DNA from: Agrypnia vestita | Taxonomy: Eukaryota > Arthropoda > Insecta > Trichoptera > Phryganeidae | DNA length: 64,000 nucleotides | Assembly: GCA_016648135.1 (NCBI GenBank) | Contig: JADDOH010002112.1 | Span: forward strand, 49,031 to 113,030 | Direction of reading: 5' to 3' | Shown: piece by piece, positions 1 to 64,000 of the stretch | Layout: each line of letters starts with the position of its first letter | How positions within the stretch are numbered: the first letter of the stretch is position 1 | Translations under genes and position numbers: made by a program | The notes under the pieces: generated by a model | Told to the model about the DNA's origin: nothing | Seen by the model: only the letters and a program-made list of their open reading frames with translations | Databases searched by the model: none

Positions 1-734
1 ATACTTGAAGATTTTGACCAAATGCGATAAAATTCAATGGTTATTTTAGGTATGCGCATGCGGCACGCTATTGCTGCCATTGCGATTAAAAAAAAATCAA
101 AATTTTTCTTTGTCATTAGGAGAAAATTTGCTTCATCACTTTTTCACGTGTATTTACCACTTCGTAAAGCAGAACTTTTAAACCTCAATGTTACTTGCTA
201 AAAGTACGTATCATCTGCATAACGCAGGTTGTTCAGAATCTCATAATAAACCCTTGAGTACTTTCTTGAAGAGCTTCATTGAATATTTCTTCTGAATAAC
301 AGGAAAATCTTATGTTCTTCACAATTTTTCCTTTCTAAAATTGCTACGCAAAAATGGAAGCGAATGTTTATAAATATACGTGACTCATATGCACTGTCAC
401 CATTAAGAAACTGTATTCATTCCTACGTAGTTTGTATGTGAGCATCGAATCGAACAATACGAATGTCAAAGGGTCATTCTGTGTATTGTTTTGTTATATT
501 TGCATTTAAATTCCCGCTCACGTTAATGGAGTTCAAGGCACCATTCACTCTGCTGAATGCCGGACAAACAAGCCGATTGCGAGATCTTAGGATTATCAGC
601 GTCAAGTTCGAGGTTGGAACTCTGCTAAAATTTGATGTATTTCTGCACCCAGAATCCAACCCACACAATTATGAAAACTTTCTTATATAATTAAATAATT
701 ATACCAATGTGAAGAAAAATGTGCTTCTATATTC
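1..734. other. AT-rich spacer, no gene recognised
   Basis: Only short unrelated reading frames occur here (longest 75 codons, at 463-690). None carries a domain or motif I recognise, and the stretch does not match another part of the window that I could find. Confidence 0.5.
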
Positions 735-780
735 TGCGTTTTGAAAGTAAAAAAACTAACCCATAAAAACCAAGTTTTTA

Positions 781-1302
781 TTATACTCCCTTTCTTTGTA
801 AATTAAGTTTACCATCATATAATAATTGATTGACTGAAAATGAAACATGTCTAGACAAATATCTATGTCAAAAATCTCTAAAAATATCTCTTTATTATTT
901 GATTTCTTCCCAAAAAAACTGAAGTGTGCTGTCATCTATGAACCAATTGTCATAAATTTTCAAAATTCGTAGTGAAATACCTATTATACCTACCGACGGA
1001 GTAATTCAAATTTTAAATATTCCGTGACGTTATCGGGCCGCCGGCGCCGTTGATTGTAATCAAAGTTTTGTAATGATTCCAATTTGAAAAAACCATTAAA
1101 ATTTCAAAAAATCCAAAATTATACTATAATTATTATTATTTTTTAACGAAAATTTGATAGATCTTTTTGATCGTCGCCACGAGTCTGCTTGCAAACTTTC
1201 AGCTCGATTGGATCTCGAGAAAAGGGTTAAAAATCGATCCAAAATTTTTTCGTCAAGTAAACAAGCAAGCAGACGCTACGAGTTAAAAGAAAGGAAGTAA
1301 TT
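781..1302 (+). mobile_element. Family B: non-autonomous TIR element, copy 1
   Basis: A block of about 520 bp recurs in inverted orientation at 58711-59240. Shared landmarks are the ACTCCCTTTCTTT end, a stretch around 1020-1060 (attccgtgacgttatcgg), and the distal block 1155-1285 containing CGAGTCTGCTTGC and GATCTCGAGAAAAGGG. The two ends are imperfect inverted repeats (tactccctttctttg at 784 against the complement of aaaagaaaggaagtaa at 1285). There is no ORF of note. This fits a MITE-like DNA transposon; the superfamily is not determined because I see no clear target-site duplication. Confidence 0.6.
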
Positions 1303-1361
1303 ATGCAACTTGTTAAAGAGTTAAGCTTATTATTACGGTCGTTGGACATATTTATGTCTTA

Positions 1362-1514
1362 AATAAAACGGGTATTTTATACGAACCGTATATTTTACTG
1401 AGAAGGAAATCTCGACGTTTCGCTGAAGTCTTATTCAGCGTCATTCCGGTTCGGCCTATACCTCCGACGTCACAGGACGCTCTCTTTGCTTCTCAGTAAA
1501 ATATCCGTTTTATT
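1362..1514. repeat. Inverted repeat, foldback-like
   Basis: The left arm (aataaaacggg...ttactgagaag) is mirrored by the right arm (cttctcagtaaaatatccgttttatt, 1488-1514). The spacer carries ctcgacgtttcgctgaag. It is about 150 bp and probably a small foldback element or the remnant of one. Confidence 0.5.
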
Positions 1515-1889
1515 ATGGCGGACCAGGTCTTGCACTAACAACCTGGTTACGCTGGAATAAACACATTATTATTATTATTATTTAACACGTAAATATGCAA
1601 CTTATTACTATCAACCTGTAGTGTATATTTTTTTACATAAAAGATGAATGCTTGGAAAACGAAACTGACCTCATAGAATTAATGGCCGCAACGCTGTTAA
1701 AAACGATTTGGATGGATTTTCAGGAAGTTCTGATTTGGAAATATCGTCTCATATACAGAATGTCTCATAGCATGTTGTAGAAAATTTGGCGGGAGTCTTT
1801 TTTATTCAAGTTTGTTAGGAGGTGTTAATTATGGAATTTCATCGGAAGGGGATGGAATCCTTTCTTCAAATCATTTGTCTCCTTGCATA

Positions 1890-2140
1890 ATTCTGTTATC
1901 CTAGGCAACAGGCACTGCAGATCAACTTCAATTTTAGCTTCTAACACTTCATCATCTGCATACAGTAGGCAGCATATGATGATCTTCATTTCTTCTCGCT
2001 CCTATTTCTAATTCCTTCAGTTCTTTCATATAAATTATCCATGTACGGATTATAAAGTTGTGGTGACATTAAGCATCCCTGTTTGACACCTTTTGTAATA
2101 CCAAACCACGGTGTGAATGCCCCATTAATTCTTACGCAAG
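1890..2140 (-). pseudogene. Non-LTR retrotransposon RT core fragment (YADD box)
   Basis: Read on the minus strand from about 2139, the translation runs VRINGAFTPWFGITKG, then VKQGCLMSPQLYNPYMDNL. This is the conserved RT segment preceding the catalytic box. After a stop or frameshift (SEKK stop) another frame gives LYADDEVL near 1945, the catalytic YADD motif. Both belong to the reverse transcriptase palm of non-LTR retrotransposons. Only about 80 residues of a domain usually several hundred long remain, with at least one frameshift, so it is inactive. The clade is uncertain; RTE-like is my best guess. Confidence 0.8.
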
Positions 2141-2149
2141 CACTACATC

Positions 2150-3080
2150 CCTCATACGGGGTTACGATTGGGTGTGTGAAATACTGCGTCGAATTGCACG
2201 TTTAAAAAATGTAATCAAGTGAGCGCCGCGTGATGGTAAAACACAAGACTAGCCCTGATAATCTGGTGCTACCAGATTTAAAATAAACACAACCGCCCGT
2301 GATGAGATGTTTATTTAGGAATCTTAGATTAAACGCTCGGATGCTGGCTACGTGAGGTGTACGAGACACGGCCGCTGCACGGCGATCAATTTAGATATTG
2401 TATATAGACAAAACTATTTATAACAATATTTTATATGTATGTTCCGAGAACTCGATTAGTTATTGTTGATTAATTAAAAATATAGAGGTATCAAGTCCCT
2501 TCAAATATATGGAGGATTTCAGATTTGGAACATATACTTATACAACTTTCAAAATTTTGATAATAGGTATGTGGATATTCTTTCGATGAAATTGGTGAAC
2601 TTTGCATTGCGTAGAGTGAATACTTGACTCAGCTCATACAGGTTGTAAGCCCTGAACCTTCGTTTAAAAATACTTCCATACACGTTTATTTATATAAATA
2701 CCTTCGTCTCTGAGAGACATGAATAATTTATCTTAAATAAAATTGATTTTGCGTGCAGATAGACTTCTAAGACAACTACTCTGGCATATCAAAATAATTT
2801 TTTGAAGAATGAGAAATATGATTATTTTATGTTGATGAATGTTGGATGGAATTTCAGAAATTTAATAGATATTCTTTCAATTCATAATTTAAATATATAT
2901 ATTATCTATATATATTATACATACCTCTTATCCTATATATACTCTATACTATATCTCTATATATCTCCGTCCCTCTTTATCATATCTATCTATCTCTCTA
3001 TCCTATTTTTTTTTTTTCCTTTAATCCACGTAATATGGGGGCTTTAAATTGAAAGTATATTTATTAATATAGGTTGTCTA
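2150..3080. other. AT-rich spacer with TA/CT-rich simple sequence
   Basis: No recognisable gene. Low-complexity TATATA, TCTATC and T-run sequence occupies about 2893-3018. The 81-codon frame at 2802-3047 is a product of that simple sequence. Confidence 0.5.
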
Positions 3081-3094
3081 CGTGTGTATTTATA

Positions 3095-3350
3095 TATAAC
3101 TTGTAGCAACAACTTTACAAATGGATACCTGCCTTGACAATGAGTTGAAAATATTCAAGCAACCGTGATCTAACATAAATAGTTATGGAGAAATGCAATA
3201 TCAAAGTATTTCCAATATTTCTGACTTATTTTTTGCAAAAAGTTGATCTATCGTTGCAGTAACTTCAACTCAAATAAAATGATAAAAACCTTGTAAAAAA
3301 ATCTTTTAAAATTTTTGCAAGGCTTTTATCGGATTATTGCCAAAAAAATG
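3095..3350 (+). mobile_element. Family C arm, diverged fragment
   Basis: Matches one arm of the palindromic elements at 9950-10492 and 25634-26158. Shared phrases are CTGCCTTGA..ATGAGT(T/C)GAAAA, AATAGTTATGGAGA.ATGC, and ATTTCTGACTTATTTTTTG. Only one arm is present and it is strongly mutated. No coding potential. Confidence 0.6.
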
Positions 3351-3979
3351 GATGTTGTGGGATATATACTATTATGAATGAGAATTGTGAGAGAAAATAT
3401 GTGTTCTATAACGCCACTCTGGGACAGGCGTAGCCTAGTAGAGTGGCATAATCCACAAATTAAACAAAACAAAAAAATGTGTAATTTATCTTATGTTTTA
3501 TTGTTAAATTAGTATTAAGTATCTTTATTTGTAAACAAGGATTTTTTAAAAATAAATTAAATAAAAATATTATGTTTTGTCTTTTTAATGTTGATACTAA
3601 TTAAACACAGTGCGCTGGCAGCCGAGTCGGTCTGTTACGTTTGCACTGAAACAAAAGTAACAATAGTCCGCGATACGTCACCAGGTTAATTGCCACTTGA
3701 AAGAGTTGCTCTTTGATCACACGCTGTAGAAGTTTTTCTGCGCTTTGAGGCGCTGAAACGCCGTTCGCGTCTTGCCGGTTTTATTAGATCACATATGAAT
3801 GGCGATGAGATTTAATTCAAGAAATAAATGCTGTAATTCTTGATATTACTGCCCGTCATGGGATAATCCCGACGGAAAAGTTGCTTCTCATGATTTTATA
3901 ACTTATAAATCACGTGCTTTAGAGCGTATTTTCCTAGCAGATAATATTTCATATTGCTCTTTTGAAGCGAGTTATAGAA
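3351..3979. other. Spacer, no gene recognised
   Basis: No conserved ORF. A short imperfect hairpin (cgccactct...agagtggc) lies at about 3411-3446. Confidence 0.4.
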
Positions 3980-4157
3980 CTTTTCATTGAAGTTTGCAAT
4001 TGGGTTAGAGTGGGTAAAGTGCGTAATATGCACATTGTTTTGTTGTGTTAAGTTTACGGATACGCCCCTCTCGTATCCGTAAACTTAACACAACGAAACA
4101 ATGCGCGTATTACGCACTGTACTCACACTAACTCGATTGCAAGCTTATTTGAAAAGA
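3980..4157. mobile_element. Family K foldback element, copy 1
   Basis: An almost perfect palindrome: the arms (gtgcgtaatatgcac... tttacggatacg, and cgtatccgtaaa...gcgtattacgcac) flank a short centre, CCCCTCT. The outer arms extend to cttttca...gcaat and attgcaagcttatttgaaaag. A second copy lies at 21541-21723, where the centre reads in the opposite orientation. Elements like this form strong cruciforms and carry no genes. Confidence 0.8.
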
Positions 4158-4414
4158 CCTATATACTACTGATATAGCTAGACCGCATTCAAAAGAATGT
4201 GCGCAAAAAATATTTGTGTTGTTACGATGCAAAAAATGAACATATAATAAGTTTTTCTAGTAAGTAAGTAACCTTTTTTAAACTAAAAAATATATATTTA
4301 TTTGGAATATAATATTGAGACTTGTAATACGGGCTTGCCAGGCAACTTTCCCCCCGCTTTCTTCATACCGGATAAAGCTAGGGAATGGTCTTTTGATTTT
4401 GGTGGACCTATAGG

Positions 4415-4570
4415 ATCTATAATTTCGAATACCTTGCTTTCAGCTGTTTCAAATATGTATCTTGGATTTTCCGAACTATTGCCTGAGATTCATGTTTCAG
4501 GGAGTCCTTCGTCTTCCAGGACCCCTTCTGCTCACAATTTTGCTTTAACGCATGAAATGATTATAAATTT
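4415..4570 (-). pseudogene. Non-LTR retrotransposon C-terminal fragment
   Basis: The minus strand reads gcaaaattgtgagcagaagg, then ggtcctggaagacgaaggac. This closely matches the better preserved copy at 49350-49390 (KIASRRGPGRRRTSWLKNL), a signature of the C-terminal tail of some insect non-LTR retrotransposon ORFs. The segment is interrupted and covers only 40-50 residues. A 120-codon plus-strand frame overlaps it and is its antisense shadow. Confidence 0.6.
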
Positions 4571-4646
4571 ATCATCTCCATCTATCCTCCATTCCCCTCC
4601 CAACTTTCGTAAAATCTACCCCGATCGGCGCCGGATCTGCATCGTA

Positions 4647-5430
4647 AGGCCGGCGCCACACTAGGCGTGTCTTCCGTCGCGTCTTTGACGTCGAATTCGC
4701 AACCGAATTTAGCAGTCGCATACAATATTCCGCGGCGGATTCAGTCTGCAACAAACACACGTGAGTGCGCAGTACGGACGATCCGTCGAATGTGGCGGGT
4801 TCCATTTTATAACATGAGACGCGTCGACACCGATTTTACGTTGGCGTAAATTTCGCGGGCGGAGAACCGAACAGACGTCGAAGCGAGCGTTCCGACAGCG
4901 ATGACCCGCGTAGTGTGTTCGATAAGTGCATATTGTATGTGTGGAATTTAATACCACAATACATAAACCACCAACCTAGGACATACACACAGACATGGAA
5001 GAAGCCGCGTAAACGAAATCAAGGTGCAGAAGGGTACACGGGCTCCCGATGTAGGCCGTCGCACCGTCAGCAAATTCCGACGATTCATCCACAGTCAGAC
5101 TTTAAGAAAGTTATTTGTTCGGAAAACGGTATAAAAGGCAGCCCACGCCCTATACGGGCATGTCAGTCTTCCATCGATCTCCGGCGTAAGGCCGGAGGCT
5201 CTCGCCCTTCGAGTATCTATCATTGTCTTTGTAATCGTACTTAAGTATAAATTGTAACTCTTTTATCGAGATTTCCCGTCACATGACGGATGGTGACCCT
5301 TGAAAGCAGTTTATCCAAAGTATATTCAGCACCATACTCAACCAAAAACCCCAAATGTGAAAAAAAAATGTAGCGGCGTTCCGCGACGTCAAAGACGCGT
5401 CGGAAGATACGCCTAGTGTGGCGCCGGCCT
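4647..5430. mobile_element. Family L: TIR/foldback DNA element, GC-rich
   Basis: Inverted terminal repeats of about 45 bp begin with AGGCCGGCGCCACACTAGGC (4647 and the complement at 5430) and continue through TCTTCCG.CGCGTCTTTGACGTC on both ends. The interior is unusually GC-rich for the window and has several 60-110 codon frames on both strands, none recognisable. I interpret it as a non-autonomous DNA transposon of about 784 bp. The target duplication is not clear. Confidence 0.7.
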
Positions 5431-5812
5431 AAGCCTGATCGATCCCGGTGACTTGCTTTGGGTGATGACTTACCGATGACAGAAGAAATATTTTCAGCTG
5501 GTCTCAGGGTTATCAAATAACAATTGGAAGATTATCTCTGGCATGCGCAGCGCGACTGTGACGGGTGACGTCATCCGCGGCTGACGAGCCGGCTCGCCGG
5601 TCTGGCTGCTTAAATTACTGGCCTATGCGGGTGGCGGAATTCGGCCGGCAAGTCGCCATTATACATCCATTGATGAACTTTGACTGTTTAAGGTTCAAAA
5701 TGGCCTCGTATGTCGCGAAAGTAAAAAATGATGAATCATCTTTTTAGGCACAAAATTGTGAAAAAAAGTGACAAGGCAGAATAGAAATACGTTTCCTGGT
5801 GTGATATTACCA
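5431..5812. other. Spacer with a CpG-rich patch
   Basis: 5560-5660 is CpG-rich (ccgcggctgacgagccggc) and is followed by AAAATGGCC at 5697-5705, a GCCAT-type (Pho/YY1-like) motif that recurs in other CpG-rich patches. No coding region is recognised. Confidence 0.35.
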
Positions 5813-6130
5813 TTAATATTTTTAATATTTAAAGAATTAACTTTGTGGTTAGACATTATAAAAGAATGACAGTTAAATTACTATAAACCACTACCAGATT
5901 TTAGGTCTATCGGTTTCGAGACGTACCCATCTCTTCGTCAGGACCAACACTACACTACTACGTTCACAAGTGCATGTTGATTAACACGCATGCGATAAAT
6001 ATTGGTGAAAATTTAACAATACTATGGTCGTGGGTTGTGGTGTATAGTGTTGTGAATCTAGTAGTGTAGTGTTGGTCCTGACGAAGAGACGGGTACGTCT
6101 CGAAACCGGTAGACCTAAAATCTAGTAATA
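5813..6130. mobile_element. Family H: foldback element, copy 1
   Basis: The inner arms are inverted copies: tttaggtctatcggtttcga, then cgtaccc.tctcttcgtcaggaccaacact at 5900-5950, mirrored at 6065-6122. The outer sequence AATTAACTTTGTGGTTAGACATT (5836) recurs in the same relation to the inner motif at 48262-48460 and, inverted, at 34890-35010. No gene is carried. Confidence 0.7.
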
Positions 6131-6825
6131 GTTTATACTAATGTAACTAATATTCTGATATGATATTACTATGCCGGTAACAGAAAAATTAAGGAAGAAT
6201 GAAGTTGTACGTCAACCGCCGAGAGGCTTTGTATGACTTGTGCAAAAAAATATATTTCCCTCTCATTCTCACCACCATTGGCTCTACATAAAGGAAGAAG
6301 ACAGATGATAACAGAATGAGATGATCGTACCAAAATTTATCCCGGTTATACCTATCCCGACCGCGATGACTGGTGTTACATAACCTTGCACACTTCTTCA
6401 ATTTCACGTGATGAATATTATACAGGTTTCTCGTTGCCAGTAGCAAAAACTTCGAAGGAGTCCTCTTCATTCAACTTTCAATAGAAAACATTCTTTACAC
6501 TTACAACAGTAAGGGTCGGTTGTTTCAAGTTGAATTAAACTAAAACTACTCGTTTAAATCACAGATTTTTGCGTTCTTCACTAATCAAACGATCCGTTTC
6601 CGTAAAAATCTATGCTTTAAACGAACTTTTATTTAAACTTGAAAAAACCGGGCCTTAAGGAGATAAGCGACATCAAAATTTTTGGCCTATCTATCTTTTA
6701 CGTTGGAATATCATGAAAGTATCTTGTACGCATTCACTTCGATACAAGTCAAATAATTTTTTTTAAACGGTGCAGAAATTTGAATCGGATTTTTGCAAGG
6801 TTTTAATCATTACATTTTATTTAAT
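6131..6825. other. Spacer, no gene recognised
   Basis: A 93-codon minus-strand frame at 6189-6470 shows no motif I recognise. 6735-6825 resembles the inner part of a family C arm (gatacaagtcaaataa and tgcaaggtttt). Confidence 0.35.
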
Positions 6826-6990
6826 CACTAGGCGTACGCCGTAATTTGGTGGGCGATCGTTGCATGTTGCCGGGGACATTGCGTGTTGCGCGCTGATTGC
6901 GTGTCAAGTCTAATGATCTAAAGTTCTAATTCCAGCTTCATTTCAGCAAGTTACGGATAGACAACGAAATTATTATATTTAGATTGTTAA
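6826..6990 (-). mobile_element. Family J repeat, short version
   Basis: In reverse complement this matches 14525-14800. Both have GCTGGAATTA.AACTTTAGA, then CAATCAGCGCG, and both end with GATCGCCCACCAAA(C/T)TAC. This copy passes almost directly from GCGCG to the distal block. It lacks the roughly 190 bp that hold the heat-shock-element array in the other copy. The distal phrase acgaaattattat recurs at 8180 and 58365. Confidence 0.65.
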
Positions 6991-7038
6991 ATTTTTAAAC
7001 TTAATTTTATCGCCCTAGAATTATGCGACACTGTAGAT

Positions 7039-7227
7039 TAGTGATGGTATTTTAACCGGTGATTTGTATCTGATTACTTCAGTGATTGGCAACTGATTTT
7101 TCGCAATTCGACGGGCAACCATCGGCAACAATTATATCTTAGTTATCAATCATCGATACAATCAGACACAAATCCTAAATAACTGTACCGAAAATAACCG
7201 GTTAAAATAACGGTTTAAACATCACTA
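7039..7227. mobile_element. Family E: hAT-like MITE, copy 1
   Basis: The ends are inverted repeats: TAGTGATGGTATTTTAACCG, and the complement of cggttaaaataacggtttaa, then acatcacta. Flanks give an 8-bp target duplication with one mismatch (CTGTAGAT at 7031, CTGTAGAA at 7228). An 8-bp duplication and TAGTGATGG-type ends fit the hAT superfamily. Related copies lie at 50549-50761 and 63274-63483. Too short (189 bp) to encode a transposase. Confidence 0.8.
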
Positions 7228-7407
7228 CTGTAGAAAAGGAGCGCCTAGTAAGTTTTGATTCTTTTTAAAATATCAAGTAAAATGTTTAGAGAAGTTTTCA
7301 CCCTTCCAATAAATGTAATAATATAAAACACTTATAAGTTTATTGCAATAAGTTAGTTAGTTAGTTGGTGAGCTAAAGAGCTAATGCACTTGTAGCAGTA
7401 GAATAGG

Positions 7408-7631
7408 AGACATCATTAATCAATTAATGTATGTTATGGATGTCTCACAGAGATGAAACTGTATTTTTTTTTTTTTGATGAATGATGATTTGATGAATGT
7501 ATGAAACTGTATTATGGGAAAGTAGGTGTACACCATAAATGACTTCTATACCTACTTTCCCATGATAAAAATAAATACAGTTTCGTCTCTGTGAGACATC
7601 CATAATATACATTAATTGATTAATGATGTCT
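7408..7631. mobile_element. Long foldback element with nested inner palindrome
   Basis: Arms of 59 bp (7408-7466 and 7573-7631) are near-perfect inverted copies running from AGACATCATTAATCAATTAA to the phrase gaaactgtattt. Inside, ATGGGAAAGTAGG (7514) and CCTACTTTCCCAT (7551) form a second palindrome. The phrase GTCTCTG.GAGACAT.CATAAT also occurs singly at 2707 and 62950, so the arm sequence is dispersed. Non-coding. Confidence 0.75.
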
Positions 7632-8039
7632 CTTTGACAAGAAATCCAGCACTACCGTTCTGAAAGATTTGAACAAACTCAAAAATATTCTGTAGAATAG
7701 GAGGTTTAGCCGCATGTAGAGTACCTACTCAGAGTATCTTAGAATTGGAAAAAAGTTCAGATTCGGTAGAAAGATCATAATAATACAATGCTGAAAAAAT
7801 TCCGAAACAAAACTGCAATTTAGAAATTTCTGCCACTAGAAATGAAGTTTGTTTTTATATTTGAAAAATGTTTAAAAAACAACGCCTAAGTAATCAGCAC
7901 AGTTTAGTTGATATATTATAAAGCTCGTACATTACACTCATTCAAAAGACAGATCTACTCGTCTTCTACTTTATAGTTTTCCTTTACATGTGATTAATTA
8001 TTTATTGTACTAGCTATATATAATATCTTTTTGACGGTC
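7632..8039. other. Spacer, no gene recognised
   Basis: AT-rich sequence without a significant frame or a repeat match that I could identify. Confidence 0.4.
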
Positions 8040-8410
8040 CACGGAGGGGCGACCGTAGCAAATGCGTAAAGCGGCCGGTTCGGATTTGCTGGCCTGGGGT
8101 TCAGGCCGTTTCATTTGGTTTTTGTAGCCGTGAATTTGAACGAAATTACGGACGTTACACGAAGTTACGGGGACAGACAGAAGACGAAATTATTGTTTGA
8201 TTTATCTTGTTAAAATATATATATATATATATATATATTATTTTTTTTTTTTTTTTTTAATCACTTTCTTCTTTTATATATATTATTTACACATTGTAAC
8301 GAGATGTTAAAAAGAATTTACGCACTGTCCGAACCCCTGGCAATACGACTAGAATAACCGAGAAGCAACTAGAATATTCTCCTAAACATTAGAATAATTT
8401 AGAATGTTCG
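8040..8410. repeat. Family J-related segment with AT/T simple repeat
   Basis: 8130-8190 (cgaaattacggacgttacac, then gaagttacgggga) matches 61270-61310 nearly exactly. An (AT)n tract followed by a T run lies at 8210-8260. At 8365-8410 CTAGAATATTCTCCT and TAGAATGTTCG resemble the heat-shock-element repeats at 14581. A degraded relative of the J repeat is likely. Confidence 0.45.
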
Positions 8411-9214
8411 ATAATCCAGTTTTTTCGTACAAATACGGAACTACGCCGCGGCGCAAGAGTTGTCGTTTTTTTGACGTTCGTTGGAAGTCGGACGCGAGCC
8501 GCGAGGCGGCAGGGTGGCCAGTCGTGAGATCATTTTTTTGTCATGTTATTCCTATGTTCCTAGATAGCCATGCATTATTTATGTTGTAAAAGCCCAAATC
8601 AGGACGTTTATTATTAATAAATAAATAAGGATACGTTCCAAACCACTATTTGGTTGATGGTAGATTGAAGACTTCCAATTCGAGGATTCAACACCCTACA
8701 ACATTTTGAACGAACCACAAACTAATTGTTTTACATTTTAGTCTCTTATCTACTATTTTACTGAGCAAATAATTTTTATTGATTTTATCTATCTTATCTC
8801 TTATCGGATTACCTTGTTATAAGCCTGTGGTGTCTTCAGAGTTCGCCTGGTTTACCTGATGCTCGACAGGTACCGTCGGCAATACAGGTTGTGCCTTTAT
8901 CACAGATTATTCGCATATTGATGATATTGTAAAGATTAAAGATAAATTAATTTTTGTGACGTAGGTAATCACTCTGATGAAAATATTTAATCTATTGCAT
9001 ATTCAATGTACCTATCTGTATTTCGGCGATTCTCAAAATATAATCTAGTATCGATTGATTTTCCCCATTTTAAATATTGGTGAAATATTTGAAAAAATTA
9101 TATACTGTCTACTATCTACTATCGCATTGAAATTTATTGAAATAACAAAATACTACAGAGCAACCAATATGGATTCCGAAAGTCACACACCACAAAATAT
9201 GTAATTATTGCTAA

Positions 9215-9284
9215 ATGTGGCGTAGGTATAGATGCAAAACCGCTACTGTCCATATTGTGGCGGTTTTGCCTCTATACACCACAA
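9215..9284. repeat. Short hairpin
   Basis: tgtggcgtaggtatagatgc, then aaaaccgc is followed after a 14-bp loop by its imperfect inverted copy gcggttttgcctctatacac, then caca. It is about 70 bp, MITE-like, and has no coding potential. Confidence 0.6.
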
Positions 9285-9324
9285 TGTAACCTCATGGTAT
9301 ATGCATTTACGAAAGCCTGAATAA

Positions 9325-9640
9325 GGGTAATAAATGTGTGGGGATATTCATTTTACACAAAAGAATTTGACAGCATACCTCACATAAAACTTATAGAAAA
9401 ATTAAATTACCGTAACATCAAGGATAATGTGATCAGTTATATAAAAAGCCATTGAAAAAATCGCTCGTAATGTGTTAAAATTAACAATATATAATACTCG
9501 TACAGTGATCAAGAGATGTCAGAGTATGGAATCCCTCAAGGAATTGTTGTCAATCCGAAATTGAGATGTCAGAGTATGGAATCCCTCAAGGATTGGTTCT
9601 CGACCCGATATTGTTCATAATCAGTCCAGTTCCCAGGGTA
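9325..9640 (+). pseudogene. Non-LTR RT fragment (Jockey/CR1-like)
   Basis: The plus frame reads FYTKEFDSIPHIKLIEKLNY, then RNIKDNVISYIKSH, a stop, a further degenerate stretch, and finally SEYGIPQGLVLDPILFII. This is the order found in RT domains of Jockey/CR1-type elements: the FD..PH..L...L motif, the S(Y/H)L segment, then the PQG..L.P.LF motif. At least three stop codons interrupt it. The segment carrying PQG is duplicated in tandem (9516-9561 and 9565-9610). The catalytic YADD region is absent. Confidence 0.8.
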
Positions 9641-9949
9641 GAAATGAAGTGTAACAATAATGTCTTTACTGTTATTGTAAAACACTATTAAACTATCGAC
9701 TATCGTGGATTGCTTGCTGCTAGGCCCTGTGGGCGGCTGTCCTGGCCGCTGCGCGTGGGCTATGCCATTAGTATCTGCGTTTGACTATCGCCCATTGGCT
9801 GCTGCTTTTCATACTAGGTGGTAACGGAAATGTTTTTGGAGCAATTATAATATAGACTGTCACTTCGTCAACCTAGACGTTTGACAAATGTCCTGACATT
9901 TCGCACTGAAACTTTATGCTTCTATATTTTGTCTTATTTATTTATTTTA

Positions 9950-10492
9950 TACAGGGTTATTTGTAAAACATTAATAACCTCGCAGGACTATATTCCTGCC
10001 TTGATTATGAGTCGAAAAAGTTCAAGCTATCATGACCTAATATCAATAGTTATGGAGATATGCGACATCAAAGTTTGCATTTTTTTTCCAATATTTCTGA
10101 CATATTTTTTGTGAAACGTTGGACTATCATTACAGTAACTTATTTCGAATATGGAAAATTCATTCCCTTTAATATAAGACAAATAAAAAAATAAAAAGCT
10201 TCGAATTCCAATTGGAAAACATTCCAATTGGAATTTTTTCAGAGTTTTTATCATTTTATTTAACTTGTATTGCAACGAATGAATTTTTCGTAATCGATAT
10301 GAGTTACTGTAATGATAGTACAACGCTTTACAAAAAATAAGTCAGAAATATTGAAAAAAAAATGCAAACTTTGATGTCGCATATCTCCATAACTATTGAT
10401 ATTAGGTCATGATAGCTTGAACTTTTTCGACTCATAATCAAGGCAGGAATATAGTCCTGCGAGGTTATTAATGTTTTACAAATAACCCTGTA
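9950..10492. mobile_element. Family C: full-length palindromic foldback element 1
   Basis: A 543-bp near-perfect palindrome begins TACAGGGTTATTTGTAAAAC and ends with its complement. The arms continue through ATTAATAACCTCGCAGGACT, then ATATTCCTGCCTTGATTATG and AGTCGAAAA. Because it is a palindrome, the same peptide is encoded on both strands (frames at 9881-10114 plus and 10328-10519 minus), which shows these frames are not genes. The centre is near 10213 (attccaattggaa). A second complete copy is at 25634-26158, with half copies at 3095, 16960, 22840, 30166 and 62508. Confidence 0.85.
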
Positions 10493-10796
10493 TATATTGG
10501 TGCAATACAGTACATGCATAGTAGATAGAATTTTTTAGGATTATAACAAATAAATTACAGAATCATGCACCAATAACATGTATTGCACGATGTCAGAGAA
10601 GTATTTCAAATTTAAGATAATTGTGTATAATCAGAATGTATAATACAAACACGGCAACTTATAAAATGCCTTATTTTTCATTATTCATAGCACGCATGAA
10701 TGGTGTGTTAGTCTATGAATGTGTTATTATGAGTTTCGGTGTGTGAAGGTTGTGTGGGGTGGACTTGGCGAAGATAGAACTAATTGTTTTGTATAT

Positions 10797-10910
10797 TTTT
10801 TTACCTGTTATCTTCCAATCCCCCGAACTCAAATGTCATAATATCCAAACCACTATAGTGTTTATCTACAGAAAAAAATGGAAAAACAGTTTTGATACTA
10901 TAACGTACTC
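10797..10910 (+). mobile_element. Family G MITE, single arm
   Basis: Matches one terminal arm of the MITE at 54553-55026: ACCTGTTATCT.CCAA.CCCC, then AACTCAAATGTCATAATATC, then CAAACC, and finally GTTTTGATACTATAACGTA. The other arm is missing. Confidence 0.65.
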
Positions 10911-11388
10911 CTACTCAATTAGCGCTTTTAGTCATTGCGTAATGTTACTATACGCTTTGTATTATCTGGAATGTACCTAGAACGACCGTGATAAACGGTC
11001 ACTTGTAAAAGTTGATCGTGAGATAAAATATATTGATAACAAATTATTGATTTACTGCTTTATCTTTAGTGGAAACAGTGGTGGTTGCGTACACAAGGAG
11101 AAGTCAGATAAGCCTGAAAACTGATTAGTGGTTTATAGTTGTCACGGGGTATTTCCTTATCAGATTCTATACGTATTTCGATGTTACATAATACATTTTT
11201 TTAATAATATCTATCTTCTGGTTAACAAAATGACGTGTATACGTTTCGTTGTTTACTTCTAGCGTGGCAACTATAATACGTGTAATATATGGTTGATATC
11301 AATTAACTATGTATGTCACAAAATATATTTTTAGTTGTATATTTTCTTTAGATACGAATTTGTACAAGCGGGCTATGTATGATGTATA

Positions 11389-11755
11389 GGGCACTTTTTT
11401 AGAGGTATAGAATTGTAAAATAAATACAACACAGTGTTGGCTTTATTGGAAAGATAATTTTGTGCCACTGGTGTTGAATATGGGGTATTTTTTAGAGATT
11501 AATCCAACGATTCGTCTTCCAGCAATAACCAATTTGCTAAAAGCTGATAGCTGGCGTGTGCTCAGTTTGGTTTGCCACTTCACCATGAATAGACTTATGC
11601 CAGAAAAACGCTTGCAAATTGTGCAAATTTATTTCTAAATCGTGGTATGGTAATCATATTTTAACACAAATGGCATAAAATTATCTTTCCAATAAATCAA
11701 TACGGCCTTTACCACGATTTTTATGTGTTTTATTTCATTTTAAAGTTATATCTAA
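11389..11755. mobile_element. Family I: Tc1/mariner-type MITE-like element, copy 1
   Basis: The ends (gggcacttttttagaggtat, then agaattgtaaaa; and attttaaagttatatctaaa) are degraded inverted repeats matching the ends at 57433-57967. Both copies have TGGCTTTATTGGAAA.ATA and a CCACGATTTTTATGTGTTTT block. The interior contains the first codons of a transposase (see 11585-11638). It looks like an internally deleted derivative of an IS630/Tc1/mariner transposon. Confidence 0.6.
11585..11638 (+). pseudogene. Remnant N-terminus of a mariner-like transposase
   Basis: A 17-codon frame reads MNRLMPEKRLQIVQIYF, then stop. The pattern (T/M)PE.RLQIV..Y is typical of the start of helix-turn-helix transposases of the IS630/Tc1/mariner group. 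Nothing of the remaining DNA-binding or DDE domains follows. It sits inside the family I element, and the other copy (57730-57790) carries the same region in inverted orientation. Confidence 0.5.
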
Positions 11756-11955
11756 AAAAAATTGTATTGACTAAAAAATAAATAATACCTATTACCAAGC
11801 CCGAAAAATTAACCCTCGTTTTTGTAAAATTTTAATAATGTAACATAGCCCGCTCACATATTATTCAACACAAATATATTTTCATTACGATTAAGAGATC
11901 ATGTGTTAATATTTAAAAAATCCAACTAATATAAACATTGTAAGGAAATCTGGCA

Positions 11956-12430
11956 TTGGGGTCTTGTTTGGTAATCTACGAGGTGAATCAAAAATGTGTC
12001 TCTCTCTCTCTCTCTTCTTTTAGCTGGCATGAAGACAACACAGGATCTCGTTTAGGGTCGGTTGACACATGTATAATGTATAAAGGAGAATGTATTGAAG
12101 AATCCCGTGAACCATTCTGTCTTTTATTTGGGTCTCCGTATCCTGAGTTAACACCCACTTACGTCATAACACACCTTCAAGGTTGTCACACTGCCTTCTG
12201 CACGTGTGTGCATACGACTGTAGTCACGTGTGCGAAATGTGTTCCCGATCGCGTCATTTGCTTTTATAGTGTAAACATAGCCGCTCCGCTAGCAGTTAGC
12301 ACCAAAGAAGAACAACCAGAAAGTGAGCGAATTCTCTGGTCGGAGAGTGAGAAAGGGGTATTCTTTAGGGTACTGTCTGACTACAAATTATTTTGTTTAG
12401 TAAACAAATTGCAGAGGTTTAAATTTACGA
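11956..12430 (+). repeat. Possible solo-LTR-like repeat, copy with CT tract
   Basis: A (CT)n tract at 11999-12015 is followed by GTTTAGGGTCGGTTGACACA, a TATA-type stretch, TGTCTTTTATT and GTATCC. This order is shared with 26690-26830 (CTCTCGCTCTC, GTTTAGGGTCGGTCGACACA, GGTCTTTTATTCGG, GTATCCGGG). A 168-codon frame (11956-12462, non-ATG start) runs across this repeat into an RTE fragment, so I do not accept it as a gene. The LTR identity is an inference; ends are not defined. Confidence 0.4.
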
Positions 12431-12552
12431 GAAGGTGTACGAGTATGTGTGAAAGTAGATGAGGCAAAAGCGGTGTGCAAGGACAGAAGAAAGCTGCGTT
12501 CTATCTCCTCTGGCTACTCCTGCTGGGAAATGGGGTGGTGGTAACAAGTATT
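12430..12552 (+). pseudogene. RTE-type retrotransposon 3' end
   Basis: The plus strand encodes CVKVDEAKAVCKDRR, the extreme C-terminal motif of RTE-type ORFs in insects, then a 3' tail (gggaaatggggtggtggtaa). It belongs to a group of about eleven 5'-truncated copies in this window that all end the same way. 5' truncation is normal for non-LTR elements. Confidence 0.7.
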
Positions 12553-12940
12553 CGGTAATTCCTCGGTAGTTTATTTAATTTTATTCTTCATGGTAAGCAC
12601 CTTTCAACAATATCAGTCGTTTCAGGTCATCGCTTATCCAGCGGCAGAAGTTATTTAAATTGCAAAAATATTCCGTTTATGCATTTATTGCCTGCCGCAT
12701 TCATTTTGGTTTCGGATCTGCATCCGTATTAGCATTCAATCACCAATGCAATGCCGATGAGGCACACATTACGACATCTGTCGCGAACCACATGAAAATA
12801 TGAAAGGGTCTAGTTTCAATGCTATAATGTGGATAAATAGTACGTCACGATCCTAGATACTGTTTATAGCGACGAGTGATGGGGCTTCGCTCATGTCTCT
12901 GACTTCTTCTTCTGGAGCTTGTCCTGTTTCCGGACGTTAG

Positions 12941-13050
12941 CGATCATGTTGATGTTCGTTTCATCAGCCGATATAGGAAAGATAGACCTTATTACCGATC
13001 ACATTGATGTTTCTCTCATCAGCCGATATAGGAAAGATATATCTTATTAA
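12941..13050. repeat. Tandem duplication, 55-bp unit
   Basis: Two adjacent units (12941-12995, 12996-13050) share TCATCAGCCGATATAGGAAA, then GATA and CTTATTA. No coding role is visible. Confidence 0.75.
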
Positions 13051-14520
13051 AAGAGTTAATAAGGTAGGATTTCCTCTCGTCGCAGTATTACAACCGGTTG
13101 GATATGATAAGCTTTCGCCGCTTGTAGAAGTTTGATATCTACTCGTACCGAAATCAGTTTTCTCGGCCTAGATCCAATATTGACGACTACTGCTTCCCTT
13201 CTTCAAGCCTGTTGGTCCGCGTATTCATCCAATCAAATTCAATTTATTGCCCTTACGCGCGAAGGGATGGAGAAGTTTAATGGTACACGAATGAAAAGAA
13301 TGATTATCCTGTTTAACATATATCAAATTTAAAACAAGAACACACTGTGCGCGGTGTACATAACCGATGGCGTAAGTCAAGTGCATTTTTGCATTACTGT
13401 CTAACGTGAAGGGGTCTTATCACTTTGTCTTTTTCTCGCATAGATATCGTTCACATACACCACTCTCCTCGTTCACATACAGCCCATGTTCACATACACA
13501 TACACCTCACATACACTCACACCTCAAATGTCCCGACCTGTTTGCTCCTTACATATGTATCCTGTGTATCCTTTGTACCTTTATATTTACTGTATTGAAA
13601 TATTTTGGTGGTTTATGTATATTTTTAAATATCAAAGAATTGAACTGACGGGACAATGAGGGCAAAATTTTGGATGGCAGCCGTGCGGCCCAATTTTGCT
13701 TTGCAGTGCTGGGTTGCATGGTTGCCTTTAGCATTAAAAAATGCCAGCCTGGCGGCGAATGAGTAGGACCGATATAGGAGCTTTTGCTTATAAAATGGTC
13801 CTGGGTGAGCGGTGGGTCTGCCCCTTCGTACACTATTGGCCTGTATCGATACAAAACAGTGAAATGCAGTGACTAAAAAATAACCTGTATAGAGCTATGG
13901 AAAACTCTAACCATTCATTTAATTTTCAATTCAGCACCGATAAATCGGCGTTTATTGCACAAATGATATTTCATTGCATGATACATACACGCATATAAAT
14001 ATAGGATAATATGTAGATCTATAGAAATACCTATTCTGAGGTAGGTAGCCTTTTTATCATTTTACCCTCGTTATCTATCTACATATAATATTTCATTTGA
14101 AAAAAAGTACATACAGTAAAATTCATGAATAAAAAATATTAAAAAAAAATGTATTAAATATAAAAACGTGAGATGCAAGAAAAATTGAAATAAATGCAAA
14201 CGATATTTTTACATTTTATATCAAATAGCGTCTTTCATATGGGAACACAAAAGAAGTGTCAGCTGAAATAAAAGTATAAAAAAAATAGAATAAGGAAAAA
14301 GTAGAAAAATGTATCTGCATACAAAAATATGCGGATAAACTTTTTAATGGATGATAGTTTCGGGGTTCTCTGGTCATAATGGAAGAAAGCGCACTGCGCG
14401 TTGCGTCAGGAAACCTGTTTACACTATGAAATCTATCTAAAATATTTCACCAAAATTATACCTTAGAAAAGGCACACATTGCAGTCTCTGTAAATATAAT
14501 AATTTTGCTGTCGGTCGGTC
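13051..14520. other. Spacer, no gene recognised
   Basis: Contains a CA-rich stretch (13445-13535) and small frames without recognisable motifs. A 101-codon minus frame at 13549-13854 is unrecognised. Confidence 0.35.
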
Positions 14521-14800
14521 TGTAACATGCTGGAATTACAACTTTAGACAATGTGACAGGCAATCAGCGCGAACACTCGGGAATCTTCTAGAATGTTCTC
14601 CTTCCAGAACTTTATCGAAAGTTCTGGAATCTTCCAGACTCACCAACACACTCCGCACACTCAGTTTGGAACCTAATTGAACACTCGGAATTCTCCTTTC
14701 AGAACTTTCTAGAGCTTTATCGAACTTTATTTGAACCTTCTAGACTCCCCGCCACACTCCTCCTCAACACGCAAGGATCGCCCACCAAACTACACGGTCT
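14521..14800 (+). mobile_element. Family J repeat, long version with HSE array
   Basis: Ends match the reverse complement of 6826-6950 (GCTGGAATTACAACTTTAGA at 14530, and GATCGCCCACCAAACTAC near 14775). The roughly 190 bp between them are absent from the other copy and are full of GAA/TTC units. The mechanism is unknown; a non-autonomous element with a variable interior is likely. Confidence 0.55.
14581..14640. promoter_or_regulatory. Heat shock element (HSF-binding) array
   Basis: 14581-14598 reads GAATCTTCTAGAATGTTC, four perfect alternating nGAAn/nTTCn units. 14617-14634 reads GAAAGTTCTGGAATCTTC, again four perfect units, followed by CCAGA. A two-unit TTCCAGAA lies between them. GAACCTTCTAGA near 14735 adds a further partial site. 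HSF trimers are known to bind three or more such units in this phase. No gene start lies nearby that I can identify, so function is inferred from the motif alone. Confidence 0.65.
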
Positions 14801-15496
14801 TAACATTTTAAAATTATTATTTTATTTTATTTAGTTTTAGATTTAGGCGAATCATCAAAGAAATTTAAAAAATAAAAAATAAATTACTCGTGAATTTTCA
14901 GCTTCAAAGTCTTGTAATTATTATGTCCCGTGATTTTTCACGGGTTTATGACTAGTAAAGAACATATTGGCTGAGAATTTTCGCATAAATTAAATATATG
15001 GCTAGGATACTTTTATAAATCATACGTACGAGTCGTGAGTCCAATGTTCAGTTTTTCTGTGAATTCCAAGGTGGAACGCAGGTAGCAAAGATTGAAAGTA
15101 GTTTTTTTTTTACAATTTGTTTAGAGTCTACGGTCTTATGACTACTTTACTTAGCGAATATTGCAAACAACACAAGAAATGAGACATTATACATGATATA
15201 CGTACATGCGAGGAAATTCAATTAATACCAAAGAATATGAGTCGTAAGAAAATGTATATGAAATGAAAATGAGCACAAAATTGCACCGTTGAGACAATTA
15301 AACGAAGTGCAATAGTCACTCCCCCGAGGGAAAAATAAAAAAAGTTGTACAACATAAATGAACAACAGAGGACTCGCCAGTCTGGAAAACCACTACCGGC
15401 AGATATAAACCACGGCAGTGATCAGGGTAATGACGTAACAGGTGAGGATTAAAAGAAACCTTGTCAACTGGATTATAAATGAAAATAGCTGTACAC

Positions 15497-15750
15497 CAGC
15501 GGCCAATGTCGCCTTCAAAGTACTCCCATTTTGCATCTTTTTGGGCATGATTTAGATGGGAATAATAAGCACACTTTTCGCCATTGTTGGAAATACTTCT
15601 GGAACGTATCATTTGGAATGGTGTTCACCTGGGCTGCCGCGTTCCGTTTAATGTATTTAGTCTCTTGATTCAAATCAGTCCCTTTCAGCAGCATTTTTAA
15701 CTTGGGGAATAGTAAAAAATCACAGGGAATCACGTCGGAAGAGTAGGTAG
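15497..15750 (-). pseudogene. Mariner-like transposase C-terminal fragment
   Basis: The minus strand from 15748 reads TYSSDVIPCDFLLFPKLKML, then LKGTDLN. The DFLLFPKLK motif surrounds the third catalytic aspartate of mariner-family DDD transposases. It continues to FQKYFQQWRKVC, then shifts frame to KWEYFEGDIG, which fits the usual C-terminal YFEGD ending. Only the last third of the transposase remains, with one frameshift and no visible terminal repeats. It is a different lineage from the element at 28349-29636. Confidence 0.75.
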
Positions 15751-16560
15751 CCTGACAAAGCAGGGAAAACCAAGAATGCCTGAATCAGATACGAAGAATG
15801 GAAACTGCGATGGTAATGGTAAGTGTGGTATTCTTTTCATCGTCTAGGGAGAAAACTTGAATAAGAAATTGAGAGTCCAGTCCTTGATCCTTATATTCTT
15901 GCATTTATTGACTTGTAACATTTGATACAGATCGCGACATTTATAATAGCGGTTTACAGGTAGCCCAAATAGTATATGCTCTCGGATTGCGCGTCCCTTT
16001 TAAAGCCCATTCACTCTCTCTACCTCCAACTCTTTCATTCACTTCAACATTCATCTATATACATCGAGGTAGTTAGTAACGTAAAAGCCCAAGAGTGCGT
16101 GGATAATTTGAAAAATAAAATACGTAACATTTTTGGCGACCCACAGAGATTCCTCTGAATGCGTTGCCACCCTAGCAACCAATCACCGAGTCGAGTTTTG
16201 CACATAAAACAAACTGGTTCCTGGCTCCGCAACCCGGAGAGCAGCTCCGTCCGGAGGCAGAGAACTCCTCGCCCACGGAGCGCTCGGGAGAACGATCCCG
16301 CGCACAACAATTGCACAACCAGTTTGCGTCCATTTGCTTTTACTCCGATGCGCTGTAATTTATTTTCTTCGGGTTCTGGTTTTGTTTCGGATTTACGTAG
16401 TCTTATTGCTTTGTGCGGTTTTGCTTCGCCTTTGGCGAGTAATGAGGGGATTTCGTTTTGTATCGCTCCGTGTGCGGTGAGAACTTACAAATGTGTCTGG
16501 AATTTTAGTTTTCTTAAATTAGGAGTAAAAAACAGATTCAGCAACATTGTAGATTGACAT
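15751..16560. other. Unassigned region with possible LTR/primer-site boundary
   Basis: TTTTGGCGACCCACAGAG at about 16130 resembles the LTR/PBS junction of some Gypsy-like elements. It is followed by a GC-richer stretch with a 132-codon plus frame (16159-16557) and an overlapping 90-codon minus frame (16044-16316). Neither is recognisable, and I find no second LTR, so this is only a hint. Confidence 0.25.
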
Positions 16561-16959
16561 TTTAAGAGTAAAATAACATAATCATGATTTTTCTGAATTT
16601 GCAAATCATTTATTAGAAAATGATCACGGTTTTGAATGAATTGAAGTTTCTGGTTTAAAGGTGGTTGTCACGATAATATTGAGAGTAAAAGAGAAGAGTT
16701 AATCACACATAATAAATTCGTTGTCTGTCCGTCCGAAATATACAATTTCGTGTTCCGCCCAGCACAATCGCCAGAGTTTAAAATAGTACAATGAACTACC
16801 AGCAGGAGAAATATAAGAAAAATGTTCAAATAAATATGTTGATAATAGTCGTTATTACTATTTCACGGGTATGAGCTATAAATAAGTAAATACTTTTTCT
16901 TTAGGAAGCGGCATGTAAAAGTACCGTCATTTTAGACGGGTTATAGCTAATATAGTAAC
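16561..16959. other. Spacer, no gene recognised
   Basis: AT-rich sequence with no frame or repeat match that I recognise. Confidence 0.4.
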
Positions 16960-17260
16960 TAAAAATAAGTCAGAAATATTGCATCTCCATAACTATTGAT
17001 AATGGTTGCTTGAACATTTTCGACTCATAATCAAGGCAGGAATTCACCTATAGATTGTTTACTACATGATATGAAACACGCTGAACTATCATGAAAATAA
17101 CTTGTGTTGTTGATTATTAAAAATTAATTCGCTATGGAACTATCATTAAAACACCTTGAACTATCATGAAAATAACTTGTGTTTATTATAAAAAATTAAC
17201 TCGCTTTGGTTCGAGTCAAATAAAATGCTAGAAACCTTGCAGAAAGACAAAATGTGAAAG
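16960..17260. mobile_element. Family C fragments, rearranged
   Basis: 16970-17043 carries the minus-oriented arm (aagtcagaaatattgcatct...cgactcataatcaaggcagg). 17065-17260 holds an internally duplicated arm core, with gaactatcatgaaaataact, then tgtgtt repeated. It is a decayed and rearranged member of the palindromic family. Confidence 0.55.
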
Positions 17261-17790
17261 TCATATAATTGTTGTGATAACAATCATATCTCGACATATT
17301 TCAGCCAGATTGCTATAGAAACAACATCGGTCAAAACAACCCTATCACTAGGATTTCCAGTTTATATAACCAGTTGTGTCGTCGGGATGGGGTGGATGTG
17401 TTTAGCAGTTCTTTAGAAGGCAACTCCGAACCAATATATACCTATACGAAAAAATTCCGCACCAATTTACACACCAAATTTCTGAAAATTCCTACTTCTA
17501 CATATTGACCGCAATTTTTTTGTGTATACCTGATGTATGACATCATTTTCAACGTTCAACTTTCTTTTATTGCCTTTTTTTAATGTCTTTTTAAGCATTC
17601 CTTTTTAATATAAGTGCATGCTGCAGACACTCTTAATTATAAATTTGAATTCATCATTTTTTGCTTGTATTAAATGTATGTGTTATCAGCGTCTCTGTCT
17701 CTCTTTAAATAACACTAAACCAATCGGGAATAGGTTATTTTGTTTTGCTTGGGGTGTTGAACCGTTAGCACCATTACAGAATACAACTAC
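17261..17790. other. Spacer, no gene recognised
   Basis: No motif-bearing frame and no repeat match found. Confidence 0.4.
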
Positions 17791-17799
17791 ATTATTTGT

Positions 17800-18240
17800 A
17801 GGCAGCGCGCCTACAATACGGCGGTTTTTTCTCCCAACGGTAGACGCCGCGGATCGATACGGAGATGCGGAGAAGTGGCTATTACCGTAACTGCGGGCGG
17901 GCGCTGCGACCAGGTACGCGAGAGGTACTCCTCGACCAGCCAGGCAGCCAGGCGGGACTGGTCCGACGGCATTCCAGCGACCGATTCAGACTTCGGCTCG
18001 CCAGCACCGGTTTGTACGTAGGTACAAAGTACTCGTCGAGGCTCGACACCCGCCGACATCAGGTGACCAGACGACTCCCTCGAGGAAGGACACGCATTTT
18101 TTCAGCGTGTCTTTCTGCCTCTCAGAGATGGAGAATTTCACTCCGCACGGTTCGCACGAGAGGATCTTCATTTACGATCTGGCTGAGGATTGTGCGAGTT
18201 TTCCACGTATACCGGATCCTTAGCATCTAAAAAATATCTT
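17800..18240. other. CpG-rich patch with small candidate ORF
   Basis: GC- and CpG-rich sequence (gcgggcgggcgctgcgaccag at 17893 and following). A compact ATG frame at 18128-18223 encodes 31 residues beginning MENFTPHGSHERIFIYDLAE and ending PRIPDP before TAG. The composition looks more protein-like than neighbouring frames, but I recognise no family. It could be a first coding exon, a transposon fragment, or chance. Confidence 0.25.
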
Positions 18241-18344
18241 CATCATCATCATAAATTTTAAGATTTATTCTGCGCACTGCCAGGGTTTTCTAAAATACCT
18301 GCGTACCGAGAACTCTTATCTTTGCATAGTTGATACATATTAAT

Positions 18345-18600
18345 GGGTCGCTCAGATGATTTGAATGAACAAGGAAAGAATGGTAAGAAAGATATGTGAC
18401 GCAAATTTTGAAAAGAGAGGGCGATCGCGGAAGACGTGACATGACCAATTAATCAGATACTGGAAGATAATAATGTTAGGAGCCTCAAAAATTGTCGAGC
18501 TTGCATGCAAAGATGTATGAATGCGGTTGAAGTGAAAGTTGTGTGTCAGAACAGATGAGTACGGCGTTATATCCTCTCTACGGTAATGGTAAGTGGATAA
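18345..18600 (+). pseudogene. RTE-type retrotransposon 3' end, degraded
   Basis: gtcgctcagatgatttgaat, aaggaaagaatggtaagaaa, cgtgacatgaccaattaatc, and atgcaaagatgtatgaatgc all align with the better copies at 42023-42295 and 46208-46560. The tail is ggtaatggtaagtgg. Reading frame is lost at several places. Confidence 0.7.
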
Positions 18601-18902
18601 AAGATTTGATTACGCATCTTTATCGATTGTTGCGCGGTATGATCAATAATCGGAGCATTGGTTTGTGTGTGCCTGATAATTACCTGAGACAGCTTCAATA
18701 TATTATGTAGATTTTTTCACATTCCAATATACAAGTCCAACCTATAGACGATTATGCATGTTGGAAGAGCTACCGCTACGCTAAACAATATCACTTTGTA
18801 TGTTGATAATATGTTCCATATCTGAAGGGGTTTTCCGAAGCGGGATTCTTCTACAGCTTTGATAATAATTCTGTATATCGAGGTTAGAAAGCCAGATGTT
18901 TA

Positions 18903-19019
18903 GTCAATCTGATTTTGTCAATATTTCTTTTATTAATAAACGATTTCCATATGTGTTTTGGATAAAGAAATATGGAAATCGTTTAATATAAAAGAAATAT
19001 TTTACAATATCAGATTGAC
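18903..19019. repeat. Foldback hairpin, about 50-bp arms
   Basis: gtcaatctgattttgtcaat, then atttcttttattaataaacg is mirrored by the complement running to cagattgac at 19019, around a short centre near 18960. MITE-like and non-coding. Confidence 0.7.
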
Positions 19020-19269
19020 AGAACTTTCTTTTGCTCTTCTGTAAAGTTCGAAATTATCACTAACGCCCTTTTGGATTTCTACCCTCGATAATAAATATAT
19101 GTGTTCTCTCTGTATATTTAGAGTTAAATATATAGAGAAAGTATATAAGGTAATTAATTAAATGTCATAATAAATATAATAATTTAGTCACTAAATTTAA
19201 GTTTTTCAGGTAACAATATTTATTGAATTGAATCGGATGAATAAATTTTATTTATTTATTAACTTTTTA

Positions 19270-19650
19270 CCTACATAATATTACAATGGCGGGTTTATTG
19301 CCAGGTGGTAATTTCTTCCAATAAACCTCGCAACTTGGTGGAGCAATCTAAATAGTTTCCGGAATAAAATATTTAATAACAAAACTAGCTCCATGATAGC
19401 GAAACGAATAGGAAATGGATAGGAGCAAGGAAGGGTAGGTTTTGGGAAAGGTAAAATTGCTTTAGTCTGATTTTGAACATAGTAACATGCTGTAATGATG
19501 GGATATTGTGTATAGTTGATTCTATATAGCCTAGCTAACTGCACATGGAGTGAGGAGCTGAAGAATTCAGTATTACAATTGGGGATGGATACTTGGGTAG
19601 TGAAGTACTGTCTGATCGGGGTGGAATACCACTGCGCCACTGGGGTAGTA
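19270..19650 (-). mobile_element. SINE-like element (box A at 5' end)
   Basis: On the minus strand, CCCCAGTGGCGCAGTGGTAT near 19640 matches a tRNA-type box A (TGGCGCAGTGG). The downstream body of about 340 bp has no tRNA cloverleaf and no clear box B. A 119-codon frame (19281-19640) is incidental. I cannot see a second copy in the window, so the SINE call is tentative. Confidence 0.35.
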
Positions 19651-19895
19651 AAATATATATTATTTATTTGAATTTACGTAGGCAAAACATAGTTATTTTA
19701 AATCCATTTTAACGATCATCGTGAATAATCTCTACAATGTATACGCCAATTTCATCAAGAATATAAAAAATAATACGAATTTTGTAACACGTTATTTTGA
19801 TTTTTTACTTTATACTTTGTACAATTATGGCAAATAAGAATCCATTTTACAAATAGTTATCTTTTATTAATTACAATTAACGAGACGGCAAGGCT

Positions 19896-20440
19896 AAGAA
19901 TGATATCGAAAGGAGAGTGAATGCGAGAAACCAAGTTAATGGTGCTCTAAATGAAATTATGGCCAATAAGAATTCGTCGAAGGAAACAAGACTAGCGATG
20001 TACATGGCGTTCTAGTGCCAACCCTGATGTATGGAAAGGAAGTCTGGAATTGGCAAAGAAGACGCTTGTGTGGAAAATCTTGGGTTGATAGAGTGAGGGA
20101 TGAACAATTTAGAAGTGAATGTAATACTGGCTGTAGTGTGGTGGACAGAATAAAGAAAGGAGTGCTGAGATGGTTTGGATATGAGCGAGGAAAGGATAGT
20201 TAAGAAAATATATGAGGCGAGTGTTGAAGGCAACAGGAACAGAAGGCATCCGCGAAAGACCTGGCACGATCAGATACTACAAGAATTTGAGGATTGCCCT
20301 GTTAAAAGCTTCAATAACCGTAGAACTTGTATGAAAAGATGTATGAATGTAACCGAAACAAAAGTGGTGTGTCAAAGTAGAAGAATATGGCTTTCTATCC
20401 TCCTTGCGGGGAAACGGCGTTTAAGTTAGTAGTATTAGTA
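19896..20440 (+). pseudogene. RTE-type reverse transcriptase C-terminal region
   Basis: The best preserved RTE copy here. From 19896: KNDIERRVNARNQVNGALNE, then IMANKNSSKETRLAMYMA. After a frameshift near 20005: VPTLMYGKEVWNW...DRVRDEQFRSECNTGCSV, then VDRIKKGVLRWFG. After a second frameshift near 20180: SEERIVKKIYEASVEGNRNR, then RHPRKTWHDQI and finally NRRTCMKRCMNVTETKVVCQ. This order (IERR, LMYG, DR.R.E, LRWFGH, GR.R.TW.DQI, NRR.CM.RCMNV) is that of the RT thumb and C-terminus in insect RTE-clade endonuclease-reverse transcriptases. Endonuclease and RT palm are missing through 5' truncation. Confidence 0.85.
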
Positions 20441-20800
20441 GAAAAGTTAGTACTATTGCTTTTTACCTGCAATAATCCACTTCTTATATTAAGGTCTATC
20501 TATCAGGGTTTAATAGAATAAAACCATATACCGCAGTTAAGTACTGCTGACATTTTATTCTTCTTCAATAACAGCTCAAATTGAGCCTTGGCATTTCCAA
20601 TTTTTTGCTTTCATGATACGAATATCTTTTACAGTCCATTTTCATGGCATCCGTCTTCACATTGCCTCTCCAGCGTGAAAAAAATGCGGGATGCCTTCGT
20701 ATTTTCCTCTCTGGATTTCCATCGGGTATCTTTTTTCGAATTCGTGAATCATGCATCCGCCGCAGGTGTACCGCCCATCTCGGTCGGAGCAGTTTTAAGC
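20441..20800. other. Spacer, no gene recognised
   Basis: Overlapping short frames on both strands (20565-20854) show no recognisable motif. Confidence 0.35.
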
Positions 20801-20867
20801 CTGATCCACACTATCGGTCCGCTCACGGTCCGCCTTTACATTAATGCACACTGAACGATGAAGCCAT

Positions 20868-21180
20868 CCACACTAGTGATGGGTCCGCTCTGTACTCACT
20901 ACTACAATGTAGTACTACATTACATTGAAGTGCACACTTCGCACGTTTTGATGTGTAGTGCACACTACAAACACCAAAGTTATTGAAAGTATAAATTTCA
21001 AATAGTACACTTAATTTAAAAGCGAACACAACAAAGTACATATACTTCATTCATTTTTTACGTGAAATTTTTGGGAAGTTGATGTAGCTAAACGAAGAAA
21101 TCTCTGGAAACTGTAACAACCCCCCCCATGGTTTGAAAAATTTTTTGGGAAAAAAAGAAAAAAATATTAACTCACTAGTA
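20868..21180 (+). mobile_element. Family D repeat, copy 1
   Basis: AGTGATGGGTCCGCTCTGTA, then CTCACTACTACAATGTAGTA, and on through GTAGTGCACACTACAAA to AACTGTAACAACCCCCC matches 61501-61803 closely. The AGTGATGGG start resembles hAT-type ends. There is internal self-complementarity (actacaatgtagt; gtagtgcacactac). Non-coding. Confidence 0.7.
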
Positions 21181-21184
21181 CCAC

Positions 21185-21420
21185 ATTACTTCATTTCATT
21201 ACACTTCACTTCATTAATACTACAATTATTTCATTTCATTACTTCACTTCATTAATACTACAATTACTTCATTACATTACTTCACTTCATTAATACTACA
21301 ATTACTTCATTTCATTACTTCACTTCATTAATACTACAATTACTTCATTACTTCATTTACTTCACTTCATTTCGTTGTACTACAATTACTTCACTTCAAG
21401 TAGTTTTTACTACAATTGTA
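21185..21420. repeat. Tandem array of about 40-bp units (ACTTCATT-rich)
   Basis: Units of the type ACTTCACTTCATTAATACTA, then CAATTACTTCATTTCATT repeat about five times with small length changes. The array is contiguous with family D and is probably an expanded part of it, because family D also contains TTCATT and TACTACA motifs. Confidence 0.75.
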
Positions 21421-21540
21421 GCGTACACTTTGTAGTCTTCAAACTGGTGAACGTGTGTGTGTTGTGTTTTCATTTTGAAATGTAGTTTTTCCCTTCGCTA
21501 ATCCACACTATGTGTCCCTGTCCGATCACACTCCGGTATA

Positions 21541-21723
21541 GGTCTTTTCATATAAGCTTGCAATTGAGTTAGTGTGGGTACAGTGCGTAATACGCGCATC
21601 GTTTCGTTGTGTTAAGTTTACGGATACGAGAGGGGCGTATCCGTAAACTTAACACAACGAAACAATGCGCGTATTACGCACTGTACCCACACTACCTCAA
21701 TTGAAAGCTTATATGAAAAGACG
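21541..21723. mobile_element. Family K foldback element, copy 2
   Basis: A near-perfect palindrome homologous to 3980-4157 over its whole length. Arms contain GTGCGTAATACGCGCAT, GTTTCGTTGTGTTAAGTTTA and CGGATACG. The centre reads GAGAGGGG here and CCCCTCTC in copy 1. Flanking ggtcttttcatat and gaaaagacgtat extend the symmetry. Confidence 0.85.
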
Positions 21724-21765
21724 TATACAGCATAGTATAGAACAATATTTGACCGGAGCGGGATC

Positions 21766-21942
21766 GAATATGTCCTGGTTTAAGATAAACAATCGAATTA
21801 GTATGCGCAAGTTAGCGTACGACGCACATTGTTTCTGTTGGTGTTTATACCCGTAAACACCAACACAGCGAAACAATGTGCCTCGTACGCACGGCTTACA
21901 CATACTAATTCGATTGTCTTTCTTAAATGAAAACAGGTCTAC
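21766..21942. mobile_element. Foldback element related in layout to family K
   Basis: Arms carry CAATCGAATTAGTATG, GCGTACGA, GCACATTGTTTC and GTTGGTGTTTA around the centre taccc, and are mirrored to about 21942. The GCACATTGTTTC..TTG step is shared with family K, but the arms are otherwise different. It is a sister family inserted 40 bp from copy 2. Confidence 0.65.
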
Positions 21943-22304
21943 CCATAGTGTGAATCGCCAATCATCTTTCATGTTCTAACCTTGGGTGCAGAAAACATGG
22001 AATTATTAAAAATGTAATTATATTAATATTATTTATTATAAATATTTTTGTAATAATGGCAAATAGTTATTTCTTGGATAGAAAAATTAAATGATTTTTT
22101 TGATAAGTAATTGGACTTAATTAAAATAATTTTTATGAATAATTAGGTATATAACATAAGTCTGACTTGAAACGCAGATCAGAGCAAAGTGATAATAAAG
22201 ACGAAGCGTGATCGAAACTGGCCCACTAATTTCGATGTCATGAGATTTTACGGGAACGAGAGCGGACCGGGAGCGGACCGTGAGTGGTCCTATAGTGTGG
22301 ATCG

Positions 22305-22839
22305 ACCCTTATACGCATTGAGGTTCGGTCTCCTTGTACAGACTGTAAAGTCAGTCCACAATTGAACCGGATTCTCCATACTCCAAGTTATCCAACAGCC
22401 CAGTCTTCACTTCCATAAGACACCAGTCTACAGATAATTGTTTTGTATATAGTTATCTCACTTTTCTGCATATTTCTGGACCGGTAGAAAGAATAAGAAT
22501 TAAAGAATTACCACACCGCCAGTGATCTGGATTCTATAATGCGCTTACCTATTAATTTCATACAACTTTTACATTTCACTGAAGAACGCTAAAAATAAAT
22601 TGACGCTCGTAAGAAAAAAGAAAGCCGAAACAAATCAAGTCACCGCATATTATTTTACTTAAAGCTAGTCCAGACACATTTAATGTGTTCTTTAAAAACA
22701 CTAATTTTTGGATATTTTTTTACTTGTTAAAAAATTAAAAAATATGGAACAAACAATCTCCCATTTTCAGAATATCCGCATTGCTTTATTACTTTGGTCT
22801 ATTGGTGTAGTAAATGATAGTTAAATGTAATAAAAGTTA
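22305..22839. other. Spacer, no gene recognised
   Basis: AT-rich with no recognisable coding region or repeat. Confidence 0.4.
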
Positions 22840-22993
22840 AACGTTTTGTAAAAAAATAAGTCAGAAATATAGAAAAAAAATCATTCTTTGATATTGCATA
22901 ACTCCATAACTAAAATTAAACTTTTTCGACTCATAATCGAGGCAGGAATATTGTCCTGCGAGGTTATTAATATTTTCCAAATAACCCTGTATA
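22840..22993 (-). mobile_element. Family C arm, single
   Basis: Matches the right-hand arm of 9950-10492: aataagtcagaaata, cgactcataatcgaggcagg, tcctgcgaggttattaat, and a terminal ataaccctgta at 22993. Confidence 0.7.
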
Positions 22994-25633
22994 AGCAGCT
23001 TCAGATCATTTACTATTGCAAATACTTTTATTGACGAATTTTAAAAATAATCTGAATTCCTCATGCCATGACTGAAACATTTCAATCCGCTTTCTTCCAC
23101 CCAAGGAGATTTCAAAAGCATTTTTCCTTAAAAGTTTGCGTGGGATATAACGGATTTTATGGATACGAGAACTCCCGTAGTTCGTATCTGATTTCTATCA
23201 AACTTTAAAAAAAGGATAAAGTAGATATCTCGATAAAGTTCGTTGACTAGCCTGATTCGCCATCTGGCTTGGAAAACTTTTAAAAATTCGTAACTCGTTT
23301 AATACTCGGCCAGAGAGAGAAAATAAAAAAATTCTTTCCCACACGATATCTGTTTCACAATGGCAGATGTTCAAAAATTTTAATTACGCCAATATTGATG
23401 CTAGAGAAGAAAAAATATTATGAAGCATCGTGGAATATTACAGAATTTTGTCAAAACACATTTTAGAATACAACGTGATTATTTTGAATATTATTTTCTT
23501 TTCTTTTAGATGTGTTATTTTCTATTCAGCAGAGGCGTGTAGTAATTACATTGAAGGATGACTTTTACGTAAATATATACATAGAAAAAAAAATTCGACG
23601 GCCCTACGTTACTGACGAATCTCCAAAAATTCGATTTTCGTTTTAGTATCTCTTTTTTCCGTCCTATTTATTCTAAATTTTCTGATAATGTTTAATTTTC
23701 CTTTAATGTATGCTTTGTTTGAAATGTTTTTTTTAAACATTGTCCAAAAGTGTATAGAGTGAATTGGATGATTTAAGATAGCAAAATGACAAATTAATTT
23801 TTGCAGGTTCGGCAGTATAAATAGGAACCGTCGATTTCATTTCGTTTTTTTTCTAAAATATGTGTTTGCTTACGTAAATGTCATGCTTTGATGTACTCAC
23901 TGCACGCGCCTGCTTTTCCTAACACTTCAGAAACTAGGTATTGAGATATTACTTTAAATATCTAAGTAAACAATAAATGAAGTAAGTACCTATATGTTTT
24001 ATATTCGCTTTGCGCCCTATTTTTAATTTTTTCGTTTTTTAGTAAATACTTTTTCATCTTCATATATGATTGTTTTTTTATTGCATACAGTTTTATTACA
24101 ATTTTTTTTTTAGTCTATTAAAACAATAAAATACATAACTTAGATATATAATTGTGTTATACATAGCACCTCTCCATTTAAGAGCATTGCTTAATTAATT
24201 TTTGGATACTTGTTTTCTGTTTACAAAATATCAAAATTTTAATTTTCAGAACTTTTGGTTTTTGGTTCTAATGGCCGGTTATTTGATACGTAAGAAAAAG
24301 GCATAGATGTTTACAAAAACATGTTGATTGATTGGTAGAAAACGCAAAAATCTAAGATTTTTGCTGAACTATACCATTATTACTGATCACACAACCGGCC
24401 GCAAATTAAAAAACGTAGTTATGTATGCGGAATATTTACATACTCAAGTTTTTTATGTCTATAATATGTTTATTTATAGATACTCCTTGCTTGTCGTATT
24501 TAATAATATGTATGGACGGTTTTGTCTTTTTAGCATTTTTGGTTTATATTATGTTATTCAGATGAAATCTATTTGTTTCTTTGCATACAGTTTCAAATCA
24601 TTTTTTCTCGAAATCTTTTGAAATCATCTCCAACCTCGTGCATCATACATGTTCTTCCTTTAAAAATGAATGAAACAGCGAAATTTAAAAATTTAAAAAA
24701 AAAATCGTGCATGCACTCATTTGTAAAAATTTACACCGATCATTGTTGATTATTTTATTTAGTTTCTTGAAATTAATTAAAACTCATACTTACAGAAGTG
24801 TAACCTCGAATATTTAAAATAATTAGAACAAATAAAAATTTTCTTAAGCGATCGAAACATTCGTGAACTCGCATGTAATCGGAATCTGACAGCTGACAAG
24901 AATTCAAAATGGCTTCGTTGCCGAGACGTTGTTCCTTTTCAAAAAAAGTATCTACCAACTTTCATGTTTTATCAATTTTCGGCCTAAAACGTTATTCAAA
25001 AGTTTCGAAACTATACAACTTTGACAGCCGCCTTGAATGTCGAATGAATGAATGTTTTTTGTTTTGAAAACGAAAATCACAGTCACAGACAGTCTTTTGC
25101 AATAATATAGTTTTTGAACGTTAAAAAATGATGTAAAGATTCGTGAACTCTCATGTAAGCAGATACTGATCGCTGATACGAATTCAGTATGGCGTCGTTA
25201 CTTCTGGTATCGCATTTCCGCTACATACTGCGCGCGCAACTTCCGTCGCAATGAAAAATTTAGTCCGAACGCGCCAAAATATGTATAGCTTCGGTAATTT
25301 TAATAAACACAAAACATGCGCCGATTCTCTTGAACCAAACAACCGCTCTCGATCAGTTCACGGCTAGGCGAGCGGTAAATACATTTTTGGCAAATCAAAG
25401 CTTTTGACACGGAGCCAAGCGCGGATGACTCCGTCTGGAGCGGTCCACGGAATGGCAAAAGCGCCAGCGGGAGGGCTGATCCATGATTGTGTCATGTGTG
25501 TAATTGGCGCCGGGCAGCCAAACGGACGTCGTGACGCGCCGCTACGTGGCGATCGGCTGCCGACACACGGCGCCTGATGTTGCATCAACAGCGGGAGATT
25601 GATCGGAAAAATGTTTGTACGTTAAAATAAATA
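22994..25633. other. Long AT-rich spacer with a direct repeat pair
   Basis: No gene is recognised in 2.6 kb. Two related 70-bp segments, 24856-24926 and 25136-25204, share TTCGTGAACTC.CATGTAA, GAATTCA..ATGGC.TCGTT. A CpG-rich stretch at 25380-25590 holds a 74-codon minus frame without recognisable motifs. T-rich frames around 24328-24621 look like chance. Confidence 0.45.
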
Positions 25634-26158
25634 TACAGGGTTATTTGTAAAACATTAATAACCTCGCAGGACTATATTCCTGCCTTGATTATGAGTCGAA
25701 AATGTTCAAGCTATTATGACCTAATACCAATAGTTAAGGAGATATGCGATATCAAAGTTTGCATTTTTTTTCAATATTTCCGACTTATTTTTTGTAAAAC
25801 GTTGGACAATCATTACAGTAACTTATATCAAATATGAAAAATTCATTATCTTTAATACAAGTCAAATAAAAAAATAAAAACCTTCGAATTCCAATTGGAA
25901 TTTTTTCGGGGTTTTTATCATTTTATTTAACTTGTATTGAAACGAATGAATTTTTCGTAATCGATATGAGTAACTGTAATGATAGTCCAACGTTTTACAA
26001 AAAATAAGCCATATATATTGAAAAAAAATGCAAACTTTGATGTCGCATATCTCCTTAACTATTGATATTAGGTCATAATAGCTTGAACATTTTCGACTCA
26101 TAATCTAGACAGAAATATAGCCCTGCGAGGTTATTAATGTTTTACAAATAACCCTGTA
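25634..26158. mobile_element. Family C: full-length palindromic foldback element 2
   Basis: A 525-bp palindrome with TACAGGGTTATTTGTAAAAC at the left and its complement ending at 26158. It is collinear with 9950-10492, including the central CGAATTCCAATTGGAATTTT. The flanks are AT-rich and no target duplication can be assigned with certainty. Confidence 0.85.
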
Positions 26159-26599
26159 TAAATAAGTAAATAAATAAAAAATTGAAGACATACTTTTAAA
26201 CGTTTTCTTTGCACTCACTCGTATTTGATTTTTAACACCGCCCATGCAGTATCCAAATATTAAACAGCTGGTTCTTTTTGACAAATCTGACCCAAATTTA
26301 GCATACTTATTCTTTACCGCATCCCATTACTGTGATGTATTTTCTACACAATGTGAAAATTTATGCCAGATTTCCTCAGCAATGCTCCAGAATCCTACAA
26401 ACAGCCTGGAAGAAAGCGATACCCAGAACCAAAGAATATCCATTTGAGAACGAGAAGAGCCCACCCCAAAAAACTACCTAGGCAATGAGTTGGGACAGTG
26501 CAAGGAAGAAGTGCAAATTTACGTTAGATAAAGAAAGAGAATCAATATCTAAAATGAGTGTATTTTTGCAAGATCGGATGAAAAATGATCCTCGTAGCT
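26159..26599. other. Spacer, no gene recognised
   Basis: A 67-codon frame at 26244-26447 (MQYPNIKQLVLFDKSD...) is unrecognised and has no supporting context. Confidence 0.3.
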
Positions 26600-26830
26600 A
26601 TGAAGATTTTTGTGTTGACCAGGACTGTGGGACAAAATTTTTCTGCACTCGGGCGCGGCTATAAAAAAGGAGCGCACGAGCTCTCGCTCTCTTTCTTCCA
26701 TAAGCCAGCGGGCGGTTAGCACTGGGACTAGTTTAGGGTCGGTCGACACAAAGTATATAAATATACTGAAAATAATCGTAACCACCTGGTCTTTTATTCG
26801 GTTTTCGTATCCGGGATTTAGGATACATCA
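26600..26830 (+). promoter_or_regulatory. LTR-like promoter segment with TATA box
   Basis: GCGCGGCTATAAAAAAGGAG at 26656 is a strong TATA box. It is followed by CT-rich sequence, GTTTAGGGTCGGTCGACACA, and GGTCTTTTATTCGG...GTATCCGGG. The downstream part recurs at 11999-12190. TATA, CT tract and a CTTTTATTCGG read-through region are common in Gypsy-like LTRs, so I suspect a solo LTR. Termini and target duplication are not defined. Confidence 0.4.
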
Positions 26831-28171
26831 CACGATTCTTACAATATTTGATGTATTTATAATAAGGTGTCCAAATAACTGATAAATTTTAAGATACTGC
26901 GTACCAGTATTTTAGAGCTAATATTTATGAATAAAAAATAAATTAATGTAATATAATTTCCTACTTTTTAGTATTAATATTACCCAGCGTATAAAATCAC
27001 TTCGGTAGAAAACTAGTGCCATTTTTTGGTGAGCTCATTAACTATGTGGATTAATTAATTAATTAGTGAACCTCATCCAGAAAACAGGTGAAGCTGATAT
27101 AAGCGTGGTAAAAACGAAAATTAAGCGAATTTTTTTATCAAACCTCGTTTTATGCAGCGTGTGTGACATTTTTATCTCTTGTATACATCGGACAGGTGGT
27201 TTCGTCATTATGTAAGGTGTTGGCGTTCCATTTGCGATGCGCAGCTGAAAAATCAATTTTTATCTATTGACGGGTGTGACAAGGTGCAGCCCGGCCTATC
27301 AGTCGGGCATCAGACTCGTGCATATTCATTAAACGAAACACGTATAAAATACATTCACTATCGGTCTCTCTCTTAGTCGATGGGTTCATCGCGATCGGCA
27401 CGTAGGACAATGTCGTCAACAAACGAAAGAGGGAAATGAGCAGCCGACGTTTGTCTCTAATGAATGTCATGAATGATTGTCTCTAGCCGTAAATCTCATA
27501 AATCCGTGGAGATGGGCCGTCAGACAAATTTTTTGTAGGTGTTTACAGTTCTAGGTTGACGTTTACGCACACGTGACGAGGCTCGCTACTAAATCGAACG
27601 CTGTGTGCACGTGTCAGTTAATTATCATTATCTCAGCTAAATCCCTGAGACTCATCAATCACTCACAAATCTACTCTAATAATTTCAGCAGTCGTGGCAG
27701 CGGGAGACAAATTAATTAGCGATTTATTAATTAATTATTAAATGGAAAAGTCACTTAACACGAATTACACTACTCTTTAAATCATACTATTTCGCAATTT
27801 ATTACTCGACTATAAACCCTTTAATATCGCTGGAGACACTTTATTTAACACTCGCTAGAACATTTCATCCAATTCTCGCACGTAGTAGTCGCATTTATTT
27901 AATCGCTCACTATCGGTAAGACCTCTCTCGATCATTTCGCTTAGTATCTGTCGCCCTGAAATTCCACGACTGGAAACACAAAACCGCGGCTTATTTCGCA
28001 CCGATAGAAATGTCAAATTAAAACTCTCCTTCATTACGCTGCGCGGTGCTTCTGAGCAATACGCGATACGCTGGTTTCAAAGTCTCGAGAAGATTATTTT
28101 CCTTTCTAGTGGTTAGGAAAAGGATTCAGTACATAATTAGGTACAGTAGCCGGCAAACTTTTAAAAAAAAT
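26831..28171. other. Spacer, no gene recognised
   Basis: Short frames only (longest 68 codons). No repeat family of this window is represented that I could find. Confidence 0.4.
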
Positions 28172-28262
28172 TTGGCGTAGTGGGGGAATGCGCAGAAGGC
28201 AAAATTTGGGTCTCTTTGGTGAAATGGTACATGCGCAAACTTCCCCCCACTACGCCGAAAAT
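28172..28262. repeat. Short inverted-repeat element (about 90 bp)
   Basis: aatttggcgtagtgggggaa, then tgcgca is mirrored by tgcgcaaacttccccccact, then acgccgaaaatt. It lies less than 100 bp upstream of the mariner element but is separate from its terminal repeats. Confidence 0.65.
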
Positions 28263-28348
28263 TTTCATTTATAACTTGTCAAAAATGAAGTATTATCACG
28301 TTTAGCGGCATATAAATCAAAACACTATATGCACACCATTCTCTTCTA

Positions 28349-29636
28349 TTAGGTCCTTACATATGAAATTGGCGTTTTGCCGTACTGGCAAATTTGATCT
28401 CAAATATCTTCTCTTTGGTTAGGAATTCCAAATCCAAATTTATACAGCTATTTACTCATGTATTTGTGTTTTGAAAATTATAATTCATTTGTTTTTTCCT
28501 CGATTGTTTTTTTCTTTGCGTCACTCAGTTTACAAAATGAAAAATTTGAAATATCGCGTTATTTACGATTACGAGTTCCACCGTGGCACCAGTGCTGCAG
28601 AAACGGCTCAAAGGATTAATGATGTGTATGGCGACGGTGCCGCAAAAGAAAACACAGTGCGTTTTTGGTTCCAACGTTTTCGTTCTGGAAATTTCGACCT
28701 GCAGAACAAGCCCCGTGGACGGCCGGAGACCAAAGTTGATAATGAAGAATTGAAGGCTATTGTGGAAGCGGATCCATCGCAAACCACATCCGAGTTAGCT
28801 GCAGGCTGCGGTGTTAGTGATAAAACTGTTTTAATCCACTTGAAGCAAATTGGTAAGGTGAAAAAGCTTGAAAGGTGGGTACCTCACGCATTGAGTGAAG
28901 CAAATCAACAAACGCGCGTTGACTGCTGCGTTGCATTACTCAACCGGCACAATAATGAAGGTATTTTAAATTGAATCATTACCTGTGATGAAAAGTGGAT
29001 CCTGTACGATAATCGGAAGCGCTCATCGCAATGGCTGAACCCTGCCGAACCAGCCAAACCATGCCCCCAGCGAAAAGTGACTCCAAAAAAGTTACTTGTG
29101 AGCGTTTGGTGGACTAGTGCTGGTGTCGTTCACTACACCTTTCTTAAATCTGGCCAGACGATTACGGCAGATGTCTATTGTCAGCAACTGCAAACCATGA
29201 TGGAAAAGCTAGCTGCTAAACAACCGAGGCTAGTTAATCGCTCTAGGCCACTGCTGCTTCATGATAACACTAGACCACACACTGCACAACAGACGTCTAC
29301 CAAATTAGAGGAGCTTCAATTGGAATGTCTAAGACATCCACCGTACTCTCCGGACCTTGCCCCAACAGATAACCATTTTTTTCGAAATTTGGATAACTTC
29401 TTGCAAAGGAAAAAATTCAACTCCGATGGGGCAGTCCAAACCGCCTTCAAAGATTTTATTGATTCCCGTCCGAATGGTTTTTTTTAGTAAAGGGATCGAT
29501 GAACTACCTATGAGATGGCAAAAGTGCATAGATAGCAATGGTACATACTTTGATTAAATAAATATATTTTAATAAAAAAAAAAACGGCTTTATGTTCCTC
29601 CCATACTAAACGCCAATTTCATATGTAAGGACCTAA
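28349..29636 (+). mobile_element. Complete mariner transposon, 1288 bp
   Basis: Perfect 29-bp terminal inverted repeats start TTAGGTCCTTACATATGAAA (28349-28377) and end at 29636. They are flanked by the TA target duplication typical of the family (28347-28348 and 29637-29638). The single transposase frame inside is interrupted by one stop codon and one frameshift. Length, TIR size and DD34D spacing all match canonical mariners. The identical TIRs and low damage suggest a fairly recent insertion. Confidence 0.95.
28537..29557 (+). pseudogene. Mariner transposase, one nonsense and one frameshift
   Basis: Starts at ATG 28537 (MKNLKYRVIYDYEFHRGTSA); an in-frame upstream start would only add a T-rich leader. 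About 339 codons, as usual for mariner. The N-terminal half holds the paired helix-turn-helix DNA-binding region (TVRFWFQRF, GRP linker, then HLKQIGKVKKLERWVPHALS). The first catalytic Asp is in ITCDEKW, the second in LLHDNTRPH, the third in APTDNHFF. The last two are separated by 34 residues, the DD34D signature. An in-frame TGA at 28972 sits where Arg would be expected before the ITCDEKW block. An extra T in the run at 29478-29485 shifts frame; the true C-terminus (SKGIDELPMRWQKCIDSNGT...) follows in another frame to 29557. The sequence resembles the cecropia-type subfamily. Confidence 0.93.
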
Positions 29637-29774
29637 TATAAATATTTTTATATATTTATTTTCTATTTTTAATAATTCTTTGATGATTTAATTGCTAAAT
29701 GGTAAAAAGTGTTTACGAAAAATGCACCTTGATACAGAGGATTGCTATATAGAGAATTATACGAGTTTTTTTTT

Positions 29775-30165
29775 TGGGTCGCAATCCTAGGATTGGTCTG
29801 CAACAAGCACTCGCCCTCTCCACTCCTCTCTGTCACCTGCAGCCTCTTCATCTCTTGGTAGGTGCTACAGCGCACATCTCCGATAATCTGGTCTACGTAG
29901 CTTAATCTCGGGCGGCCTCACGATTGTTGCCTTCAACATTTCCCTGGACGATCGTTAAAAGCAGGTACGGTTGCCTTATATTATGGCCTATCCAAATTGC
30001 TCGCTGTTGGGTAATTTTGTTAAGGAGCCGCCTCTTTTCGCCCACCTGCTCAGCACCTCTTCGTTTCGGATATGTTCAGACCAATGGATCCTCGCCATGC
30101 GCCTGTAGCACCACATCTCAAAGGCCGCTAGCCTCCCGGACATGCTCTGGCTGATGGTCCATATA
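29775..30165 (-). pseudogene. Non-LTR retrotransposon C-terminal fragment
   Basis: On the minus strand: FEMWCYRRMARIHWSEHIRN, then EEVLSRW. After a frameshift: LLNKITQQRAIWIGHNIRQP, and later CSTYQEMKRLQVTER. This is the segment after the RT core in RTE-like or related insect elements (EMW.YRR...I.W...R..NEEVL, then the GH motif, then a terminal REEWR-like block). It is 5'-truncated and frameshifted. A half copy of palindromic family C abuts its truncated end at 30166. Confidence 0.75.
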
Positions 30166-30430
30166 CAGGGTGTAATAGAACTAGTCCACAATACTTTCTG
30201 CCTTGATTATGAGTCGAAAATGTTCAAGTAATCTCAAAGTAACATCAATAGTTATGCGAAATAAAATTTAGAATTTTTTAAAATATTTCTGATTTTTTTT
30301 TTTGCCAAAACTTGAAATATCATCACAGTAACTTATATCGATTATGAAAAATTCATTCGCTTCAATACAAGTCAGGTAAAATGATAAAAACATTGCAAAA
30401 ATTAAAAATAGATTTTTTAATCTAGATCCT
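30166..30430 (+). mobile_element. Family C arm, single, diverged
   Basis: Begins TACAGGGTGTAATAGA, then CTGCCTTGATTATGAGTCGA, AATGTTCAAGTAAT, ACATCAATAGTTATG and later TATGAAAAATTCATTCGCTT. It covers only the left arm, and its start is more diverged than the two complete copies. Confidence 0.7.
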
Positions 30431-30734
30431 GTTGAGGGAAAATCACATCTAACATTTATTTGTTTTTGAAATTTGCATTACTGAGATTTTTTTGCAAAAA
30501 ATATTGCTTTTGACGCTCGAAAATCTAAATATTGGACACTGGGATAGTCCCTATTTTTTCAAAATTATTTCGAACATCACTTTTATACTTACATAATGAA
30601 TAAAATATATTTTGTATAAATAACTAATTTGTTGAAATACCAACATGTTTAGTCCTTTCATCAAGATTTTTGTTAATTATATTAATAATGTCACCATAGT
30701 CATTTATTTATAGTTATATATGTGTAGTTGTTTT

Positions 30735-31080
30735 AATGATATTTGTAAGCTCCACCCAAATCAAGAATACCATATTGTAATTGCCATTGAACAAATGCGT
30801 AATATATCATATTTAGTTTTAATGGACATAAAATGTTTCGAAGTCTTAAAAATATATGAACTGTTTTTTCTTATTTTATTGGTCATGTAGTTGATGCGTT
30901 CTTTCCATGTGAAGTTATTATCTGTCATGATTCCGAAGTAATTTATATGTTTTTTTTCTTGCATAGATGGGCATTGGTTGCATAAATGATTTTACACGAT
31001 TTGGCGTGAATTTTAATGTTAACTTCGTTGGTGATATTTTTATTTGTTGGATAGAAAATCAAAGGTAGTGTATGTATGCA
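30735..31080 (-). pseudogene. Non-LTR RT C-terminal fragment (Jockey/CR1-like)
   Basis: The minus-strand frame from 30964 reads KKHINYFGIMTDNNFTWKER, then INYMTNKIRKNSSYIFKTSK. This matches the (K)YLG(V/I)..D..L.W..HI..L..KI pattern that follows the YADD box in Jockey/CR1/R1-type RTs. Another frame upstream (to about 31060) gives VNIKIHAKSCKIIYATNA. One frameshift separates them. The RT palm is missing. Confidence 0.75.
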
Positions 31081-31312
31081 AACAGTTAATAAATAAATAA
31101 ATCATAAATTTAATGTTAAAACGTGTATCTTTTTTTTAAATGAAAAATTGCAACCGATATGTTCTGCTCGTTTGTCGAATACAGACAGCAGCTGTCTTTG
31201 AGGACGTTGTAGACAATCTAATATTACAGACAGAAAACATGGCGTGTATGCGGACAGGTAGCCCATATTAATATATTATGCTATCGTGCCATAACAGCCG
31301 CACGACGATCGC

Positions 31313-31660
31313 TTATTTATTTATAATTTTATTGTTAGCGGCGGTATCTACTTTTGCGCCATGGCAACACGGCGCGCGCGTTGGAGCGGAGCGCTTTTGG
31401 AAAATGGAGATATTTTCAGTCGTCACGAAATACATTCCGACCATTTGATTATCATTCGGCACCAGTAAGGACTGCGATCTTGGCCGCTTGGTGGTCCAGC
31501 CCCGTGATTGACCAGTTGATGGCTTGCCAGACGACATCTTTCTCAACTTTCCTTCTATTTTTGCTCGAAGATATTTTCAAATATTCCGAATCGCTAATCC
31601 AATTCGCCTCCGCAACAGTATGACAGCTTCCGATTAACTTATTTGAGCGTGACGGCAAGT
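31313..31660 (-). other. Unrecognised minus-strand ORF region
   Basis: Two overlapping minus frames (31313-31546, beginning with a GTG two codons upstream of MSSGKPSTGQSRGWTTKRPR; and 31452-31658) and one plus frame share this GC-richer stretch. I recognise no domain. A transcribed 5' exon or an unknown transposon fragment are both possible. Confidence 0.2.
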
Positions 31661-31984
31661 GAGAATCTAATTTTAACGTAGAATACGAAGAGACACATAA
31701 AGTGGCGTCTCAAGACCTCTTCACCACGGACAATTTGAAAGGTCAGCCTCTACGTCTACTGCAGGAAGGGTTGTAGAGCCGGTCAAGCATTGCCAGAAGA
31801 CTTAGTTTAGTCAGCGGCCAGTGAAGAGGGACCCAATACATACTCAAGGCCGTTTTATGAGCAATAGCTTCCATATCCGCCCTACACTTTTGCCATCCAA
31901 ATCGGCAATTTTTTTATAGCAAAAGTGGTCTCTCTTATGAGTACAAGCAGCGCGGGGAGGCGTTCACACAAAACCGCTCAACTG

Positions 31985-32115
31985 TCATCAAAAGCAAGCC
32001 ACACAATACAATAGAATGAGATGTGATAGTCAGCGGGCATTTGCGATGGCAGGCCCAAAGGTGTGGAACTCTATATCCTCCGTAATACGGAACATTGCAT
32101 CAGAAACATTGTTTC
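31985..32115 (+). pseudogene. Non-LTR retrotransposon C-terminal tail
   Basis: The plus strand reads RMRCDSQRAFAMAGPKVWNS, then ISSVIRNIASETLFQ before TAA. The AGPK.WN..P..IR motif with a following F(K/Q) is the familiar extreme C-terminus of many Jockey/CR1-like ORF2 proteins. No RT core precedes it. Confidence 0.6.
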
Positions 32116-32283
32116 AATAAAAGCGCGCTTTTTAATTTTTTTTTGACGGCCAGAGGCTAAGAGAGTTCACAGTATGTAAATAAATGTTTTGAACAGTTAA
32201 ACTGAGTTTCTAAAATTAATGCATGATTATTCGCTCGTTATCCGGAATAGGTACGTCTCCCTGCCAAATTTCAGAGCGATTAT

Positions 32284-32300
32284 TGGTTAGGTTAGGTTAG
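32284..32300. repeat. Short TTAGG-type run
   Basis: GGTTAGGTTAGGTTAG is about three units of the insect telomeric repeat TTAGG. It is too short to claim a telomere; chance or an interstitial trace is more likely. Confidence 0.35.
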
Positions 32301-33359
32301 ATTACAATATGTTAAGGCTGAGAGACAAGTAAAATAAAAGCGTGTAAAATAGACTGAAAACGCACATTTTTGAAAAATCATTTCCGCAAGTTCTATATAG
32401 TGTAGGAGAAAACAGTTTTCACTTGAAGTAAAATTTTAACGAAAATACATATACTTTAACCATACCATACCGGAACTAATACCATGGATACAACACGTAT
32501 ATTTAGGGACACAATACAAGAAATGCAAATGACATAGAATTCTAAATAGAAAAAAAGAAATACACAAAGCTGCTGATATTATAAAAACTAAAGGGATTAA
32601 TTTAGCAGACAATACGATATAACAGAAAAATATCAACATGGTCAAGAAGGTATGCAGACGACACATCACAGTTTATTTATAAAATATAATTATATAAAAT
32701 TAAATGTATGCATTGTTAATATTAGTTCATGATAAAATTGTACTTAGTTAAGTTGAACAAAAATAATAAAGGGTAGATTGCCCAGGTTTGGTGAACATGA
32801 TTAATTATCGTATACCCTGCCTTTATGGCGCGAGGTATCATGCACCGTTTAATATGATGTTTCTCGCTCTAATTTTATGAACAACTCATGTGTGCAAAGA
32901 TTATATAAAGTTGGTAACGAATTTAATTCCGTAGATTTGTTTGGTATAAAGAGCATTGCCGTTTTTAAAAAAACAATCGCACACGCAAATGTTAAGCTAG
33001 TTATTTGTGACCTCAATTTTGTTTATTAATTAATTATTACCTTATCTTCACGGTTTTTAACATTAATTTTATTTTAACATATTTAGTTGCAATGTTTATT
33101 GGACATATTTAAGTTGCATAATTTATTAATGTTTTTAAAATCTATGTGCAGTTGTGTAAGCCGTGTAACGATTTGTTTAACGCCGTAGTTTACGTTCATT
33201 CTGAACATTTTCACACTTAAAATGTCAACAATTTCTTCAGAAGGGATCAAAATTAGTTTAGCACGTTACCCACGACCGCTCGGCGTTTTAACGTTAAAGG
33301 CAGCCTTAGATAATAAACCACATTTAAGCATCGGAATATAAATCACGCTTAAAGACTGA
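32301..33359. other. AT-rich spacer with a possible retroelement tail
   Basis: 32880-32975 can be read as MNNSCVQRLYKVGNEFNSVD, then LFGIKSIAVFKKTIA, loosely like another Jockey-type C-terminus, with low support. Nothing else is recognised. Confidence 0.3.
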
Positions 33360-33670
33360 ATTGTGCGATAAAATATGTTGTTACGTAGCGAGCGGTTCGC
33401 CCGGACGCGTCGCCGGGTGGCGCTCGAGAGCCAACATGGCGGCCTCGGCCGGTTCACAAAACGAAAGGAAAATAAACACCAGTCGATGCGTGGATTATTT
33501 CCGTCGCAGCCGACCGCCATCGCGCCTGGCGTGCGTTGAAGAAAGCGGGCTACGTGACCGTTGAGAAATTTCCACGTCACAATTTTAGACCGGTCTTCGG
33601 CGGGCGCGGGAAGCGGGGCCGACCGCCGCGCGCCGATCCAACATGGCGGAGACCGAGATTCGATTTTTCA
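33360..33670. other. CpG-rich patch with paired AACATGGCGG motifs
   Basis: A strongly CpG-rich stretch (gcgagcggttcgcccggacg; cgggcgcgggaagcgggg) in an otherwise AT-rich region. AACATGGCGG occurs twice (33433 and 33640). Overlapping frames on both strands (to 104 codons) follow from the GC content and are unrecognised. It could be a promoter or first exon, but no gene can be followed from it. Confidence 0.35.
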
Positions 33671-34187
33671 AATATATCGATATTTGTGGCGGGCCTGTCG
33701 CGTATGGTAGAAATTCCAATAATAATCATAATGGTACTTTCAGAAGGATATTAAATAAGTAAAACTTGAACTGGAGTTACGATATATCAAAATATTAGTA
33801 ACTTTTAAGATAAACCTACTCAATTAGGAGATGTTCAGTTTATTTTGGATGGCGATCGAGAATATACGAGAATTTTACTGAAACGTTAAACCCAGACAAC
33901 ATATCAAACTGTTGCATAAGTTTTAAGCGTAAAATAATTTTGATAAATCGATTAATTCATCTGTTGATACAAATAACAAAGAAAAACGAAACTACTTACC
34001 TATTCGTTTTTTGTGGCAAACCTAAAACAATGGGCGATCGAGAAAATGGAAGTTGGAGTTTTTATGAGCTCTAATATAAGTTATTAACATTTTAATTTTA
34101 CAAACGCATGCAGATATATATAATATGTATTATTACACAAGGAAAATAAGATAATTTAAAAAGATTTAAAACATATTAAAGAAAATG
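33671..34187. other. Spacer, no gene recognised
   Basis: AT-rich; nothing seen. Confidence 0.4.
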
Positions 34188-34330
34188 ATGCCTCAACAAC
34201 CGTCGGGCTTGCATGCGAAGATGTATGAATGTGGATGAGGCGAGAGTTGTACGTCAGGACAGAAGAGTGTAGCGCTCTATCCTCTCTTCTTACCCCCACG
34301 GGGAAACGGACTGATGGTAAATAAGTCAGT
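34188..34330 (+). pseudogene. RTE-type retrotransposon 3' end
   Basis: atgcctcaacaaccgtcggg, then cttgcatgcgaagatgtatg, aatgtggatgaggcgagagt, and finally ccccacggggaaacgg..tgatggtaaataag. It matches the last 130 bp of the copy at 42023-42295 and ends in the same TAAG-like tail. Confidence 0.75.
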
Positions 34331-34889
34331 AAAGAAAATGAATATGCTTAAACACAGAACGATTGAGAGCAAAAACATCACCTTCACATTTGATCAATGA
34401 ATATTGAAAAATATTGTACTGTAATTATTCTCGATCCTGTGCATCTTTGATCCTGTAATCATTTGTAAGTATTTGTCACTTTTATATGCAACAAAACCAT
34501 TGATCTGCACTCCGGTTAGATGCATTTGACGAGCGACAACTAATCTAAAAATAATCTGGACTGATAAAGTGAGAAATGACATCATAGTAATGAGAATGAA
34601 GAAAGACAATGAAATCACTAGTACTACAAAGATAACGAAACTAACAAACTTATGTCATAAGACACCCTTAGACTTCCAAACTGATAAGGAAAGTCGAACG
34701 GATGGAGGAAAACCTAATGGCTTAAAAACCTTAAAAACAAATTCAAACAGGTTCAGCTAGATATCTGAATCTATCTCACGGGCAGCTGTAAACGACATTT
34801 GATAAGAAGAAGAAGAAGAACACTAGTACCTACTCAACACTGCTAATTATAACAAAATGTTAGGTATATTAGTATATAACAACCACTTA
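34331..34889. other. Spacer, no gene recognised
   Basis: Short overlapping frames on both strands (34394-34760) without recognisable motifs; an AGA-rich run at 34805-34820. Confidence 0.35.
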
Positions 34890-35010
34890 CTGAGATATTT
34901 AGTCTACCGGTTTAGAGAAGTACCCGTTATACTAGCCAACTTAAATTTTGTTAAAATGCCTGACCACAAAGTTAATGCTTTAAACATTAAAACTATTAAT
35001 AATACCTACT
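34890..35010 (-). mobile_element. Family H fragment, copy 2
   Basis: tagtctaccggtttagagaa, then gtacccgt and AAATGCCTGACCACAAAGTTAATGC-type sequence are shared with 5836-5940 and 48280-48390. The order is rearranged or inverted relative to those copies. Confidence 0.55.
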
Positions 35011-35494
35011 GCTAACTATAAGTTGTCTTCTATCGAAGGTTGGCGACTTTCTTTAAGTACGGTGATTTATTCTGTGGAAGATAAATAAGATCATATACAT
35101 TCTGGACCGCTTTTTGGGTAACGCAGCCAATCGTTCGAAGAAGAAGAATACGAGTATAGTTTGAGTCCAACCCATTGGTCATAGTAGTTATTCCTTTCTG
35201 GATTATACAATTCTTATCATTAAAAATATACGGTTTATGGCAGTTTGAAGCGGTATTCCCGACTAACCCTTCATTAGAAAAAGCGATAATACCGGGTTTT
35301 ACCAGCACTACCGGAATATTTTCCTGACAAACCTTTCATTGGTAAAAGAGATAACGCCAGGTTTTTCCAGGCCGTTCCCGATTTCTGTTCCGACTTCGTT
35401 ATCTGTCTGACTAACATTTTATATCAGTGATAATGAAAAATTCAAGGTATTACTGGGTTTTTCTTAAATTTTGTGTAAATTTAACCAACCCAAC
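35011..35494. other. Spacer with an imperfect duplication
   Basis: Two related segments near 35250 and 35325 share TTCCTGAC/TTCCCGAC.AACC.TTCATT, then AAA..GATAA..CC.GG.TTT. A 92-codon minus frame (35030-35308) is unrecognised. Confidence 0.35.
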
Positions 35495-35610
35495 GATCAC
35501 GTCGGTTTTCCGTAGGGAACTTACAACGCCACACTCTTCTATCCAGGCACACCACTTTTGCCTCGTCCACTTTCATACATCTTATGCTCTTCGTTTGTTG
35601 GAGCTTTTAC
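35495..35610 (-). pseudogene. RTE-type retrotransposon 3' end
   Basis: In reverse: cataagatgtatgaaagtgg, then acgaggcaaaagtggtgtgc, then ggatagaagagtgtggcg. This corresponds to the RCMxVDEAKVVC.DRRVWR motif of the RTE C-terminus. The usual microsatellite tail is missing. Confidence 0.65.
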
Positions 35611-35947
35611 CAGAGCCAAGCCAGGACTCTGTTTCTATTGTTCCAACTCAACGTGGGTGCATCACAACATTTAATTGAGTGTATATTAAAATATTTCGTA
35701 TCACTTATTGTTCGCCTATCTTCACGGTTAGTTTTCTTTAGTACCTACTTATATGTATCGGCATAGTTGTGCATTTTGAATATTTTAATTTACTTTGTAA
35801 GATATACACGTTGAGTTATTTTTCCCTTCTCATCATTAGGTGTAATTAATAAAACTATTCGAGCAGGGCAGCATTTCGCGTATTGGGGAAGATTTTTCGG
35901 TCATGGTTTTGGAATAAATTTAGGATCGGAGACGTTTTGGATCTGTA

Positions 35948-36099
35948 GAATATGACGTTATTGATAAGGGTTTTCTCAGAGTTAAGTTCTTTAGGATTTC
36001 AATGGTTTCCAAATTGTTCATGTTGTGAAATATGATGTTATTCGTAAGTGTTTTCTCGGAGTTAAGTCCTTTAGGAGTTCAATGGTTTTTAAATTGTTA
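35948..36099. repeat. Tandem duplication, about 79-bp unit
   Basis: GAATATGACGTTATTGATAA and GAAATATGATGTTATTCGTA each lead into GTTTTCTC.GAGTTAAGT.C, then TTTAGGA.TTCAATGGTTT. The two copies have diverged at several positions. Confidence 0.75.
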
Positions 36100-36914
36100 A
36101 TTATCAATCCTTTATGAGTTTGTTTTAGTGAAAATTTGCTGAATGCGTTCGAGAGGCTATCTATAAATTTCGTAGTGACAGTTAGTTAACAGGAGTGTTT
36201 TGATTAATCAATCAATATTTCCCATTTTATCTATTATTTTTTATCTTGGCTTTCCTTCCATTCATCCTAGTTCTAGAAATGAATTGTTTCTAATACCAAA
36301 TCACTGTCGGATGTGCGCCGCGTCGCTCGCACAAATGTGGGAACGCGAATGCTCATGCACTTCAGTGGATGCATATTAATAATATAATGCACGCTTATGG
36401 ATGCATCTCGCGATGTCTGATGGCGTCATGTCTGCATGGCGGCTACTCATTGGGATGCGCAGCGTCACTTGGCTTTGGTTGGGTGTCGCTTTCTTGCTCC
36501 ATCCGTTGGACTAGTGTGCCTAGGTACCTATCTCTATTTGAATACAGCGATCGCTCTTCCACGGAATAATGAAGAGTTGTCTGTACGTGCTTTTTGACGA
36601 GTTGTCCGACCATAATTTATGCGGCGTTCTCGCTATCAGGATTCATTGGAATCTCTTTTTCCTTTTCACACCTCCCATCTGCGGAATGTTTTTTTTATCC
36701 TACGACACAATTAACCTTCAACATTTTTTATTATTTAAATTAACGTAATATTTTACACATATGATACACAATATTTAATTTAGATGGATTTTTTTTCAAA
36801 TTTTTAGATTGCCATGAAATTATGAACTTGTGTATGGAAAGGAGAATGTCACAAGTGTGGTAGATAACTGCATTTTTAAAACTTATGACACATACATGCA
36901 AAGAAATATAATAA
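36100..36914. other. Spacer, no gene recognised
   Basis: A CpG-enriched part (36310-36560) contains a 66-codon plus frame of no recognised family. Confidence 0.35.
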
Positions 36915-37050
36915 GGTCGCGGGTACGAATTTCACTCCAGACCAGCAAGTTATTCCTATTTTCATAGCACAAGTGTTTAGCTTAGTTTGAAAATAGTAAG
37001 AATATTGATGTGACACGTATTCCGTGTTCGAATCTCTATTAAAAAAAATT
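36915..37050 (+). mobile_element. tRNA-derived SINE, 5'-truncated copy
   Basis: From gtcgcgggtacgaatttcac, then tccagaccagcaagtta, through ATTTTCATAGCACAAG, to ATTGATGTGACACGTATTCC and an A-rich tail. It matches 56290-56425. The box B equivalent is mutated and box A is missing, so it starts inside the tRNA-like head. Confidence 0.75.
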
Positions 37051-37882
37051 TTTTTTAGAAATATTTAAAGAAAAGTATTGTTATGTTACAATATTTAAAA
37101 ATAAGCATGTTATAAGATTAAGATCACAATCCAAATCACTCAATTGTTCAATGATTTTACACACTTTTTGAAGTTTACATAAAGTTGTATAGTTCTAATG
37201 TTCGCTGGTAGATTATAGAAATACATAATATTTAATTCCTAGGTATCTGTAGCGGCGTTGTACGGCTGTTTTACAGCGTCTAGGTGTATTTAGGGTTCCA
37301 ATCATATGCGTTCTTTTGCTACGTCTACTTTGACATTGAATTATATTTGTGTTTTAGTTTCTTTTTGTTTTTGTAATATTGGATTATTTTTTACGCAAGA
37401 GAACATTTTTTACAGGCACATCCAGTAAAATGTGTAGCGAAAACTGTGTAGAAATTTAAAAAAAATTGTTTAACAATTTAATTTTCACCTTTATTTCGTA
37501 TAAGAATATAATGCTGATTTTTGATAGAATATTATTAAACAAATTAATAAAAAAGGCAGTTTAAAATATTTTTTCTTTTAAAATAGAATAATTTTAGCAG
37601 AGGCCCCGGAACGCTAAAAATAATAAAATATAAATATTTTTCAATATTTTTGAAATATTTTTCAATTTCAGAACATTTCTCGAGATTTGCAGGTGAACTT
37701 TACGTTATGAATAAGCAAATGATTACAACTGATTAAACATTGTATAAGTAATTAAACTGTTTTGGTAAAACGAATGAATGATTTTATTATACTCTCTACT
37801 AGGTGTATACTATATACTGATCAAGAAATATTGACCAATCCCTAATAAAGCTGAATTAAAAGCGTGTTCTTCTTTTTAAGGT
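37051..37882. other. AT-rich spacer, no gene recognised
   Basis: No frame above 60 codons and no repeat match identified. Confidence 0.4.
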
Positions 37883-38568
37883 AGGTACTGATACACATGC
37901 TTATTTTTGAGCATACTCAAAACCAGCATGCCCTAACAACTGTACACACTTGCTCGTTATTAGTATGCTTATTTCTGGCATGCTATTGTCATAGAATAGA
38001 GACGCTCATGTTCAAAACGTAAACTTTGCAAACTGAAATAGGAAATTCAAGTGAACCAATAAATCATAACAGTTCCCGAGTTTCCATCCGCGCATTTTTG
38101 ATTTTAGTTTTTCATATTTTTTATTGTAATATTTGAATCATTCATGTATTTTAATAAAGTTTCATAAGCATTATTTCTTGCTATATTATTTTTACATAGC
38201 GGTGACCGAGTATTCCACAGACATTCGTGATTCCTATAATAAGAAATGTTTTTTCATCTCCCCAACGCGCCATATTTGGTTTCATCTGTCACGGACTGAG
38301 AAGATCGCATTGATAATCGATACTAGCCGTGAATGACATTAGCATGCTCATAAGCAAACCTATTCACACATGCACAAAATATACCCCTTCCACCCGCAAA
38401 TCAAATGAGCATTGTCATAAATCAACCGGCGGTTGATTTTTAGCAAGCATGCTCATTACTAGCTTTACTAGCAATCTGCATACACACATGCTACTAAATA
38501 GCAATGACTCAAGAAGCTCAATACTGCGCATGCTCACATGCCCCTAATGAGCATGTGTATCAGTACCT
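37883..38568. mobile_element. Family N: TIR element with subterminal repeats
   Basis: Inverted ends AGGTACTGATACACATGCT..AT (left, with a 4-bp GGTA duplication) and ATGAGCATGTGTATCAGTAC, then CT (right). Motifs of the type GCATGCTCAT or ATGAGCAT recur near both ends and inside (for example 38342, 38405, 38448, 38529, 38549). Clustered subterminal motifs are typical transposase-binding arrangements in hAT and related elements. About 690 bp and no transposase frame. Confidence 0.65.
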
Positions 38569-38585
38569 TTATTGTGCTCTATCCG

Positions 38586-38890
38586 TTCAACAGACGTTGG
38601 CTTTCATTTTGGCCCAGAATACCTCCACAATAAACTGGCCAGACCAGTCTGTTTTGTCTTTCAACAGACGTTGGCTTTCATGTTGGCCCGGAATACCTCT
38701 ACAATAAACTGGCCAGACCAGTCTGTTTTGTCTTTCAACAGACGTTGGCTTTCATGTTGGCCCGGAATACCTACCTCTGCAATAAACTGGCCAGACCAGT
38801 CTGTTTTGTCTTTCAACAGACGTTGGCTTTCATGTTGGCCCAGAATACCTACCTCTACAATAAACTGGCCAGACCAGTCTGTTTTGTCTT
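38586..38890. repeat. Minisatellite, four units of 74/78 bp
   Basis: Units begin TTCAACAGACGTTGGCTTTC and end CAGACCAGTCTGTTTTGTC, starting at 38586, 38660, 38734 and 38812. The last two carry an extra CTAC. CTGGCCAGACCAGTC gives local dyad symmetry. The 203- and 121-codon frames crossing it come from the repetition. Confidence 0.9.
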
Positions 38891-38954
38891 ACGCTGTGCG
38901 ATGTACCGATCTGCGATGTGCGATGTACCTCTACGATATGCCGGAGCGTGTATG

Positions 38955-39045
38955 GCAGCCTTTAGGTTTTTCAGCCATGACGATGTCCTTATTCCAGGGC
39001 CCCGACTTCCGGCAATTTTTCCCTGCATTACCAGCTGCAAAATCT
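38955..39045 (-). pseudogene. Non-LTR retrotransposon C-terminal fragment
   Basis: The minus strand encodes LVMQGKIAGSRGPGIRTSSW, then LKNL. This is the GKI.(G/S)RRGPGRRR.SWLKNL motif also seen at 49350-49400 and, degraded, at 4530. About 30 residues survive. Confidence 0.7.
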
Positions 39046-39189
39046 CGTTCTTTGTTCGCCCGAATCACAACACCTTCATTCGTGACTCTGTCGCAAGAGT
39101 GTCAAAATGATAATGAGCAATATTCTAGATTTTGGACTGCGCTGTCTGGCAGTTCCGCACAAGCCAGAGGCGCAAAAATGTAGGTAGGT

Positions 39190-39550
39190 ACAATGTTTCT
39201 CGGTCGCGAGTCGTGGCGAATCACGAGGCGGTTGGCGTGTGGTACGGCGGTCGAGCGTCCGGCATTTTACTTTCAAATACGCTGCTAACAGTAAAGAAGC
39301 CATAAATACATTATGCACGAGCGCGGGGCTAGCCGCCGCTGCAAGCCGCCTCGGATGTCGGCCGGTGACGTAAGCGCGAGGGGCCCCTGCATACAAATGC
39401 CGGAGACGATTGTGTTGTATTATTTTTAATACGACTCTTATTTTTAGACGCGGCAACACCGAGTACGCGCCACTACCGCCGCGAGGCGGGCTTCGTGAAT
39501 AAGATGGCGTCGCGCGTTGCGGACGTGGAACTTGGAATCTTCCGGTCGCC
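39190..39550. other. CpG-rich patch
   Basis: GC-rich stretch (cgagcgcggggctagccgcc) with AAGATGGCGTCG at 39501. A 127-codon minus frame (39076-39459) overlaps it; no recognised domain. Confidence 0.35.
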
Positions 39551-39588
39551 CGTAAACTTTATAAAAACTTTAAAAATACCAATCTAAA

Positions 39589-39886
39589 TGTGACATTATG
39601 TATCAAAATGTGACGTCTTCATTTTTAGCCAAAATGACTTATGAATGTAGTTTTGTAAAATGAAATTTATCAATTGTGCGAAGAATATTTTTTCTTCTGT
39701 AATAAAATTTATGTCAAGCCTATGAAATCAAAACATATAGAAATATCCTTATGAATTTAAAGCATTTTGAATTGTGAATACACATTTATTATGAAATAGT
39801 GATATTTTTGGCCATCTTTTTAACAATTATGTATCTCAAACTATGAAAATGGAGATGTCACATTTTGATACTTAGATAACGTCACA
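39589..39886. mobile_element. TIR MITE, about 298 bp
   Basis: Imperfect terminal inverted repeats of about 38 bp: TGTGACATTATGTATCAAAA, then TGTGACGTCTTCATTTT at the left and the complement of atggagatgtcacattttga, then tacttagataacgtcaca at the right. The interior is AT-rich and non-coding. Confidence 0.7.
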
Positions 39887-42022
39887 AATATTCTTGATAT
39901 ATCACTAATTTTTTCAGTTTCAATTTATTTAATAAATTACTTATAAATATATTACAAACTAACATTTAATTCATATACATATACGTATATAGGTACGCCT
40001 AGGCAATCAATACAGCTCTGTTGATATATTTAAAGCTCGAAAACTATACACATACAAAATACAAATTTAATTATCTTCTATTTTACAGTTTGCCTACATA
40101 TTTAATCTATTATTTATTGTATTTATCTTAGATACTAATATTTTTTTATTTTTTTTATATATATAGGTACTAATTGCAACGTATATTAAAAATTAAAAAA
40201 ACACTCGGATATTAGAAATTACCCTAATCTACAGCAATGAGCAATATTATTGTTATAATTCTTAAAATAGTGTGTACTGCGTACGTGCATATTGGCAGGA
40301 AGCAATCGATTTTTTCGTAAAAAAATATTTTTCACAAGTAAGTTGTGGTTAACACGGAAAGCCAGATTGTATTGAATATTAGCAGAAAACAATATAATTC
40401 TTATATTATTGATGGATTCGGCGTTAACGTTCTAGAGATTATTCATGATGACCGTTAAATTGGGTGAAAACATAATAACAGTCACTGGAGGGGATTCTTC
40501 TAGAATCCAGTGATTCACAAATATTTAGGTACCTTCAATAACTAGTTTCAGATTTAAACTATATCTGATAATCACTTATTTTAATTATTTACCTATTCTT
40601 GTTCTGAATAATTTTCATTTGATTCGTGGTCATTTCAAGCGTCGCGTCGTTCGCCTAGCAGTTGAGGTTATGTCCTCTTCAACACAAAGGCAAATATAAA
40701 TTTCTTTTATTCAACAACGTCTTTAATAAATAATTCATCGTAGCAATTGGCTCGAACGTTCTAGCAAGATGTCTGAGATCAGAGACGGAATGAATAGATA
40801 ACGCTAAACCACGAGTAAGCTGAATAAATCTCGACTGATTTAGTATTTACCGAGACAAAAACGTGTTAGAAGTTACAACAGAAATGGCCCACGTTATACT
40901 CGACCAAAACAATATTGAAAAAATTCCACCGCGACCAGAGGCGGAACAAGGGTTGGGCGAGAAGGGCAGCGGCTCTGGGCGACGAATTGGAGCTTTGAAG
41001 AATGTACAAAAATTAAAATGAACTTTCTTACGTCAAGAGCTAGCGACAATGAGCCACTGGTTATTATAAAATGTATATTAAGTATATTAATGACGAAATA
41101 CGCGCATATTTTTCAACTTTCGCTAAGCTAAATAAAACATGGAATAAATGACCACGATGTTCATCCATGAGAACATCGGCAGAAAGAGAGATAAGTTAGG
41201 TAGGTATGTACAAATATATCTATAAGTATCAAGTTTAAAAAAGTTAATGAGCAAATTACACAGTACATTTTTAAATTTAAACTTTATCAAGACGAAATAA
41301 AATAAGTATTCTGGTAAAAAAAACTGGACGAGGGGCTTGGCTTGCTCAATAAATAATATGTGTATTTTTTGGACATATTTAATTTCTAACTAATTCACAA
41401 TTTATACGTATTTAAGTATATATGTGTATGTCATCATCATCATCACTCTTGGCACTACAACCCCTGGTGGGTTTTGGCCTCCTCAAGAGACTACATATGT
41501 GTATTAATAAGCAATAATTTGTCATGTAACCAATAAACGCCGATTTGTCGGTACTAAAATGAACAAAATGATGTTTATTTTTTTATTCACAGACCGTCAA
41601 CAGGTCATTATTGACCCCAATAGATTAGAGAGACATGAGAGTAGAAAAGTATAAATATTTAATGAACATTTTGAATACAATATAATTACAAAATACATTT
41701 TTTATGATAAATGAATAATAAATAATGACTTAATTATAAAATAAATTATAAATAATATACAGAACAAAATAAAGACTGTCGTAAATCAATAAATAAAATT
41801 AAATTTATGTTCTTTACAATTATGTACTCTCTTTTCTATGGATTAAATAATATAAATATTAGTTGTTGAGTCAAATTGTTTTGTTGTGTGATTAATAATG
41901 CACTTATAAAGCGAAACCGGTCTCAAACAAATTAAACGAGTATAATCAAAAGCAAGTGTTTTATTTCTTTACATATTAGGAATGAATGAAAATCTGATCT
42001 TAGCATAATTCATAGAATTAAA
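39887..42022. other. AT-rich spacer with one retroelement 3' scrap
   Basis: 41430-41500 (catcatcatcactcttggca, then ctacaacccctggtgggttt, then tggcctcctcaag) resembles 50455-50515 and the start of 48540, so it is the minus-oriented 3' end of a non-LTR family. No gene is recognised elsewhere. Confidence 0.45.
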
Positions 42023-42300
42023 ACAGAGTCGTTCAGGTAGTTTGGACATGTTGAGCGAATGAATGAGGAAAGAATGTTAAGAAAGATATATAATGTAAGA
42101 GTGGAAGACGTGGCATGACCAGATTAACCAGATACTGGAATATAGTCCCGTTAGAAGCCTCAACAACCGTCGAGCTTGCATGCGAAGATGTATGAATGTG
42201 GATGAGGCGAGAGTTGTAAGTCGGGGCAGAAGAGTATGGCGCTCTATCCTCTCTGCCTATCCCCACGGGAAAACGGCGTGGTGGTAAGTAAGAGAAATCG
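42023..42300 (+). pseudogene. RTE-type retrotransposon 3' end
   Basis: The plus frame reads FR, stop, FGHVERMNEERMLRKIYN; the stop (TAG at 42038) replaces the Trp of the conserved LRWFGHVERM motif. Later sequence corresponds to the NRRACMRRCMNVDEARVVSR-type ending (42165-42230). The tail is CCCCACGGGAAAACGGCGTG, then GTGGTAAGTAAG. Frameshifts lie between. Among the better preserved 3' ends of this family. Confidence 0.8.
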
Positions 42301-42479
42301 AAAATCGCTAATAACAATTCATATTTTTACTGCACATGGGGCTCATTTATTTCTGTGCCGCCTCTGACTGAGTTTAATAATATAATAACCAGTGACTAAT
42401 ACAACAGAAGGCTCGCTTTTTGCCAAACGGGTGGAGGTGTATAAAACAAAAAGCCTTAAAAATTAATCCGCTTGTGAAA

Positions 42480-42840
42480 TATTGATGACGGCGGTGGCAA
42501 TGATCGAGCGAAATTCGGCGGGCGTCACGTTACGTTGCGTTACGAATTACGAAACTATCTTTCCGCGTTGCTCCGGAGAGGCCGAATTACGTAAACACGG
42601 CGACGGAACAAGTTCGCCGCAGCTTGGCGAGCTCCGACGTCACCGGCCGCGGCGGCGGAGTCTACGGGCGGACATTAGTCACCGTCGACCGAACACCAAA
42701 ATGGCCTTGCTCCTTTCGCCATCATGCGCCGTCGCGTGCATCAATCATTGCTGCGACCAGACAGACAATCGCGTTGCAAAGCAGACTGAAATATGAAATC
42801 GACCGTCGCTAGCCGACGAGCGCGCGCGACGCTGGAATAC
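42480..42840. other. CpG-rich patch
   Basis: CpG-rich sequence (caccggccgcggcggcggag) with AAAATGGCC at 42698. A 104-codon plus frame (42482-42796) and a shadow frame are unrecognised. Confidence 0.35.
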
Positions 42841-43683
42841 CAAACAAAATGGACTCACTAACTAAGAAGTGGTAATAATAATAGTTGGATAATTTATATA
42901 GCGCCACTTTCACGAGTAGGCACTTACCTCAGGGGCGCTTTACACAGAAAAGTATCTTACAAAACAACTTACTGCTAAAAAAAACTTATTTACTATTGCT
43001 TATTCACTAGGTGGCATGGAAGAAATGCAATTAACGTTTAATACTACATATAATAGTTGGGAGTGCCTGTGAAGAATTAGCTGTTTTCGCGGAGTGCACA
43101 CTAGGAGTGGAAAACATTAGCTAGTGGTCTGATTCTATTGGTTTTTATAGGATTGTCTAAATAAATGCGTCTTTAACTCAATTCAATTCAATTCAAACAT
43201 CTTTGGTATCCATTCTGTCAGTCAGTGTGGACACCCTATACCTACCGTTTCTTTCTGACACAAAATTATTTTTGAAGCATTTGCAGAAATATTCAACTGC
43301 CGAAAACAGGTTATTATTAATTTACTGCTCATTAAACTATACTTTTTTATCATTATTTAATATACGCGAACATTAATAATTTTGCTATTGCTTTGGTATT
43401 CAATAATATCTACATCTACACGTGATTCTTTACATATATTCCTTTTACTTTCACTATTGTTTTTGCATTGTATAATATCTACTGTTTTTACTATTCACAT
43501 TTTATATTTATATCCTCAATTAATTGATTAATTTTATAGTTATGTAGTATTTTGTTTTATATTTACATTATTTTGTTCTCACCATATTGTCTCTGCTCAT
43601 CTCGGCACAGGTTGTTCCTAGTGCGATGAGCGGCTCCTTTTCTTACTGACATGTATCAAGTTGAAGATAAATAAATATAAAGA
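42841..43683. other. Spacer, no gene recognised
   Basis: AT-rich; nothing recognised. Confidence 0.4.
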
Positions 43684-43780
43684 CCTACTTACTTACCATC
43701 ACGCAGTTTCCCCGCGGGGGAAGGTAGAAAGGATGGAAGACAAGCCACAATCTTCTGTCCTGATCCACATTCATACATAC
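43684..43780 (-). pseudogene. RTE-type retrotransposon 3' end scrap
   Basis: ACTTACTTACCATCACGCAG, then TTTCCCCGCGGGGG.AGG is the reversed 3' tail of the family, followed by tcttctgtcctgatccacat, then tcatac. The (ACTT)n at the edge is the microsatellite tail. Confidence 0.7.
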
Positions 43781-45439
43781 AATTCATTTAATAATTTAAA
43801 AAAAAAAAAATTTAAGTGCTAATAAAGAGGCGTTTATTTGTCAAAGAATAGATAGGCAAAATTCGAGGCAGGGCAATCAAAAATGGGAAAAATTCATTCG
43901 ATATTCGTCCTTCCCCAGGATACGGATTAATGATGAATATCGAAGGTCCACTGTATGATGAAACATAAAAGAAATGGAATGTTTATTTAGCTGCAAGCGT
44001 CACCGCACTGGAAGAACAATTTTCCCAATAGAGAAGTCGTGAGGCCAGCCTACAATTTCAAGTCTAATACGGGGTTATCAAAAATACCAGTCGGTACACC
44101 GTACTGCCCGCAATCGTGAGCACACCATCGGTACAGGAGTACCCGACGAACCCGAGCCAAGTACAAGTTATAATGACCCGTTCACGGATGAGATTTTTAA
44201 CTCGAGAGAATCTCTGCGGTCGATGGTTACATATTTTATTTAGTACCACCAACTGGGGTGAATTTGTTTTGCGGGGTGACATTGATTATTGACAGATTTA
44301 TTAGCGCAATTGCGGTAGTTCTACGTATTCATTTGACAAATAATAAAGTGTTTTTGTGCAGGTAACAAATTTTCTGGCTTTCTTTAGTTGTAAAAATCCA
44401 CATTTTTTATATATTACAAGCTCGCGAGAACAATTTTCTTTTCAGCAATATCTGATAGTACGAATCCATTTTGTCTCATTCGTAGGATATGTTCAAAACA
44501 TTAAGCAAGCATATATAACTCATATCTTCCAAGCAATTGGGAAGCAGTAATGGACGTTGTTTGTTTGTTTTCGTTTTTGGTTGTTACAATATACAGTAGA
44601 CCCACAATATTCGTCCTGTTTTTTCATCGAAATTTTTGTTTGATATATACTCGTACGTGAACCTTGAGAGGCGATTCAAAGTGCGTGCATCAATTCTTGC
44701 ATACTAGTTTATTTCATTCCTATATTTATAATTTTTAATTACATTAATTTAGATTTTGCATTTATTTTTTAAAGAAACGCGTGACCATGGTGCTCTTGAA
44801 CCAGAGCATAGAGTGTATTTACGGCAACACGATGAGAAAACCTCTTTCATAACGATAAAGCATTAATGATTGTTATTTGTTAACGAATAGGTGGGCAAAA
44901 TTCGGGGCTGGGAACGGATTAAACGATTTTTAGTTTGTCAATGAAATACAGGAAAAAACATTTGATATTTTATTTTATTTCATTTTGTTTAGCACAAACA
45001 CAGGCATGACATGCCCGTGAATTTTGTGCATTTATACAACAAAAGATATAGTTAAATCATTTAAAGGTTAAAGTACGCTTTAAAACTGATTTTGCACTGA
45101 AAATTACTCTTTTTAGGCGTACTTTAACCTTAAATCATTATGAAGTTGTTCTATCTGTTGCGTCAATGATCATATATTCTCAATTGCAATAAAATGTTAT
45201 TTTTGAATTTTAATTTGCAGCCTGAAATTGTCTGTATTGATTTTCGAATTCAGAATATGTATTATACGTTCTAACATTCTATTATTCCACTGTAATTTAC
45301 GGTATAATTAAAAAAAACGCGGATAACTATGCATCTATCAACCTTATACAATCAGTTTTCCTCATTTACAGACTTCAGACACAGTATAATAAACATACAT
45401 TATTATGTCTTCATACAAACAGTCGAAACGACGCCTTTC
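43781..45439. other. AT-rich spacer with one hairpin
   Basis: A hairpin at 45064-45142 pairs AAAGGTTAAAGTACGCTTT with AGGCGTACTTTAACCTT. No gene is recognised. A 72-codon minus frame at 44064-44282 is unremarkable. Confidence 0.4.
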
Positions 45440-46110
45440 GAAATCTCGGTATACTTCGGTATGTGCGGTCGCCGCAGGGCTGCAGTAACGTACGGACGCT
45501 AGCAGTGTGAGACGCTCCCGCGCATTAATTTAAGTCAATTTATGGCACCCCAAATCCTAAAGAGTCAGTCAATGAGCAGCCCTGGTGCGTGTTTAAGTAC
45601 CAAGCGGCCGTAGGTATTTATTTCAAGGACACTGGCAGACAATATACTGCATACTTTACTATACTGTGCTTCAGATATGTGTATATTTTGTGTGGCGCCG
45701 TGTTTTTAACAAATTTACTACGGTTCCACCCACGACGACATAGTGACTAATTAAAAAATGTGTATTGTGCGTGGTAACAACACAAATACACTAACCAACT
45801 TTGAGTGTGGGCACGGACGGGCCACGGTAGGACGCCTCGCCTTGACCCGACACGCCGCGCGCCGGTCCGGGACCACCAGGGCGGCAGACCGGCAGAGTCG
45901 GTCGGCCGCGCCGGCCGCGCATTCATCCACGTAATCCGGAGCCCGCTCGGAGGCGCTGGCGGTTTCAGTTTTTACTCACGACTCGTTTTTACTGTTGCGT
46001 GTTCCGGACCAGTTCTGCGCTCCGCGGCCCCCTTTCTCGCCGTTTACAGTTGCGCCGCGGTGCCGCATCACGCCGCCCGGCCAAACCGAGTCGAGGAATT
46101 CAAATAATGT
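45440..46110. other. CpG-rich region, possible promoter or 5' exon
   Basis: The longest CpG-rich block of the window (ggccgcgccggccgcgcatt near 45903). TTTCAGTTTTTACTC at 45963 contains a TCAGTT initiator-like motif. A 100-codon plus frame (45805-46107) has no recognised domain. An active or former promoter is conceivable; no exon can be traced downstream. Confidence 0.3.
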
Positions 46111-46207
46111 TATGAGCCATTCTGTGCCCCCTGTACTTTTATGTGGAATGGATCGCGGACACTACTGGAACAATGCTGAAGCGACTTAAGCATTTGAGAT
46201 GTGGATC

Positions 46208-46560
46208 AAGCAACTAACTAACTAACTAACTAACTTACCATCATGCCGTTTCCCGTGGGGGTAGGCAGAGAGGATAGAGCGCCATACTCTTCTGTCCTGA
46301 CATACAACCTTCGCTTCGTCTACATTCATACATCTTCGCGTGCAAGCTCGACGGTTGTTCAGACTTCTAACAGGACCATCTTCCAGTATCTGGTTAATCT
46401 GGTGATCTGGTCATGCCACGTCTTCCGTGGTCGCCCTCACTTCTGTCGCCATCAACACTTGTATTATACATATATTTTTCTTTCCATTCTTTCCTCATTC
46501 ATTCGCTCAATATGCTCAAACTATCTGAGCGACCCTTTTTTAATTTTATTAATTATGATC
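46208..46560 (-). pseudogene. RTE-type retrotransposon 3' end with TTAG-type tail
   Basis: CTAACTAACTAACTAACTTA at 46213 is the microsatellite tail of a minus-strand copy. It is followed in reverse by CCATCATGCCGTTTCCCGTG and the coding tail (catacatcttcgcgtgcaag, then ctcgacggttg). It extends to FGHVERMNEE-like sequence near 46500. Short tandem tails of this kind are characteristic of RTE retrotransposition. Confidence 0.8.
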
Positions 46561-46612
46561 AGCTTTACATTCATTCCTAATATCTGCATTCTTTACTGTA
46601 TCATAAATTGAT

Positions 46613-46780
46613 TTGCCATACATCCGTCTGAGGGACCTCACCTCCACTGCATTCAATCTACTTTCGTTCCTCTGTTTCGTGGTCGTCCTCTCTTTCTGGC
46701 GTCGTCAACACTTGCATCATATATCTTTCTTACCATTCTTTCCTCATTCATTCGCTCAACATGCCCAAACCACCAGCAAT
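46613..46780 (-). pseudogene. RTE-type fragment, second adjacent copy
   Basis: ttcgtggtcgtcctctcttt, then ctggcgtcgtcaacacttgc and atcatatatctttcttacca repeat the part of the RTE end seen at 46424-46520. It continues to cattcgctcaacatgcccaa. It lacks its own 3' tail, so it is a separate, internally derived piece. Confidence 0.65.
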
Positions 46781-46784
46781 CAAG

Positions 46785-46975
46785 CAAGTTCTTAGAATCC
46801 AAATTCTTGAACAGAAACACTCAATTGTGTGTCTACAAAACTATCACCAAACCACTAATAAACATATGGTGACTTCTTTAAGAGTGGGCAATGATCGTTA
46901 AAGAACAACAGAGGCTATTCTGGTTTGAAGATAAAGTATTAAGAACAATAGGCCAATAGGCAATAGAGACATAGG
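46785..46975 (+). pseudogene. Non-LTR RT C-terminal fragment
   Basis: The plus frame near 46808 reads NRNTQLCVYKTITKPLINIW, stops, then MIVKEQQRLFWFEDKVLRTI. It corresponds to the S..TK...YKT...P...Y..E.W and LL.FE.K.LR.I pattern downstream of the RT core in RTE-like elements, also seen on the minus strand at 48950-49060. Stop codons make it inactive. Confidence 0.65.
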
Positions 46976-48261
46976 AGCAATGTAAAATTTCAGTCCCTAT
47001 CCCAACGAGCTTGCATAATCAGCACCATCAGATCAAGCCGATATGACATTAATGTATGTCGGCAAGTAGTTCAATTAATACAAGTATCTACTAAAGAAAC
47101 GATTTTCAAACAAATGAATCTCTCAATCAAGAAAACTAAAGTATATACATACAATAAAATGGAAACCGAGTCCTCGCACATAAAAGATAAAGTATTATAA
47201 TGAAAATAATATTTTTATGGGTTAATTTTTTTCAATTCTTAGTGGTTTATCTTTCCAAGCGGTTGATCCAATTTGTTTTAATTGTAAATCATTCATCGGC
47301 TAACGGAGCTAGAGCACTGCGGTCTTCACTTGCCAAGAGCTGACTGGCTGGGTACCGAGTACCAGTACCAACTGGTAGTCGGTCAACTCTCTCTTCGGAG
47401 TAATGCACTGCACTCTCCACTGAGTACAGATCCGGCAGCGCAATACAATCGCTGCGACTCAAAATGAAGAGTTTCAGATGAATGTAAAAATTCTGGCGTA
47501 AATGGGTTTTGTTAAAGCGGCACGGCACATTCAATGCAAATTCAACTTTTCGCGTTTTTTACGTAAATGTAGGTTTTTATTAATAATTTATATCAAATAT
47601 AAGGGTGTATATGCTCGACTATATTGTTTTTATAGGACAATAAATTGATATAACCCTTGTTCTGATACAAAAGCAACAAGCTGGACATTATTTATAATGA
47701 TTACGAAAATATAACTCATAATTCATTGCCAAAGAGCGCAAATAACAGGATGTTTAAACATTCATTCCCAAATACAACAAAACAGCCACACAACACCATT
47801 ACACTTATCTAGGTGTTAATTTTTTAAATAATTTACCAATGAATATTATAACTGAAGAACAATATACAATATTGAAGAAATACATTAAACAAATAGAATA
47901 ATACTTAATCAAAACAAAAAATAGTTAGAATTTAAATAATAACTGTACTCCGAAAATAATTTGTGTACTTGATTCACTAATATTTATTTTATGATGTTTA
48001 TATTTCTCTACACTGTTTCATTTATTGACTTATACATACTTGTCATTAATACTGTAACATTATGCATCATGTACTCCTGTCCCCAAACACAAGTTTTAAC
48101 TTTTCTGGGGACAATTAAACACGTATAAAAATGTAATATTCACTGTCACTGTAACATGTTTTAATTTAATTTTAATAAAGAACTAAACAAAATAAATAAA
48201 AATAAGCATTAACTGAAAGGCTGCAGTCATAAAATTCGTTTTAAATGTCTTAGAAATCATA
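46976..48261. other. Spacer, no gene recognised
   Basis: A moderately GC-rich segment at 47290-47535 has an 81-codon minus frame of unknown nature. The rest is AT-rich. Confidence 0.35.
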
Positions 48262-48460
48262 TTATTAATATTTAACGCATTAACTTTGTGGTCAGACATT
48301 TTAACAAAATGTTATTTATGTTAGTATATAAACACTAAAAATGACTTTTTTGTCTAAATGTTTCGAGAAGTAACCCGTCTCTTCGTCAGGACAACCACTA
48401 AAATACTCGTCACATGCGTGTTAGTCTAACTAAAGGCCAACATGCACTTAGAAATCATCT
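48262..48460 (+). mobile_element. Family H, copy 3
   Basis: attaactttgtggtcagaca, then ttttaacaaaatg; then ATGTTTCGAGAAGTAACCCG, then TCTCTTCGTCAGGAC. Collinear with 5836-5950, but with no right-hand inverted arm visible. Confidence 0.6.
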
Positions 48461-48539
48461 TCGGTTACGGAATATTTATATGTACAAAGAATATGTTTTC
48501 TTACGAGTGTAAAACCTACATTATGTAGATAAAACTACC

Positions 48540-49140
48540 ATCATCATCAATGTCTCCACAGCGCATTGTGGGCCTTAGCCTCCTCCAACATTCCTCTTCA
48601 TCTTCCTCTATTCTGACATGTACTCCTCCAATCCCTGACGCTTATAGTTTTCACGTCTTGCTGCACTCCATCCAGCCACCGGAGTTTGAGTCTACCAACG
48701 CTGCATCTACCTTGGGGCTTTGTGTGGAGAATCTTTTTTGGCTTCGCTCATCCTTTCTACGTGCCCTGCCCATCACAGTTTCCCTATTTTGATAAATTGT
48801 ATTATGTTGAGCTCACTTTAAATATTGTAGACCTCCACGTTGTATCGTATTCTCCAAACTCTTAATCTGCACTGGACCGAATATTTTTATTTGTTATTTT
48901 TCTTTCAAATACAAAGAAAGACGTTTCATACTTTGTACTCAATACCCAGCATTCAGAGCCATACGTTAGTTAATACAGGACGTAATGGTGTCTTATAGAT
49001 GGTAACTTTTGTTTTTCTTGACAACATTTGGGATGCGAGATGTCTTCCCAAACCGAAGAAACATTTATTTGCCATGTGTATTCTGTGTTTGATTTCGGTT
49101 GATGTGTCATTTGCATTGATCATCCATGGATCCTAGGTAG
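48540..49140 (-). pseudogene. Non-LTR RT C-terminal region, nearly to its 3' end
   Basis: Minus strand from about 49115: NANDTSTEIKHRIHMANKCF, then FGLGRHLASQMLSRKTKVTI, then YKTPLRPVLTNVW. Later pieces in shifted frames are FERK-like and then KIGKL, stop, WAGHVERMSEAKKDSPHKAP. This is the full succession following the YADD box in an insect RTE-like family: I..RI..AN.CF, YKT..RP, FE.K, WRIRYN, GHV.RM. It ends in AATGCGCTGTGGAGACATTG, then ATGATGATGG, matching the scraps at 41430 and 50455. Several frameshifts. Confidence 0.8.
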
Positions 49141-49194
49141 ATAGATAACATAACAATTTACGACAAATAGAATCAAGACATGAACTGAAAACAA

Positions 49195-49520
49195 TCCGGA
49201 GTGATTAGAAGAATTTGGGATGTGGATCTACAGGCGACTTCTGAAAATAACCTGGATTAATAGGGTTACAACTGAGAATGATCCGGATATAAAAGGAAAA
49301 AGAAAGCCTCAAAATAATTGACCAGATCCTGCATCTCATCACTCGAGGCAAAATTGCGAGCAGAAGAGGTCCTGGAAGACGAAGGACATCCTGGCTGAAA
49401 AACCTAAGGCAAATGATTCGGGAAATCCAGGGTCCAGCTGCTTAGAGCTGCAAGATTAGAGAACAAGATTATGATGGCAAACATGATCACTAACGTCCAA
49501 TAATTGGACAAGAATTAGAA
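49195..49520 (+). pseudogene. Non-LTR retrotransposon C-terminal fragment
   Basis: From 49217: GMWIYRRLLKITWINRVTTE, then NDPDIKGK. After a frameshift: LHLITRGKIASRRGPGRRRT, then SWLKNLRQMIREIQG. This is the EMW.YRR.LKI.W..RVT.E and GK..G.RGPGRR..SWLKNLR pattern. It lies head to head with the minus-strand fragment ending at 49140. Inactive. Confidence 0.8.
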
Positions 49521-50454
49521 GAGGAATGGAATAGAATTTTTAAAATAGTTGCACTTGTTACTTGAGTATTTTACCGTTCAGTTGATAGTTCATTTCAGGA
49601 AATGATAATTAGTTTTTCCAGTCTTTGTGTGGTGAGGAAAATAATTTTACAGGTCATTGACTGAGCAAGCGTTTGTTTTTATATAAGCTGCAATTATCAG
49701 TTATACAATAGAAACGGAAAAAAGGTGCGGACTTACCATACAATAGGACACGGAAACGTTCTGAATGAACAATAACCATGAATGTATTTTTATGATTATG
49801 TAAAAAATTGTGCATGTAGTTCTTGGGATGCTATGACGTCTGTGTTGGACATCGTTTGCTGACGTAACCAGTAATGAGTGTCGAAACTAGTGATGAGGTA
49901 AACAATGATTGGTTATTTGCCTCTCGGCGAGCAATCACTGGCGCACTAGAACCCAAACCTTCAATAGTTAATTCACTCATTGCAACTGAACAAAAATCAC
50001 GAAGACTCTTTATCTTATCATTTATCAAAAAATAGAGAAAAATACACGCCGTATAAAATAAACCAGACCCTATTTGAATAATCCATAAAATTCTTCAAGA
50101 CACCAAATGTCTAGAGAAAGAATATAAGTATTTAGATTAGTTTTTTCTATCGGAAAGTCTTTCCCCCTAGTGTCGGGATTTGAGTGCTTTCCTTGCAGTT
50201 CACCAAATTAATACTGTTTATAAAAATATGTATTTAATTGTAAAAAAATACAACAAAACTTTAATCTAATTTTTACACAATTTATAAACCATAAAAATGT
50301 ATTCAGTAATATGTAATATGTGATCCTCCTAATTTTAATTAAATGTTTTTATTTAGTACTTAAGCGTAGGATAGGTAGGACTGTCTATCAGGATTATTAT
50401 CGATCTGTTGAATATTTGTACGCTGAAAAAAAATAAAGGTACATTAAATATGTC
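49521..50454. other. Spacer, no gene recognised
   Basis: A 65-codon minus frame (49831-50028) is unrecognised. AT-rich otherwise. Confidence 0.4.
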
Positions 50455-50515
50455 TCATCATTATCACTACCATTGTCTCTACAACCCCTGTGGTATGTGT
50501 TGGCCTCCTCAGGAT
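50455..50515 (-). repeat. 3'-terminal scrap of a non-LTR family
   Basis: tcatcattatcactaccatt, then gtctctacaacccctgtggt, then atgtgttggcctcctca. Shares its layout with 41430-41500 and 48540-48600. Confidence 0.5.
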
Positions 50516-50548
50516 CGGTACAAATCTCACCGCATCTACATTTCGTAA

Positions 50549-50761
50549 TGGTATTTTAACCGGTGACACACTAACCATTATTTGAGATTTGTATCTGATT
50601 GCGTCGATGATTAGCAACTGATTTTTGGAAATTCGACTGGCAACCATCGTTACTAGACAACAATCATATCTTTATTATCAATCTTCGATACAATTAGATA
50701 CAAATACCAAAGAAATGTACCGAAAATAACCGGTTAAAATACCAGTTTAACCATCGCTACT
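50549..50761. mobile_element. Family E: hAT-like MITE, copy 2
   Basis: TAATGGTATTTTAACCGGTG at the left and GAAAATAACCGGTTAAAATA, then CCAGTTTAACCATCGCTA at the right form the inverted ends. The internal ATTTGAGATTTGTATCTGAT and AATTCGACTGGCAACCATCG match 7039-7227. The target duplication is no longer clear. Confidence 0.75.
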
Positions 50762-51236
50762 TCGTACCCACCCGTACAGTAAGCTCGCAGACTTTTGAGG
50801 GACGTTTTAACAGGATAAAGTCATGCATTATACCGTATCCTAAAATGCAGAACGGATGTAATGAGTAGGCATAATATAACGCGTAGTGTGCAACTTTTAA
50901 ACAAATTGAGTGATCGTGTCGATGTATTATTTAATTACAGCATTAAAAGCATGACATAGAAGATCGCTTCCATAAAAGGCACTTACTTCATTGATTGCAC
51001 GGTAAATAGAGCAAAAAAAAAGACCATCTTCCGAGACTTCCGCGGACGTTTCGTATTTGGGTTTGGGTACCTTCAAAATCGCGCATCCCGTCATATAATC
51101 TTTCTTACTATTCTCTTTTCATCCACTCGTTCTACGCGATCAAACCATAAAGAAAACAATATAAAACTGAGAGTTATTACAGTTTTCGTGACATATTTAG
51201 ACTGTGACTCACTGAATAAACACATTCTGTAAATAT
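50762..51236. other. Spacer, no gene recognised
   Basis: No recognisable frame or repeat between the MITE and the LTR element. Confidence 0.4.
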
Positions 51237-51542
51237 TGTTACGTGGCGTGGCTCGCTCGAAAAATGAAATGGCACAACTCGTAAAATAAATCTTTTATTA
51301 TCGCTTGTACATTATCTCTCACATTTTACAATCGCTCGCAACGCAATCTACTGCTATTTTTTATTCAAACACAAAAGAACAGCTCTCTTTTGTTTTTCTA
51401 CTCGGGTAAGAACCCTTCCATTTCTTCGCTATTTATAAATCATGTTAGTTCTTATTTCAACCACTGGGCATACCGGCCTGCCGTTCTGCGCATGTAACAC
51501 TTTTCTATGGAACTGTCAAATGTCAACGAACAGCTCGTTACA
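51237..51542 (-). repeat. 3' LTR of the Hsp70-carrying element
   Basis: In element orientation it begins TGTAACGAGCTGTTCGTTGA and ends CGAGCCACGCCACGTAACA. ATTTATAAATAG (plus 51430-51441) is TATA-like, and AATAAAAA/AATAAAAGA could serve as polyadenylation signals. It differs from the other LTR at about 51332 (C versus T) and 51438 (A versus T). Confidence 0.92.
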
Positions 51543-51558
51543 CAGCCTCCCTCTCTCA
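51543..51558 (-). promoter_or_regulatory. Polypurine tract
   Basis: On the minus strand TGAGAGAGGGAGGCTG lies directly before the 3' LTR, the position from which plus-strand cDNA synthesis is primed in LTR elements. One C and two Ts interrupt it. Confidence 0.7.
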
Positions 51559-51766
51559 ATACTGTTCGTCCCGAACAGGATCATTGTTGTCTCCATGAGA
51601 TCTCCAAATTCCCATGCTGCCACACTCCAATACACGAGCGCGTGTTCTCACATCTATCTCAATCGTCATTGATTCATTTTCTTTTCAGCTTATTGCGTGC
51701 CTCAATTCGCTTCTTCGTTGCACGGAACCTCTCTGCTTCCTCGAACATTTCTTTTTTTTTAAATCC

Positions 51767-52972
51767 TCAGCAAAAATGATTAGCACTCCAGATCGATACT
51801 TGGAAGTTCCATCCACCTGGGTCAAAGACGAGCACGCTACGCTTGCGCTTTGAATTTATGTTGAACTCGTAAGCCCGCGCCGCCACAGTGAGCTCATTGA
51901 TGATCTGCAGCACGTTGAGCTTGACTGTCCTGACCACATTCCTGATAGCTTGTCGCTGAGAGTCACTGAAGTAATCTGTCATAGCCAGAACTGCTTCCTT
52001 CACACTCTGGTCCACGTATGCTTCGGTCGTCTGTTCCATCTCGTCCAACACCATGGGACTTATTTCATCGGGAGAGAGTTTCTTGTTCTCCCCTTTGTAC
52101 CCTACTTGCACCATGGGCTTGTCCTCCACGGTGACTACGCACAAGGGCCAGGGCTCTATGTCCTCCTGTATCTTGAGTTCAGTGAACTCGTGCTGCTCGG
52201 CGTCGTACACAGTATTGCTGAGGTCCATCGCAAACTGGTCCTCGGCCACATTTTCCATCGTCACCTGGTCCTCAGCCGCATTTTCCGTCGTCAGCTGGTC
52301 CTCGGCCACATTTTCCATTGTCACCTGGTCCTCGGCTGCTTTTTCCATCGCCACCTGGTCCTCGGCCACATTTTCCATCAGCCTCTCACTATCGACGAAG
52401 ATCATTTCTGCAGGTGTTGTCCCATTTCCTTGGTCATACCTAATGTTTGAGGGCGCCGCCGTTTCGTACTGCCTGTGGTTGCTATCCTGTAAACATCGTT
52501 CGTCGAATGTAGAAGGCTTTTTCCCTGTCGACCCTATAGCATTCTCTACTTGAACCTTCTGGCAATTTCTTACTTCATCCCGGAGTTTCTCGATTTCATG
52601 TCGTGTCTTTTCAGCGTCACGTTTTACGTCTTGTCGAAGATCCTTGATATCTTCATGAAGATTATTGACGTCCAGTTTAGTGATCTGCAATTCTTTTTGT
52701 TGCTTGTCAACACTTTCCCTAAGCTCCTTGATGCCTCCTAATTTGACGTCCAACAACATTCCCAATTTTTGCTCCTGTTCTTCCTTGTCTTCTTGGCGTT
52801 TCCGCTCCTGTTCTTCCTTGTCTTCTTGGCGTTTCCGCTCCTGTTCTTCCTTGTCGTCTTGGCGTTTCCGCTCCTGTTCTTCCTTGTCTTCTTGGCGTTT
52901 CCGCTCCAGTTCTTCCAGCATCTTCATTATCATATCGCATTCCGCATCCGAAAATTCCTCCATGGTTGCCAT
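51767..52972 (-). CDS. Gag-like coiled coil fused to Hsp70 nucleotide-binding-domain fragment
   Basis: 401 codons from ATG at 52972 (MATMEEFSDAECDMIMKMLE); an in-frame GTG at 52996 could add eight residues. Numbered from that GTG: residues 15-150 form a highly charged coiled coil with four 11-residue ERKRQ(E/D)DKEEQ repeats (32-75), as in many Gag N-termini. Residues 183-405 follow Hsp70 in order: DQGNGTTPAEMIFVDSERLM, then an expanded A.DQVAM motif, NTVYDAEQ, EDIEPWP, VQVGYKGENKKLSPDEIS, YFSDSQRQAI, LNVLQIINELTVAARAYE, and VLVFDPGGWNFQVSI. It covers about Hsp70 positions 30-210. The first phosphate loop, most of lobe II and the peptide-binding domain are absent. The phosphate-2 loop reads DPGGWNFQ instead of the usual DLGGGTFD, so ATPase activity is unlikely. 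The frame is intact. Role unknown: possibly a cargo or an altered Gag. Confidence 0.88.
   Translation of the reverse strand: MATMEEFSDAECDMIMKMLEELERKRQEDKEEQERKRQDDKEEQERKRQEDKEEQERKRQEDKEEQEQKLGMLLDVKLGGIKELRESVDKQQKELQITKLDVNNLHEDIKDLRQDVKRDAEKTRHEIEKLRDEVRNCQKVQVENAIGSTGKKPSTFDERCLQDSNHRQYETAAPSNIRYDQGNGTTPAEMIFVDSERLMENVAEDQVAMEKAAEDQVTMENVAEDQLTTENAAEDQVTMENVAEDQFAMDLSNTVYDAEQHEFTELKIQEDIEPWPLCVVTVEDKPMVQVGYKGENKKLSPDEISPMVLDEMEQTTEAYVDQSVKEAVLAMTDYFSDSQRQAIRNVVRTVKLNVLQIINELTVAARAYEFNINSKRKRSVLVFDPGGWNFQVSIWSANHFC
51780..52450 (-). other. Hsp70-derived (HSP70 family NBD) segment
   Basis: This stretch of the ORF is recognisable as Hsp70 throughout, without introns. Several of the longest matches to the family consensus are YFSDSQRQA, LNVL.IINE and VQV.YKGE.K..SP(D)EIS. 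Changes at P-to-L in the INEPT motif and in the GGG loop show relaxed constraint on ATP binding, while the frame has stayed open. Confidence 0.88.
52226..52381 (-). repeat. 30-bp tandem repeats encoding a decapeptide
   Basis: Five units encode the pattern MENVAEDQVA (variants MEKAAEDQVT, MENVAEDQLT, TENAAEDQVT, MENVAEDQFA). The unit corresponds to the single A(A/G)KNQVAMNP-type motif of Hsp70, so it is a local expansion inside the captured segment. Confidence 0.85.
52772..52905 (-). repeat. 33-bp tandem repeats encoding ERKRQxDKEEQ
   Basis: Four near-identical units (plus-strand phrase TTGTCTTCTTGGCGTTTCCG, then CTCCTGTTCTTCC) encode an 11-residue, heavily charged coiled-coil repeat. Several antisense frames in this interval (for example 52769-53071 plus) are by-products of the repeat. 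Confidence 0.9.
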
Positions 52973-53020
52973 TTCTTCCTGTGCCACGATCTTCACGTTG
53001 ATTTCTTAAAAATCTCCCGA

Positions 53021-53038
53021 ATCCCGCTTCTGACGCCA
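53021..53038 (-). promoter_or_regulatory. Primer-binding site, tRNA-Leu-like
   Basis: On the minus strand TGGCGTCAGAAGCGGGAT begins two bases after the 5' LTR. Its complement, ATCCCGCTTCTGACGCCA, ends in CCA and closely resembles the 3' end of animal tRNA-Leu(CAA) as I remember it (about two differences in 20). The tRNA identity is inferred, not verified. Confidence 0.7.
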
Positions 53039-53040
53039 GT

Positions 53041-53346
53041 TGTTACGTGGCGTGGCTCGCTCGAAAAATGAAATGGCACAACTCGTAAAATAAATCTTTT
53101 ATTATCGCTTGTACATTATCTCTCACATTTTACAATTGCTCGCAACGCAATCTACTGCTATTTTTTATTCAAACACAAAAGAACAGCTCTCTTTTGTTTT
53201 TCTACTCGGGTAAGAACCCTTCCATTTCTTCGCTATTTATTAATCATGTTAGTTCTTATTTCAACCACTGGGCATACCGGCCTGCCGTTCTGCGCATGTA
53301 ACACTTTTCTATGGAACTGTCAAATGTCAACGAACAGCTCGTTACA
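53041..53346 (-). repeat. 5' LTR of the Hsp70-carrying element
   Basis: Same sequence as 51237-51542 apart from two bases. It would drive transcription of the minus strand towards the ORF. The TATA-like stretch reads ATTAATAAATAG in this copy. Confidence 0.92.
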
Positions 53347-53350
53347 ATAT

Positions 53351-54429
53351 TATTACATGCGATCATTTTTTATTTTCGCAGAAGGTCTTTATTCCAGCTG
53401 AACCTAATGCTTTTCAGCGTACAACACATGTTTGCAGACACTCGTATTAAACGGAATAAAACGGACAAATTGAATAATAATTAATTTACACACACATACA
53501 GCCGTAGCTTCACGTAGACCACAATCCGCGAGAATACTGATTAGACATTTGATTACTGCATTTGCGTTTATAGAACACCTACACGCTAATAAATAAGCAC
53601 CTACACACACACACGCCTCGCTCGTCACGTGTTACGATGATGTTATTAACAGTTTATTAATATTCCACGTGATGACGCAGTCTCCAAGATCAAACATGAT
53701 ACAACATTACAACAGAGCAAAAATGAGGCATAATATATTATGCTTCCATATGTATATTCAGTAAATTTGCATACATTTGCACAAAGGTGTTTGAATGATT
53801 ATACAAATTCACGATTTCTCAATGCTGGTCGACGTGGCAACGCCGCGTTTCCGAATGTGAATGGCCTAATGCAACGTGTTCATGTAAAAAATGCCACATC
53901 TTATAAACGCCGGGATATAGGTGATTTTACGTACTTACGGGCAATGATATAATAAACTGTAGATACGTTACAAGCGTGAAAACTTTGCAACTAAAAAGTA
54001 AGGTAATTGCCTTACTTGCATTCGTTATCGAACGGACCTTCTTCGTGATCGGGCGCGACGCTACGCCGAAAAAAAGGAACAGAGTATCATACACTATTGT
54101 AAGAATGAGTATGTTATTTTAGTCACAGTGATTTAAAATTACCTGATTTTTCAGTCTACGCGCAGAGCGTTTGTGAAATAAGTGTGCCGTGATTTGTTAT
54201 CTCTTTCAATGCAATATTTGCTACATGGCTAGTATGGAAATAATGTGTCTATATTATAATACGTCAATGCTTACGGGGTTGTACTACCTCGAGGCATCAA
54301 AACTACACTGAAATTCTTTTTTTTTTACTACAGCAAATACAAAATTCATTTGACTATCATTGTTTGCGGCAATATTTTTCAACAACAAATTATTTTAAGA
54401 AACACACGCGTGTAGAAAGCAAGACGTGT
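53351..54429. other. Spacer, no gene recognised
   Basis: A 74-codon minus frame (53404-53628) and a 70-codon plus frame (53740-53952) are unrecognised. Confidence 0.4.
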
Positions 54430-55300
54430 GCCAGGCCAATCATGACCTATGGTATAGAAACAAGAGCTGACGTAACCAGATCCCTACCAGAGACTTCTGA
54501 GAACATCGGAAATTAAAACTTTATAGAGTAAGAGCCAGAGATCGCCAGACCTACGTTATAGTATCAAACCTGAAATATTTCCTGAGAAGGTTTGGATATT
54601 ATGACATTTGAGTGAGGGGGATTTTGGCACATAATAGGTAATACAGCTACATAAAAATGTGTAAGTAAAACATTAAAAAATGAGGTGATATTGTTAAATA
54701 GTGGCCCGAATAACACATACAAAATTCAGATTTGTATATACTATAACATAAATTACATGATTATTTATAGAGCTACAAAGCGTTTAGTAGAAGAAATGAC
54801 CGGCAATAAGCGTCTGGGAATGATTAATATGTGTGTATAGTATTGTCCCTTTAAACTTATTAAAAAATCAGTTTTGTTATTTTTACGTTTTACTTACTCA
54901 TTTTATTGTATCTGCATTACCTGTTATCTGCCAAAATCCCCTAACTCAAATGTCATAATATCCAAACCTTCTTACCTACTGCAGTGTACAAGTAGAGAAA
55001 ATATTTCAGGTTTGATACTATAACGTAAGTCCGGCAGTCGCTAGGTCTTAGTCTATTAAGTGCAATTGTAGGGACAACGCTAAGAGATCGAATCAGCAAT
55101 GAAGAAATAAGATGGACCAGTGGCACCGAAGGTGTTATCCGGTAGAGCAGAGCGAGAAGAGGGTTTTGGAGAGATCATGTAAACAGAATGGACAACTTCA
55201 GAATGCCTCACATTGCAGCTAACCAAGTCCCACCTGGTCGAAGACCGCCTAAACGATAGAGGGACAATTGGATCTCGAAGTTCCAAGAGTGGCATCTTTC
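54430..55300 (+). pseudogene. Non-LTR RT C-terminal fragment split by a MITE
   Basis: Left part (54430-54552): CARPIMTYGIETRADVTRS, then, after a shift, RLLRTSEIKTL. Right part (55072-55300): VGTTLRDRISNEEIRWTSGT, stop, RARRGFWRDHVNRMDNFRMP, then PPGRRPPKR. Together they follow the P..TYG.E...T, LR..EIK.LR.I, DR..NE.IR, W..H..RM order after the RT core. Family G is inserted between the two parts at 54553-55026. Stops and indels abound. Confidence 0.75.
54553..55026. mobile_element. Family G MITE, complete, about 474 bp
   Basis: Long inverted arms: ACGTTATAGTATCAAACCTG, then AAATATTT ... AGGTTTGGATATTATGACAT, then TTGAGTGAGGGGGATTTTGG at the left. The right ends TTTGATACTATAACGT after the mirrored blocks. 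Arms are over 90 bp with one small insertion each. Inserted into retrotransposon sequence. A single arm is also found at 10797-10910. Confidence 0.8.
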
Positions 55301-56237
55301 CTTTTTCTATTTTTTTTTATTTCTTAGGTTAGTTAATATGACGTCCCGTATATTAACTAGTATTTTGCATTTTATATTCTACAATCAATAACATTTATTT
55401 TTAAAATCATTCATCTTATTTATATTCTTCATGTTTTCCGGCATCTCATAATACATTTCTACATTAAACAAATATGTGTATACACATTTTTCTTAAATTG
55501 TAATATTATTCTATTCCTATTTATATGTAGTTATGAATGGATCAACAGATCTAGAAGAAAAGGAAGAAAAAGAAGAAATTATTTTCAAATGTCACGTGCG
55601 CAGCTGGTGGAGGTAATCATGTTTTCACCAATTTTAATGATCATAATAATATAATAATTTACAATCTTAAAACAATATTTATTTATTTAAAAATCACGTA
55701 TTAGGTATTCAAGTTGACGCTGTCTGTTAATCCGGTGGATTGAGTGCATTGTTCTGCTTCAGGAAGTAGTACTTCCTTCTGTGTTTGGACAGAAGAGTGT
55801 GGTCGCTCTATCCTCTTTGCATACAGCATGTTGGTAAGCTCCCATTAGGGACAACTAACTACAAATATGTTATTTATTTTTAAATTACGATAGTAGGGTA
55901 AAAAATACGTCAAATTGAATTTTTATTTATTTATTTTGAAACTTAAAATAACGATAAGGATCCTAAAAACAGGTTGAGGTCAACAATTTTAAAGTAGTAT
56001 TTATAACGAGAACTGAGCGCATAATACGTCGATAATATCCACATCATTATGTCTTGTTATTTTGCAATTCTTATTTTAAATGTTTATCATTTATTATATA
56101 TAGTTTTCCTCGTACATTTCAAGACGCAGAAGCAGCACTAAAGTCTCTCCATCAACGAACGGTCTTTGTGATTATATATACATACATATTAGTATCTTGA
56201 TTATATATACATAATAAACTTTGTGATTATTATACAT
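55301..56237. other. Spacer with one RTE tail scrap
   Basis: 55770-55840 (tgtttggacagaagagtgtg, then gtcgctctatcctctttgca, then tgttggtaag) is a damaged RTE 3' end on the plus strand. The rest is AT-rich with no gene recognised. Confidence 0.45.
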
Positions 56238-56431
56238 AGGAGTAGCTTGTTGGTCTTGTGGTTAGGACACTCGCCTCGTGATCCAAAAGTGGCGGGTTCG
56301 AACCTCACTCCAGACTAGCAAGTTAGTCCTATTTTCATAGCACAAGCATTTAGCTTAGTTTGAAAATAGTAAGAATATTGATGTGACACGTATTCCATGT
56401 TCGCATCTCAATTTAAAAAAAATAAATTATA
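56238..56431 (+). mobile_element. tRNA-derived SINE
   Basis: TGGTCTTGTGGTTAGGACAC at 56251 (box A region), CTCGCCTCGTGATCC (anticodon-arm-like), and GGGTTCGAACC at 56294 (a perfect box B) form a tRNA-like head of about 70 nt. A body (TCCAGACTAGCAAGTTAGTC ... TGATGTGACACGTATTCC) and an A-rich tail follow. The second copy at 36915-37050 shares the body, which makes it a SINE and not a tRNA gene. The acceptor stem does not close. Confidence 0.8.
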
Positions 56432-56670
56432 ATTGTCGGGTATAAAAGCAACGGCAACAATACCCAAAAAATTTAAAAAAAATGTTTCGAATGCAGTCGC
56501 CGAGGTTTACTAATTTATAATGTATTGAATTCTAGATTTTACATATCTGACCCTGCCAAAATCGTGTTTCCTATAAAATCTCGAATTGAGTACATTATTA
56601 ATTAGTAATCCTCGATGACTGAATTAAATTTTTTTGAATATTGCTACCTTTGCTTTTATACCCCACAATT
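56432..56670. mobile_element. Family A MITE, copy 1
   Basis: Inverted ends: AATTGTCGGGTATAAAAGCA, then ACGGCAACAATACCC at the left and the complement of aatattgctacctttgcttt, then tataccccacaatt at the right, about 45 bp with mismatches. Copy 2 lies at 62978-63235 and shares the interior (GAATGCAGTC.CCGA, TTCTAGATTTTA, GTTTCCTATAAA). It directly abuts the SINE tail. Non-coding. Confidence 0.8.
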
Positions 56671-57432
56671 GATTGAAAAACGATGAATTTAGCGCGCACA
56701 TTGCTATTGCCAGTTTTAAAAAATAACGAAATCATATGAAAAAACTTTAAACAAGCGAGATGCTTAAATTATTTTTATATGTATTTAGATATTATTTAAC
56801 GTGTAGAAATAAATACATTTAATATTGAGCATTTGAGTCACTTCAAGAATGTCATTTAAAGAGGAAGAAATCGATACGTATATTTTCTTCAATAGATTTT
56901 TTTTTCTAATAGCAAGTATAACTTGAGTGACCTTGAATGATGTGAGTACGACTATCGCGAATATTAATTTCTAGGTTAAGATGTGCTAAACGTTTTGTTA
57001 AACAAACACACCGAAAGTTTTGACGTTGTTTTTGCATTTGCATAATACGCGGATGAATTTGGCTTGAAATGCTAAAACTGTGACCTAACCTCGTGAATAT
57101 TCATTTCTAGGTTAAAACACCGCACCTCTATGAGTTAAGAATGTCATATTTTTGTACGTCTTTGTTCTTCTTATCAAAAGATAACTAATATTTGTACGAC
57201 TTTCCATTATTATTCCATTATTATATTTAGTATAAGAATATCCCTTTTAAAAAGTTATATTTTTGTTTTAAGAAATGAGAATTTTTTTATCTAGTTGACA
57301 TGCAAAAGTATCTATCGCCTTCAATGTTTGCAGTAGGTGTACTATTTAAATTATATTGTCATTGCCAGATTAAAAAAATAACAAAATCTTAAGGAGAGAG
57401 ATGGACAGATTATTTCAAAATACATTTTGATA
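56671..57432. other. Spacer, no gene recognised
   Basis: AT-rich. AATATTAATTTCTAGGTTAA and AATATTCATTTCTAGGTTAA (56958 and 57096) are a short direct repeat. Confidence 0.4.
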
Positions 57433-57967
57433 TAGGGTGTTTTTTAAGAGGTAGATATAGAATTTTAAATTAATTAATTAAAAAAAAGAAATAAAATATA
57501 TAAAAATCGTGGTATTGGCTTTATTGGAAAAATAGTTTAATGCCATTAGTGTTTAATATTCTTATATAAAGTTCTTGTTTATATTTTTAAATAATTAATG
57601 TTTATCATTTTGTACAAATTTTAAAGTAAAAGGCTTTAAAGCCGTATGAATATGTGTATGTAAAATAATAAAAAAAGTATGATTATGATACCACGATTTT
57701 GGAAGTGAATTTACACCGTTATTCTGGAGTAAGTCTATTCATGGTGAAATGGAAAAGCAAACTTGGCACAAATCAGCTGTCAACTGTCAGATTGGATGCC
57801 GCTGGAAAAAATGTTGACAATTCGAAAAAACCTCTAAAAATACTATATTTAAACACTGATGGTATAAAACTATCTTTAATTAAGTCAATACCACGTCCAC
57901 TACTACGATTTTTATGTGTTTTATTTTATTTGAAAGAACTTACGATACCTCTAAAAAACACTCCTTA
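57433..57967. mobile_element. Family I: Tc1/mariner-type MITE-like element, copy 2
   Basis: Ends are inverted: TAGGGTGTTTTTTAAGAGGT and the complement of acctctaaaaaacactcctt. The TA dinucleotides at both edges fit the TA target of this group. TGGCTTTATTGGAAAAATAG and CACGATTTTTATGTGTTTTA match 11389-11755. 57730-57790 carries the transposase-start region in reverse (agtctattcatggtgaa). The 101-codon frame at 57699-58004 is not a gene. Confidence 0.65.
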
Positions 57968-58079
57968 TTATTTAATGTATAGATTTATTATACACATTAT
58001 TTAGTATTCGAATCATTTAAAAAGAATGTATAAAATATTTCGGCACATTAAAACATATATTAATACTAATCAACAATCT

Positions 58080-58420
58080 TATCTCGAATGTCTGTCTGCC
58101 CGCTACACGCTGGAATTACAACAACAAGAACAACACTGATGATGATGACTAGCCGCTAATGAGCCCCGGGCGCCCGAGTGTGACACGTCATGTTATACGT
58201 AAGGGCTGTTAATAATTACTATCTGTAATCCGTCAAAAATAACGGTACTTTGACATCTCGTTTCCTAAGAAATAAGCATTTATTAATTTTATTAAAAAAA
58301 AAACGATTTTTTTTACTATAATAAAGGACGGTACAGGAACTTATGCGGACGGACGGACAGACAGACGACGAAATTATTATAATTGGGATCATTATGTCCC
58401 GTGATTTTTATATAATATGC
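58080..58420. repeat. Family J-related segments
   Basis: gtctgcccgctacacgctgg, then aattacaacaac resembles 14520-14545. cggacagacagacgacgaaa, then ttatt (58350) resembles 8160-8185. ATTATGTCCCGTGATTTTT (58391) also occurs at 14917. Pieces of one dispersed repeat, order partly scrambled. Confidence 0.4.
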
Positions 58421-58710
58421 ATTCAATATAACAGGTGTCAAGACGTAATTGTTGGATACCGTAAACCAATGAGAATACATCCGATGGATTATTATTATTA
58501 TTATTACCATTGTAAAAAATCTGTAAAAGTGTAAGTCCCTCTCCAGGCACAAGAGTTAGTCTCTTTTTGGAGAGATACAGCGAAAAAATTTATGTATCAA
58601 TATACTTAAAATACAGTATAATTTTTTTTATTAAAGCTGTATGTAATATTAAATAAAAAGAATAAAAAAGTATATTTTACGCTTTTTAAAAGATAATTCT
58701 AATTTTTTTT

Positions 58711-59240
58711 TATTACTCCCTTTATATTAACTCGTGGCGTCTGCTTGCTTGCCGTCAACAAAAACTTTGGATCGATTTTTGACCATTTTCCCGTGATCCA
58801 ATCGAACTGAAACTTGGCAAGCAGACTCGTGGCGACGATCAAGAAGATTTATCAAATTTTCGTTAAAAAAAATTAATAATTATAGTATAATTTCGGATTT
58901 TTAGAAATTTTATTGGTTTTTACAAATTGGAATCATTAGAAAAGTTTGATTAGCAACGGCGACCCGATAACGTCGCGGAATATTTTCTAAATTTGAATTA
59001 CTCCGCCGGTATGCGTAATAGGTACTTCACTACCTATTACGAAATATAAATTGTCGAAAATCTAAATTGACTGACAAATGTTTTTAGAATTTAATCTTCA
59101 AAACATGAAGTGTCTTATCAAAGCTCAAAACATCTGACATTTTAGAAATATATTAAATTACTGTAATTTTAGTGTTACGGTATATGTTTTAATTCGTCTT
59201 TAATTGTTGTTATATTTAACAAAGAAAGGGAGTATAGTAA
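58711..59240 (-). mobile_element. Family B: non-autonomous TIR element, copy 2
   Basis: Reverse complement of 781-1302 over most of its length: TAACTCGTGGCGTCTGCTTG at 58728, GCAAGCAGACTCGTGGCGAC at 58818, GATAACGTCGCGGAATATTT, and terminal AAAGAAAGGGAGTATAGTAA near 59221. Divergence is moderate with some indels. Confidence 0.65.
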
Positions 59241-59583
59241 AAACTTGGTTTTTATGGGTTACTTTTTTGTATTTTGTTTTGTTGTGAATGTGCATAGAAT
59301 GTGGGTATCCACTTATACCTTGGTATCTGAAGTGAGAACACGGAGTTCCGTTTGGTGGCAGTACCCAGCAGCGGCCATTGCAGATTCCAGCAGACGTTAG
59401 ACCCGCTGGATCTACGACGATGGCGAAATGTGTTTGTGTCGGAACCTGTACTTTGGTACTGGTTTCTCCGGATCGGCTGCCTACGTCACGAACAATCCAC
59501 CGGCCTGTTTTCCAATTCTGCCATTCGATGAAACACGAACAATCCAAGGGCCTGTTTTTTAATTCTGCCGTTCGATGAAACAA
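59200..59583 (-). other. Unrecognised 127-codon ORF
   Basis: The minus frame starts MFHRTAELKNRPLDCSCFIE and contains an internal duplication (59483-59531 against 59533-59580, shared phrase CGAACAATCCA..GGCCTGTTTT). Its C-terminal end runs into family B. The middle (TQTHFAIVVDPAGLTSAGIC) looks protein-like, but I recognise no family. Probably a chance or decayed frame. Confidence 0.25.
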
Positions 59584-59696
59584 TAAAACTGTTGGTCAGT
59601 TGTCAATGAAGTTGACGCTATTTGATTAAATTATATTTTCTAACTAACTTTGTATAACATTACTCAAACAATAAATAAGTGTTTCACCGCTAGTTT

Positions 59697-59986
59697 CGGA
59701 GGGAACAGAATATCCCATATCCCATATGATAAGTAAAACTAAATACTAATTAATCGGAGGGAACAGAATATCCCATATCTCATATGATAAGTAAAACTAA
59801 ATACTAATTAATCGGAGGGAACAGAATATCCCATATCCCATATGATAAGTAAAACTAAATACTAATTAATCGGAGGGAACAGAATATCCCATATCCCATA
59901 TGATAAGTAAAACTAAATACTAATTAATCGGAGGGAACAGAATATCCCATATCCCATATGATAAGTAAAACTAAATACTAATTAAG
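59697..59986. repeat. Minisatellite, five units of 58 bp
   Basis: Units start CGGAGGGAACAGAATATCCC at 59697, 59755, 59813, 59871 and 59929 and are almost identical; a C/T change in the second unit is the only one I noticed. Such homogeneity implies recent expansion. No spacers vary between units, so it is not a CRISPR. Confidence 0.95.
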
Positions 59987-60261
59987 ATAAACAACTGAAG
60001 TCTCACAAAGATGATTTTTATATGGGAGTTATTTACATGGGAGATATGTATGGAGGTTAAAGGGTGGCCCAGGGCTTATGCGATCACTTACACAATGAAA
60101 TGTTCACCAATTCCACCGTAAGAACATCCAAATATTACCAAATTTTTTAATGTCGTATATATGTATGTTCTAAATAAGTTTCTTTAATATATTCTAATGG
60201 ACTATGGTTGACACATCTATGGTCCTTCCCATCACATAGTGAAATATTAAGCAATATTCTT
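59987..60261. other. Spacer, no gene recognised
   Basis: Nothing seen beyond AT-rich unique sequence. Confidence 0.4.
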
Positions 60262-60490
60262 TTTAAGTAACTAACTAACCATCATGCCGTTTCCCGCAGG
60301 GGTAGGCAGAGAGGATAGAACGCCATCCTCTAATATTTTTAGTATTTGATCATTCCAGGTCTTACGCGGATGCCCTCTATTCCTGTTGCCTTCAACACTC
60401 GCCCCATATATTTTCTTAACCATCCTTTTCTCGTTCATACGTTCTACATGACCAAACCTCTTCCACCAGTACTCCTTTCTTTATTTTATT
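60262..60490 (-). pseudogene. RTE-type retrotransposon 3' end
   Basis: TAACTAACTAACCATCATGC, then CGTTTCCCGCAGGGGTAGGC is the reversed tail. CCAGGTCTTACGCGGATGCC at 60355 and TTCATACGTTCTACATGACC at 60436 are the reversed GR.R.TW and RMNE-type coding parts. The segment between them and the tail is shortened. Confidence 0.75.
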
Positions 60491-60789
60491 CGTGATGATA
60501 ATTAAAATGGAAACTTCATCTGTGGACGAGAGATTCTGATACTCTAGAAACTCGAGTAGTAAAATTATAAAATATAATTTAAATTGTGTAGATATAACAA
60601 ACTTTGATTTTCATTCATTTTAATGGTCGTTGTAAGCGTTCAAAGTTTACCAAAAAAGCTCCATAAATTTGGCTAATTTGGTGTCACGGGTCTTCGACCG
60701 CAGCCAACTTCACGTCCGATCGACAAACAAACGAGCAAAAATATTGACGCGTTGTTTATTGACGGCAGTAAAATCAAAACAAATCGCCC
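60491..60789. other. Spacer, no gene recognised
   Basis: No motif seen. Confidence 0.35.
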
Positions 60790-61147
60790 ATTGAATAACT
60801 GTTCCTAGGCCAGGGAGACAAGTTGTTGAACTATGGCGAAACGGCGTGGCCCCCGAGACCGCATTGCTGGCTGGTTGCGGCCTGGGCAGCCGTGGAGCCT
60901 GCCCGACCGCTCGCCTTGCCTCGAGGCTATACGGCTTCTCGGAGGCGACAACTCCTGGCTTCCGTCGAATCTAGCATTTCCTCCACACACAGAGAGGGAG
61001 AATCGGACTTGGATACGCAGAAAACATACAACCCAAAAAAAACACGGAACTGAGAAAATGGCTTCTAAAAATTTGAACCCACAAAAACCTCTTACGTCGA
61101 TATTTGCATATGGCTCATTACAGAGACGTTTTTTAAATGTAATATAA
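60790..61147 (+). other. GC-rich patch with unrecognised 104-codon frame
   Basis: The plus frame at 60833-61147 has ATG and reads MAKRRGPRDRIAGWLRPGQP, then Arg/Pro-rich sequence. Two other frames overlap. No domain recognised. The patch contains AAAATGGC at 61055. The 5' half looks compositionally foreign to its AT-rich surroundings. Confidence 0.25.
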
Positions 61148-61148
61148 G

Positions 61149-61320
61149 GAAACTAGACGCAACCCGTCAAAAATGACGGAACATTGGTTGGGATGGATCA
61201 TTTTCGGGACAAAAATGACGGAACACGGAGCCGTTCAAGCCTCATCTCCGGCCTTTTTTTTTGCCGTGGACTCGAACGAAATTACAGACGTTACACGAAG
61301 TTACGGGATACTTTTATTTG
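61149..61320 (+). repeat. Family J-related segment
   Basis: ACGAAATTACAGACGTTACA, then CGAAGTTACGGGA matches 8138-8170. CCGTCAAAAATGACGGAACA is repeated within 61168-61225, with a weaker match (CCGTCAAAAATAACGG) at 58230. Confidence 0.5.
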
Positions 61321-61500
61321 CGAAGATAAGTTGGATTCTTTCTACAAAATGTCTGAATGTGTGAAAAACAGTACTTAGTTTTTCAATGTTGTTTCTATGT
61401 TCTATGAATTTCGTAAAGCATGAAGTAAAAAGTGTTATCTGGGGCGTAGAAAACGTTCAACCCCCTTAGATATTTTCTACAAAATTATCTTTGTGTAGTA

Positions 61501-61836
61501 GTGATGGGTCCGCTCTGTACTCACTACTACAATGTAGTACTACATTACATTGAAGTGCACACTTCGCACGATTTGAAGTGTAGTGCACACTACAAACTAC
61601 AAACACCAAAGTTATTGAAAGTATAAACTTCAAATAGTACACTTCATTTCAAAGCGAACACTAAGTACTAAGTACACACAAAGTACATACACTTCAAAGT
61701 TATCGAAAGTATGAGAAACATACTTTAAATAGTGCATTTTTTACGTGAAATTTTTGGAAAGTTGATGTAGCTAAACGAAGAAATCTCTGGAAACTGTAAC
61801 AACCCACCCCCCCATGGGGGGGGGGGGGTTGTTACA
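61501..61836 (+). mobile_element. Family D repeat, copy 2
   Basis: Nearly identical to 20875-21125 at the start (AGTGATGGGTCCGCTCTGTA, then CTCACTACTACAATGTAGTA). It contains a duplicated tatcgaaagtat/attgaaagtat block and ends with a perfect G/C palindrome GTAACAACCCACCCCCCCAT, then GGGGGG..TTGTTAC at 61796-61836. No array of the 40-bp type is present here. Confidence 0.7.
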
Positions 61837-62507
61837 AATATTTAAAAATTGCATAACGCGTCCTTACCACATGGATGTTTTTAACCAATATTTTTGTTTG
61901 CCAAGGATTTGTAAATTTGAGGCCGCACAAAATAGTCCAACCTATTTTTTTTTAGTTTAAGAGATGATTTAACAGTGATGATCGAGACGTGGGTAAGAAA
62001 AATATTGAATCTACAAAAAAAAAACTATACCACTTATTGCTTGGACGTTTTCACCAGACAAATATATCTCATTGGGCTGTCCAAACCCGCGCATAACTCA
62101 TTTGTGGGTTAGACGCTTTCTGCATAACTATGTCCAATTGACGTGCGAAAACCAGATACTCGGCAAAAAAGGCAACGTTTGTTCGACAGGTAAAATCCTG
62201 TTTCAGCACGCAGCTCATTTTTTGCAGGTGTTAATGTATTGTGCTATCTCAGAATATACGAGAGAAATACTTAATTTAAAACATTGCCTTAATGTCCAGT
62301 AGACATGACACTGGCATCTCATATCAGGGGTTCCTTCTCTAATAGTTATAAAATGTTTTTATAGGGTGTTTTGATGTTACGTATGACTGTCTATCAGGGC
62401 CTTTTACGTTGTGTATGTTATCTGCATGTTGAAAGATAAAATAATTTGTCCTGATGCCATTATGGCTAGTAGGAATCTGAAGAAGAAATGAGAACCAGAA
62501 TTATTTT
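61837..62507. other. Spacer, no gene recognised
   Basis: A 76-codon plus frame (62072-62302) shows no recognisable motif. Confidence 0.35.
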
Positions 62508-62650
62508 ATTTGACTTGTATTAAAGCGAATGAATTTTTATATTCTGTCACTGATAGTCCAACATTTTACATAAGAAAAGTCAGAAATGTTGAAAAAAAAA
62601 GCAAAATTTGAAGTCACTTATCTCCCTAACTATTGATATTAGGAGATTTT
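62508..62650 (-). mobile_element. Family C arm, single
   Basis: ATTTGACTTGTATTAAAGCG, then AATGAATTTTTAT, GATAGTCCAACATTTTACAT, GTCAGAAATGTTGAAAAAAA and ATCTCCCTAACTATTGATAT correspond to the right arm of the palindromic family. The terminal CCCTGTA end is absent. Confidence 0.65.
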
Positions 62651-62977
62651 TATATCGCACCTTATATACAGCAATATTTTTTTTATATTACAGCATATAA
62701 TATAATAAACAAAAACAACAATAATTCAAAACACAAATTAAATAAGCACATTAATTTAATAAAAGCAACAGCTACTAATTTCAAAGAAAGAAATTAAACT
62801 AAAAAAATCGCTTACTTTATTCGATACAAGTACGCTATCGCCATCTCTGATTTGAATTTGAGTTGCATAAAAACCATATATAAAACTTTCCAAACTTGAT
62901 CATTTAAGCCAGCCAATGACAAGCTGTGAGTCCCACATAAATAGCTTTGTCTCTGCGAGACATTCATAATTTATTTT

Positions 62978-63235
62978 AATAGTGCGATATAAAAGCAAAG
63001 ACAGCAGTATCCAAAAAATTTAAAAAATTTTTTGAATGCAGTCACCGAAAAATACTAATTTAAAAAGTAATCTCTTCTAGATTTTATGTATATATTCCTT
63101 CCAAAATCATGTTTCCTATAAATTTATATGCTATTTTTCCTATAAAACCTCGATTCAGTACATTGTAAATTAACTATGATGACAACATTAATTTTTTTTT
63201 GGATATTGCTACCTTTGCTTTTATACCTCACAATT
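62978..63235. mobile_element. Family A MITE, copy 2
   Basis: GCGATATAAAAGCAAAGACA, then GCAGTATCCAAAAAATTT is mirrored by TGGATATTGCTACCTTTGCT, then TTTATACCTCACAATT. The interior matches 56432-56670 with a short duplication of TTTCCTATAAA (63113 and 63139). Confidence 0.8.
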
Positions 63236-63273
63236 AATTATTATGATCCCTGTGGGGACAAAATCCTGCTATT

Positions 63274-63483
63274 CAGTGATGGTTAAACCGTTATTTTAAC
63301 CGGTTACACGTAGTACAGTTTTTGAGATTTGTACCTGATCATACCTATGATCGGTAACTGATATTTAACTGTTGTTTTGTCCCGATGATTGCCCATCGAA
63401 ATGCAAAAAATCTGCAACCAATCATAATCAGATACAAATCTCAAATAACTATCAGTGTGTCACCAGTTAAAATACCATCACTG
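63274..63483. mobile_element. Family E: hAT-like MITE, copy 3
   Basis: CAGTGATGG...TTATTTTAACCGGT at the left and ACCAGTTAAAATACCATCAC, then TG at the right. GAGATTTGTACCTGATCA and AATCAGATACAAATCTCAAA extend the symmetry. CAGTGATGG is a typical hAT terminal sequence. The flanks do not show a clear 8-bp duplication. Confidence 0.78.
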
Positions 63484-64000
63484 TTCTTAAATATTTTGAT
63501 ATATATTATGTATTTTTTAAACTGTTGAGGGGAAAGATCCTTTGTATATACGCGGCTAGTAAATTGGTAAAAATACATGTGTACGATAACATTTTATTTG
63601 CGATTGATTTGTTAGTGGTAAATGTCAACCAACGACTCTGGAACTTTGTAACCTGTCCAACGTTTATTTTCGTTACGTGTTTTGTTGATTGCTCGCTTGT
63701 CTGCAAAGATAAAAAAATTCCGTGACATCACCGATATGTGCTCAAGAGTTCTTCACACTTCACACACTGTACAACCGGCGTCGTAAGAAGCGGATAAAAA
63801 CGTCTTCACACAAAGCACGAGATCTTTTCTATATCGAGACGCTCGAATTGATTCAAATGATTGCTTGTCCAAAGAAAATTCAAGGCTGTCGCTGTGGTAT
63901 TTTTTTCCCGAGAGTAACGTAAAAAAAATTTGAGTCTCGGTAGGTAAATATTTTTTTAAAGATCAACCGATACATTTTGAATAGTTCATCGATGAATTAC
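63484..64000. other. Spacer, no gene recognised
   Basis: Short overlapping frames (63506-63922) on both strands, none recognised. Confidence 0.4.

Follow-up and report, generated by a model that had tools for sequence, protein, structure and literature searches.

TR-GAG elements of plants consist of a pair of long terminal repeats (LTRs) around a single gag-type open reading frame (ORF), without pol; we know of none that has a piece of Hsp70. LTR elements of animals are not known to take up host genes commonly. Among the RNA viruses of plants, closteroviruses encode Hsp70h, a near-complete relative of Hsp70. Non-autonomous transposable elements with captured host gene sequence have been reviewed for plants, and host-gene capture by LTR elements is described mainly there (PMC13317346). 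The PbTRIM element of Pogonomyrmex barbatus is 480-781 bp long, with LTRs of 152-184 bp and a non-coding internal region, a 4-bp target-site duplication (TSD) that is mostly ATAT, a tRNA-Leu primer-binding site (PBS), and no autonomous partner found (PMC3532108). LTR retrotransposons with fused accessory domains have also been described from insects, for example with a viral SF1 helicase that keeps its full motif set (PMC6338049).

The element described here lies on contig JADDOH010002112.1 of Agrypnia vestita, within a stretch of 64,000 nucleotides (contig positions 49,031 to 113,030) called the window. It is an LTR retrotransposon that spans window positions 51237-53346, with the minus strand as its coding strand. 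Its kind is known: LTR elements that are non-autonomous and have taken up gene sequence. It shares with TR-GAGs the LTR pair, the single ORF, and the lack of pol, but those elements are defined by Gag homology, whereas this one is Gag-like by position only. Closteroviruses are likewise mobile genomes with an Hsp70 relative, near-complete there and a fragment here. Compared by description with PbTRIM (PMC3532108), it is also an insect non-autonomous LTR element with 4-bp ATAT TSDs, a PBS that appears to fit tRNA-Leu, young copies, and solo LTRs; unlike PbTRIM, it has 306-bp LTRs and about 1.5 kb inside, where a 412-codon frame with the Hsp70 piece takes the place of the very short non-coding interior of a TRIM. 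Like the SF1 helicase elements (PMC6338049), it is an insect LTR element in which sequence of foreign origin is read in one frame with the element's protein, but the Hsp70 piece is truncated, altered at its catalytic sites, and drawn from a host gene family. Set against the plant gene-capturing elements (PMC13317346), the captured piece here is in frame with the element ORF and belongs to a multi-copy insect LTR family. Open-licence PMC literature yielded no Hsp70-carrying LTR element among the matches listed, which is weak evidence of absence.

Structure and dispersal of the element

The 5' LTR (53041-53346) and the 3' LTR (51237-51542), both on the minus strand, are each 306 bp long with termini TGT...ACA (TGTAACG...CGTAACA for the 5' LTR) and differ by 2 substitutions. 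They are flanked by the TSD ATAT, at 51233-51236 on the left and again at 53347-53350 on the right. The PBS, TGGCGTCAGAAGCGGGATTC, is at 53019-53038 (minus strand) and begins 2 nt past the 5' LTR; it appears to resemble the 3' end of a tRNA-Leu. The polypurine tract, GAGAGAGGGAGG, is a 12-nt purine run at 51546-51557 (minus strand) that ends 3 nt short of the 3' LTR. A preliminary description, made from the letters of the window, had called the locus an LTR retrotransposon with an ATAT duplication, a PBS, and a polypurine tract, and all of these sites were located. A tRNA scan found no tRNA-Leu in the window or in 36 further loci, where the tRNAs present were one Thr and one Ser; in the window itself, no tRNA of any kind and no Rfam family was matched.

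No pol function (protease, reverse transcriptase, RNase H, or integrase) was found in the element, and HSP70 was the sole Pfam match in the ORF. Internal length ranged from 1307 to 1589 bp across the 22 LTR pairs described below. The 4-bp AT-rich TSDs are consistent with a Ty3/gypsy-like element, although not diagnostic of one. None of four heat-shock element patterns occurred within the 306-bp LTR, leaving a heat-inducible LTR without support; three two-unit matches to such patterns were inside the element but outside the LTRs. The window contained no further close copies of the element. A mariner transposon is also present in the window.

The element's own 1.32-Gb assembly was searched with the LTR. 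The best 40 of 1005 candidates were scored, and 40 of 40 were 99-100% identical. Since only the best LTR matches were taken, older copies are excluded from all copy-based counts, and the copy number is a lower bound. The 40 matches represent 37 places (the window and 36 others), which comprise 22 LTR pairs, 14 solo LTRs, and 1 copy that runs off its contig (L011). Equal 4-bp flanks were present at 31 of the 36 pairs and solos, 23 of the 31 being ATAT. The window copy and L013 have both flanks in common and are probably alleles, as probably are the solos L022 and L031; about 34 distinct sites are found among the 36 pairs and solos. LTR-LTR divergence in the 22 copies was 0-2.96%. A related LTR of 74.5% identity was present in L030 (762-951), and therefore at least one sister family exists. 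In all 22 pairs the VFDxGG motif of Hsp70 lies between the LTRs and has moved with them as a unit, as in a gene-capturing element.

These data bear on whether the locus is an element at all, or rather a host gene between segmentally duplicated flanks, or a product of misassembly. The absence of pol, and nothing else, speaks for either of the latter. Against them stand 21 further LTR pairs, the TSDs, and the 14 solo LTRs; moreover, both flanks of the window recur at L013 only, while L033 and L035 have one flank in common. The dispersed 99-100% LTR matches, solo LTRs, TSDs, and differing flanks rule out both, and we give them practically no chance. Other copies with both LTRs, which the preliminary description had proposed to look for, were thus found (22 LTR pairs including that of the window, and 14 solos), and its LTR pair recurs at other sites and is no segmental duplication.

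The open frame and its Hsp70 sequences

A single frame of 412 codons, stop to stop, is open at 51767-53005 (minus strand). It also reads as a 409-aa ORF with a GTG start, and its first in-frame ATGs, the candidate starts, are residues 9 and 12 (52970-52972 and 52961-52963, minus strand). An AlphaFold model of the ORF (mean pLDDT 62, pTM 0.27) has helices at residues 17-81 and 89-155, a disordered linker to about residue 270, and then a poorly packed, poorly predicted Hsp70-like part. As the input alignment consisted of the ORF and 16 Hsp70s, no relatives informed the prediction of the helices. The first is a predicted charged helix (52754-52948, minus strand) with 33-bp (11-aa) repeats and a pLDDT of 91-95 at residues 21-70, and its heptad periodicity (residues 16-80) was no better than that of shuffles (p=0.96). 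In contrast, periodicity exceeded that of shuffles at residues 80-148 (p=0.003), in the region of the predicted second helix with heptads (52532-52732, minus strand). The term coiled coil, which had been applied to the whole helical region, therefore fits the second helix only.

The element had also been labelled gag-only, which the data do not establish. The helical region had zero Pfam matches above the cut-off (best DUF4371, E=0.035, 14.4 bits, cut-off 32.1), and none of 212 candidate proteins proved homologous to it; these were of about 225-715 aa, a size range below that of full gag-pol polyproteins. The grounds for calling it Gag are its position behind the PBS and a stretch, KKPSTFDER...RQYETAA, that presumably resembles a Gag motif, and we call it Gag-like by position only.

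On sequence comparison, the C-terminal half of the frame is certain to derive from Hsp70. The fragment of the nucleotide-binding domain (51791-52444, minus strand) corresponds to residues 29-209 of the Hsp70 of Ignelater luminosus (P0072; tblastn E=5e-43) and is colinear with it except for repeats and one 3-aa deletion. Residues 250-409 of the ORF are 51% identical to P0072. Pfam HSP70 (PF00012), which the preliminary description had suggested as a check, matched residues 244-404 strongly (E=1.9e-32, 112.7 bits, cut-off 20.6), and PDB Hsp70 chains matched the ORF at E~1e-37; the captured Hsp70 part is thereby confirmed. P0072 and P0073 are the nearest relatives among 85 proteins found, and both are probably of the heat-inducible cytosolic type, to judge by their residues. 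In-frame tandem repeats of 30 bp (10 aa) at residues 206-255 (52232-52381, minus strand) are inside the Hsp70 stretch DAAKNQVAMN, and the number of motifs varies between copies. Phage records gave 25 matches, all below 60% identity, with two annotated DnaK among the five matches listed; in viral contigs one stretch fit a pattern, and no relative was confirmed.

To speak of an Hsp70 domain, as had been done, is right as to origin and overstated as to extent, since the frame holds residues 29-209 only, with altered catalytic positions. Hsp70 residues 1-28 and all beyond about 209 are absent from it, and no substrate-binding domain was found in the ORF, there being at most a weak lid scrap past the stop. 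The Foldseek TM-score of the model against Hsp70 was only 0.16, so the model shows no packed Hsp70 domain. At 74 sites invariant across 16 Hsp70s, 41 residues (55%) were kept and 33 lost; 11 of 19 were kept at sites conserved at 90% or more, 31 of 53 at 60-90%, and 7 of 33 below 60%. The invariant sites were retained about as often as those at 60-90%, so that full conservation gave no more protection than moderate conservation did. In Hsp70 numbering, E stands at the position of K71, N at that of T204, and Q at that of D206; D199 and E175 are retained. The K71E mutation abolishes ATP hydrolysis in Hsp70, and the titles of the PDB matches include the Hsp70 mutants K71E and D206S. As far as sequence can tell, a working Hsp70 chaperone is ruled out by the truncated ATPase domain (29-209), the loss of 33 of 74 invariant residues, and the catalytic changes.

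Past the stop is an Hsp70 N-terminal scrap (51599-51643, minus strand). Residues 14-28, to which it corresponds, normally precede the in-frame fragment (29-209), and the scrap is thus out of order. Read from 51643 to 51599, TRSCIGVWQHGNLEI aligned to Hsp70 TYSCVGVWQQGRVEI with an ungapped score of 61, whereas the best of 1000 shuffles scored 49. None of 2000 shuffles and none of 496 segments of the window attained its profile score of 5.9. All 22 copies, related as they are by descent, contain it. The preliminary description had overlooked this scrap. By eye, MTIEIDV, which is like an Hsp70 start, can be read in another frame just upstream of it. A possible lid scrap (residues about 520-547; 51680-51751, minus strand; E=0.007) is only suggestive of a further Hsp70 piece; 40 of the 2000 shuffles scored at least as high, as did 3 of the 496 segments. 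Because the fragment comes first and the N-terminus after, a single capture trimmed by deletions does not fit. We infer that this order would result if reverse transcription switched from one RNA to another, or if the capture spanned Hsp70 genes arranged in tandem, and the out-of-order scrap in 22 of 22 copies points to patchwork capture.

Divergence from Hsp70 could also predate capture, if a degenerate Hsp70-like pseudogene or a fast-evolving paralog was taken up, and the permuted scrap could stem from tandem Hsp70 genes. However, identity to P0072 differs between copies (55.8% for L010 and L021 compared to 52.4% for the window copy). The copies are unequally distant from Hsp70, and therefore part of the change arose within the family. 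We regard divergence before capture as doubtful.

Variation and selection in the frame

In 17 of the 22 copies the frame was unbroken between MATMEEF and VFDxGG. The claim that it was intact when the element last moved is in keeping with this and with the 412 codons of the window copy. Every break in the five broken copies was upstream of the Hsp70 part, and VFDxGG was within the longest frame of all 22 LTR pairs, with the frame ending right after it in 6. Open copies had 2-4 of the 33-bp motif and 3-7 of the 30-bp motif. Open and broken copies could not be told apart by the divergence of their LTRs (p=0.27).

Distinct variants in the 17 open copies, 30-bp repeats excluded, numbered 26 synonymous and 52 nonsynonymous, and omega over the frame outside the repeats was about 0.64 (one-sided nominal p=0.042). 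Omega was 0.42 for residues 81-184 (p=0.059), 0.75 for the Hsp70 part (p=0.25), and 1.33 for the 30-bp repeat region. For variant counts in 11 open copies the two-sided p was 0.006, and 15 copies with a stricter start motif and a slightly different region gave a one-sided p=0.06; the figure used for selection is that of the 17-copy test. All of these tests treat copies as unrelated, ignoring kinship, and the window copy and L013, as probable alleles, are a case in point. Between repeat units of the window copy, pS was 0.244 and pN 0.140 for the 30-bp units, and there were 0 synonymous and 6 nonsynonymous pair differences for the 33-bp units, with no clear selection signal in either. Noncoding variants per site were 0.076 in the tail, 0.078 in the leader, and 0.043 and 0.056 in the LTRs; set beside the 52 nonsynonymous variants at some 800 sites, the noncoding parts were not clearly more variable. 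Selection on the frame is weak. In a neutral model without indels, decay to 51% identity free of stops was reached in 1.8% of 1000 simulated runs, and decay to 72%, the case in which half of the divergence predates capture, in 8.8%. Replacements at conserved sites were gentler than the neutral expectation (P=0.015).

The strongest rival to the view that the helical region acts as a Gag remnant is that the whole frame is a passenger, open since the copies stem from a recent founder and the captured sequence has not decayed, with an inert protein. We consider this a real possibility, if not the leading one. It does not exclude the explanation that we prefer, an element moved by a helper, and differs from it in the role of the protein only. 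The youth of the copies, an omega of the Hsp70 part that is indistinguishable from 1, the value above 1 in the repeat region, and the loss of Hsp70 residues irrespective of conservation all agree with a passenger, as do the breaks in the helical part (5 of 22 LTR pairs), the earlier stop after VFDxGG (6 of 22), and noncoding variability no higher than that at nonsynonymous sites. Less easily accommodated are a frame that is stop-free at about 51% identity, given the rarity of that outcome in the neutral runs, the gentler replacements, and the synonymous excess outside the repeats.

The same gentler replacements, the frame open in 17 of 22 copies, and the recent spread to many copies would also suit a functional fusion, in which a dead Hsp70 lobe binds co-chaperones or substrates and aids helper particle formation or shields the element RNA. 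However, constraint specific to Hsp70 is lacking, omega of the Hsp70 part does not depart from 1, the model has no packed domain, and residues 1-28 as well as the remainder of the ATPase domain are absent from the frame. A functional lobe is unlikely.

Proposed mode of movement and significance

The anatomy, TSDs, and copies indicate retrotransposition, and as no pol is inside the element, its enzymes are supplied from elsewhere. It is probably a non-autonomous LTR element with captured Hsp70 sequence that depends on a helper; the best explanation has it with at most a gag remnant and no pol, in a young or recently active, helper-dependent family. RNA transcribed from the LTR would enter the particles of a putative helper element, a tRNA would prime its reverse transcription, and the helper integrase would insert the product at ATAT-like sites. 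The simplest way in which the element could have acquired pieces of cytosolic Hsp70 sequence is a change of template while it was being reverse-transcribed. The helical region may be what is left of the N-terminus of a Gag that the element itself encoded, helping the RNA or the protein to join the helper particle, a role that we put forward tentatively, at somewhat less than even chances. The Hsp70 piece would be mostly a tolerated, catalytically dead spacer that stays in frame.

A bolder proposal makes the fusion a working element protein, in which the helical region co-assembles with helper Gag and the dead Hsp70 lobe is a decoy that brings J-proteins or exchange factors of the host to the particles. 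We think this quite improbable. If true, a retrotransposon parasite would have put a chaperone of its host to use in packaging or assembly.

In most copies (17 of 22) the captured Hsp70 piece is still readable. As a young multi-copy family with an in-frame captured piece, these elements can test whether a non-autonomous element needs a protein of its own, and the same Hsp70-carrying family offers an opening onto how patchwork capture happens.

Copies of the element and the end of their frame

The window copy of the element and the copy at L013, another locus in the same genome carrying the element's LTR, have the same insertion flanks and are located on two contigs. Their internal parts share 99.1% identity, and the two copies are probably alleles.

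The frame ended early in 6 of the 22 copies (L010, L016, L024, L028, L037, and L040), directly after the Hsp70 motif VFDPGG, and was approximately 14 residues shorter at its end in these than in the window copy. Immediately past the stop of the frame, and ahead of a lid-like scrap, possibly a piece of the Hsp70 lid, is an A-run (window 51752-51760, minus strand), the length of which varies from about 9 to 11 among element copies.

Other features of the window

A mariner-type transposase (Pfam HTH_48 and Transposase_1) was found at 28540-29487; a stop splits its reading frame into two adjoining in-frame pieces. Long foldback inverted repeats are present at 25609-26183 (arms of 274 nt, 88%) and 9948-10494 (arms of 250 nt, 92%); these are akin to one another and perhaps constitute a MITE-like family. 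Positions 59638-60043 contain a tandem repeat with a 58-bp unit, the inner units being 98-99% alike.

A related LTR at L030

L030, a further locus of this genome with the element's LTR, possesses at 762-951 an LTR akin to that of the element (74.5% identity), after which comes a similar end, ...CGTAACA. This LTR points to a sister family of the element.
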